A stretch of 41,756 nucleotides of DNA from Pseudomonadota bacterium (GTDB taxonomy: Bacteria > SZUA-182 > DTGQ01): NCBI GenBank assembly GCA_030625085.1, contig DAOURK010000026.1, forward strand, positions 1 to 41,756. Reading direction: 5' to 3'. How positions within the stretch are numbered: position 1 is the first letter of the stretch; each line of letters begins with the position of its first letter. The notes below the pieces were generated by a model. The model did not search any database. It was given only the letters and a program-made list of their open reading frames with translations, and had not been told where the DNA came from. A program made the position numbers and the translations under genes. Shown here piece by piece: positions 1 through 41,756 of this stretch.

Positions 1-199
1 TTATTTAATTCCTTATATATCAAAGACTTATACCGAGTTCCAAAAAATCCCTTATATCAAACAGCCCTTGAAAACCCTTGCCCTGCAAGTGATTCCAGGC
101 GGGGCAAGTTCCATTTTTCGCCTTATATCGAAAACCCAGAAGATTGGAAAAAAATCGGTATTCCTGATCTTGAAAAAATAAAGGTTTATTGGCAATAAT
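1..199. other. Window edge, no gene recognised
   Basis: This stretch lies downstream of the LVIVD-repeat gene, which is on the minus strand. It is AT-rich and carries three short copies of a CCTTATATCRAA-like motif (near 11, 50 and 121). I see no coding region or terminator in it. Confidence 0.4.
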
Positions 200-2866
200 T
201 TAGGGAAGATACAACAAACACCCTTCTCCCTTATGAAGCTGATAGGCACTTCCGGAATAACGCCCCATAAACTGGTAAGTGGAAAGCCAACGGCCGGTCT
301 TTTGATCATACCGCTGCAAGCTGAAAACATCTCTAATTTCTAAAAAGGCCTCCAGCAAATGATAAGCAGTAGAGTTACCTGAAAAAAAACCTGTGGGAAC
401 AGGTATCAAGTTCAAACCGGGGCTTAACCCGTCAGTCAGGGAGGAGAAAGACAGCACCACAATCTGATCAATGGAAAAATCCACCAATTTCCCCTGTTTC
501 ATATATAATAAATAGCATTCATTTTCACTTAAGGGAAAATCCCCTACAATTTGGCCATCTATCCAGGAGGCGGTTTGAAATTTTTGGCTTGCCGGATCAT
601 ATCGCTGAACCGATTGGGAATAATCCACGGTCAAATAAAGTAATAACTCCTCCGCTGTCTGGATTCCTTGGCCATTGTCAGGACAAACAAGCAAATTAAG
701 ACCTTGGTGAATATAGACTAATCCACTAATTCCTATAATATCAGTCTGCCAATCAGCCAAACCATCGGGATTAGTAACTCGAAGCGTATAATATCCCCGC
801 GGAATACCGGGAGGCAAAAGAGCTTGAACCTGTGTTCCTTCAGTATTTACTTGCTGAACCTGCAAGGTCCAGAAAAAAGATTGAGATAAAATTTGTAAAC
901 CGGCTTCTCCGGCAGCGCAATATATTTTTCCGTTTCCTAAAAATATATCCTTGACTGTACCCGGCATTTCCACATGGGCAATCAGTAGCGGCTTTTGAGG
1001 ATCACTAACATCTATAACCGCCAAATCTCCTGTCCCATCGGCTACAAAGGCAAACCCTCCATCTACTGCCACATCAAAGGCTTCGCCCGGTGTATCCGCT
1101 TGCGCGATAAGTGTAGGATTTTCCGGGTTTTCGATATTAATTAAGGCTAATCCTTTGTCTCCGTCCGCCACATAGGCTATGTTCCCGGCAACGCAAATCC
1201 CGCGAGCCTCGCCCTCGGTATCACAATCACTTATCGCCGTCAGATTATCCTTTCTAATAACTACCAATCCATTGGTTCCATCGGCGGCATATATATAATT
1301 CCCCTCCCCCCATACATCCATGACTGTTCCCGGGGTATGGACAGTCCCCTTAAGTACCGGATTATAAATGTTGTCGTCCTCTCCATCTACATCCAGATCT
1401 ATCTCCAGGATAGTTACTCCTAAAGTCCCATCTGCCAGATAGACCAAGGGGTAGTCCACAAAAATCCCATAGGTAATGCCCTGACTGTAATAACCATTTC
1501 CTACTAAATTAGGCATGCCGGGATTTTCGATATTTATAATTTGTAATCCATTATTTATGTAATGATCGACGACAAAAACAAAATTTTTGTATGCCCAAAT
1601 TTTTCGGGCATCTTCTAAAACGGGCCAGTCGAGAACCCAAGCCGGCTGGTATGGATCTTTTAAATCAATAATTTCAAGCCCTCGATTTCCCCCAGCCAGA
1701 TAAGCATAATCTCCCTTGACCCAAACATCACAAACATTGCCCTGGGTATCGCATCCGCCTAATAAAGGAAACCTGCGCGTATTGATAACCTGTAGACCTT
1801 CTACTCCATCAGCTAAATAGACATAGTCATCATCAACCCACAGACTGCAAGCATACCCCTCAGTGTCATAGCTCCCGATAAGGGCAGGATTTTGAGGATC
1901 TTGGATATCTACCATCTGCAGTCCCTTATCTGTTGCTGCAATATAAGCCCTGCTCCCTACAACTCTAATCCCTTCAGCATCACCGGACAGATCAAGACTT
2001 CCGGTTAATGATGGATTATTCGGATCATTAATATGGATAATTTGTATACCGGAATCGCCAACAGCTACATAGGCATATTCTCCCACCGCACTTATTCCCT
2101 TGGCCTGACCTGATGTATTGAATGACCTGATTAATTCGGGAGAACTCGGATCAACTATCCGAATGATCTCCAGCCCTTCATCCATATCAGCTACATAAGC
2201 ATAATCACCTGCTATAGAAACCCCTCTGGCTGATCCTGGTGTTTCAACCTCAGCTTTTATTATAGGATTTGAGGGATTGCAGATATCAACAATGGCCAAT
2301 CCTTGCCCATAAGCGATATAACAATAATCTCCTCTCCCGGTAATTTCATAGGCATCCCCATTGAGAGGCACATTAACCACCGAGGTAGGATTTTGGGATG
2401 AGATGACATCAATAACCTGTAAGCCTTTTTCACCATCTGCCACATAGGCATACCCTTCATTTACCCAAACTCCTTTAGCAGTGCCGGAAGTAGGGCAGCT
2501 CCCAACCTCGGTAAGCTGACGAATATTTTCAATATTTATAATCTTTAATCCTTCATTACCGTCCGCTACATAGGCATATTTATTTACTATCATTACATCC
2601 TGGGCATTTGAAGTATTACTATAGCCGGAGAGAATCATGCCCTCGCCGTATACACTGACGGCAACTTCTTGGGAAAAATTTTCTCCTTGAATAGTGATGG
2701 GAACAGATCCACCTCTGGATACTAAAGAGGGAGTGACTGAATCAATGCGAGGCCCTGTGCCTTGGGCCCATGAATTTAAGCCAAAAAAAACCGGCAAAAA
2801 CAAAAGGAAAAGGCCGTTTATAATCAGCACTAATTTAATAATTATAATGTTGTCTTTATTGATCAT
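200..2866 (-). CDS. Secreted LVIVD-repeat beta-propeller protein with N-terminal IPT/TIG domain
   Basis: The 888-residue product starts with a charged N-terminus and a long hydrophobic stretch ending near AQG (about residue 36), so it is probably exported by Sec. An IPT/TIG-like segment follows (about residues 38-85, SVTPSLVSRGGSVPITIQG). I then count 14 repeats of about 40-45 residues with cores such as AYVADGNEGLKIINI, characteristic of the LVIVD repeat family. Fourteen units would fit two seven-bladed propellers, which is an inference. Near residue 690 there is a second TIG-like stretch (PGIPRGYYTLRVTNPDGL). The C-terminal 150 residues carry a GLNLL...QRYDPASQKF type module seen in secreted proteins of uncultivated bacteria. 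No catalytic motif is visible. A role in surface binding or scaffolding is plausible. No convincing ribosome binding site precedes the ATG, so the start is less certain than the frame. Confidence 0.85.
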   Translation of the reverse strand: MINKDNIIIIKLVLIINGLFLLFLPVFFGLNSWAQGTGPRIDSVTPSLVSRGGSVPITIQGENFSQEVAVSVYGEGMILSGYSNTSNAQDVMIVNKYAYVADGNEGLKIINIENIRQLTEVGSCPTSGTAKGVWVNEGYAYVADGEKGLQVIDVISSQNPTSVVNVPLNGDAYEITGRGDYCYIAYGQGLAIVDICNPSNPIIKAEVETPGSARGVSIAGDYAYVADMDEGLEIIRIVDPSSPELIRSFNTSGQAKGISAVGEYAYVAVGDSGIQIIHINDPNNPSLTGSLDLSGDAEGIRVVGSRAYIAATDKGLQMVDIQDPQNPALIGSYDTEGYACSLWVDDDYVYLADGVEGLQVINTRRFPLLGGCDTQGNVCDVWVKGDYAYLAGGNRGLEIIDLKDPYQPAWVLDWPVLEDARKIWAYKNFVFVVDHYINNGLQIINIENPGMPNLVGNGYYSQGITYGIFVDYPLVYLADGTLGVTILEIDLDVDGEDDNIYNPVLKGTVHTPGTVMDVWGEGNYIYAADGTNGLVVIRKDNLTAISDCDTEGEARGICVAGNIAYVADGDKGLALINIENPENPTLIAQADTPGEAFDVAVDGGFAFVADGTGDLAVIDVSDPQKPLLIAHVEMPGTVKDIFLGNGKIYCAAGEAGLQILSQSFFWTLQVQQVNTEGTQVQALLPPGIPRGYYTLRVTNPDGLADWQTDIIGISGLVYIHQGLNLLVCPDNGQGIQTAEELLLYLTVDYSQSVQRYDPASQKFQTASWIDGQIVGDFPLSENECYLLYMKQGKLVDFSIDQIVVLSFSSLTDGLSPGLNLIPVPTGFFSGNSTAYHLLEAFLEIRDVFSLQRYDQKTGRWLSTYQFMGRYSGSAYQLHKGEGCLLYLP

Positions 2867-2926
2867 TTCGAAATATGGAAATTAAACTCTCTCGGATAAA
2901 CAGATAGGTGAACACACAATTCTCCC

Positions 2927-2959
2927 CTATAGGTAATATCGGCAAAAAATTACCTATAG
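2927..2959. repeat. 11-bp perfect inverted repeat
   Basis: CTATAGGTAAT (2927-2937) and ATTACCTATAG (2949-2959) pair perfectly around an 11-nt loop. It lies about 60 bp upstream of the LVIVD-repeat gene start, and no T-tract follows it on either strand. It could be an operator for that gene. The function is unknown. Confidence 0.6.
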
Positions 2960-3075
2960 TTGGATTTACATTGGCAAACTCCTGATCTCTGTTTGGGAAA
3001 GAAGTGGATAATCTGCTTTATTTAATATGGCTAAAGCCCTACACTGTGATATTTTTACGAAGATCAGATCTCGCT

Positions 3076-3091
3076 TGGCAAAATATTTGCT
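3076..3091 (+). promoter_or_regulatory. Sigma-54-like -24/-12 element
   Basis: TGGCAA-N5-TTGCT matches the consensus TGGCAC-N5-TTGCW with one mismatch, with GG and GC separated by the required 10 nt. It points toward mqnB, but the start codon is about 250 bp away and a palindromic repeat unit begins directly after the -12 element. That repeat may have separated an older promoter from its gene. The match is sequence-based only. Confidence 0.45.
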
Positions 3092-3092
3092 A

Positions 3093-3210
3093 AGTAACCA
3101 TTCAGTCTCCCTCCCTCGATGGGAGGGGTAGGGGAGGGTGATGCTTTATTTCACCCCCACTTAAGCCTCCTCCATCAAGGGGGAAGAGTTGAGGTGATTG
3201 AATGGTTACT
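3093..3210. repeat. Palindromic intergenic element with 12-bp terminal inverted repeats
   Basis: AGTAACCATTCA (3093-3104) is an exact inverted match to TGAATGGTTACT (3199-3210). The interior contains G/C-rich arms of the CCTCCCTCGATGGGAGGGG type and their imperfect complement. GCTAAG occurs on both sides (3089-3094 and 3212-3217), which may be a target duplication. There is no coding capacity. It looks like a non-autonomous mobile or REP-type repeat. It fills part of the 2867-3338 intergenic region, which otherwise holds only the inverted repeat and the sigma-54-like site. Confidence 0.65.
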
Positions 3211-3338
3211 CGCTAAGCGATATAGGAAGGCTTTTTGAAATGAGAATTGAAAGGACTCATGAATTAACCTTGAAAAATAGCGATAAATATTATATAAGAT
3301 AAATAATTTAGTCTTACTCCACCTTATTCTGGAGATCA

Positions 3339-4061
3339 ATGTTGATTATTCTTGTTTCTTCCATGCTTTTTGAAACGGCTTGGATTAATAGTCAATTAAT
3401 TTCTCCCCGGCATATTCCCCTGGGCAAATTTACTGCCATCCAAGGCGAACTTTATGATTCCCCGGTACTTATCTTCCCCTTGGGTGTCGGAAAAACCAAC
3501 GCCGCCCACGGTGCCACCTTATTATTAGAAAAATTTGCTCCGAACCTTATGCTTCTTATTGGTTGTGGTGGGGCTTATCAAAAATCAGGCTTAGTCCCTG
3601 GAGATTTGACTATGGCTGATGAAGAAATTTTTGGTGATGAGGGGGTAATTACTACACAAGGATGGCGATCCATGAGCTTTTTAAAACTCCCTCTCCTCTG
3701 TAAGGGAAATCAAACCTACTACAATTCTTTTAAAATAGATCGAAATAATTTAAATCGGGCCAAAAAAATCCTGAGAAAATTTAATACAAAAATAGGGGCC
3801 TTTATTACTGTTTCAGAAATCAGCGGTACCCGGCAAAAAGCCGAAGAAATGGAAAAACGTTTCCATGGTGTTTGTGAAAATATGGAAGGAGCGGCAGTAG
3901 CTCAACTGTGTACTCTTTATAATGTTCCTTTTCTGGAGATTCGTGGGATAAGCAATCTGGTTAAAGAAAGGAGAAAAGAAGAATGGGACCTTTCTGCCGC
4001 AACCAGGATTAGCCAGGAAGCAGCTTTGCAAATTATTGCCCTATGGCGAGAAAATCAATGA
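3339..4061 (+). CDS. mqnB: Futalosine hydrolase MqnB
   Basis: The 240-residue product belongs to the nucleoside phosphorylase / MTA-SAH nucleosidase fold. It shows the glycine-rich GVGKTNAA strand (about 50), the LIGCGGAY segment, VPGDLTMADEEIFGDEG, and the purine-binding/catalytic stretch ENMEGAAVAQ with downstream RGISN. Length and the MADEEIFGDEGV motif are those of MqnB, which hydrolyses futalosine to dehypoxanthine futalosine and hypoxanthine in the alternative menaquinone pathway. The ATG follows GGAG. The 3' end overlaps the next gene, mqnD, at an ATGA junction, so the two are translationally coupled. A generic nucleosidase is the alternative, but the mqnD neighbour makes MqnB the strong call. 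Together the pair implies that the cell makes menaquinone via futalosine. Confidence 0.92.
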   Translation: MLIILVSSMLFETAWINSQLISPRHIPLGKFTAIQGELYDSPVLIFPLGVGKTNAAHGATLLLEKFAPNLMLLIGCGGAYQKSGLVPGDLTMADEEIFGDEGVITTQGWRSMSFLKLPLLCKGNQTYYNSFKIDRNNLNRAKKILRKFNTKIGAFITVSEISGTRQKAEEMEKRFHGVCENMEGAAVAQLCTLYNVPFLEIRGISNLVKERRKEEWDLSAATRISQEAALQIIALWRENQ

Positions 4062-4888
4062 CCGCTCTTTCTTTGGGTTATTCACCCTGTCCTAATGATA
4101 CCTTCATTTTTTATGCTCTTGTCCACCAAAAAATCACCTTGCCGGGATTATCTCTTAAAGAAAATCTGGAGGATGTAGAAACCCTGAACCAAATGGCCCT
4201 TCAAAGCCGGATGGACATTACCAAGATTTCTTTTCATGCCTTCGGGTATTTGCGTAACCAATATGCGTTGCTACGCTCTGGAGGAGCGCTGGGGAAGGGG
4301 TGCGGGCCTCTTTTGGTAACTCGAGCGGATCAAACAAAATTTGATCCGGTTCACCAGCGTATCGCCATTCCCGGAGAACTTACCACTGCTTATTTGTTGC
4401 TCCGCCTCCATGAGCCAAAGATAAACAATATTGTTGTTATGCCCTTTCATAAAATTCTTAAAGCAGTACAAGAGGGAGCGGTGGATGGCGGGCTGATAAT
4501 CCACGAAAGCCGTTTTACCTACCAGCGGTTTGGTCTTAAAAAAATCTTGGATTTAGGTGATTGGTGGGAACAATTTAGCGGATATCCCATCCCTTTGGGA
4601 GGCATTATCGTAAAAAGGACTTTAGGAAAAAAAAATGTTTCCCTAATTGAAGAAGGAATTCGTCAAAGCATCTATTATGCTCATAAACATCCTGAGGAGA
4701 CCCAAATTTATATTCACAAACACGCTCAGGAAATTGAAAATTCCGTCACTCAAAAACATATTAATTTATACGTTAATGAATACTCACTCGATATTGGTCC
4801 GCAAGGAGAAAAGGCTATCCGTTTTCTCCTGACCGAGGCTGAGCAAAAAGGATTTATCCCTCACTCCTCTTGTGATATCTTTATCTGA
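4058..4888 (+). CDS. mqnD: 1,4-dihydroxy-6-naphthoate synthase MqnD
   Basis: The product is a periplasmic-binding-protein-like enzyme of about 276 residues, with the family hallmark SPCPNDTF at residues 9-16 and the GCGPLLV stretch. MqnD converts cyclic dehypoxanthine futalosine to 1,4-dihydroxy-6-naphthoate. I chose the ATG at 4058 because it overlaps the mqnB stop as ATGA and places MTALSLGYSPCPND at the N-terminus as in the family. An in-frame ATG at 4043 would add five residues. Other futalosine genes (mqnA, C, E) are not in this window. Downstream is an intergenic region with nested MITE-like repeats and no obvious terminator. Confidence 0.93.
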   Translation: MTALSLGYSPCPNDTFIFYALVHQKITLPGLSLKENLEDVETLNQMALQSRMDITKISFHAFGYLRNQYALLRSGGALGKGCGPLLVTRADQTKFDPVHQRIAIPGELTTAYLLLRLHEPKINNIVVMPFHKILKAVQEGAVDGGLIIHESRFTYQRFGLKKILDLGDWWEQFSGYPIPLGGIIVKRTLGKKNVSLIEEGIRQSIYYAHKHPEETQIYIHKHAQEIENSVTQKHINLYVNEYSLDIGPQGEKAIRFLLTEAEQKGFIPHSSCDIFI

Positions 4889-4970
4889 TTTTACACTTAA
4901 AAATACACCTGTAACCAATTGATAGATAAAATTTTATTAGTTTTTAGGGGATTCTTCAGAATATAAATTT

Positions 4971-4989
4971 GATGCTTTCGTAAAAAGTC
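4971..4989 (+). mobile_element. Remnant left end of a MITE-family element
   Basis: GATGCTTTCGTAAAAAGTC is a left terminal repeat of the MITE family described at 12525, 22281 and 28503. It is followed directly by the 6-bp direct repeat AACTTT and then by a complete second element at 4996. Its own right end is not found before 5200. It therefore looks like an older element interrupted by the insertion of another family member. Confidence 0.6.
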
Positions 4990-4995
4990 AACTTT

Positions 4996-5138
4996 GATGA
5001 ACTCGTAAAAAATCGTTTTCGTTAAATTTGTCATTTCGACTCCAAGGAGAAATCTTATATTTTTCAGCATATTATGCAATAAAGATTTCTCGCATTCGTT
5101 CGAAATGACACGTTGGGAAGACTTTTTACGAGATCATC
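4996..5138 (+). mobile_element. MITE-family element, copy 1 (143-bp variant)
   Basis: It starts GATGAACTCGTAAAAAATC and ends GACTTTTTACGAGATCATC, the same terminal inverted repeats as the three 101-bp copies. Perfect 6-bp direct repeats AACTTT flank it (4990-4995 and 5139-5144). The core differs from the other copies: it contains an inner inverted repeat TGTCATTTCGA...TCGAAATGACA with AGAAATCTT/AAGATTTCT arms. It has no coding capacity. It occupies most of the 4889-5199 intergenic region. Confidence 0.75.
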
Positions 5139-5199
5139 AACTTTGGCATATTTGTCATTTCGACCACTTTTCTTGGTACGGGGTGCAATAACATTTCAT

Positions 5200-6042
5200 T
5201 TACCAGAACAAGCAACTCCCTGCAACCCCGATTAATCCAACAAAAAAGCCGGCAACATGAAAAATTTCACCCAACAATTTAATACCCTTCCCACGATATA
5301 ACACTTCAAGAAGATACACTGATGAATACAGCCCCACAAAAAAAGCCGCTAAAAGAATAAAAATCCCCTTAAAAGGGAAAACCAATCCTGTGAAAGAGAT
5401 GGCTAACAGCAAAAGTAAGTTCTTAGGATTTTTTAATAATTTATAAAATCTGGAATAATGATAATGAAGGTGACTTTGTTTTTCTTTTGAGGTATGAAAA
5501 TGCAGATGTTCATGCTGGTGGTGGTGAATATGGGCATGATCTAATGCAGGTGAGCGGGGTTCATCAATATTATGAGGAAAACCATGAAGGTGACTACCAT
5601 GTTCCTTTTCCTGATTTGTGTCATCTTTTTTTATCTCAAAATCACCCTTTATGTCCTTTGAACCGCCGCATAAGGGTTTTGTATGAAGATGTCCATGCTT
5701 ATGTTCGTGGGGATGACCATGCTGATGCAGTAATTTTGGCGGTCGGAAAAAGAATTCATAGAAACTGTATAGTCCTAAGACTAAAAAACATATACCGGAA
5801 ATAATATGGAAAGGAAAATGTGAAAGCTGAGGAATACCAATTTTAAAAAGGGCCGAAGGAATAAGTAAACACAATATATAACCTATATGCGTCAACCCGA
5901 GCTTAAAAGAAACCCTGGCCGGGTGTTCATAAATACCTGGAGCACTATCAGAATTTAAAATCTTTAATAAGTGATCTCCCCCTAACCCGTGAAAAAATCC
6001 AAGAAAAAATATTGTTTCACTAACCCAAATTATAGATTTCAT
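5200..6042 (-). CDS. NicO/RcnA-like metal transporter with histidine-rich loop
   Basis: The 280-residue polytopic membrane protein has predicted helices around residues 5-25, 45-68, 75-97 and, after a hydrophilic loop, 205-222, 224-245 and 258-280. The first helix carries FFHGLGGDHLL, resembling the HX4DH-type metal motif of nickel/cobalt transporters. The loop at about 105-195 contains roughly 24 histidines, many in HxH runs, as in RcnA/NicO-type exporters. Likely role: nickel or cobalt (possibly other divalent metal) transport at the inner membrane; direction cannot be told. It lies 15 nt behind the ahbC-like gene and probably shares its transcript. That arrangement may connect it to tetrapyrrole metal handling, but this is inference. 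Confidence 0.7.
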   Translation of the reverse strand: MKSIIWVSETIFFLGFFHGLGGDHLLKILNSDSAPGIYEHPARVSFKLGLTHIGYILCLLIPSALFKIGIPQLSHFPFHIISGICFLVLGLYSFYEFFFRPPKLLHQHGHPHEHKHGHLHTKPLCGGSKDIKGDFEIKKDDTNQEKEHGSHLHGFPHNIDEPRSPALDHAHIHHHQHEHLHFHTSKEKQSHLHYHYSRFYKLLKNPKNLLLLLAISFTGLVFPFKGIFILLAAFFVGLYSSVYLLEVLYRGKGIKLLGEIFHVAGFFVGLIGVAGSCLFW

Positions 6043-6057
6043 AATATACTACAGATA

Positions 6058-7284
6058 CTATTCTCTTATTCCACACTCTTTTGGGGTAAGATAGCACTGA
6101 GGGTCTTCCATCCATGGATCACCATAAACTCGCAGGGCACGCACTCGAAAAGCCCCCCCACAGGCGTCTATCCATTGACATCGGGCACATTTGCCCTTTA
6201 ATAAAGGTTTTCGATTTTTCAGTCCGGCCATGATTGGATCGGAAGTATCCAGCCAAATTTCTGAAAAAGGTCGCTCCCGAACATTTCCCAGAGTATGATC
6301 CATCCAAAACTGATCCGGATGTACATTTCCACAAAAATCAATTTCTCCAATACCGACACCTGTGGAATAAAGCCCCCCACCGTTCCATTTTAAAAGCTCC
6401 ATTACTTCCTCTGCCCGCTTTGGGTTCTTTTCTTTTAACTTCAGATAGAGGTAAATGCCATCCACATGATTGTCAACGGTCAGGATTTCTTTGGGTAAAC
6501 CTCTCTTGGCAAAATCTTCGCTTCTTTTTAAAATTATGTCCATAGCACGGCGTGATTCATCAGCAGTCAGATCGTCTTTTTGAATAGCGCTTCCCCGCCC
6601 TGAATAGACAAGGTGATAAAAGCAGGCCCTGTCAATATTTTCATCCTCGATGAAATCAAAAATCTTATCTAAATCCTTATAATTCCTTTTAGTTAGTGTC
6701 AGGCGCAATCCTACTCGCTGGTCTACCTCCACGCAATTTTTAAATCCTCTCATAGCCCGCTCAAAAGCGCCCTTCATTCCCCGAAATTTATCATTTACTT
6801 CACCGATGCCGTCAAGGCTGATGCCAACATAAGTAAAACCGGTACTTTTTAACCTTTGAGCCACTTCCTTGCTAATCAAGGTGCCATTGGTGGAAAGTGT
6901 CGGCTTTACCCCTTGATCCAGGGCATAAGCAGCCAGATCAAAAAGGTCCTTTCTCATCACGGGTTCACCACCGGAAAATAAAATCGCCGGTACCCTGAAA
7001 TTTCCTAAATCCTTAATCATCTTCTTGGCTTCATCAGTAGTTAATTCTCCTTTATAGTTAACGTTGTCAGAATCAGTGTAGCAGTGAACGCATTTCAAGT
7101 TACAGGTCCTGGTCGAATTCCAGACTACAATAGGCCTTCTGGAACTAGCGGAAGTAGGGATACATCCTTCCAGGTTTTTCTGAGACAGTGGTATTCCATG
7201 ATGATTTTTTTGAATTTTTTGACCATAGCGAAGGTCATCACTTGGAGTTTCCTCACCACAGTATAATCTGGTGATATTGATCAT
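6058..7284 (-). CDS. ahbC: AhbC-like radical SAM/SPASM protein (12,18-didecarboxysiroheme deacetylase)
   Basis: The 408-residue protein has the radical SAM cluster motif CNLKCVHC at C61, C65 and C68. A SPASM-type C-terminus follows, with cysteines around FCGNVHPDQFW, KCARCQWIDACGG and DPQCYLTP for auxiliary clusters. The N-terminus MINITRLYCGEETPSDDLRYG and the VVWNSTRTCNLKC segment resemble AhbC, which removes acetate side chains from 12,18-didecarboxysiroheme in the alternative haem route of sulfate reducers and archaea. NirJ (haem d1) and AhbD are close relatives and cannot be excluded by eye. A purine-rich ribosome binding site precedes the ATG. No ahbA/B/D is present nearby. Confidence 0.75.
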   Translation of the reverse strand: MINITRLYCGEETPSDDLRYGQKIQKNHHGIPLSQKNLEGCIPTSASSRRPIVVWNSTRTCNLKCVHCYTDSDNVNYKGELTTDEAKKMIKDLGNFRVPAILFSGGEPVMRKDLFDLAAYALDQGVKPTLSTNGTLISKEVAQRLKSTGFTYVGISLDGIGEVNDKFRGMKGAFERAMRGFKNCVEVDQRVGLRLTLTKRNYKDLDKIFDFIEDENIDRACFYHLVYSGRGSAIQKDDLTADESRRAMDIILKRSEDFAKRGLPKEILTVDNHVDGIYLYLKLKEKNPKRAEEVMELLKWNGGGLYSTGVGIGEIDFCGNVHPDQFWMDHTLGNVRERPFSEIWLDTSDPIMAGLKNRKPLLKGKCARCQWIDACGGAFRVRALRVYGDPWMEDPQCYLTPKECGIRE

Positions 7285-7414
7285 AATAGTTTCCTTATTT
7301 CCTTTCTCCTGTATTCTGTATCTTTGGTGTAGTGTATGTTCTTTTTCTCTGCGCTATATTGTAGATGATATTTTTACTCATATCATAATCCTTTTTCCCA
7401 CATTTTTCAAATAT

Positions 7415-9553
7415 TCACCTCTCAGTTACTTCAACAATCGCCTCCATGGTAACTGAAAGAAGTTGCTCCAATTCCTGAATACTTATAGAAAGAGGCGGCA
7501 TAATAACAATTACATCTCCTAGAGGGCGCAAAATTACTCCCCTCTTTCGGGTTTCTTGAATAACCCGGATACCGATTTTTTCTTCCCAGTAATAAGGCTC
7601 TTTGGTCTTTTTATTTTTTACCAATTCGATACCGGCTAAAAGACCCTTTTGTCGGATGTCTCCCACATGAGGCAGGTCCCAAAATTTTTGAAGCCTTTCA
7701 TGAAAAAATTCAATTTTCTCCTGAATATTTTCAATCACCTGTTCCTTTTTAAAAATATCCAGATTAGCCAAAGCTGCCCGACAGGCCAGCGGATTTCCAG
7801 TATACGTGTGACCATGAAAAAAGGTTTTTCTCTCGTTGTAACCCCCTAAAAAACCCGAATAAATTTTTTCTGTGGTCAAAGTAGCTGCCAGGGGCAAATA
7901 CCCTCCGGTGATGCCCTTGGCCAGACACAAAATATCCGGTTGAACCATCTCATGTTCACAGGCAAACATTTTCCCTGTTCGGCCAAACCCCACGGCCACC
8001 TCATCGGCAATCATTAATATTTGGTATTGTGCACACAGCTCTTTTACTTTTTTTAAAAATCCTTCCGGCGCAACCAACATACCACCAGCCCCTTGCACAC
8101 AAGGCTCAATAATAAGGGCACAAATATCTGAGGCATGATCCTTTAAAATATGCTCTAAATCATTAAGACAGCGCTTTTGGCACACTGAGGGATCAAGCTT
8201 ATAGGCACATCGATAACAATAAGGAGAAGGAGCGCGGAAAGAGTTGAATAGCAGGGGATGATATACCTGATGAAAAAGATCAATTCCACCTACACTTACC
8301 GCACCTAAGGTATCCCCATGATAACTGTTTTCAAAATAGATAAATCGTTTCTTTTCCTTTTTTCCCTGCTGCTGCCAATACTGAAAACTCATCTTTAAGG
8401 CAATTTCACAGGCTGTGGCCCCGCTGTCAGAATAAAACACGCGGCTCAACCCTTGAGGGGCGATATGCACCAGGCGCTGTGCCAATTCAATGGCCGGCGC
8501 ATGGGTAAGGCCCAGCATGGTAGAGTGGCCTATTCGGGTCAATTGGTCCTGTATAGCCTTATCGATTTCTTTTTTTTGATGACCGTGGACATTCGTCCAG
8601 AGGCTGGCCACACCATCAATATATTTACGACCATCTGAGTCTTCCAGCCGAACTCCTTTTCCTGACTCAATTACCAACGGATCTTCCCGGGTCCAATCCT
8701 GCATCTGCGTAAAGGGGTGCCAAAGATATTCTTTATCCCACCCTTTGAGGCGAGAGGATCGCTGGTGCTTATCTGAAAGGGAAGAAGAGGGTGCTGAAGC
8801 AGAAGAAAAGGATTCAATAAAGGTTAAAAGCCTTTCTAAATCAAGATGCCTCTGGGCCAATTCTTTCAAATTTCCGAGGCTTCCTTGTTCCATGGAAATG
8901 GAGGGGGAGTGAGGCAAAATCCCCAAAATATTTATCTTTCCGAAAGCTTCAATAATCTCAGGGTTGGTTTTTTCACAAATTCCCTCAGGAGAAAATGAAG
9001 CATGGTTAAGTACCACCCCGACTATGGGGATATCCTTATTCCGCAAAGCTTCCAGGGTTAAGAGTGTATGATTAATGGTCCCCAGAGTGGCCCGAGCTAC
9101 CAGCACCACAGGAAAATCCAAATCTTGAATAAGGTCAATCATCATATAATCTTGGCTCACAGGCACCATAATTCCCCCAGCCCCCTCAATTACCGAAAAG
9201 GAATAGTGCTCCTGGAGCCATTCAGCAGCCTGTAAAATTCGGGAAGATTCAATATTCACTCCTTCACATCGTGCAGCAACAAAAGGAGCCAATGGTTCCT
9301 TTAATAAATAAGGAATGTGGGGATTAAAGGAAAAAGGAAAATTGGGGGTTTTCCCCTCCTCTCCCAGAGCTTTATTCATAAATTCCGCATCAGGAGAAAA
9401 ACGAACTTTTTCTTTCATTATAGCTCCGGTTTGGATTGGTTTCATAATACCGACCTTTAATCCTTTTTGTTGTAACCCCAAGGCAATGGCAGAGGAAACT
9501 ATTGTCTTCCCCACTCCTGTATCCGTACCGGTTACAAAGACTCCCTTTTTCAC
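7415..9553 (-). CDS. bioDA: Fused dethiobiotin synthetase-DAPA aminotransferase (BioD-BioA)
   Basis: The 712-residue product is a fusion. Residues 1 to about 245 are BioD: the P-loop GTDTGVGKT is at 9-17, followed by MKPIQTGA and EGAGGIMVPV. After a serine-rich linker (about 246-268) comes BioA, a class III PLP aminotransferase starting at LWHPFTQMQDW. It has the Schiff-base lysine K546 in AKGITGG and the FENSYHGDTLGA and FHGHTYTGNPLAC motifs. BioA converts KAPA to DAPA and BioD closes the ureido ring of DAPA to dethiobiotin, so the fusion joins consecutive steps. The order D-A is the one known in the plant bifunctional enzyme. The start codon is GTG preceded by AAGGAG. Both active sites look intact. 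It lies between bioC and the ahbC-like gene. Confidence 0.93.
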   Translation of the reverse strand: MKKGVFVTGTDTGVGKTIVSSAIALGLQQKGLKVGIMKPIQTGAIMKEKVRFSPDAEFMNKALGEEGKTPNFPFSFNPHIPYLLKEPLAPFVAARCEGVNIESSRILQAAEWLQEHYSFSVIEGAGGIMVPVSQDYMMIDLIQDLDFPVVLVARATLGTINHTLLTLEALRNKDIPIVGVVLNHASFSPEGICEKTNPEIIEAFGKINILGILPHSPSISMEQGSLGNLKELAQRHLDLERLLTFIESFSSASAPSSSLSDKHQRSSRLKGWDKEYLWHPFTQMQDWTREDPLVIESGKGVRLEDSDGRKYIDGVASLWTNVHGHQKKEIDKAIQDQLTRIGHSTMLGLTHAPAIELAQRLVHIAPQGLSRVFYSDSGATACEIALKMSFQYWQQQGKKEKKRFIYFENSYHGDTLGAVSVGGIDLFHQVYHPLLFNSFRAPSPYCYRCAYKLDPSVCQKRCLNDLEHILKDHASDICALIIEPCVQGAGGMLVAPEGFLKKVKELCAQYQILMIADEVAVGFGRTGKMFACEHEMVQPDILCLAKGITGGYLPLAATLTTEKIYSGFLGGYNERKTFFHGHTYTGNPLACRAALANLDIFKKEQVIENIQEKIEFFHERLQKFWDLPHVGDIRQKGLLAGIELVKNKKTKEPYYWEEKIGIRVIQETRKRGVILRPLGDVIVIMPPLSISIQELEQLLSVTMEAIVEVTER

Positions 9554-9651
9554 CTAAGAATACTCCTTACATACCATATAAATTCTCTTTCCCTCTCCTA
9601 TTACCAAACACTTGATGAAGGCTGTGACAGAGATAAATGTTCTTTGAAAAT

Positions 9652-10503
9652 TTATAATCCCTTACCACACACTTTTTTTTCTGCTCTGGCCAGAATAATT
9701 CGATAGGTGGCTGTAAAGCCCTTTCCGTTTCGAAAATTCTTTTCATAGCAGTGAATCATCTCTTGCAAAATTTTTCTTCCCCCCAACCCAAAAGAGCGAT
9801 CCAAGGTAGCATTTGAAGCGCCCATAGCCTTTAATTCCGAAAGTAGCAACCGGACATCAGAATGGAATTGGGGAATAATCAATTCCTTGAAAAGGATTTG
9901 AGAAAAACCATAAGTTTCAAGGATCTCTTTAAGATTTTGGGAGGAGAGAAATGATTGAGTGCGCATTTTTGAAGCATCAATTTTTAATCTTTGGTAAGCC
10001 TGCTGAAAGGAAAAATGCAGCTCAGCCAGCGTTCCTTCGCCAAAAAGAGAAAAACAAAATTCCGCCTCGGGTTTTAAAATGCGATACACTTCACAAAACG
10101 CCTCTCCAAGATTCGGTACCCACTGAAAAGCTGAATTGGAGAGCGCTAAGTCAAAGCTTGATGATTGATAAGGCAATTTTTCCGCATCAGCCTGAAGAAA
10201 CAGGGGAGATTTCCATTTACCCGCGGATGGGCCTAACCTCTTTGATGACGCCTTATGGCGGGCCTGCTTGATCATTCCAAAAGCAAGATCACAACCATGC
10301 AATTCTGAGGATGGGAAAACCTTGTTTAGACTCCACAATAACCTACCCGTCCCCGTGCCAATATCCAAAATGCGCCTGGCCTCATGGACAGCAAAAAAGG
10401 AAAGCAGTTGCCGGCTAATTTCAGATTGCAAACTCGATATCCTGTCATAATGAGCTGCTGCCGCTGAAAAATTTTTTTGTACTTTTTTTTTGTTGATTGG
10501 CAT
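9652..10503 (-). CDS. bioC: Malonyl-ACP O-methyltransferase BioC
   Basis: The 283-residue class I SAM methyltransferase begins INKKKVQKNFSAAAAHYD, typical of BioC. The SAM-binding motif ILDIGTGTGRLL is at about 65-76, DAEKLPYQSSSFDLALSN at about 110-128, and the motif FQWVPN follows. BioC methylates malonyl-ACP to start pimelate synthesis, and BioH, nearby at 11655, removes the methyl group later. The gene is 98 nt upstream of bioDA on the same strand. An opposite-strand toxin-antitoxin pair separates it from bioH. Confidence 0.9.
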   Translation of the reverse strand: MPINKKKVQKNFSAAAAHYDRISSLQSEISRQLLSFFAVHEARRILDIGTGTGRLLWSLNKVFPSSELHGCDLAFGMIKQARHKASSKRLGPSAGKWKSPLFLQADAEKLPYQSSSFDLALSNSAFQWVPNLGEAFCEVYRILKPEAEFCFSLFGEGTLAELHFSFQQAYQRLKIDASKMRTQSFLSSQNLKEILETYGFSQILFKELIIPQFHSDVRLLLSELKAMGASNATLDRSFGLGGRKILQEMIHCYEKNFRNGKGFTATYRIILARAEKKVCGKGL

Positions 10504-10795
10504 CTTGTCCCTATACTACCATAACGAAAGTCTCTTCGGAATAGCAATTATTTTTTCCGGCTCTTCCCCTTTTAATGTATTCTCTATTTTCCTTTCAACA
10601 ATATCCTTAAGGTTTATGAAGAAATAGGGGAGGGGACTTTTTATTTTTTTACGGCCTGTCTGGCTATTTATCTATGCTTTAAAAATGGATTATAGCAGGA
10701 ATAAATTTTCCATTTTTCATTTTCTACCTAAATATGATATCTTAATGAGATAAGATTACATAAAAAGTATAAATAAACCTAAAAAGATTCTGCGT
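10504..10795. other. AT-rich divergent intergenic region between bioC and mntA
   Basis: This 292-bp gap must hold the start sites for both bioC (minus) and the MNT/HEPN pair (plus). It is strongly AT-rich near the plus-strand gene. I cannot pick out a convincing promoter or operator. Confidence 0.35.
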
Positions 10796-11227
10796 ATGCC
10801 AAGAAAAAAAAGCGTGAATAAAACCAAAGTTATCATTAAAACCATTGTACACCATTACTCGGCTGCTCAAGCAATTTATCTTTTTGGTTCATATAATACG
10901 CCGGATGAACAGTTGGAGAGTGATGTAGATATCGCTATTCTTTTTTTACCCCCACAAGCTAAAGAGATTGGTTCCCTAGTAATGAGTGATCTTGTTTTTG
11001 AATTGGAATCTCTTTTACATAAAGAAGTTGATTTAATAAATATTCGTATGGTAAATACTGTTTTTCAAAAAGAGATAGTGATGAATGCTCGCCGGATTTA
11101 TTGTCAGGATGAATATGCAGCCGATGAATTTGAAATGCTTGTTTTTTCAAAATATCAAAAATTAGAGGAAGAAAGAAAAGAGATTGTTGAGGCTATCCTG
11201 AAAAGCGGGAGGATTTTAACTATATGA
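10796..11227 (+). CDS. mntA: MntA-type minimal nucleotidyltransferase antitoxin
   Basis: The 143-residue protein contains the nucleotidyltransferase signature GSX10DXD exactly: G31-S32, then D43 and D45, with a further acidic residue at D79 (KEVDLIN). This is the signature of MntA antitoxins, which transfer AMP units to the conserved tyrosine of the partner HEPN toxin. The gene overlaps hepT at an ATGA junction (4 nt), as is usual for the pair. It is on the plus strand inside a minus-strand biotin cluster, so it was probably inserted there. The N-terminus is lysine-rich. The C-terminal 30 residues are charged and helical. Confidence 0.88.
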   Translation: MPRKKSVNKTKVIIKTIVHHYSAAQAIYLFGSYNTPDEQLESDVDIAILFLPPQAKEIGSLVMSDLVFELESLLHKEVDLINIRMVNTVFQKEIVMNARRIYCQDEYAADEFEMLVFSKYQKLEEERKEIVEAILKSGRILTI

Positions 11228-11637
11228 ATGATATTATTCTAAACAAAAAAGAAAGTATAGAGCGCTGTGTTAAACAAATTTATCATTATTATAATTTGAC
11301 GTCTGAAAAATCCTTTGAAGAAGACTGTTTAAAACAGGATGCAATTGCGCTTAATTTGCAAAGAGCCTGTGAACAAGCAATAGATCTGGCCAATTATGTG
11401 ATTAAAACAAAAAAACTTGGATTACCCAAAGAAAGCAAGGAAAGTTTCAGAATTCTTGCCAAAGAAAAAATTGTACCTGAAACACTGGCCACAAATCTTG
11501 AAAAAATGGTTGGGTTTAGAAATGTGCTTGTTCATGAATATCAAAAGCTTGATTTGAAATTGATGACTGAGGTTATTGAGAATCATTTAGAGGAGTTAAT
11601 AGATTTCACAAATTTTATTATGCAAGAATTTAAGTAG
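11224..11637 (+). CDS. hepT: HepT-type HEPN ribonuclease toxin
   Basis: The 137-residue all-helical protein of the DUF86/HepT family carries the HEPN catalytic motif RX4HXY: R99, H104 and Y106 in FRNVLVHEY. The tyrosine is the residue modified by MntA in characterised pairs. HEPN toxins cleave RNA and act in stress or phage defence. It is translationally coupled to mntA. It ends 17 bp before the convergent bioH gene, leaving almost no room for a terminator between them. Both genes look intact. Confidence 0.88.
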   Translation: MNDIILNKKESIERCVKQIYHYYNLTSEKSFEEDCLKQDAIALNLQRACEQAIDLANYVIKTKKLGLPKESKESFRILAKEKIVPETLATNLEKMVGFRNVLVHEYQKLDLKLMTEVIENHLEELIDFTNFIMQEFK

Positions 11638-11654
11638 CTGATTTTTTATTAAGA

Positions 11655-12446
11655 TTATTCAAAAGAGTTAAGAAAATTTTCCAGTGCATGATTGAATTCT
11701 TTTTCTTGGGTAAGGAAGGGAAGGTGACCGCAATCGGGAAAAATCTTGAGTTGAGAGCTGCCTATATGTTGGTGCATATAGCGGCCTGCCTGAACAGGGC
11801 AAAGGCGATCATTTTCCCCGTGAAGGATGAGCACAGGGACGATTATACCTGATAAAATCGGTCTAAGGTCCACCTTTTCTAATATATCCAACCCTTCCAA
11901 AAGCGCTTGATCACTGATACCTTTGTTTGATTTTAACATATCCCGGATTTTTAACATTACCTGCCGATTTTTTTCCCCTTCGCTGAAAAGAAGTTGATGA
12001 AAGGCGGTAAAAGCAATAAGTTTATCCTTGAGGAGCCTTTTTCTCAACAAGCGCAATTCCCCCTCTGTTAAACCATAGGAAAAACTTCCATCCAAAAGAA
12101 ATTTTGGGGTTCCGTCCACTAAAGTAAGGGAAGAAACAAGGGAAGAAAATCTGGAGGCAAACTCCAGGGCTATCATACTGCCTAAAGACCAGCCGATTAG
12201 ATGAAGCGAAGATATGCGGTGATAACTACAGAACTTAAATAATCCTTCAGATAGCGTCTTTAAGGTGCGCGGAGTAAAAAAAAAGGACGAAAAATGAGAA
12301 TCTCGAAGCAGGTAGTCGGGGGCTATAACCGGCCATTTTTGGGAAAAATAAGAAACCTGTGCCTGCCAGATAGAGGAAGTTGTTCCCCACCCGTGAAGGA
12401 AAACAAGAGGGGGCTTTAGAGGCAGCTTTTCTATATCTTCACTCAC
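11655..12446 (-). CDS. bioH: Pimeloyl-ACP methyl ester carboxylesterase BioH
   Basis: The 263-residue alpha/beta hydrolase has the oxyanion segment FLHGWGTTSSIWQ near residue 17-29 and the nucleophile elbow GWSLGS around residue 85-90. The acid is in HGENDRLCP and the catalytic histidine in GHLPFL near residue 240. BioH hydrolyses pimeloyl-ACP methyl ester to end the BioC-dependent pimelate route. The neighbouring bioC and bioF make this call much safer than a generic hydrolase. The start is GTG with an AAGGA ribosome binding site; a shorter alternative is possible. Confidence 0.85.
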   Translation of the reverse strand: MSEDIEKLPLKPPLVFLHGWGTTSSIWQAQVSYFSQKWPVIAPDYLLRDSHFSSFFFTPRTLKTLSEGLFKFCSYHRISSLHLIGWSLGSMIALEFASRFSSLVSSLTLVDGTPKFLLDGSFSYGLTEGELRLLRKRLLKDKLIAFTAFHQLLFSEGEKNRQVMLKIRDMLKSNKGISDQALLEGLDILEKVDLRPILSGIIVPVLILHGENDRLCPVQAGRYMHQHIGSSQLKIFPDCGHLPFLTQEKEFNHALENFLNSFE

Positions 12447-12524
12447 TTGTTTTTTTCCTTATTACTCAATTCCTTTTTCCTCAAAATTGAACTTATAGAT
12501 TTTTAGAAAAATAATTATATAATT

Positions 12525-12625
12525 GATAGCCTCGTAAAAAGTCCAAAATTGGGGGCTTTGCACAACATAACTTATTTAATTTATGTAACCCAATTTTTGT
12601 AAAAATGACTTTTTACGATTGCATC
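12525..12625 (-). mobile_element. MITE-family element, copy 2 (101 bp)
   Basis: It runs from GATAGCCTCGTAAAAAGTC to GACTTTTTACGATTGCATC. The flanking perfect 6-bp direct repeats are ATAATT (12519-12524 and 12626-12631); the match continues to 10 bp if the following GATA is counted. Its core is the reverse complement of copies 3 and 4, so it is inserted in the opposite orientation. It lies in the 12447-12758 gap between bioF and bioH and has no coding capacity. Confidence 0.85.
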
Positions 12626-12646
12626 ATAATTGATATGTAATAAAAA

Positions 12647-12718
12647 GTAGCGAAGGGCTTTAACCCTAACAATAAAAAGCATTTTGGGGGACTTAGCAGA
12701 TCTAAAGCCCTGTGCTAC
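12647..12718. repeat. REP-like inverted repeat (GTAGC...GGGCTTTA family)
   Basis: The left arm GTAGCGAAGGGCTTTA pairs imperfectly with the right arm TAAAGCCCTGTGCTAC. A compact 28-bp version of the same palindrome occurs at 28426-28453, and a half-site (GGCTAAAGCCCT) near 3030. It lies upstream of bioH and downstream of bioF. Confidence 0.65.
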
Positions 12719-12758
12719 ATTATGAAATTTAATATCTGAAAATCTATAGATATTGAAT

Positions 12759-13946
12759 TTAGATTATGTTGAGTTTTTTCCCAATTCTCTGTATGTGCTC
12801 CAGCGCCTCTTCCAGGTCACACATCGAGTGTGTGGCCATAAGGGAAATCCTGAGTCTGGCTGTCCCTTCAGGAACGGCGGGAGGACGAATGGCAGGTGCA
12901 TAAATTCCCACATCCAAAAGACCTTGACTAAATTGAAGCGCCTTTTCATTTTCACCTGCCACAACAGGAATAATGTGAGTTTCACTTTCCAGGGTATTAA
13001 AGCCGGCTTCTTGTAATTGTTTTCGAAACCAGGCTGCCTGCCGCAGCAAAATATCCCGAAGATCAGGGCGATTCTGCACAATTTCCAGAGCTTTTACAGC
13101 CGTAGCAGCGGTTGAGGGAGGCAGGGCGGTGGTAAAAATGAAAGGACGAGCCTTATTAATCAAATAATCAATAAGCACTGAATCGCCCGCTACATAAGCG
13201 CCAAACCCTCCCAGGGCTTTGCCCAGTGTGCCCATTTGAATATCGATTTCTCCTTCCAAACCCAGTAGTTCGACAACTCCATGACCATTCTTCCCTAACA
13301 CCCCGGTAGCATGGGCTTCATCTACCATGACTGAAGCTTCATATTCCTTGGCTAGGGCAACAATATCACACAGAGGGGCAAGATCACCATCCATGCTAAA
13401 CACCGAATCTGTAACAATGAAACGTTTCTTGTGCCTGCCCTGGTGACTGATCATAAGTCTGCGCAGTTCATCTATATCTTTATGGGCGTAACGAACCAAT
13501 TGAGCTCGACTCAGTACAATGCCGTCAATGATGCTGGCGTGGTTATAGCGATCACAAAAAATTATATCATGCCGGTTGCAAAGGGCGCTCAAAAGAGCAC
13601 AGTTAGCCATATAACCGCAATTAAAGAGAAGAGCTGCTTCGGTTTTTTTAAAACAGGCTATTTGTTTTTCCAACTCCTCATGTATGCTCAGGTTCCCGGA
13701 GATCAATCGAGAGGCCCCTGCTCCTACGCCCAGATCGGAAAGGGCTTCGATAGCCGATTGCTTCAAAAATTTTGAATTGGCTAATCCCAAATAGTTATTA
13801 GAGGAAAAATTGATGACCTCTTTTCCCTGGAAAATAACTCTTGCTTTTTGGGCGCCGTTCAGAATTTTTAGATGGCGGTAACAATCTGTTTTTTTTAAGT
13901 AAGAGATTTCTTCTTTGAGAAATTCTTTAAATGAATCTTGAAGCAT
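12759..13946 (-). CDS. bioF: 8-amino-7-oxononanoate synthase BioF
   Basis: The 395-residue PLP-dependent alpha-oxoamine synthase shows VINFSSNNYLGL near residue 43, the GAGASRLISGN segment, and the dyad DEAHATGVLG around residue 208. The Schiff-base lysine is K243 in MGTLGKALGG. It condenses pimeloyl-ACP with alanine to give KAPA. It is 180 bp downstream of bioB and 312 bp upstream of bioH; both gaps are occupied by repeats, so the biotin genes may no longer form one tight transcript. The related glycine C-acetyltransferase is excluded mainly by context. Confidence 0.93.
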   Translation of the reverse strand: MLQDSFKEFLKEEISYLKKTDCYRHLKILNGAQKARVIFQGKEVINFSSNNYLGLANSKFLKQSAIEALSDLGVGAGASRLISGNLSIHEELEKQIACFKKTEAALLFNCGYMANCALLSALCNRHDIIFCDRYNHASIIDGIVLSRAQLVRYAHKDIDELRRLMISHQGRHKKRFIVTDSVFSMDGDLAPLCDIVALAKEYEASVMVDEAHATGVLGKNGHGVVELLGLEGEIDIQMGTLGKALGGFGAYVAGDSVLIDYLINKARPFIFTTALPPSTAATAVKALEIVQNRPDLRDILLRQAAWFRKQLQEAGFNTLESETHIIPVVAGENEKALQFSQGLLDVGIYAPAIRPPAVPEGTARLRISLMATHSMCDLEEALEHIQRIGKKLNII

Positions 13947-13997
13947 TAGTTAAATACCGCCTCCAATTAGATTGCCCTGATTGATGATAGACAATTT

Positions 13998-14066
13998 AGA
14001 CAGGATTAACAATTAACAGGATGGCCATGATTTTTATTGATCCTGATTATCCTGTCAATCCTGTCT
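13998..14066. repeat. Inverted repeat of the GACAGGATTAACAGGAT type
   Basis: The arm AGACAGGATT (13998-14007) pairs exactly with AATCCTGTCT (14057-14066). Inner arms, AACAGGAT and ATCCTG/TATCCTGT, extend the structure imperfectly. This is a short dispersed intergenic palindrome type common in bacterial genomes. It sits between bioB and bioF. Confidence 0.7.
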
Positions 14067-14126
14067 CATAAAAATAGCTAAAAAACCGTGTAAATAAAAT
14101 AAAAATTCTCTACTTTTACATTATAG

Positions 14127-15134
14127 TTATGACGATTTGCTGGAAGGAATAAATCCCAGGTCCCGAATCATTGTCTGATCCTCTGACCAAGGACTTCCTT
14201 TAGTAGTGAGATAATTTCCCACCATCATTCCGTTGGCACCGGCCAAAAAAATCCATGATTGCAGGCTGCGTAAAGTAATCTGACGACCTCCACACACATA
14301 CATATTGGTTTCCGGCAAAATAAGCCGAAAAAAAGCTATGGTTTTCAGTGCTTCAAGCGCAGCTATAAGCCCACGCTCCTCACAGCGAGTCCCTTTAACA
14401 GGATGGAGAAAATTTATGGGGATGGAGTCTACCTCTAATTCCTTTAAGGTAAAAGCCAGCTCCAATCGCTGTTGAAAAGTCTCCCCCAGCCCAAAAATTC
14501 CACCGCTGCATATTTGTAATCCGGCAGCCTTAGCTGCTTCAACAGTTTTTCTTCGCTGTTTAAAAGAGTGGGTTGTACAAACCTTAGGGAAAAAGCTTTC
14601 AGACGTTTCCAAGTTGTGATGGTATCGTTGCAATCCTGCATGCTTTAAATCAATTAATGTATTAAAAGAAATTGTCCCCAGGGAGGCTGAACAAGATAGG
14701 GAAGGAAACAATTCATTGATTTTTTGAATAGCTTCAATAATGCACTCAATCTCCTTTGGGTTTTCTATTTTATGGCCGCTGGTCACCATACTGAAGCAAT
14801 GAACTCCCATGGCCTCGGCCTGGGTTGCTTTTTCGATTAGCTGTTTAGCGCTTAACAATGGATAACTATTCACCTGGGCCTGATGGTGCAGTGATTGAGC
14901 ACAAAAGATACAATCCTCACTGCAATAGCCGCTTTTGGCATTCGTTATAGCACACAGTTTTATTCGCCGACTAAATGATTTTTCTCGGATTCTGTCGCTG
15001 ATTTCAAACAGGGCAGGTAAATCATTCAAAGAAATTTTCCCATTAAGGGCAAGTGCCTCTTGCAGACTTAAAGAGTCTCCTGCAAGAATTTTTCCCTCTA
15101 TTTCCCCCATGAATTGACGAAATTTTTTTCCCAT
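14127..15134 (-). CDS. bioB: Biotin synthase BioB
   Basis: The 335-residue radical SAM enzyme has its cluster cysteines in YCSEDCIFC (C71, C75, C78). The family markers NAKSGYCSEDC, HHNLETS, GGIFGLGE and PINFLHPVKGT are present. The arginine-containing stretch GGRQITLR near residue 280 fits the auxiliary [2Fe-2S] site. It inserts sulfur into dethiobiotin, the last step of the pathway. It is the first gene of the minus-strand biotin cluster, which then reads bioF, bioH, bioC and bioDA. All activities needed from malonyl-ACP to biotin, apart from shared fatty-acid enzymes, are therefore present. Confidence 0.95.
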   Translation of the reverse strand: MGKKFRQFMGEIEGKILAGDSLSLQEALALNGKISLNDLPALFEISDRIREKSFSRRIKLCAITNAKSGYCSEDCIFCAQSLHHQAQVNSYPLLSAKQLIEKATQAEAMGVHCFSMVTSGHKIENPKEIECIIEAIQKINELFPSLSCSASLGTISFNTLIDLKHAGLQRYHHNLETSESFFPKVCTTHSFKQRRKTVEAAKAAGLQICSGGIFGLGETFQQRLELAFTLKELEVDSIPINFLHPVKGTRCEERGLIAALEALKTIAFFRLILPETNMYVCGGRQITLRSLQSWIFLAGANGMMVGNYLTTKGSPWSEDQTMIRDLGFIPSSKSS

Positions 15135-15233
15135 TATTGATGACTCTTTTATTAATATTGATGTTCACGCCCGTTGACATATAAAACTCATTCTATGATA
15201 AATAATACAAAAATTCAACTCATCTGATCCCTT

Positions 15234-15344
15234 ATGCGCAAGCTCTTTTCCGGCAAAAAGGCGCCACATGAGAATTCTATTGCCCTGAAGAAAACTTTTA
15301 CTGTTTGCCTGGTTGTTTGTTTAATGCTTTTCGGTTGCCATTAG
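15234..15344 (+). CDS. Small lipoprotein-like ORF (36 aa), possibly a gene remnant
   Basis: The 36-codon frame begins MRKLFSGKKAPHE and ends in a hydrophobic segment TVCLVVCLMLFGCH. The LFGC segment resembles a lipobox, although the protein stops one residue after the cysteine. There is no clear ribosome binding site. It could be a tiny lipopeptide like the entericidins, or the truncated 5' end of a lost lipoprotein gene; I favour the latter. It lies in the 15135-15771 intergenic region with hairpin repeats downstream. Confidence 0.25.
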   Translation: MRKLFSGKKAPHENSIALKKTFTVCLVVCLMLFGCH

Positions 15345-15458
15345 CACAATTTTATTTTATACTTTGTTTTCAGAGAAACCGCGCTTTATAAGGGATTCTT
15401 AAGACATAAAATAAAGGGCTCCATTCAAATTCAGACAGAAATTTTACTAATTAATAAG

Positions 15459-15592
15459 CCCCCACTTTCAGTGGGGGATCCTTATGCTGGGGGATCAAAG
15501 GGGGGCGCAGCATCCCCCTTGCCAAGGTGGTGGTTTAAAGCCACCATCGCGGAGTCGAACCACCCGCGCAAGCGATAGCGCCCTGCGGGTGG
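15459..15592. repeat. Cluster of GC-rich hairpins
   Basis: Hairpins follow one another in an otherwise AT-rich gap: CCCCCAC/GTGGGGG (15459-15477), GGGGGAT/ATCCCCC (15489-15518), TGGTGG/CCACCA (15528-15546) and CCACCCGC/GCGGGTGG (15560-15592). There is no T-tract after them. The AAGCCCCCACT...AGTGGGGG type of hairpin is reminiscent of IS200/IS605 ends, but no tnpA or tnpB remains. A structured RNA or a non-autonomous mobile element are the alternatives. Confidence 0.55.
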
Positions 15593-15593
15593 T

Positions 15594-15610
15594 GAGTTTA
15601 CGAGACCATC
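15594..15610 (+). mobile_element. Solo right end of the MITE family
   Basis: GAGTTTACGAGACCATC matches the right terminal repeat GACTTTTTACGAGACCATC of the MITE family after a short deletion; the last 14 bases are identical. No left end lies within 150 bp. It immediately follows the GC-rich hairpin cluster, which may have replaced the rest of the element. Confidence 0.45.
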
Positions 15611-15771
15611 ATCTATGAGGCTGTTGATTTAGTCCAAAATTGAGTAATTTTCTGAAAAATAGCAGTCATAACATTTTGTTTTTATTGAACTGCAATTTTG
15701 CCATTTTATCAAAATCATAGTAAAGCAACAGAGTCATCTATTGTTTTAAAAAAATAAATGGATTGAAGTGT

Positions 15772-16368
15772 ATGCAAATCAAAAAACCTTGTAAAGCCAT
15801 ATTCATGGACCGGGATGGGACCATCAGTGAAGAAGCCGGCTATATAAACCATGTAAACCGTTTTCAATTGCTGCCTAAAACAATAGAAGCCATTCGCCTA
15901 ATTAATCAAAGCAGTTTCAAAGCCATCGTTATTACCAACCAGGCGGGAGTGGCCCGTGGATATTTTCCGGAGGAATTAGTTCACAAGGTACATACAAAAA
16001 TGACTATGCTGCTGAATGAAGGCGATGCCTATCTTGACAAAATCTATTATTGCCCTCATCATCCCCAGGTAGGAACTGATAAATATCGAATAGACTGCAA
16101 TTGCCGCAAACCAAAACCCGGGATGTTGGAAAAGGCTGCTGAAGAATTTAATATAGACTTTTCTCAATCCTATATTATTGGTGATAAATACACTGAGATT
16201 GCCTTAGGGCATAAAGTAGGCTCAAAATCGATCCTTGTTTTAACCGGCTATGGTCGTGGTGAATTCGAACTTTTTAGCAGGCAATGGGAACATAAGCCTC
16301 ATTTTGTAGCCGAAGATCTTTTATCTGCTGTAAATTGGATATTGAAGCAAGAAGCGCAAGGGGAATAA
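15772..16368 (+). CDS. gmhB: D-glycero-beta-D-manno-heptose 1,7-bisphosphate 7-phosphatase GmhB
   Basis: This HAD-family phosphatase of about 198 residues has the catalytic DxD in FMDRDGT (D13, D15). It also shows VITNQAGVARGYF, the zinc-binding CPHHP...CNCRKPKPGM loop characteristic of GmhB, and IIGDKYTEI near the C-terminus. It removes the C7 phosphate in ADP-heptose synthesis. A TTG at 15763 would add three residues; I prefer the ATG at 15772 because the downstream sequence aligns with the usual N-terminus. It opens a seven-gene operon and overlaps rfaE1 in a TAATG junction. A histidinol-phosphatase relative is excluded by context and the zinc loop. Confidence 0.9.
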   Translation: MQIKKPCKAIFMDRDGTISEEAGYINHVNRFQLLPKTIEAIRLINQSSFKAIVITNQAGVARGYFPEELVHKVHTKMTMLLNEGDAYLDKIYYCPHHPQVGTDKYRIDCNCRKPKPGMLEKAAEEFNIDFSQSYIIGDKYTEIALGHKVGSKSILVLTGYGRGEFELFSRQWEHKPHFVAEDLLSAVNWILKQEAQGE

Positions 16369-17378
16369 TGCAGACGATAGGGCAACGTCTAAAAAATATC
16401 GTAACTCAATTCTCTTCTAAAAAAATCATGGTCTTAGGCGATTTGATTGCTGATGAATATATATTTACCCATTGCAATCGAGTTTCTCGTGAAGCGCCGG
16501 TTCTGATTTTACGATACGAGAATAAAAAAATAATCCTGGGAGGAGCGGCCAACGCAGTTCATAATATTAAAACCCTGGGAGCCCAGGTATGGCCGGTAGG
16601 GATAATTGGCAGGGATGAGATGGGATCATGTCTTTTAGCCCTGATGCAAGAGAAAAAAATCCCTACAGACTTCATTCATATTCAAGACAAAAACCCAACC
16701 ATTACCAAAACACGGGTATTGGCCGGGAGCCATCACACAACAAAACAGCAAGTAGTGCGTATTGACCGGGAACCCGATTATTTACCAAATAATGGTGCCG
16801 AAAAATTTATTATCAATGTGCTGGAAAAAAATATCGATACAATTGATGCCTTATTGATCTCCGATTATTGCTTAGGCGTTTGTTCCCCTCAAATAAAAGC
16901 AAAGATTAATCAATTAGCCGGCTGCACGAAAAAAATTATTACCGTGGATTCTCGGTATGAAGCCTTATCATATCAGGGGGTGACCGCCTTAACGCCTAAT
17001 GAGCCTGAAATTGAACAAGCCCTGCAACAAAGCATACGAAATGATGCGGATGTTAAGGCTTGCGGCCAATTGGCCCTTCAAAAAACAGGCTGCCACGGCA
17101 TTTTAATCACCCGTGGAAAAAAAGGAATGTTTGTTTTACAAAAAACAGGTGATTTCTCCTATATTCCAATTTATGGAGAGGATGAGGTAGCTGATGTTAC
17201 CGGAGCAGGCGATACAGTAATCAGTACATTCACTCTTGCTTTAACAGCAGGGGCAACTATGGATGAGGCGGCCAGATTGGCCAATTATGCCGGCGGGATT
17301 GTAGTTATGAAAAGCGGGACTGCTCCCGTGTATTGCAAAGAACTCTACGAAGCGGTAGACAGAGATAGTAAAGAATAA
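16368..17378 (+). CDS. rfaE1: D-glycero-beta-D-manno-heptose-7-phosphate kinase (HldE domain I, RfaE1)
   Basis: The PfkB/ribokinase-fold kinase of about 336 residues has the substrate-binding segment [10 protein letters not shown] and the C-terminal signature [11 protein letters not shown] with the catalytic aspartate in GAGD. It phosphorylates heptose 7-phosphate at C1. I place the start at the ATG overlapping the gmhB stop (TAATG) after AAGGGGA; an upstream TTG at 16335 would overlap gmhB more deeply. In enterobacteria this domain is fused to the adenylyltransferase as HldE; here the two are separate adjacent genes joined by another TAATG overlap. Confidence 0.92.
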
Positions 17379-17875
17379 TGAATAATCATCACCTTAATAA
17401 CAAACTAAAAACAAAAGAGGAATTAACCCTTCTGGTGAATCGATTTCGCAAAGGGGGAAAACGAATCGTTTTGGCCAATGGCTGTTTTGATCTCCTTCAT
17501 GTGGGGCATATCCGATATCTCATGGAAGCCAAAGAGATAGGAGACATTTTAATTGTAGGTCTGAATAGTGACCAATCTACTCGCACCTTGAAGGGCTCGG
17601 CCAGACCCATTTTTTCTCAAGAAGAGCGGGCGGAAATACTGGCCGCCTTAATTTGTATTGATTATATTACCATTTTTCATGAGCTTTCCGTTGAGGACTT
17701 GCTCTTGACTTTAAAACCGGATATTCACGCCAAGGGAACTGATTATACCACTGAGACTGTACCTGAAGCAGATGTTGTTCGCTCCTATGGCGGGAAAGTG
17801 GCTATTGTGGGTGATCCGAAAAATCACTCTTCTAAAGAAATTTTAAAAAATTTACAAAGGATGGATAAAAAATAG
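17378..17875 (+). CDS. rfaE2: D-beta-D-heptose 1-phosphate adenylyltransferase (HldE domain II, RfaE2)
   Basis: The 165-residue cytidylyltransferase-like protein has [16 protein letters not shown] (HxGH nucleotide-binding motif), [10 protein letters not shown] and the C-terminal HSSKEIL (the ISSTxI-type motif in altered form). It transfers AMP to heptose 1-phosphate, giving ADP-heptose. It starts inside the rfaE1 stop codon and is followed after 22 nt by a PHP hydrolase. With gmhB and rfaE1 it supplies three of the steps of ADP-heptose synthesis. No sedoheptulose-7-phosphate isomerase (gmhA) gene is in the window. Confidence 0.93.
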
Positions 17876-17897
17876 TTTTGCCTCATAGTGCTGAGAA

Positions 17898-18635
17898 ATG
17901 AAAAAATTAAAAGCTGATTTTCACATTCATACGGCGGATGACCCTTATGACCGGATTCGTTACAGTTCCAGGCAGCTTATTGAAAGGGCCCAACACCGAG
18001 GATATGATGTACTGGCCATCACTAATCATAATGCAGTAACCTATAATGCTGAATTGGTGGAATATGCTCATCAGCATGGTATTTTACTTATACCCGGTGT
18101 AGAGGCCACTATCGAAAGAAAGCATGTTTTACTATTCAATATTGATTATTCAAAAGAGCGGATTAACACCTTTGCTGATCTGAGAAAAGCAAAAACTGAA
18201 GATAGTCTGGTTATTGCTCCTCACCCCTATTTCCCAAGTCCCTTGGCTCTTCAAGGCAAATTGAAAGAAAATTTGGATCTTTTTGACGCTATAGAATATT
18301 GCCATTTTTATTTTTCCTGGCTCAATTTTAACAAACGAGGTGTTCAATTGGCCCATCTATATGATATCCCCTTAATAGGGACCTCAGATGCACATTTTTG
18401 GTGGCAATTCCACACTACATACTCCCTTATAGAGGGAGAAAAGACAATCAGCGGTGTCATTCAAGCCATTAAACAGGGAATGGTGACTGTAGTTTCTTCG
18501 CCTCTTTCCATCTTTACTTTGTGGAAAATGGGTATGAAACTGCCGCTTCATCTAATGGCAGACTTGATAGCTTATTCCGGGATTTTAGGGAGCCGGTGGG
18601 CTGAAATAAAAGCTCGAAAATATAATAAATTATGA
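17898..18635 (+). CDS. PHP-domain metallohydrolase
   Basis: The 245-residue PHP-superfamily protein has the metal-binding motifs DFHIHT at the N-terminus, AITNHNAVTYN, PGVEATI, IAPHPYFP and TSDAHFWWQ. It overlaps the following glycosyltransferase gene by 4 nt (ATGA). PHP proteins hydrolyse phosphoesters or phosphomonoesters; the substrate cannot be told from sequence. Its place between ADP-heptose and heptosyltransferase genes suggests a lipid-linked or sugar phosphate in envelope synthesis, which is inference. The length is too short for a polymerase-type PHP. Confidence 0.8.
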   Translation: MKKLKADFHIHTADDPYDRIRYSSRQLIERAQHRGYDVLAITNHNAVTYNAELVEYAHQHGILLIPGVEATIERKHVLLFNIDYSKERINTFADLRKAKTEDSLVIAPHPYFPSPLALQGKLKENLDLFDAIEYCHFYFSWLNFNKRGVQLAHLYDIPLIGTSDAHFWWQFHTTYSLIEGEKTISGVIQAIKQGMVTVVSSPLSIFTLWKMGMKLPLHLMADLIAYSGILGSRWAEIKARKYNKL

Positions 18636-19702
18636 AGGAATATCAGAACATTGCCATTGTAAAGCTCAGCGCTATTGGAGACATAGTCCATGCCCTACCG
18701 GTAGCTTCCGCCTTACGCAAACGATATCCAAAATCGCACCTGACCTGGATTGTTGAGGGCAAAGGCAGGGAAATTGTGGATGGCGACCCTGACCTTGATG
18801 AGATTATTGTTTTTGAAAAGGCTCGCTGGTTAAAAGAATTCCCCTACCCCCACCGAACCATCCCGGTTCTTTGGGATATCATCCGCTTTGCCCGACGTTT
18901 ACATAAAGCTAACTTTGATCTGGTCATTGATCTACAAGGATTAATCAAAAGCGGTATATTAACCTGGTTAACCGGAGGCAATACACGAATCGGCTTTTCT
19001 GCTGATTACTGCCGTGAATCGGTCAATACCCGGTTTACCAACCTTCATGTCACCCCACCCCAAGAAGACGTCCACATTATTGATCAGTGTTTGAGTCTTG
19101 TTCGAGGATTGGAAACCGATACAGAAAATAAGCAATTCAAAATTCATGTTCCTGAAAAAGAGCAAGAATATATAGAAAAATTTTTAGAAAAAAATGGAGT
19201 AGCAATAGACAAATTCTTGCTGATAATTAATCCGGGAGCAGGTTGGGATACCAAACAATGGGGAGTTGAAAATTACGCCCAATTAGCTGACCGGCTTATT
19301 GGTGATCTGGGCCTTGAGGTTATTTTCTTATGGGGACCCTCTGAGCTGGACTTGGTAAAATCCATTCAAAAAAAGATGCAGCAGCAGGCGTTGCGGGCTT
19401 GCCCCACCACCTTGAAACAATCTATGGCCTTAATGCAACGTGCCCAGCTTTTTGTATCCGGTGACACCGGCCCATTGCATATAGCAGCCGCCTTAAATAT
19501 CCCCTGTGTCGGTATTTATGGGCCCTCTTCACCGGAGAGAAACGGTCCCTATGGAAAAATGCACAGGGTAGTGCAAACCGATATTTCTTGTCGGAACTGC
19601 TTTCGTAGATTCTGCAGCAGTAAAGAATGCATGAAATCAATCCCGGTCAACAAAGTAATAGAGACAATCCGGAATATGATAAAGGGAGGTTATAGCTCAT
19701 GA
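18632..19702 (+). CDS. Glycosyltransferase family 9 (ADP-heptose:LPS heptosyltransferase)
   Basis: The 356-residue GT9 enzyme begins IAIVKLSAIGDIVHALPV, the classic N-terminus of WaaC/WaaF. It has DLQGLIKSG near residue 105-113, NPGAGWDTKQW for the nucleotide-sugar side, and SGDTGPLHIAAALNIPCVGIYGPSSPERNGPYG. It probably transfers heptose from ADP-heptose to the LPS inner core at the cytoplasmic face of the membrane. The SAIGDIVHALP start is closer to heptosyltransferase I (WaaC), but I leave the symbol blank. A cysteine-rich tail (CRNCFRRFC) is seen in many GT9 proteins of anaerobes. It overlaps its neighbours by 4 nt on both sides. Confidence 0.88.
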   Translation: MKEYQNIAIVKLSAIGDIVHALPVASALRKRYPKSHLTWIVEGKGREIVDGDPDLDEIIVFEKARWLKEFPYPHRTIPVLWDIIRFARRLHKANFDLVIDLQGLIKSGILTWLTGGNTRIGFSADYCRESVNTRFTNLHVTPPQEDVHIIDQCLSLVRGLETDTENKQFKIHVPEKEQEYIEKFLEKNGVAIDKFLLIINPGAGWDTKQWGVENYAQLADRLIGDLGLEVIFLWGPSELDLVKSIQKKMQQQALRACPTTLKQSMALMQRAQLFVSGDTGPLHIAAALNIPCVGIYGPSSPERNGPYGKMHRVVQTDISCRNCFRRFCSSKECMKSIPVNKVIETIRNMIKGGYSS

Positions 19703-20640
19703 AATGTTTAGTTACCGGAGCCGCCGGTTTCATTGGTTCTCATTTATCGGAGGAATTAGTTCGACTCGGTCACAACGTAACGGGTATCGACTGTTTTATT
19801 GACTATTATCCCCGCGTATTTAAAGAGGATAATCTTAAGGGCCTTCGAAAGAATAATCAATTTACCTTTTTGGAACAGTCTATCTTAAAAGCAGATTTAG
19901 AGAAATTGTTGAAGGGAATAGATTTTGTTTTTCATCTTGCCGCCCAGGCCGGTGTTCGGGCCAGTTGGGGAAAAGACTTCCAGATTTACACGGAAAATAA
20001 TATTCGCGGCACGCAGCGATTGCTGGAAGCCTGCAAAGCTGTAAAGCTGAAAAAATTTGTCTATGCTTCTTCATCCTCGGTCTATGGGGATACTGAATCT
20101 CTACCCATGAAGGAAACCGATTACCTGCAACCGATTTCTCCCTATGGTGTATCCAAATTAGCAGCCGAGCATCTGGCCTATCTGTATTGGAAAAATTTTC
20201 AGGTCCCAACCATATCCCTGCGCTATTTTACTGTTTTTGGCCCCCGCCAAAGGCCGGATATGGCTTTTTATAAATTTGGCTTGGCTGCCTTTACCAATAC
20301 TCCTATTGAAATATATGGCTCCGGAGAGCAAACACGGGATTTTACGTTTATTTCCGATATTATCAAAGCCCATATATTAGCTGCCGAAAGTTCTGTAGAA
20401 GGAGAGATTTTTAACATCGGAGGTGGAAACAGAATTTGTCTGTCCGAAGTTATACCCATTATTGAGGAGATTTCCGGCAAAAAAATCTCTGTTCAGCATA
20501 AGCCAACGCAAAAAGGGGATGCCAAACATACCTATGCTGACATTAGTAAAGCACGTAAGTTATTATCTTATAACCCAAAAGTTTCCATCCGGGAAGGATT
20601 GGAAAAAGAACTAAACTGGATAAAAAATTTCAGGCTTTGA
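19699..20640 (+). CDS. NAD-dependent sugar-nucleotide epimerase/dehydratase
   Basis: The 313-residue extended short-chain dehydrogenase has the Rossmann glycine motif TGAAGFIGS (6-14) and the serine-rich active-site strand YASSSSVYG. The catalytic pair is Y149 and K153 in SPYGVSKLAAEH; FTVFGPRQRPDM and TRDFTFISD follow. It resembles UDP-glucose/UDP-glucuronate 4-epimerases. The family also contains the ADP-heptose 6-epimerase HldD. The operon otherwise lacks HldD, so either role is possible. AAAGGGAGG precedes the ATG, which overlaps the GT9 stop. Confidence 0.85.
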   Translation: MKCLVTGAAGFIGSHLSEELVRLGHNVTGIDCFIDYYPRVFKEDNLKGLRKNNQFTFLEQSILKADLEKLLKGIDFVFHLAAQAGVRASWGKDFQIYTENNIRGTQRLLEACKAVKLKKFVYASSSSVYGDTESLPMKETDYLQPISPYGVSKLAAEHLAYLYWKNFQVPTISLRYFTVFGPRQRPDMAFYKFGLAAFTNTPIEIYGSGEQTRDFTFISDIIKAHILAAESSVEGEIFNIGGGNRICLSEVIPIIEEISGKKISVQHKPTQKGDAKHTYADISKARKLLSYNPKVSIREGLEKELNWIKNFRL

Positions 20641-20653
20641 AAGGGGGAAGAAA

Positions 20654-20827
20654 ATGTCAATCAGTAAAGAATTACTGGATATTTTAGTTTGTCCAAAATG
20701 TAAGGGTGATATCAAATTAACTAAAGAAGAAGACGGCTTTATTTGTGAGCACTGCAAATTAAAGTACCCCATCCGGGACGATATACCTGTTATGCTTATC
20801 GATGAAGCTATTAAATTAGAGGATTAA
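20654..20827 (+). CDS. Trm112-like zinc-ribbon protein (YcaR type)
   Basis: This 57-residue frame has an AAGGGGGAAG ribosome binding site. The sequence MSISKELLDILVCPKCKGDI has C13 and C16, and C31 and C34 follow in ICEHC, then YPIRDDIPVMLIDEA. This is the pattern of the Trm112/YcaR family, small proteins that act as methyltransferase partners in eukaryotes and archaea and commonly sit in LPS operons in bacteria. It is the last gene of the heptose operon. Its final 35 bases are duplicated 73 bp downstream. Confidence 0.9.
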   Translation: MSISKELLDILVCPKCKGDIKLTKEEDGFICEHCKLKYPIRDDIPVMLIDEAIKLED

Positions 20828-20864
20828 CCTACCGGTGATGGATTCTATTACCGCCTGAAGGGAG

Positions 20865-20899
20865 ATGCTTATCGATGAAGCTATTAAACTAGAGGACTA
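20865..20899 (+). repeat. Partial duplication of the Trm112 gene 3' end
   Basis: The 35 bases from ATGCTTATCGATGAAGC to AGAGGACTA match 20792-20826, with two visible substitutions, at a 73-bp offset. The copy lacks its own start context and lies between the gene and the operon terminator. A replication slippage or recombination product is likely. Confidence 0.8.
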
Positions 20900-20910
20900 C
20901 CCCATCAAAT

Positions 20911-20969
20911 AAAAAGACACGGATTATCACTGACCTTTCAATCTGTCAGTTGCCAATCCGTGTCTTTTT
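20911..20969. terminator. Bidirectional intrinsic terminator
   Basis: AAAAAGACACGGATT (from 20911) pairs perfectly with AATCCGTGTCTTTTT (ending 20969), with A and T tracts on either side. It ends the plus-strand heptose operon and also serves the convergent minus-strand regulator gene that stops at 21009. Confidence 0.9.
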
Positions 20970-21008
20970 ATTCACCATGTATTTGGTAATAATCGATTAT
21001 TTCCTAAG

Positions 21009-21938
21009 CTATTCTCGAGTAACCACCCACAAGGTGTTGGATTCACGATTTTCAGGATTTTTCCACAAATGTGGGATAATAGCCTCAAAGAAAATGGAGT
21101 CGCCCTCACTAAGCCTTATTTTTTCAGTCCCCATGTCTATTTCAACAAAACCGGAAAGAACATAACCGAATTTATAGCCATCATGGGTAATATATTCGTC
21201 AAAGGATTTTTGATTTGCTCCCAGAGAAGAGATAAAAATTTCATTCTTGGACGTTCTTCCATGCTTTATCAAATATTCCAGCGCATTATCTGTATTTTCA
21301 AACTGAAGTTTCTCTCTTTCACCTTTTCGGGTAATGGCCCATTTCTTATGTTTTTCAATTTCGAAAAACTCAATAGGATGCACACTCAAAGCCATAGCAA
21401 TCTTATTGATGGTGGTGATTGAAGGGGAAATTTTTCCATTTTCAATCATGGAGATCGAACTTTCAGTCAAGCCGGATCGAGCACTGAGCTGCTTAATCTT
21501 AATACCCATTTCCTTTCGGATAGCTTTTATCTTTTCTCCCAATTTGTTCAAAATATTATTCTTGACTTCCAGATTAACATTATTACGAATAATGTCGAGC
21601 AATTCTTCATTTTTAAAAGGTTTTTTCAGGTAATCGATAGCACCATTTTTCATGGTGGATATCGCCGATTCTACTGATGGATATCCCGTTATGATAATTA
21701 CTTGAGAATGAGGCGATACCTTTTTAATATCGGTTATTCCTTGGCTGCCGTCGACGTCAGGAAGCTTTAAGTCTAATAAAATAATATCAAAGATATCATT
21801 TTTTAATTTGTAAAGGGAGTCACTAATATTCGTCACCGAAGATACCTTGTAACCATCCTTTACTAAAAGTTCCACAATGAACTGGCTTAAGTCCTGATCG
21901 TCATCGACTACCAATACATTTGCTTTATCAAATATCAT
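21009..21938 (-). CDS. Receiver-XRE HTH-cupin regulator
   Basis: The 309-residue protein joins three domains. Residues 7-118 form a receiver domain with the acidic cluster VDDDQD, phospho-acceptor D56 in ILLDLKLPD, the threonine of IIITGYP and the lysine of DYLKKPF. Residues 130-187 are an XRE-type helix-turn-helix (IKAIRKEMGIKIKQLSARSG, then SSISMIENGKISPSITTINKIA). Residues 235-305 are a cupin-2 small-molecule-binding domain (DGYKFGYVLSGFVEIDMG...LSEGDSIFFEAIIPHLWKN). XRE-cupin regulators are common, but coupling to a receiver is unusual. It would integrate phosphorylation and ligand binding at one DNA-binding protein. The input kinase is unknown. It shares no operon with other genes. Confidence 0.88.
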   Translation of the reverse strand: MIFDKANVLVVDDDQDLSQFIVELLVKDGYKVSSVTNISDSLYKLKNDIFDIILLDLKLPDVDGSQGITDIKKVSPHSQVIIITGYPSVESAISTMKNGAIDYLKKPFKNEELLDIIRNNVNLEVKNNILNKLGEKIKAIRKEMGIKIKQLSARSGLTESSISMIENGKISPSITTINKIAMALSVHPIEFFEIEKHKKWAITRKGEREKLQFENTDNALEYLIKHGRTSKNEIFISSLGANQKSFDEYITHDGYKFGYVLSGFVEIDMGTEKIRLSEGDSIFFEAIIPHLWKNPENRESNTLWVVTRE

Positions 21939-22462
21939 CTTTTTCTCCTTTGCCTTTAATTATTTGATTCTATTAAATTAATAAAACTCTTTATAATATC
22001 TAAGTTGATTATACCATATCGTTATTTTTTTTCAATACCCTTTTTAATATATTATAAATTATATTTACTTTGCAGGTCTTAAAGCGATTTGTTGTATTTT
22101 ATTCTCAGGATAAGCATATCCGAAAAAAATAAGCCATCTCATTGAATTTTAATGTTTTTATCTTAACAAAAAATTTCGATTAAACATGGATTTTTATTAC
22201 GATAATTGGGGTTAAAATAAAAAAAAATATTATTTTTTTAGGAATTTTTCTAGAATATATTTTTAGAAAATACCAGAATAGATAGATTCGTAAAAAGTCG
22301 TTTTTAGCAAATTTGGGTTACATAAATTAAACAAGTTATGTTGTACATATATTCCCATTTTGGACTTTTTACAAGACCATCAGAATAGATAATTATAAAA
22401 TATGATAAGAAAAGAAAAATTTTATGCTAAAAGATGGGGGGCTTCATTCAGGCACTATCCAG
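21939..22462. other. AT-rich intergenic region with MITE copy 3
   Basis: Apart from the MITE at 22281-22381, this 524-bp gap is extremely AT-rich and has no recognisable gene. It contains the promoter region of the receiver-XRE-cupin gene, but no clear -10/-35 or sigma-54 element is visible. It also contains the 3' flank of the heptad-repeat gene. Confidence 0.4.
22281..22381 (+). mobile_element. MITE-family element, copy 3 (101 bp)
   Basis: It runs from GATAGATTCGTAAAAAGTC to GACTTTTTACAAGACCATC, flanked by perfect 6-bp direct repeats AGAATA (22275-22280 and 22382-22387). The match extends to 10 bp with the following GATA. The core TTGGGTTACATAAATTAAAC is shared with copy 4 in the same orientation and with copy 2 in reverse. 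No coding capacity. Confidence 0.85.
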
Positions 22463-23170
22463 CTAAATAATCGGCAAAAGTGAAAGCCCTAAGGCATTGA
22501 TAAAACTTTGCTCCGGAGCGAGATCTTGTTGCCAGGCAGTATAAAAAAGTTCCGGTAACTGAGGACTAAAAGAATAAAGCATGTATGAGGATAAAGGAAC
22601 AGTGCGCTCCGGGATATTGGTTGTAAAATAGTCTTGATCCAATAAAGTATAGTAAAAGGGATTCGCAAAATATGGATTAACATTAATCGTTTGATCTTGA
22701 TCGAGCATGGAATTCCAAATATAGTTAAATGGTGAGGGGTAAAAACTATATAAGCCTTGTAAGGAACTGGGATCATATGTTCGCAATTCTGTTGGACTAT
22801 AAAGAATGTCAAGCGAAAGCGCAACATCATTCGAAGTAATCGACGGATCAAATTGACCATATGAAGCAATTGGGAGTGAGGTGTCATAATAGTACTGCCC
22901 CAAATCAAGAGGGGCTAATGAATTATAATAAGGATTGCCTAATCCCCCCAGATAAGAAAGGGATAGCAAAGGATTTGTTGCTCCCAGCAAAGGGTTTGTT
23001 AATCCCAATAAAGGATTTGTTAATCCCAATAAAGGGTTTGTTAATCCCAGCAAAGGGTTTGTTAATCCCAAAAAGGGAGAAAATTGGGCTGCTGTTGGAG
23101 CAGGATACAACCCATACAATAAAAGAGAAAAAATAGCGAGCCACATAAATACATTTTTTATTTTTTTCAT
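22463..23170 (-). CDS. Secreted protein with LGLTNPL heptad repeats
   Basis: The product is about 235 residues. The signal peptide MKKIKNVFMWLAIFSLLLYG ends near AAQ. Five tandem seven-residue units follow (LGLTNPL, the last LGATNPL, at about 32-66). The remainder is rich in Tyr, Pro, Ser, Asp and Leu and has no motif I recognise. I chose the ATG at 23170 because it gives a standard signal peptide with a purine-rich GAGAG just upstream; an in-frame TTG at 23179 is the longer option. A sigma-54-like element lies 55 bp upstream. The heptads may form a short beta or left-handed helical repeat at the cell surface. It is unlike the neighbouring regulators in composition. Confidence 0.75.
   Translation of the reverse strand: MKKIKNVFMWLAIFSLLLYGLYPAPTAAQFSPFLGLTNPLLGLTNPLLGLTNPLLGLTNPLLGATNPLLSLSYLGGLGNPYYNSLAPLDLGQYYYDTSLPIASYGQFDPSITSNDVALSLDILYSPTELRTYDPSSLQGLYSFYPSPFNYIWNSMLDQDQTINVNPYFANPFYYTLLDQDYFTTNIPERTVPLSSYMLYSFSPQLPELFYTAWQQDLAPEQSFINALGLSLLPII
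22968..23072 (-). repeat. Five tandem 21-bp repeats
   Basis: Five consecutive 21-bp units (consensus AAAGGGTTTGTTAATCCCARY on the plus strand) encode the LGLTNPL heptads on the minus strand. The units differ from each other at only a few positions, so the array probably expanded recently and may vary in copy number between strains. Confidence 0.9.
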
Positions 23171-23224
23171 ATCTCTCAACCCTACCCTCTGTAACCATAA
23201 ATTTTTTAAGTTAAAATTTTAATT

Positions 23225-23240
23225 TGCAATATTTATTCCA
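23225..23240 (-). promoter_or_regulatory. Sigma-54-like -24/-12 element for the heptad-repeat gene
   Basis: Read on the minus strand, TGGAAT-N5-TTGCA has a perfect -12 half, GG at -24 and the required 10-nt GG-GC spacing. It is 55 bp from the chosen ATG. Its closest match is the element upstream of the metallopeptidase gene (41147-41162). The -24 half deviates from TGGCAC at three positions. Confidence 0.45.
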
Positions 23241-23345
23241 GGCTACAACAAAATTAATATTTACATATATTATACATTATTTTTATTAAACCATCAATCT
23301 AATAAATTTAGCAATTTTTTTTATGGGCTCTATTCGAATAAAAGT

Positions 23346-23361
23346 TGGCAAGATATTCGCA
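23346..23361 (+). promoter_or_regulatory. Possible sigma-54-like element upstream of the hybrid kinase gene
   Basis: TGGCAA-N5-TCGCA keeps the GG-N10-GC spacing but has C in place of T in the -12 TTGC. It is about 235 bp before the kinase start and points toward it. The 23171-23596 gap otherwise shows no gene. Confidence 0.3.
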
Positions 23362-23596
23362 AGTAATATATAACGTATGATTTCAAAATTTCACGACTAC
23401 TGTTATTGTGTATTTGTTCAGACCTCCTATTGAACCACAAAGGCACAAATAGCACTAAGGATTATTTAGCCACCATTTACAAATTTTATATATTTTGTTA
23501 TATTCAATATAACTGATAGAAAATATGTACCTAATATTCCCTATACTAAATACTAACTGCCGGTTGCATATTAAAACAAAATGAAGAGAAAATTTT

Positions 23597-25195
23597 ATGA
23601 CAATTGAAAAGCTAGCCTTAAAAAAAGCCACAGATATACAAAATCCAAGTTCCTCGGTTTCATTGTTAATGATCGAAGACAGTCCTCAAGATCAAAAAAT
23701 AATTGAGAATGTTATATTAAATGGTCCTATGGATATTTCTATCACCACAGTAACTACAGGGGAAGAAGGGTTGCAGTTAGTAGGAAAATATCATTTTGAT
23801 ATAATTCTTTTAAATTATTCTTTGCCCAGAATGGATGGATTAAAGTTTCTTAGTTTCATGAAAAAAATGGGATATAACATCCCCACAATTATGATTACTG
23901 AGCATGGTAATGAGAGGATTGCTGTTCAAGCTATGAAAATTGGAGTATATGATTATATAAATAAGTGTGGAGAATATTTACCAAAACTCAATTTGGTTAT
24001 TCAAAGAGCCCTGGAACAGCATGAAATAAGTATCCAACAAGAAGAGTTAAAAGAGAGGACTTCTTACATCAATAAACGGCTACAACAGGAAAAGCAAAAA
24101 TTTGAGAACATTGTCAGCGCCATAGGTGCAGGATTGGTAATTATTGACAAAAATTTCCGAATCATCTGGGCTAATCGAACTATGGAAGAATGGTTTCGAT
24201 CTACATTTGACCAAAATCTTGAAGGAATGCCTTGCCATGTCTTATTTCAACAAGGCGAAAAAATTTGTGAGAAGTGCGCCCTGAAAAAAATTTTTAAAAC
24301 CGGTGTCATTCAAGGTAAAAATTTTCAAACAGGTGTCATCCAGCGTTTAAAACATAGTATGACTAATAGGGATGGAGAACGAAGGCATTATCAATTTACC
24401 TCCACACCTCTGGTAGATATCCATGGGAAAATAAACCAGGTGCTCTGTTTAATACAGGACATCTCTCATCAAATTGATATGCAACTAAAATTAATTCAAT
24501 CGGAAAAATTAGCTGCCATTGGAGAACTGGCCAGCGGATTAGCTCATCAGTTGAATAATCCGCTGGTGGGCATTTTAAATTATGCTCAACTGCTCCAAAG
24601 AAAAATCAAGCCGGATGAACCTAATCGGGAGTTGCTCGACACAGTTGAACGAGGAGCCAGGCAGTGTAAAGATATTGTAGGAAATCTATTAAATTTCTCG
24701 CGCCCTCACCATTTTAATTATGAAGTACTGGATTTACGAAATATCCTTGATAATACTTTGATACTGATTGAAAATAGATTAAAAATTAAAAATATCATTA
24801 TCATTATAGATATTGTTAATTCGCTCCCTCTCATAGAGGGGAATTCTACCCAGCTCCAACAAGTCTTTTTGAATATTCTAATGAACTCACTTCAGGCTAT
24901 GCCAGAGGGCGGAGAAATTAAGATCTCCGCCAATTCAGTTTATCGTCATAAGCAAGGTTATTGTATGGTGAAACTTTCCGATTCCGGCGCCGGCATACCT
25001 GAATCGATTAAGGATAAAATTTTTGACCCTTTTTTCACCACCAAAGATCAAGATCAAGGGACGGGTCTTGGGCTTAGTATTGCCTATGGTATTATCAAAG
25101 CCCATAATGGGAAAATCGAGGTAAAAAGTGTGAAGGGGAAAGGGACCACATTTATACTTACTTTTCCCATTGCCCGGCAAAACGATAATTACTAA
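23597..25195 (+). CDS. Receiver-PAS-histidine kinase with a degenerate receiver domain
   Basis: This is a 532-residue soluble sensor kinase. Receiver fold at about 21-137: MIEDSP supplies the acidic pair, but the phospho-acceptor position in IILLNYSLPRMDG is N73 instead of Asp. A PAS domain follows (about 170-290) with a cysteine cluster PCHVLFQQ...CEKCALKK, like those of redox- or metal-sensing PAS domains. HisKA has H317 in AHQLNNPL, and HATPase_c has the N-box FLNILMNSLQAMP, DSGAGIP and GTGLGLSIAYG. It has no membrane segments, so it senses cytoplasmic signals. The receiver probably acts as an interaction module, not a phosphorelay. It lies 54 nt upstream of the NtrC-type gene and probably phosphorylates that protein. 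Confidence 0.9.
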   Translation: MTIEKLALKKATDIQNPSSSVSLLMIEDSPQDQKIIENVILNGPMDISITTVTTGEEGLQLVGKYHFDIILLNYSLPRMDGLKFLSFMKKMGYNIPTIMITEHGNERIAVQAMKIGVYDYINKCGEYLPKLNLVIQRALEQHEISIQQEELKERTSYINKRLQQEKQKFENIVSAIGAGLVIIDKNFRIIWANRTMEEWFRSTFDQNLEGMPCHVLFQQGEKICEKCALKKIFKTGVIQGKNFQTGVIQRLKHSMTNRDGERRHYQFTSTPLVDIHGKINQVLCLIQDISHQIDMQLKLIQSEKLAAIGELASGLAHQLNNPLVGILNYAQLLQRKIKPDEPNRELLDTVERGARQCKDIVGNLLNFSRPHHFNYEVLDLRNILDNTLILIENRLKIKNIIIIIDIVNSLPLIEGNSTQLQQVFLNILMNSLQAMPEGGEIKISANSVYRHKQGYCMVKLSDSGAGIPESIKDKIFDPFFTTKDQDQGTGLGLSIAYGIIKAHNGKIEVKSVKGKGTTFILTFPIARQNDNY

Positions 25196-25249
25196 ACCGG
25201 TAACATTTTTTCACTAATTATATAGCGCTTTCAAGAAAGGCAGTAAAGG

Positions 25250-26656
25250 ATGGATAATATCGAAAGGGAGAAAGCTAGAATTCTGGTTGTTGATGATGAG
25301 GAATATACACGGGGATTTTTTAAAAATCTTCTGGGAGAAGAAGGATACGAAGTGCTGGTTTGTGCCAATGGGCAGGAGGCTTTAAATCTGTGCGACCAAA
25401 TAGTATTTGATTTAATTCTCTTGGATTTAAAAATCCCCGGGAATTTGGATGGAATAGAGGTCCTGAAAAAAATAAAAAAAATATGCCCAAGCACTATAGT
25501 TATTATGATAAGTGGGCACGGAACATTAGAAATTGCCGTCAAGGCTGTAAAACTGGGCGCTGAAAATTTTCTCTCTAAACCATTTAATAGTGTGGAAGAG
25601 GTCCTTATCCATATCGAAAAAGCTTTACAATATCAAAAAATAGTTAATGAGAATAAATTTCTCCATGAACAGCTTACCCTCCAGATGACCAACCGGAATA
25701 TGATAGGCAGTTCTCCGGAACTGAAAAAAATCTTTGACTTAATACGAAAGGTTTCCCCTTTGGACACCAATATTCTCTTGATAGGAGATAGTGGAACAGG
25801 CAAGGAATTGGTTGCAGATGCTGTCCATAAAAACAGCCCGAGACGGAACAAAAGGTTCATGACTGTTCATTGTGGCGCCCTTCCGGAAAATTTATTAGAA
25901 ACTACCCTCTTTGGTTATGAGGAGGGGGCCTTTACTGATGCCAAAAAAAGAACCAAGGGCTATTTCGAGGTGGCTGATGGAGGGACCATCTTTTTGGATG
26001 AAATTGGTGAGTCTTCTCTTCATTTGCAGGTAAAATTACTCCGAGTACTTCAGACAGGTGAATTTCAAAGAGTTGGAGGAACAGAGTTGCTACATTCCGA
26101 TATACGTATTATTAGTGCCACGAATATAGATCTTTCCAAAGCAGTGGAAAATAAAAAATTTCGACAGGACCTTTATTTTCGGATAAACGTCATTAACATC
26201 AATATGCCTCCCCTGCGTGATCGAAAGGGAGATATCCCTTTGTTGGCTAATTACTTTATTAATAAATACGCTAAAAGTATGAATAAACCAATACCGACTG
26301 TTTCCTCCGAGGCCATGAAATTATTATTAAATTTTAACTGGCCTGGAAATATACGGCAATTAGAAAATGCCATCGAACGAGCCATTGTTCTTTGTGAGGA
26401 TAATATTATACGGCCTGCCTGCCTTCCTCCGGAAATCAGCATCCTTAATCCCAATCTCATAGGAACTAATTTTTCAACGTTATCTTATAAAGAGGCTAAA
26501 GAAAATTTTGAGAGACACTATTTGACTGGTTTATTACAAACCTATAATAATAATATTGGAGATATAGCCAAAAAATCCGGTATCGATCCTTCAACTATTT
26601 ATCGTAAAATGAGTAAATATAATATTAAATTTAAGCTACAGATAAACACAGATTAA
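25250..26656 (+). CDS. NtrC-family sigma-54-dependent response regulator
   Basis: The 468-residue protein has a receiver at 10-130 (acceptor D59 in ILLDLKIPG, lysine in FLSKPFN). The AAA+ domain carries Walker A GDSGTGKE near 182-189, the sigma-54 contact loop GAFTDA at 226-231 (Gly to Asp at position 5 of GAFTGA), Walker B GGTIFLDEIGE and the arginine finger region. The C-terminal Fis-type HTH is at about 420-460 (IGDIAKKSGIDPSTIYRKM). It activates sigma-54 promoters. It is the partner of the upstream kinase, and an intrinsic terminator follows. Candidate targets carry the sigma-54-like elements listed separately. Confidence 0.93.
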   Translation: MDNIEREKARILVVDDEEYTRGFFKNLLGEEGYEVLVCANGQEALNLCDQIVFDLILLDLKIPGNLDGIEVLKKIKKICPSTIVIMISGHGTLEIAVKAVKLGAENFLSKPFNSVEEVLIHIEKALQYQKIVNENKFLHEQLTLQMTNRNMIGSSPELKKIFDLIRKVSPLDTNILLIGDSGTGKELVADAVHKNSPRRNKRFMTVHCGALPENLLETTLFGYEEGAFTDAKKRTKGYFEVADGGTIFLDEIGESSLHLQVKLLRVLQTGEFQRVGGTELLHSDIRIISATNIDLSKAVENKKFRQDLYFRINVININMPPLRDRKGDIPLLANYFINKYAKSMNKPIPTVSSEAMKLLLNFNWPGNIRQLENAIERAIVLCEDNIIRPACLPPEISILNPNLIGTNFSTLSYKEAKENFERHYLTGLLQTYNNNIGDIAKKSGIDPSTIYRKMSKYNIKFKLQINTD

Positions 26657-26679
26657 AATACAATTTTGTATTTTACATT

Positions 26680-26708
26680 TTTGTAATCAAGCCTGATTAC
26701 AAATTTTT
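26680..26708 (+). terminator. Intrinsic terminator after the kinase/NtrC operon
   Basis: TTTGTAATCA (26680-26689) pairs with TGATTACAAA (26694-26703) around a 4-nt loop and is followed by TTTTT. An AAAATACAATTTTGTATTTT palindrome lies just upstream at 26655-26674. Confidence 0.8.
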
Positions 26709-26760
26709 ATACAGTTTCCAAACAAAATTTTATGCAGTAATCAAGATAAAGAGGACAAAC

Positions 26761-26799
26761 ATGGACCAAAAAATTGCCGTTGATAATACAAATTGGTAA
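26761..26799 (+). CDS. 12-residue micro-ORF with good ribosome binding site
   Basis: AAGAGGA sits 6 nt before ATG, and the frame reads MDQKIAVDNTNW then TAA. Nothing else marks it as a gene, and it lies beyond the terminator of the kinase/NtrC operon. It could be a leader peptide, a gene remnant or chance. A segment resembling the peptidase promoter (TGCAAAACTTATTCCA) lies at 26897-26912. Confidence 0.15.
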   Translation: MDQKIAVDNTNW

Positions 26800-26916
26800 T
26801 CTTCCTCCATTCTCATTTCCTCCTTGTTACGATGCTAAGAAGCTAAAAATATACTGCATTTGGCTCATGGCTTACATTATTTATCCATATTAATTATGCA
26901 AAACTTATTCCAAACT

Positions 26917-28374
26917 TCACCCTTTTAGCACAGCCAAAGGAATCAGTTTAGCTATTTTTTTACCAATTCCCACTTTATGAACGATATTAACAACATTAGC
27001 CACATCCTTATAGGCCTCGGAGATCTCTTCGACAACTGTCCGCTTTCCGGCAGAACGTAACAAAATCCCACGATCTTCCATTTCGCGAACAATGGCTCTG
27101 CCCTTAGCTGCTTTGGCAGCTTGATGCCTGCTCATAAGCCGGCCGGCCCCATGGCATGTACTGCCAAAGGTTTCCAGCATGGCTTTTTCAGTACCAACTA
27201 AAACAAATGAATATCTGCCCATATCACCCGGGATTAAGACCGGCTGGCCGATATCCTTATAATCTGCCGGCAAGGATGGATGATGCGGAGGGAAAGCCCG
27301 GGTGGCGCCTTTTCGATGAACACACAGTTTTTGCCTTTTCCCCCCAAAGGAAAATTCCTCAATCTTGGCAATATTGTGGCAGACATCATAGACTAAATCC
27401 AACCCTAAGTCTTTTAATGAGCGGCCGAGAACTTGCTGAAAACTCTCCCGAACCCAGTGAGTCATCAATTGCCGGTTAGTAAAGGCAAAATTAGCCGCAC
27501 AGGCCATGGCTGAAAGATATCTTCTGCCTTCTTTAGACTCAACAGGAGCGCAGGCTAATTGTTTATCGGGAAGCTCAATTCCATATTTTTTAGCAGCATC
27601 CAACATGACATCCAAATAGTCTCCGCAGACCTGATGACCAAGCCCCCGGGAACCCGAGTGAATCATAATAGTAATTCCCTCGCTTTCAAGTCCAATCACC
27701 TTGGCCACCTTCTCATCAAAAATTTCAGCAATATAAGCGATTTCAATAAAATGATTTCCAGCACCAAGGGTCCCCAGTTGAGGTCTTCCCCGCTCAAGGG
27801 CCCTTTTGGAAATCCGGTCAGGATCTGCCCCCTGAATACAGCCCCTCTCTTCAATATGCTCCAGATCTTGGGGAACACCATACCCTCGTTCAATAGCCCA
27901 GGCCACTCCGCAAGCCAGGACCTCTGATTCATCCACCGGATTCAGTTTCAAATCCTTTCTTTTTGAGCCTACGCCGGAGGGGATGTTTCGGTAAATAGCA
28001 TTAATCAACTCTCGAATATTCCCCTTGATTTCATCCTTCTTCAGGTTGGACCGCATCAATCTGACACCGCAATTGATATCATAACCTACGCCACCAGGTG
28101 AGACGATACCCCTTTTAAGATCAAAAGCCGCCACCCCGCCGATTGGGAACCCATATCCCAAATGAATGTCAGGCATGGCCAAAGATTGGCCGACAATACC
28201 GGGCAAACAGGCTACATTGGCTACCTGGGTCAGGCTCATATCCTTTTGAATGTCCTTTAACATTCTTTCATCAGCGTAGACAATCCCATCGGTATTCATT
28301 TTCCCCTCTCGGGGAATTCTCCAGCGAAAATCATCAATTTTTTGCACCTTCGGGCTATTCTCTGCTGAGACCAT
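26917..28374 (-). CDS. rtcB: RNA-splicing ligase RtcB
   Basis: The 485-residue protein has the complete set of RtcB motifs: PDIHLGYGFPIGGVAA, GYDINCGVRL with the metal-binding cysteine, GTLGAGNHFIE, HSGSRGLGHQV, VCHNIAKIE, HRKGATRAFPPHHP and the guanylated histidine H408 in STCHGAGRLMSR. It joins 2',3'-cyclic phosphate or 3'-phosphate RNA ends to 5'-OH ends using GTP. It is downstream of the archease and amrS genes on the same strand, separated from archease by 252 bp that hold a REP palindrome and a MITE. Archease is the known activator of RtcB, so the grouping is functional. Length and the GYGFPIGG motif match the long archaeal-like RtcB class. Confidence 0.96.
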   Translation of the reverse strand: MVSAENSPKVQKIDDFRWRIPREGKMNTDGIVYADERMLKDIQKDMSLTQVANVACLPGIVGQSLAMPDIHLGYGFPIGGVAAFDLKRGIVSPGGVGYDINCGVRLMRSNLKKDEIKGNIRELINAIYRNIPSGVGSKRKDLKLNPVDESEVLACGVAWAIERGYGVPQDLEHIEERGCIQGADPDRISKRALERGRPQLGTLGAGNHFIEIAYIAEIFDEKVAKVIGLESEGITIMIHSGSRGLGHQVCGDYLDVMLDAAKKYGIELPDKQLACAPVESKEGRRYLSAMACAANFAFTNRQLMTHWVRESFQQVLGRSLKDLGLDLVYDVCHNIAKIEEFSFGGKRQKLCVHRKGATRAFPPHHPSLPADYKDIGQPVLIPGDMGRYSFVLVGTEKAMLETFGSTCHGAGRLMSRHQAAKAAKGRAIVREMEDRGILLRSAGKRTVVEEISEAYKDVANVVNIVHKVGIGKKIAKLIPLAVLKG

Positions 28375-28425
28375 TTGTTATCCCCACTATTATGCTATAG
28401 ATTTTCATATATTAAATTTCATACT

Positions 28426-28453
28426 GTAGCACAGGGCTAAAGCCCTGCGCTAC
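28426..28453. repeat. 28-bp REP-like palindrome
   Basis: GTAGCACAGGGCTAAAGCCCTGCGCTAC is palindromic with one mismatch pair in the outer arm. It is the compact form of the structure at 12647-12718 and lies between archease and rtcB. It could act as a transcript-stabilising or attenuating hairpin. Confidence 0.75.
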
Positions 28454-28502
28454 TTTTGATTAAATATCGATTAGGTAATTATTTATCTAAAAATCTATAT
28501 AT

Positions 28503-28603
28503 GATGAATTCGTAAAAAGTCATTTTTACAAAATTTGGATTACATAAATTTAATAAGTTATGTTGTGCGAAATCCCCAATTTAGGACTTTTTACGAGACC
28601 ATC
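28503..28603 (+). mobile_element. MITE-family element, copy 4 (101 bp)
   Basis: It runs from GATGAATTCGTAAAAAGTC to GACTTTTTACGAGACCATC, flanked by 6-bp direct repeats ATATAT (28497-28502 and 28604-28609). The AT-rich flank makes this duplication weaker evidence than the others. The core matches copy 3. It is inserted between the archease and rtcB genes. Confidence 0.85.
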
Positions 28604-28626
28604 ATATATGCTCGTTAGTTATTTTT

Positions 28627-29052
28627 TTAAACATCCAAAATAATTTTTGTTTCATAAAGATCATTCTTTTTTTGTATTGACAGTTGATGATAGGTCACAG
28701 CCTTAATTTCTGTTTTTATTTCGTGACGCTTCGGATCAAATTTTTCTCCCCACCCAATGGCGTGCACTCGATTTTCATCCAGAGATTGAATTTCACATGT
28801 TCGAAATAGCCACTGATCAGTTTCAAACAGATAAAGATACTCACTCAACCAGGAAACCAGAAGTCTTTCCCAACCCTTATTTTTAACGCTAATCATTTTT
28901 TTTTGAGAAGGTTTGATCTGTTCAGGTTCAGTGAGAATCGCAAAAAAGGCCTTAAATGCATTTTGAAAGAGATCTCTATGGGTTGGACCATAGACCCTTA
29001 TTCCAATATCCGCCGTATGCTCAAAAAAATCATAACCCCGATAGGCATTCAT
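28627..29052 (-). CDS. Archease (RtcB activator)
   Basis: The 141-residue protein begins with the archease signature YDFFEHTADIGIRVYG and has the central GWERLLVSWLSEYLYLFE segment and AVTYHQLSIQKK near the C-terminus. The metal-coordinating aspartate of HTAD and the C-terminal aspartate of ILDV are present. Archease promotes guanylation and multiple turnover of RtcB. It overlaps the upstream amrS gene by 4 nt (ATGA) and precedes rtcB, although a MITE now lies between the two. Confidence 0.93.
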   Translation of the reverse strand: MNAYRGYDFFEHTADIGIRVYGPTHRDLFQNAFKAFFAILTEPEQIKPSQKKMISVKNKGWERLLVSWLSEYLYLFETDQWLFRTCEIQSLDENRVHAIGWGEKFDPKRHEIKTEIKAVTYHQLSIQKKNDLYETKIILDV

Positions 29053-30065
29053 GTAAGATTAACCCCGTCTATCTCGGCCCCACAAGAGGGACAGAGAGAA
29101 TCATCGATAATATGATTGGCTTGAATAAGATACCCCATCCTTTGAATGAGCAATTTCCCACATTTATAGCAATAGGTATTTTCACCCTCATCCCCAGGGA
29201 TATTGCCCGTGTATACATACCGCAAACCTGCTTTTTTCCCGATGTCTCTGACCTTCTGCAACGTTTCAATCGGGGTCCTTGGTTCATTAGTCAATTTATA
29301 GGTCGGATAAAATTGCGTTACATGCCAGGGGATACCCGGATCAATAGCTACGATAAATTGGGCGATCTTGGTCAATTCTTCTTCAGAATCGTTGTGATGG
29401 GGAATAACCAGGGTAGTCACTTCAACCCAGACTCCCAATTCATGGTATAATTGAATGGATTCCAGAACCGGCTGAAGTTTGGCCCCGCATAATTTTTGAT
29501 GTTGTTTTTCATCAAAGCTTTTCAAATCAATATTAGCCCCGTCGATAGCCGTATACGCTGATTGTAAAGCTTCAGGAGTAATGTAGCCATTGGTTACAAA
29601 CACATTTTTTATTCCCTGCTCATGAGCTAATCGAGCTGTATCTAAAGCATATTCCAAAAATATGGTCGGCTCTGTATATGTATAGGCTATGCTCTTGCAC
29701 TGATAGTTTTTAGCCAGTTTTACGATTTGTTCCGGAGAAAGGCTTTTACCAACAATTTCCCCTTCTCCTTTAGTCACTTGTGAAATGGAAAAATTTTGAC
29801 AATGCAGACAATGAAAATTGCAGCCAACCGTCGCTATAGAAAAACTGCGACTCCCCGGCTGAAAATGAAAAAGCGGCTTTTTTTCAATCGGGTCTACATT
29901 GTCGGCGATAGTCCTTCCATATACCAAACTATACAATATACCATCTACATTCCTTCTCACTCCGCAGACCCCCACCTTGCCGGGAGGAATCAAACACCGA
30001 TGACTGCAAAGGTAACACTGAATTTTTTGTTCATCTTTTTTCTCATAAAATTGAGCTTCTTTCAT
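29049..30065 (-). CDS. amrS: AmmeMemoRadiSam-system radical SAM enzyme AmrS
   Basis: The 338-residue radical SAM protein has an N-terminal cysteine set (C17, C20, C24, C34; CYLCSHRCLIPPGKVGVCGV). The cluster motif CNFHCLHC (C82, C86, C89) follows, then YTEPTIFLEYALD, a DLKSFD segment, the metal-binding-like HITQFYP equivalent HVTQFYPTYK, and a C-terminal zinc ribbon CYKCG...CPSCG. This is the AmrS family, usually found with AmrA/AmrB; the reaction is not well defined. Pyruvate formate-lyase activase relatives lack the C-terminal ribbon. It starts the amrS-archease-rtcB group; amrA and amrB are not in the window. Confidence 0.9.
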   Translation of the reverse strand: MKEAQFYEKKDEQKIQCYLCSHRCLIPPGKVGVCGVRRNVDGILYSLVYGRTIADNVDPIEKKPLFHFQPGSRSFSIATVGCNFHCLHCQNFSISQVTKGEGEIVGKSLSPEQIVKLAKNYQCKSIAYTYTEPTIFLEYALDTARLAHEQGIKNVFVTNGYITPEALQSAYTAIDGANIDLKSFDEKQHQKLCGAKLQPVLESIQLYHELGVWVEVTTLVIPHHNDSEEELTKIAQFIVAIDPGIPWHVTQFYPTYKLTNEPRTPIETLQKVRDIGKKAGLRYVYTGNIPGDEGENTYCYKCGKLLIQRMGYLIQANHIIDDSLCPSCGAEIDGVNLT

Positions 30066-30465
30066 TATCCCTTTACCATGTATTCTATAAATTGATAATT
30101 ATTCCTAAATATCATTTGCCACTTTAGATATCATTTTTAAAAGGTTTAGCAATGATAAATATTATTATAAAACAGATAGTTATGATTTACCCCATGGATC
30201 AAAATAACAAGTGTGGTTATAAGATTATTTTACATTTAATAGTTGATACCCCTTTTTAGACATTTATTTATGATAATCTTTTTACATGTATTCTACAATA
30301 CTTTATAAATTTTTTAAACCCATTTTTTAACTTAAATTAATCCTCATGAAAAACGTTATTTATTTCATCAAAATCGTTAAAGGAGACAAGATTAAAAAAA
30401 TTTATCGGATTTTTATTGTTATCCTATCCAATCATGTTTTATTGTTAGATGTTTAAAAGCGCCTA
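30066..30465. other. AT-rich intergenic region, nothing recognised
   Basis: This 400-bp gap between amrS and the IS630 remnant is about as AT-rich as any part of the window. I see no gene, stable hairpin or recognisable promoter element. The 5' part of the decayed transposase gene is missing from it. Confidence 0.5.
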
Positions 30466-31055
30466 TTCGACCCAAGGTATCCGGTAGGCTGCATGGACGA
30501 ATCCCCAAAAATGTTGTTCGCAGAGACAAAAGTTCCTATTCCGGCATCGCCAGGGCACACTTCTATACACGATTATGAATACATGCGTTGTGGTGTGCGT
30601 AATATTTTTCTCGCCTGTGAACCTTTGGCAGGAAGAGGCATGGTGAAGATCACCGAAATAAAAACAAAGAGGGACTGGGCTTATTTTCTGGAAGAGATTG
30701 CTGGTCAATATGAAAACGCCTAAAATTAACACTGGTAATGGACAATCTGAATACGCACGTACCCGGCTGGCTTTATGAAACCTTTCCTCCAGATAAGGCA
30801 AAGGCGTTATGGGATAAATTTGAGTTTGTGTATACTCCCAAGCAAGGAAGTTGGTTGAATATGGCAGAGATAGACTTGAATGTGCTGATGGGGCAGTGTC
30901 TGGACAGAAGGATTGATTATATTGAGATTGTCAGAAAAGAGGTCCAGGCATGGTAGAAATTCAGAAACAACAAAGCCTCCAAGGTTAACTGGCAGTTTGC
31001 TGCTGAGAATGTTTGGATAAAAGTATCTCGACTTTATCCGGCACTAGAAAGTTGA
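30466..31055 (+). pseudogene. IS630-family transposase, truncated and frameshifted
   Basis: Three pieces in the order of an IS630 transposase C-terminal half can be read. The first is FDPRYPVGCMDESPKMLF through IHDYEYMRCGVRNIFLACEP (ends 30723). After a +1/-1 shift near 30715 comes KLTLVMDNLNTHVPGWLYETFPP through KQGSWLNMAEIDL (stop TAG at 30954). In the same frame past that stop follows KFRNNKASKVNWQF to 31055. The catalytic D of MDNLNTH and E of NMAEIDL are present, but the N-terminal half is absent and there are two inactivating changes. It is a dead element. Confidence 0.88.
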
Positions 31056-31075
31056 CATTACACCAGCGAGAATTG

Positions 31076-31477
31076 TTAATTTCTTTGGATTGGTCCGTCG
31101 GCCATATATCCGCCTTGTCCAAGTACCTTGGCAACCATAATTTTTAACATCTCAATATTAAGGGGCTTAGTAATATAATCAAATGCGCCATTGCTCATAG
31201 CATTGAGATAGGTTTCCAATTCTCCGAAAGCTGTCATGACAATAAATTGTATATCAGTATGGAGGCTTTTTACCTCACGAAGTAACTCCAGTCCTCCCAT
31301 ACAAGGCATGTTGATGTCAGTAATGATTAAATCCGGAGTAATTTTTCTTACGACCTGCAAGGCTTCACTTCCATTCTCCGCTATCATCACATCGTATCCT
31401 TCATCGGATAAAATATCCTGAATGATACTGCACATATTAATTTCATCATCAACAATTAAGATTCGCTTGGCATCCAT
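31076..31477 (-). CDS. Orphan single-domain response regulator
   Basis: The 133-residue product is a stand-alone receiver: RILIVDDEINM, acceptor D54 in LIITDINMP, MTAFGELET and the lysine of DYITKPLN. There is no output domain; the last 15 residues are non-globular. It would act through protein contacts, for example in a phosphorelay or on a machine. A good sigma-54-like element lies 59 bp upstream on the same strand, which suggests control by an NtrC-type activator such as the one at 25250. It ends 20 bp from the IS630 remnant. Confidence 0.9.
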   Translation of the reverse strand: MDAKRILIVDDEINMCSIIQDILSDEGYDVMIAENGSEALQVVRKITPDLIITDINMPCMGGLELLREVKSLHTDIQFIVMTAFGELETYLNAMSNGAFDYITKPLNIEMLKIMVAKVLGQGGYMADGPIQRN

Positions 31478-31535
31478 TATTGTGTCCCCTCTCGGTTATG
31501 AATAGAAGAATGTGTAATCGCTTTTTTCATATATA

Positions 31536-31551
31536 AGCAAATTCGATGCCA
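31536..31551 (-). promoter_or_regulatory. Sigma-54-like -24/-12 promoter for the orphan receiver
   Basis: On the minus strand TGGCAT-N5-TTGCT departs from TGGCAC-N5-TTGCW at one position only and has the correct spacing. It ends 59 bp before the start codon at 31477. This is the best sigma-54 match in the window by position and sequence. Confidence 0.6.
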
Positions 31552-31697
31552 ATACTGTTCGTTGAGGTAAGTGTATGTTAATTGCTTGAAATATTTAGCT
31601 AATTATCGTATCAAATAATAATGCCCCTACTACAATGTAAAGTGAAGATTTCGCACACCATGACCAAATAGTTATCAATATAACAGAAGCCCTGGAC

Positions 31698-33284
31698 TTA
31701 TTTTTTGTAGATAATTTTTCCCTGACCTGATTTTACGCAGATATTATCTTTAACACAGATCTGACCGTTTACTACTACTAATCGTATACCGGAAGGATAT
31801 TGAAAAGGGGAATGGTATGAAGCTTGATCAGTGATTTTTTGCGGGTCGAACAAAACTAAATCGGCAAACATACCCTCTTTGATTATACCTCGATCCTTTA
31901 AGCCCATTTTTTGACAAGGCAAAGAGGTCATCTTGTGCACTGCATCTTCTAAGGAGAGTTTTTTCTTTTGGCGGCAGAGCGTTCGGATCACTCGCGGAAA
32001 AGTGCCAAAAGAGCGTGGATGTGGGTGGCCGATCCTCAAAGGGCCGTCTATGGACCGGGAACTGCTGTCAGAGGCAATCATAGTCCACGGATAGAGAAGG
32101 ATACGATCTAAATTTTCCTCGCTCATGGAAAAGAGAATGATCTCTACTTGTGTTTTTTCTTTTTCAAGAAGATCGAGGGCAATTTCAATTGCCGGCTTTT
32201 TTTGAGAGTCGGCCAATTGGGCAAGATTTTGTCCTTCACACCTTTTATGTTCCTCACTGGCTGTTAAGGAGATATAAACTGTTGACCAAAAATCTTTTTC
32301 CGGATATTCAGTCAACATTTGGCGGATAATGGTTTGCCGAGTAACAGGACTTTGTAGGCGCTTTATTATACCTTCTGTTCCTCCATCCTGGGCCCATTTG
32401 GGCAGCAAGGATTGAAGGGAAGTTTGAGAGGCTAGATAGGGATATCGATCACAGGTGACCTTAACCCCTTTATCACTGGCGGATTCAATCATTTCTAAGG
32501 CCTGATCCAGTTTCCACCAATTCGACCGACCTTCTGTTTTGAGGTGGGATATTTGCAAAGGGATGTCAGCCTTTTGGGCTATAGTCAAAATTTCTTCAAG
32601 AGATGTAAGCAAATCCTTGCCTTCACTTCGGATATGGGAAGTTAGAATGCCTCCTCGTCGACCAACCAGACGGGCTATCTTGATTAATTCCTCTTTTTGA
32701 GCAAAGCAAGCGGGAACATATGCCAACCCGATGGATAAACCGAATAGACCGCAATCCATGGCTTCTTCAATCCATTTTTCCATAAGGGCCATCTGGGTTA
32801 AAGAAGGTGCACGATTTTTAAATCCCATGGCTGAAGCGCGCACAGTATTATAGCCGACTAAAAAAACATAATTGAGGGAAGGAGAACTGTTTTCTACTCG
32901 CTTTAAGTATTCGGGAAAAGTTCGCCAATCCAAGGAAAGATTAAAGGCCTTTTCATATTCCTGCTTTCTTTCCTGCAGCAAGGGTTCAGTCATTGGAGCG
33001 GGAGAATATCCGCAATTACCCACTACTTCAGCAGTAATCCCCTGTTTAATTTTACTCTCAGCACGTGAATCGATCAGCAGGGTATAATCTGAATGGCCAT
33101 GTATGTCAACAAAACCGGGTGTTAATACTAGGCCGTGCCCTTGGATAATTTGTTCGGCTGATTCCTTATGGCTGAGAGTGCCGATTTTGACAATGCGCTC
33201 ACCAACGACCCCTAAATCTGCTATATAGGAGGCTTTACCAGTGCCGTCTATAATTTTTGTCCGACGTATAAGCAGATTGTACAT
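31698..33284 (-). CDS. N-acyl-D-amino-acid deacylase (D-aminoacylase family)
   Basis: The 528-residue amidohydrolase has the metal-binding GFVDIHGHSDYT near residue 58-69, EVVGNCGYSPAP, the histidine of LTSHIRSEGKD, LQISHLKTEG, and the catalytic aspartate in IASDSSSRSI. It is followed by the HPHPRSFGTFPRV segment. The family releases D-amino acids from N-acyl-D-amino acids. In this operon the likely substrates are D-amino-acid derivatives from cell-wall peptides, which is inference. It lies 21 bp downstream of the lytic transglycosylase gene and is the last of four tightly packed genes. Confidence 0.88.
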   Translation of the reverse strand: MYNLLIRRTKIIDGTGKASYIADLGVVGERIVKIGTLSHKESAEQIIQGHGLVLTPGFVDIHGHSDYTLLIDSRAESKIKQGITAEVVGNCGYSPAPMTEPLLQERKQEYEKAFNLSLDWRTFPEYLKRVENSSPSLNYVFLVGYNTVRASAMGFKNRAPSLTQMALMEKWIEEAMDCGLFGLSIGLAYVPACFAQKEELIKIARLVGRRGGILTSHIRSEGKDLLTSLEEILTIAQKADIPLQISHLKTEGRSNWWKLDQALEMIESASDKGVKVTCDRYPYLASQTSLQSLLPKWAQDGGTEGIIKRLQSPVTRQTIIRQMLTEYPEKDFWSTVYISLTASEEHKRCEGQNLAQLADSQKKPAIEIALDLLEKEKTQVEIILFSMSEENLDRILLYPWTMIASDSSSRSIDGPLRIGHPHPRSFGTFPRVIRTLCRQKKKLSLEDAVHKMTSLPCQKMGLKDRGIIKEGMFADLVLFDPQKITDQASYHSPFQYPSGIRLVVVNGQICVKDNICVKSGQGKIIYKK

Positions 33285-33305
33285 AATTTTAACTTATTTC
33301 AAATA

Positions 33306-35594
33306 TTAGTTATCGGTTTTGGCTGTCGAGTAAAGGTTCGTGGTTTGGCTTCCAGCCAATATGGGTATTGTTGAGGGCGAAGATTTTTTGTATAAGCGAA
33401 GATAAAGGCCATAATTTTTAAGCACTTTTTTAACATAATTCCGTGTTTCTTTATACGAAATTTTTTCAATAAATTCATCAATATTTGACGTATCATATCG
33501 GTTACACCATTTTTCAAGAGCATTTTCTCCTGCATTATACGATATCAAAGTATAGACTAAGTTGCTTTGATATTTTTTCAACAAATCCGACAAGTACCAG
33601 CAACCAAAAATGATATTCGTCTCCGGCTGGTAAAGTTTTTCTATGTCGAAATCTTGAGCAACAAAAGAGTCAATCTGGGAGGCAATCATTAGTGCAGTAC
33701 TTGGAATAATTTGCATGAGCCCATAGGCTTGAGCATGAGAAAGACTTAAGGGGTCAAAAAAACTTTCCTGTCGCATAAGAGCGCAAACCAAAAGGGGATC
33801 AATACCATGATTATTCGTATATTTTTGAATATGATCCCAATAAGCCAAAGGATACAATAATTGTAATACTTCTTTATAATTTTCTGTATCGCCGCGTTGA
33901 GCAAGTAATTGATAACATTGATAGCCCGCCCTTATAACCTGTCTGAATGATTTGACCTCTGAAGCTATTTTAGCTAAATAATACCAGTACTCAGGGTTTG
34001 AGTGATCAGCCTTGACCAGTAAGCTGATTTCCCCAGATGCCTCTTCGGGCAATTGGTACTTTAATAATTTTTGAGCACGCCTCAGATGAAAAGAAATATT
34101 ATCTGAAAAATTTATCTCGGATATGGCAACTCTTCTTTTAAAAGAATTTAAAGGAGGTATAATCCATCGGTCAACACGTTGCAAGGCCCACCAGGTATAG
34201 TAAGAATAATAAGAATCATTTACAATAGCCCGGTAAAGATCCATGGCTACAGCCGGTTCCCCATTCTTTTCAGCGGTCCGTCCCTGCCAGTATAAAAAAA
34301 GATGTTTTTCAGAATTTTCTTTGACCTTTGCAAGGCAACTTTTAAAGTGTGCCTGAGCCTTGTGAAATTTTCCCCATTGGTAGTAAGCCCAGCCAATCCT
34401 CCATAAAGATTCTGAATAATACTTTTTATAAGGAAATTTTTGCGTTACTTTTTCAAAGCACTTAATGGCTTTTTTGTATTTTTGGTTTTGTTCATATATA
34501 CGCCCCATAAGGTACCATGCCTTAGCCAGACTTGGCCTGTGATGAGAAGTTCGTGTAACTTTTTGATATATCTCAATGGCTTCGGCATCTTTGTCCTGAT
34601 TCCAGAGAATGTTTCCCATTAAAAGTAGGGATTTGCGGGCAATCTCTGAAGAGGGATAGAGTTTAACTATACGACCTAAAATTAGGAGTGCCTGATCTTT
34701 TCTCCTTAATTTAGAATGACAATAAGCCTCTTTATACAATAAATTTGCTAACGAATTATCAGGAGGCGTATTTGCTTGTATTTGTTTGATCAATTCCAGG
34801 GTCTTTTCATATTTATATTCTCCCATGAGAGCCTGGATGATCTCATTGTATTCCTTTTCAGAAAAGATTATCGGCTGAATTAAGGGACCTTTATCCATTT
34901 CCTTGATATAAAGCTCACTTAATTGAGCATATTTACTTAAGGGAAAATAAATAAGAATTTTCTTTAAAAAATCTTTGGCTTCCATCCATTTTTTTTCCTC
35001 AATCAAGGAAAGCCCCATTTGAAAATAAATATATTGTTTTTCTTGTGGCAACTCCTTAATACTTTTTTGGTAATATTTTTGGGCCTCTGTATAATCCTCA
35101 AGAAAAAAAAAGTTGTCTGCCAGTTTTAAATTTACTTCCGAGGAAAAACGGCTTTGTGGGAATTGCTCCTGAAGAGTCAAATATTTCAGGATTGCCTGCT
35201 GATGTTTTCCCAATTCCGCCAAACTTCCGGCTAGATAAAAAAGAACATAATCCTCCAAGACCTCAAAATCGGGATTAGATTCTGCTGCCTCAAGGTGCTG
35301 TTTTGCTTGGTTAAAGTTACCCAGCCGAAATTCTTGGATACCTGAATAAAAAGTATTTCGAGGAGGAGAAATTGTTTGAATATTTTTCTTTTTTGGTACA
35401 GATGGAGGGGTAAAGTGTCTGGTATTTCGACTGAGCCTGGTAACTAGGCGAGGATCAAGGGTCTTCTGCTGCGATGTATATGAATCGTATCGACAACCCA
35501 TGCCGGCCAAAGCTGTGCATATGAAAAAAAGGCTACAGAGTAGTATTCCTGATTGTATTATTTTTTTAGGTTTTAATAGTGATGATTTTTCCAT
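33306..35594 (-). CDS. TPR-containing soluble lytic murein transglycosylase (Slt70-like)
   Basis: The 762-residue exported protein has a hydrophobic signal segment (about 13-32) followed by GMGCRYDS, a possible but non-canonical lipobox. Multiple TPR-like helical repeats run from about 75 to 480. The C-terminal GH23 domain (about 590-740) has catalytic E610 in MRQESFFDP and AYGLMQIIPSTA, LYQPETNIIFGCWYL and LISYNAGE. It cleaves the MurNAc-GlcNAc bond, producing 1,6-anhydro products in the periplasm. The start overlaps the nagA 3' end by 29 nt, so the two are probably coupled. Confidence 0.9.
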   Translation of the reverse strand: MEKSSLLKPKKIIQSGILLCSLFFICTALAGMGCRYDSYTSQQKTLDPRLVTRLSRNTRHFTPPSVPKKKNIQTISPPRNTFYSGIQEFRLGNFNQAKQHLEAAESNPDFEVLEDYVLFYLAGSLAELGKHQQAILKYLTLQEQFPQSRFSSEVNLKLADNFFFLEDYTEAQKYYQKSIKELPQEKQYIYFQMGLSLIEEKKWMEAKDFLKKILIYFPLSKYAQLSELYIKEMDKGPLIQPIIFSEKEYNEIIQALMGEYKYEKTLELIKQIQANTPPDNSLANLLYKEAYCHSKLRRKDQALLILGRIVKLYPSSEIARKSLLLMGNILWNQDKDAEAIEIYQKVTRTSHHRPSLAKAWYLMGRIYEQNQKYKKAIKCFEKVTQKFPYKKYYSESLWRIGWAYYQWGKFHKAQAHFKSCLAKVKENSEKHLFLYWQGRTAEKNGEPAVAMDLYRAIVNDSYYSYYTWWALQRVDRWIIPPLNSFKRRVAISEINFSDNISFHLRRAQKLLKYQLPEEASGEISLLVKADHSNPEYWYYLAKIASEVKSFRQVIRAGYQCYQLLAQRGDTENYKEVLQLLYPLAYWDHIQKYTNNHGIDPLLVCALMRQESFFDPLSLSHAQAYGLMQIIPSTALMIASQIDSFVAQDFDIEKLYQPETNIIFGCWYLSDLLKKYQSNLVYTLISYNAGENALEKWCNRYDTSNIDEFIEKISYKETRNYVKKVLKNYGLYLRLYKKSSPSTIPILAGSQTTNLYSTAKTDN

Positions 35595-36729
35595 GAGTAA
35601 CCACCGCTGTAATATGAAAATTTTTATCCATGATGACTAAATCTGCGTCATTCCCCGGCAGAAGTTGGCCTTTTTGATTCTCAATGCCCAACAGGGCCGC
35701 GGGATTGTAAGTAGCCATCTGAATAGCCCGGGTTAAACTACATTGGGTAAATTGTTTAAAATTGCGGATTGTTTGTTCCATAGTCATTACACTTCCTGCA
35801 AGTTTCCCGGAATCTAAAGTGAATACTTTATCTTCATCTAACCGGACTTTGCTTCCCCAAAGAGTATAGTCTCCATTCGCCAATCCGCATACCGAGCCGG
35901 CATCTGTAATCAAAATAACCTTTTTCTTTTCTTTTTGCCGACAGAGTATTTGTATCATCGTGGGATGGACATGCCAGCCGTCTATTATAATATCGGCGGA
36001 AATTTGTTTGATGTTCAATGCTGCTCCAAGGGCACCCGGCTCTCGATGATGAAGTCCCCGCATGGCGTTAAACGTATGGGTGCTATGCTGAAGGCCGTTT
36101 TGGACTGCCTCTTTTACCTGTTGATAGGTGGCATCAGAGTGGCCCATAGATATCACTACCTTTTGACGTTTTAACCATTGAATTACCTTTATTGAATTAG
36201 GTAATTCCGGCGCCAAAGTGATCATTTTAATTGTTTTGGCTGAGTGGTCGAAAAAAGTTTTTATTTTTTCGACCGAAGGAAGACACAGCGCTTGACTATT
36301 ATGCACCCCTTTATAAACTGGATTAAGAAAAGGCCCTTCCAGGTGGATACCTAAAAACGAGGATGGGAAGCTCGTTTTTGACCAGGCTTGTGGTAATTGT
36401 TCTAGAGCAGTCACGGCATCATGCTCAGGCATTGAGATAAGGGTGGGTAGAAAAGAAGTCGTCCCATGAGCCATATGAAAATCGATAATTTGGTTAATGG
36501 CGGCCGGAGTTGCCTCAGTAAAATCATGGCCTTTGGCCCCATGGACATGAATGTCAATAAAACCCGGGCAGATAATTTTATTAATCCCATCATATATTTT
36601 CGTATTCGGAGGCACAGCAATTTTATTTGATGGACCAATTTCGCGAATTTTTTGGTCTTCTATTATAATCGTCCCTTGAACGATATCCTCAAAAGGAGTA
36701 ATAATTCTTGCATTTACAAAGGCTTGCAT
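35566..36729 (-). CDS. nagA: N-acetylglucosamine-6-phosphate deacetylase NagA
   Basis: The 387-residue amidohydrolase has IDIHVHGAKGHDFTEA, HLEGPFLNPVYKGVH with the metal-binding glutamate, ISMGHSDATYQQV, HTFNAMRGLHHREPG and the catalytic aspartate in LITDAGSVCG. It deacetylates GlcNAc-6-phosphate to glucosamine-6-phosphate in amino-sugar and murein recycling. It starts 6 bp behind the adenosine-specific kinase gene and overlaps the transglycosylase gene. No nagB or nagK gene is present in the window. Confidence 0.94.
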   Translation of the reverse strand: MQAFVNARIITPFEDIVQGTIIIEDQKIREIGPSNKIAVPPNTKIYDGINKIICPGFIDIHVHGAKGHDFTEATPAAINQIIDFHMAHGTTSFLPTLISMPEHDAVTALEQLPQAWSKTSFPSSFLGIHLEGPFLNPVYKGVHNSQALCLPSVEKIKTFFDHSAKTIKMITLAPELPNSIKVIQWLKRQKVVISMGHSDATYQQVKEAVQNGLQHSTHTFNAMRGLHHREPGALGAALNIKQISADIIIDGWHVHPTMIQILCRQKEKKKVILITDAGSVCGLANGDYTLWGSKVRLDEDKVFTLDSGKLAGSVMTMEQTIRNFKQFTQCSLTRAIQMATYNPAALLGIENQKGQLLPGNDADLVIMDKNFHITAVVTHGKIITIKT

Positions 36730-36735
36730 AATATG

Positions 36736-37218
36736 CTACAGTTTATACTCTAATGTACGTAATAATTCTTTTCGAGATTGCCGGTCTTTTTCCTGTTCAA
36801 TTCCTTTTGGTAAAAATCCGTCGATAACTCCCATTACTCCTCGTCCCTGAGAAGTTTGGGCAATTATTACCTCAACAGGATTGGCTGTGGCACAAAAAAT
36901 GGAACAAACTTCAGGACATGCTTTGATAGCGTTCAATACATTGATAGGAAAGGCGTCTTTTAAGAAGATCAGAAATACATGGCCGCCGGCAATTTTTTGT
37001 ATATTGGCTACAGCGGCTTCTTTTAACTCGTTGTCATTACCCTCAAATCGAATCAGGCAAGGTCCGGATGCCTCACAAAAGGCAAGCCCAAATTTTGCTT
37101 GAGGGCAGGTAGATCGTAAAATTTCATATAAATCTTCAGTTGTTTTGATAAAGTGTGTTTGCCCCAAAATAAGATTACATTCTTTTGGGATATCTATAGT
37201 GACTGCCTGAAAGTCCAT
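36736..37218 (-). CDS. Adenosine-specific kinase family protein
   Basis: The 160-residue product matches the small adenosine-specific kinase family, which is widespread in archaea and anaerobes. It has QTHFIKTTEDLYEIL, KFGLAFCEASGPCLIRFEGND, AGGHVFLIFLKDAFPINVLN, CSIFCATANPVEVIIA and RGVMGVIDGFLPKGIE. I name it by family, not by proven activity. An AAGGAGG ribosome binding site precedes the ATG. It is the first gene of the operon with nagA, the lytic transglycosylase and the D-aminoacylase, an association with no obvious biochemical reason. Confidence 0.85.
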   Translation of the reverse strand: MDFQAVTIDIPKECNLILGQTHFIKTTEDLYEILRSTCPQAKFGLAFCEASGPCLIRFEGNDNELKEAAVANIQKIAGGHVFLIFLKDAFPINVLNAIKACPEVCSIFCATANPVEVIIAQTSQGRGVMGVIDGFLPKGIEQEKDRQSRKELLRTLEYKL

Positions 37219-37532
37219 GATCCCTCCTTGACCTTTAGAAATTTTAGTATCTGTTTATATAATTATTTATATTATCATACTCTGTCATTTTATTCGATGA
37301 GCTTCAGAGATGTCAAGCCGCAGGCAGCCCTGACGCATGAAAATAATCTTCAAGTATATTAAGGGAGAAGTGGGTTTTCAGAATTAATTTTTCTCAAAGA
37401 TTTTATCAAAAATCAGACGTTCGATTAGAAAGCAAAGAAAATACATACAGATAGAAAAAAGGGCTGATAAATACGAAAAAATTTTGATAAGGTATCTTCG
37501 CGCGCGAACAAGAATATACAAGAGAAGATGCC
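37219..37532. other. Intergenic region upstream of the adenosine kinase-family gene
   Basis: This AT-rich gap holds the start region of the minus-strand operon and the 5' flank of the DruA-like remnant. I see no gene, hairpin or strong promoter match. Confidence 0.4.
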
Positions 37533-37872
37533 ATGGAATCAAAAGAATTGGGACCCATGATCCTCATGGGGCGAGATTTTACATCAGGGGAGTTAGAGTT
37601 TATTAAAGAGATAGTGTCCAAAGTTAAGTCGAGCAGAATTATCAAAAACTATATGTGAGAATATATCCTGGCAAGCACCGAATGGGAGGAACAAACATAA
37701 TAGTTGTCTGAGAGCATTGGAGAAGCTGGAAGATGAGGGTTACCTGAAGCTGCCGCCGCTGAATATAACGAAGCCCTATAGGAAGAGGAAGATAGATATC
37801 ACAGAGCGTACTGATCCTGGTGAATCTATACAAGGGCGAGTAGATCGATATGTCTGCACTTATAATCAATAA
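37533..37872 (+). pseudogene. DruA/DUF4338-family N-terminal remnant, frameshifted
   Basis: The first frame reads MESKELGPMILMGRDFTSGE then FIKEIVSKVKSSRI, and stops at 37644. Shifting by one nucleotide near 37635 continues as ICENISWQAPNGRNKHNSCL, LEKLEDEGYLKLPPLN and RGRVDRY-like text to TAA at 37872. This is the recognisable N-terminal winged-helix segment of DUF4338/DruA proteins, which include the Druantia defence component and IS-like relatives. The large C-terminal domain is missing. A decayed defence or mobile gene is the best reading. Confidence 0.7.
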
Positions 37873-38436
37873 CTTAACATTATTTAATAAGGATAAGTTC
37901 AATAAAAACAAGGGGGGATGTTATCCTTTAATACAATCGAGAAAAACTTCAATAATTCTATCAGCTCGTTTATATTCATTCATGAAGAGGGGTTTATTGT
38001 AAAAGATATGACCACTGACAGCCAGAAGATTCAGGCTTATCATTTTATCATTTAAGGCATAGAGTATTTTGCCGTGAAATGGGCTGGGTGCCTCAGAGGG
38101 AAAATGCACGAGAGATGGATAAGTATGATAATAGGGCGATCTTTTGGAATCTCATAAAATTAAACTTATTGCTGGAGGGTATATCTTTTATAACATGATT
38201 GTTATGTTAGTCTTCATCATCATTGTTCCGGAACAAAGTACCAAAAGATCCTTCAGTTACCATATCCGACCATTTTCAGGGTTAGGCACTCGATGCTACC
38301 ACAAATGGGGTTCCTCAATACCAAAAATATAGTAACCAGGGTTGGTTGCTATAAGGAAGATAATCCCGCAGCCAAGAAAAGGTACCAGGTCGCCCATAAT
38401 TATAAGGCAGATTTTGACGCCAGTCGTCACCAGTCG
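37873..38436. other. Intergenic region with unrecognised short frames
   Basis: Short open frames exist on both strands, for example a 62-codon minus-strand frame at 37921-38109, but none has a recognisable domain or good translation signals. It probably contains further debris of the DruA-like element. GTCGTCAG-type short repeats near 38422-38470 belong to the acidic tail of the next gene. Confidence 0.4.
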
Positions 38437-38958
38437 TCAGTCGTCAGAGTCGTCAGAGTCGTCAGAGTCATAAGTATTGGCTTGATAGGTGTTGAAGCCA
38501 TCGTAGTAGCCATAACCATAAGGTTGATTCCAACCATAATTATAATTATAAGGCTGATTCCCGCCATAACCATAAGACTGATTCCAATTATAATTATAAG
38601 GCTGATTCCCGCCATAACCATAAGACTGATTCCAATTATAATTATAAGGCTGATTCCCGCCATAACCATAAGACTGATTCCAATTATTATTATAAGGCTG
38701 ATTCCCGCCATACAGTTGCGCATGATTGAGGATGGGGCCGTTTGGCATATTATTGGGGAGGATGCCGTATTCGGAGAAGGTGCCGTATTCGGTGATAAGA
38801 TTAGAATCACGTAAACTAGGTAAATATTGTCCATAATAATATATTTGAAATGGATCGTTTTTCCCTCCTTCAAAACCAGTTAGCCAGCCATAACTATTTA
38901 TAGGAATGGCTAATATAATGATACTGACGAGAGCAAAAAAGGTCATTAATTTTTTCAT
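38437..38958 (-). CDS. Secreted Tyr/Asn/Gly-rich repeat protein with acidic tail
   Basis: The 173-residue product has a signal peptide (MKKLMTFFALVSIIILAIP, cleavage near SYG). About 60 residues with no recognised motif follow, then tandem 16-residue units GGNQPYNYNWNQSYGY (three full and two partial copies, about 82-140), and a DSDDSDDSDD acidic tail. It is probably an exported low-complexity surface or matrix protein. An excellent AGGAGG ribosome binding site precedes the ATG. Asn/Tyr/Gln/Gly-rich repeats are found in aggregation-prone adhesins, but no function is established here. No domain is recognised. Confidence 0.8.
   Translation of the reverse strand: MKKLMTFFALVSIIILAIPINSYGWLTGFEGGKNDPFQIYYYGQYLPSLRDSNLITEYGTFSEYGILPNNMPNGPILNHAQLYGGNQPYNNNWNQSYGYGGNQPYNYNWNQSYGYGGNQPYNYNWNQSYGYGGNQPYNYNYGWNQPYGYGYYDGFNTYQANTYDSDDSDDSDD
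38540..38712 (-). repeat. Tandem 48-bp repeats in the Tyr/Asn/Gly-rich gene
   Basis: A 48-bp unit beginning AGGCTGATTCCCGCCATAAC (plus strand) recurs at 38551, 38599, 38647 and partially at 38695. The three full units differ by about one base. This near identity points to recent expansion or ongoing homogenisation. Confidence 0.95.
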
Positions 38959-39227
38959 TTTTACATTCCTCCTGTAAATATTTTCTGATATTATAAATAA
39001 TAATAATAATTACGTTAATTGTCAAGAACATTAGTTTCAAGAAAACCCTATTTTATTTATAATACAATAGAAATCATCTCCTTTCCAAAACCTCATACAA
39101 TTTCTTGGAGGATAAAGATAAATGCATATTTTTTAGTTAGACGTTAATTTAATGCTATAGTTACTAAATAAAAAATAAAAGTTTAATTAGCGCCGTTTAA
39201 AAATCCTTAAAACGTCAAGATTTTGAG

Positions 39228-39259
39228 TAAGAAAGGGGGGAGTACTCCCCCCTTTCTTA
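39228..39259. terminator. 32-bp perfect palindrome, terminator candidate
   Basis: TAAGAAAGGGGGG, AGTACT and CCCCCCTTTCTTA form one perfect palindrome with no spacer. It lies 77 bp beyond the stop of the minus-strand peptidase gene and far upstream of the repeat-protein gene. There is no clear T-tract on the minus strand, so it may be rho-independent in a weak sense, a processing signal or a protein-binding site. Confidence 0.55.
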
Positions 39260-39335
39260 TAAAATAAATCAGGGTGAAAAAAATTTGGTTAATTCCATGG
39301 CCCTTAAAACTTGGGCACATGGTTCATAAAATTAC

Positions 39336-41066
39336 CTATAAAGCTCCAGCCCAATGGGCATCCAAAATATCTTCGACTTCGTCCGAGTAGTCAGGATTAC
39401 ATTCTACGCACGTCAATGCATCATATAAGTCATTCCAATTATCCGGCGTCTCTCCGATAGAACAAAAGATAATATCATCAGCCTCGGATTGTCCTAATTC
39501 AGTCCGAATATGCCAGAAGGGGTGCGACATAACCAGCCCTTTAATGTGAGGATCATTGCTTTTGTCCCAATCATTATTATAGGTCACGTGCTCTAAAAGG
39601 TCTCTTACATAATTCGGATCATTCACATACCATTCTCCCTGTTCAGGGTCATTCGTTTGAGTACCGGCAAAATAATCCGAGTAAGCCTCGTCTAATGAAT
39701 ACATAAAAATATCTGAACCCATATTCGGATAATAGATTTCGTCAGTTACTACATGCTGAAGCTCGTGTAACATAATGTCCCGCGCATGAGCAGCATTTTT
39801 GGTATAAATATATCCATGGCCTAATGCAATAAAAGGATTAGGGCCTAAAGAACAAAAAGCACAATCATGACCTTCACCGGAAGAATCATAATAATGAGTA
39901 TATACTTCTATGTCATATCCCAAATCATAACCCCAATTGTCTTCATAGTATTCTTCCAGGGATTCGTTTATATGGTGGTAAGCATTGACACAGTCAAAAT
40001 CTGAATAAGACGAGCTGGGGTTGTAGTCTAAATCAAAGTTGGTATCGGGACAATAAGGATACCAATCGCCTGCAATTATATAAGCAGCATCGCTGGTATA
40101 AGAATTAAATACGTCACATTTACTCCCGATAGTTCCCGCTAAAATTCGATGATATAAGTAATAAGAGGGATAACTGATATAATAATTACCACTGTCATTA
40201 GTATAATCATCACCGGAATTTATCCAACCATAATTATATCTTTGAACCGTGACTAACAAATTTTCCAGTTCTTCAGAGTCTGTGTCGTCGTCTCCATCAG
40301 TTGGATAAATATCACCGTCTACATTTCCATCTACTGACCAGTCTCTAGTAGTATCGCTCTTAACAATTATTTCTCCTGTATGGGCGTCAATGCCATAATA
40401 CCAGCAATGCGACGTATCTTTTTGAGTGAAATGAAATTTCCAGGCTAGTTGGGCCTTACCTTTTTCCTTTCCTGGAATTATAACCAATTCAGGCACGGGA
40501 GAGGAAAATTCATCTTTGTATGAGTACCCTGTAGCTGTTTTAATCACCTGAAGAAGTTCTTCTACGCCTAAATCGCTCATAATAACTGCTGCTGCAGCTT
40601 CGGCTGTAATTTGAGGGACAATATCTAAATCAGCGTGAGGATAATAATTAGACTTTACAAATGTGATTTTACCATTTTTGGTTAAATTAACACGTACAAC
40701 TTTATCTTGCACAGGCAAATCTTTATAAATTTGTTGAAAGACAGCAGTGTTTACTTGTTTCGTCTCTCTGCGCTTTATAAACTTAAGATTAGCCAAATTA
40801 ATATCCAGGAATGAACTATTTTCCGTCAAAAAAGAAAGAGCGATATCTTCAGGTTTCCCGACGGATTCTGCAGTTTTGATATTCCTAATACGAATAGGTC
40901 GCCCGGTATTATCGTAGCGGATTTTAACATCTTTGCCGTATTTCTCAGTAAAAATTTTTAGTTGTTCTTGTGACTGACCATTTGCTGAACAATTGGAATT
41001 AAAAGTAATTAAACTCAACCATAGGAAAGAAAAAATTATAAAAAACGTAATTACTCTCTTTTTCAT
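39336..41066 (-). CDS. Secreted thermolysin-like (gluzincin) metallopeptidase
   Basis: The 576-residue protein starts with a signal peptide (MKKRVITFFIIFSFLWLSLI). An FTP/PepSY propeptide follows (about 60-230, including KDLPVQDKVVRVNLTKNGKI and YYGIDAHTGEIIV). The catalytic domain has the zinc motif HELQH (H434, E435, H438) and a downstream glutamate in LDEAYSDYF (E460 with D464), the ExxxD pattern of M4/M36 gluzincins. A later histidine lies in SHPFWHIRTELG. It is secreted as a zymogen and would degrade external protein. Architecture suggests M4 or M36-like; the exact subfamily is uncertain. A sigma-54-like element lies about 80 bp upstream. Confidence 0.87.
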   Translation of the reverse strand: MKKRVITFFIIFSFLWLSLITFNSNCSANGQSQEQLKIFTEKYGKDVKIRYDNTGRPIRIRNIKTAESVGKPEDIALSFLTENSSFLDINLANLKFIKRRETKQVNTAVFQQIYKDLPVQDKVVRVNLTKNGKITFVKSNYYPHADLDIVPQITAEAAAAVIMSDLGVEELLQVIKTATGYSYKDEFSSPVPELVIIPGKEKGKAQLAWKFHFTQKDTSHCWYYGIDAHTGEIIVKSDTTRDWSVDGNVDGDIYPTDGDDDTDSEELENLLVTVQRYNYGWINSGDDYTNDSGNYYISYPSYYLYHRILAGTIGSKCDVFNSYTSDAAYIIAGDWYPYCPDTNFDLDYNPSSSYSDFDCVNAYHHINESLEEYYEDNWGYDLGYDIEVYTHYYDSSGEGHDCAFCSLGPNPFIALGHGYIYTKNAAHARDIMLHELQHVVTDEIYYPNMGSDIFMYSLDEAYSDYFAGTQTNDPEQGEWYVNDPNYVRDLLEHVTYNNDWDKSNDPHIKGLVMSHPFWHIRTELGQSEADDIIFCSIGETPDNWNDLYDALTCVECNPDYSDEVEDILDAHWAGAL

Positions 41067-41146
41067 TAGTTATTCCTTTCTAGTTGCTTTAGATTTTTAG
41101 ATAAGAATCCTTACCGCATTATAAATTTATAGCGATTTATTTATAA

Positions 41147-41162
41147 TGCAAAATTCATTCCA
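41147..41162 (-). promoter_or_regulatory. Sigma-54-like -24/-12 element for the metallopeptidase gene
   Basis: On the minus strand TGGAAT-N5-TTGCA has the correct GG-N10-GC spacing, ends 81 bp before the ATG, and shares both half-sites with the element upstream of the heptad-repeat gene. A near copy at 26897-26912 has no gene in front of it, which weakens the assignment. Confidence 0.4.
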
Positions 41163-41311
41163 AATTTTTAGACTTACCTGAAATTTAGTAATATCTCCCA
41201 TACCCTCCTTTCTGCCAAATAAAAAGCGATTATAGTTTTAGTGAGCTTTAGCATATTTATTTACTTTTAAATCTATCACCCCCTTTCCTTCAGTCAATAG
41301 GATAACTTATA

Positions 41312-41366
41312 TTTACCAGGCATTTACCAGGCATTAATCAGGCACTTACCTGGTACTTACCAGGTC
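41312..41366. repeat. Five tandem 11-bp units, iteron-like
   Basis: TTTACCAGGCA, TTTACCAGGCA, TTAATCAGGCA, CTTACCTGGTA and CTTACCAGGTC follow each other without gaps, and a sixth degenerate TATCAGGTC lies nearby. The period is about one helical turn, so bound proteins would align on one face of the DNA. It is about 245 bp upstream of the peptidase start. Confidence 0.75.
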
Positions 41367-41756
41367 ATAGAATTTTATCAGGTCATTCCATCCATAAGTG
41401 AGGACTAAATATAATTATAAATTACTGAAAGAAGTCATGTTAATCTACAATAACGATATATGAATAAATATCGAAAAAATATGTATTGATAATTATTATC
41501 CTTATAGATTATTAATTATTTTTTAAAGCATTTCTAATAGGCGGATAACATCATAATCATTCATGAAATGAGACATGTAAATAATTGATAATAATTTTAA
41601 CTATTTTGCTTTTACCTATAAAGGGTGTTAAAACAAGGTCAAAAATTATAGGCTCATACCACCTTATTTGCGATTTTGAGCAAAAATCGAAAAATAATTT
41701 TTGATTTGTCCGTTTTAGTTAAGTAATATTTATCTTGCCTGTTGTGTTTAACCCTT

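Follow-up and report, generated by a model that had tools for sequence, protein, structure and literature searches.

Response regulators normally take one input, phosphate. The window analysed here, a stretch of 41,756 nt, contains a gene whose product was predicted from the DNA to carry a complete receiver, an XRE helix-turn-helix (HTH), and a C-terminal cupin, and to sense a phosphorylation state and a small molecule together. If the DNA-binding module of a response regulator brought along a metabolite-sensing cupin, a single compact transcription factor would take two inputs, and the locus raises the question of whether the three domains form one conserved protein and whether both receiver and cupin are likely to act as inputs.

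Domains and predicted fold of the regulator

The receiver-XRE-cupin regulator (RRXC) is encoded by a single open frame, with its ATG at 21938, its stop at 21009, and a ribosome-binding site, AGGAG, at 21945-21949 on the same (-) strand. Coordinates, strand, and domain order proved to be exactly those of the original prediction (Table 1), and all three domains passed the curated Pfam cut-offs: Response_reg scored 90.1 bits (cut-off 30.2), HTH_3 55.6 bits (cut-off 23), and Cupin_2 43.8 bits (cut-off 27.2). By Pfam and by fold match, RRXC follows the order of XRE-cupin proteins, HTH_3 then Cupin_2. It departs from two-domain XRE-cupins in its extra N-terminal receiver, and from regulators made up of receiver and HTH_3 in its extra cupin and in a kinase proximity that is only loose.

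Table 1. Features of the RRXC locus, with the three-domain protein from another phylum
Feature	Position	Strand	Basis or remark
RRXC, receiver-XRE-cupin regulator, 309 aa	21009..21938	-	ORF and Pfam; 8 full-length family members aligned
RRXC receiver domain, residues 8-118	21585..21917	-	PF00072, 1.4e-25
RRXC XRE helix-turn-helix, residues 137-191	21366..21530	-	PF01381, 5.5e-15
RRXC C-terminal cupin, residues 248-305 (H252, K256, H290)	21024..21197	-	PF07883, 2.1e-11
Terminator-like hairpin, 15-bp perfect arms AAAAAGACACGGATT/AATCCGTGTCTTTTT	20911..20969	.	Between convergent gene ends; read by eye in the sequence, loop exceeding the limit of the terminator pattern scan
Candidate operator, imperfect palindrome TTATAAA-GAGT-TTTATTA	21979..21996	-	7+4+7 symmetry, downstream of -10
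Putative sigma-70 promoter TTGAAA-16-TATAAT, extended -10 (TGG)	22008..22035	-	11/12 consensus; conserved with spacer
AT-rich block TTATAATATATTAAA 5' of -35, UP element or operator	22043..22057	-	Common to orthologues and paralogues
Small secreted protein, GLTNPLL repeats, conserved partner gene	22463..23179	-	Synteny, 4 genomes; likely start 23170
REC-PAS-HisKA-HATPase histidine kinase, candidate phosphodonor	23597..25195	+	Pfam; synteny
NtrC-type sigma-54 response regulator	25250..26656	+	Pfam; synteny
Three-domain protein of genome G280, another phylum	L117, 5545-6693	-	31% identity to RRXC

Structure prediction, proposed along with the original claim, was performed with AlphaFold2 on 62 sequences (the 8 family members, the G280 protein, 25 receiver-XRE proteins, and 28 XRE-cupins), and the resulting model superseded a poor one built from the eight RRXC sequences alone (pLDDT 46). 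Mean pLDDT was 85, and receiver, XRE, and cupin folds were all obtained, with a long helix (residues 110-143; weak spot at 123-127) predicted to join the receiver to the XRE domain. Since pTM was 0.44, the model does not fix the placement of the domains relative to one another. Foldseek matches to the model included 1y9q, HppE, and many receivers. For the cupin region the best PDB match was 1y9q, an HTH_3-family regulator, and none of the 50 matches listed combined all three domains.

Copies in the family and selection on the gene

The phylum of the window's genome was represented by nine species and its family by four genomes. Full-length RRXC copies (n = 8) were found in all four family genomes, on different contigs of separate assemblies: three in the window's genome (G000; contigs C181, C21, and C48), three in G002, and one each in G001 and G003. 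The five remaining genomes sampled from the phylum had none. The seven further copies are 71-85% identical to that of the window, and in a gene tree of all eight only the G001/G003 grouping was resolved. Between these two genomes dN of RRXC was 0.017 at a dS of 1.4 (dN/dS about 0.01); four genes of the locus gave dN of 0.10-0.26 at dS of 1.0-1.9. The gene is thus under strong purifying selection. Of the domains, the HTH has changed least from copy to copy (0-22%), so the copies probably share an operator, and the receiver also showed low protein change. The cupin and the segment preceding it were the most variable parts, orthologues included. Since the cupin is loose among orthologues too, the idea that paralogues diverge specifically in the cupin while keeping receiver and HTH is not supported.

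That the receiver might lie in a misassembled fusion had been raised at the outset, and the window does come from a fragmented draft genome of 247 contigs. However, the same architecture occurs in eight copies from four assemblies and in the G280 protein, the locus is syntenic, and dN is low under purifying selection. An assembly chimera or annotation artefact is therefore ruled out for practical purposes.

The paralogues occupy unrelated sites, near MTHFR, a papain-like protease, glycoside phosphorylases, and a DruA-like gene. On contig C21 (locus L118: 18-272, 2195-2449, and 2552-2842), an 84-aa gene and RRXC are duplicated in tandem, and one RRXC copy has decayed to a fragment with stops. 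A 131-bp MITE-like element with 21-nt inverted repeats (95%; L118, 1210-1340) sits just upstream of the C21 RRXC.

Relatives and distribution of the architecture

The architecture is not widespread in the genomes surveyed. In overlapping surveys of 386, 195, 379, and 384 genomes, with few candidates scored per genome and strict thresholds, the only three-domain protein outside the family was that of G280; a single scan of genome contigs reached close relatives only. Matches on plasmids, phages, and viral contigs were confined to XRE-cupin halves or receivers, with no plasmid or phage record covering 80%. The original prediction knew of no characterised example, and we likewise found no description of a receiver-XRE-cupin architecture in the open-licence literature.

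The G280 protein has the domain order of RRXC, a similar length, and a full receiver site. Its cupin, unlike that of RRXC, keeps an acidic residue (Glu at 255) and has lost both His (Asn, Cys). In an unresolved HTH tree of 66 columns its HTH lies near those of XRE-cupins, and its fusion may therefore be independent of that in RRXC. The same tree does not separate an origin of RRXC from a receiver-XRE protein plus a cupin from one by addition of a receiver to an XRE-cupin.

Receiver-XRE regulators of about 205-240 aa align end to end with RRXC through receiver, linker, and HTH (31-43% identity) and have the same catalytic residues, but they lack a cupin and their linker is about 5 aa longer. 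They were found in 104/195 genomes in the phylum of G036 and, at a stricter threshold, in 37/379 genomes in that of G383. They often stand beside histidine kinase genes: a histidine-kinase-like gene, in some cases REC-HisKA, directly adjoins the receiver-XRE gene at loci L035-L038, L041, L043, and L044, and Pfam confirmed kinase domains in 3/3 neighbours checked (L036, L037, and L043).

XRE-cupin repressors (PuuR, ErfA, PsdR, PauR; structure 1y9q) consist of an HTH followed by a cupin, with the fold predicted for RRXC, but have no receiver. Matches at E 1e-16 were present in 47/241 genomes, the four RRXC genomes included, and the relatives found were about 26-38% identical to RRXC, with up to 38% for its XRE-cupin half. 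HppE, an HTH-cupin epoxidase, also has the HTH-cupin fold predicted for RRXC; it is an enzyme with an Fe(II) His-Glu-His site, whose Glu RRXC lacks. The most fitting description of RRXC is that of a receiver-XRE-type response regulator extended by a cupin, a variant of known parts that is both rare and conserved. It shows the joining of two common regulator types, a rare combination and not a new kind of system.

Receiver site and neighbouring genes

The receiver was predicted to be complete, and it is: D56 is the phospho-acceptor, and with D12, D13, T84, and K106 it supplies the acidic pair, phospho-Asp, Thr, and Lys by which two-component response regulators are recognised. In the alignment all five residues were invariant in 9/9 three-domain and 25/25 receiver-XRE proteins. 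These residues, and the histidine kinase genes adjoining receiver-XRE relatives, give good support to the inference that RRXC is phosphorylated.

Comparison of gene neighbourhoods agreed with the description of RRXC as standing alone beside a block of secreted-protein and kinase genes. It is a single gene, convergent to a glycan gene cluster (GT9, epimerase, and others), and the order glycan genes, RRXC, secreted protein, divergent kinase was the same in the four family genomes as far as their contigs reach. The REC-PAS kinase, 1.7 kb from RRXC, is possibly its phosphodonor. Where the contig continues past the kinase, an NtrC-type regulator follows, which is likely to be the main partner of that kinase, and then radical SAM/archease/RtcB genes. 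At the paralogue loci L009, L010, L012, and L013 there was no kinase within the contig stretch examined.

In the window the RtcB ligase, archease, and radical SAM genes adjoin one another at 26917-30065 (-); all three are beside the kinase locus in G001, as is the radical SAM gene in G003. The secreted protein (22463-23179) gave no Pfam match. Its C-terminal core, FGQFDPSI...YDPSSL...PFNYxWNS, is conserved, and its N-terminal GLTNPLL/GATNPLL repeats are absent or short in relatives.

The cupin pocket

By H-x3-E spacing, residue 256 of RRXC occupies the Glu position of the cupin triad. This position is Lys or Arg in 8/8 RRXC copies, compared to Glu in 21/28 XRE-cupins, and RRXC thus lacks the 2-His-1-carboxylate triad of metal-binding cupins. 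A classical metal site is therefore unlikely. The triad His residues, H252 and H290, are retained in all eight copies, as are W292 and the core cupin pattern. As a guess, the basic pocket residue would suit an anionic ligand.

Promoter and candidate operator

Seven of the eight copies are preceded by a shared block, with some variation, consisting of TTTATAATATATTAAAA, a short G-rich step, and TATTGnAAAAAARTAAYRATATGGTATAAT; the exception is the C21 copy of the window's genome. With up to 3 mismatches, this pattern occurred in genomes G000-G004 at exactly 7 places, all before RRXC (control matches, 0), and TTATAATATATTAAA had its sole exact match within the window at this site. Spacer, upstream stretch, and downstream palindrome are conserved beyond the hexamers; the remaining upstream region is not. 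Pairing of the palindrome was 5 to 7 of 7 in six copies, and in C48 both arms are altered with a symmetry of 7/7. As the sequence is AT-rich, its role as an operator is suggestive only.

Since the block lies before 7/8 copies and nowhere else in five genomes, autoregulation is suggested. In Pseudomonas, XRE-cupins repress local genes and attach to palindromic DNA, apparently in dimeric form (PMC7901475), which makes autoregulation of RRXC the natural reading. RRXC may likewise repress its own or neighbouring genes as a palindrome-binding dimer; what the sequence shows in this respect is a conserved promoter block and an imperfect palindrome. No operator shared with RRXC was found in the promoter region of the kinase and secreted-protein genes, which has a conserved promoter of its own.

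Proposed function

We propose that RRXC is a DNA-binding response regulator in which a histidine kinase would phosphorylate D56, and the state of the receiver would pass along the helix that prolongs receiver alpha-5 as far as the XRE domain, altering how RRXC dimerises or binds DNA. A second, non-enzymatic input would come from the cupin at the C-terminus, which would bind a small ligand by other means than the classical metal triad, and the ligand-bound cupin would shift the same dimer. Like other XRE-cupins, RRXC would probably be a dimeric repressor acting on palindromes, its own promoter first. From its residues and by analogy with its relatives, we consider dual sensing of phosphorylation and a small molecule the probable function, with some reserve: against it stand the pairing of the neighbouring kinase with NtrC, the several paralogues without a nearby kinase, the replaced metal Glu, the low pTM, and the missing promoter of C21.

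Two other readings each discard one of these inputs. RRXC could respond to phosphorylation only, with the cupin a ligand-free dimerisation or structural domain; loss of the metal Glu from every copy and the looseness of the cupin and the segment before it are in keeping with this, as is the fact that receiver-XRE proteins function without a cupin in many phyla. However, H252, H290, W292, and the core pattern are kept beyond the needs of a spacer, and XRE-cupins are regarded as signal-sensing (PMC7901475), so that we think this reading unlikely. Still less likely is a metabolite-only XRE-cupin repressor whose orphan receiver is a dimerisation module, phosphorylation being unused in vivo. Although the paralogues are not beside kinases in the stretches examined and the kinase near RRXC is already paired with an NtrC protein, five catalytic residues invariant in eight copies and in the distant G280 protein, within a receiver under low protein change, argue against such disuse.

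The target of RRXC might also differ from the one proposed. If RRXC were a positive regulator or acted mainly on distant genes (e.g., the glycan or secreted-protein genes), the promoter could be constitutive and copied with the gene; the near-consensus extended -10 promoter within the block, the absence of a second block elsewhere in the genomes, and the origin of the paralogues by duplication would all fit. Conservation of the spacer, upstream stretch, and downstream palindrome, but not of the rest of the upstream region, speaks against this, and we regard it as improbable.

An extension of the dual-input, autoregulated reading is that the paralogues (three in G000, three in G002) form a cross-connected, self-regulated network in which one phosphosignal and metabolite signals meet at shared DNA sites. 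The similar kinase-facing surface and recognition helix, and the same promoter-operator before most copies, would allow this, and we offer it tentatively, as a rather doubtful possibility. If true, it would place a phosphorylation-and-ligand gate within one polypeptide.

Other features of the window

At 20795-20900, about 35 bp (ATGCTTATCGATGAAGCTATTAAA.TAGAGGA) are locally duplicated where a short frame ends; the putative product of this frame resembles a Trm112-type zinc protein. At 200-2866 (-), an 888-aa protein carries about 11 LVIVD repeats of beta-propeller type. BioD-BioA fusions are best known from eukaryotes; the window encodes one at 7415-9553 (-), a 712-aa frame with an AAA_26 domain of dethiobiotin-synthetase type followed by a class-III aminotransferase, in an apparent biotin cluster that also comprises genes for an aminotransferase I/II (12759-13946) and, at 14127-15134, a BATS radical SAM protein.
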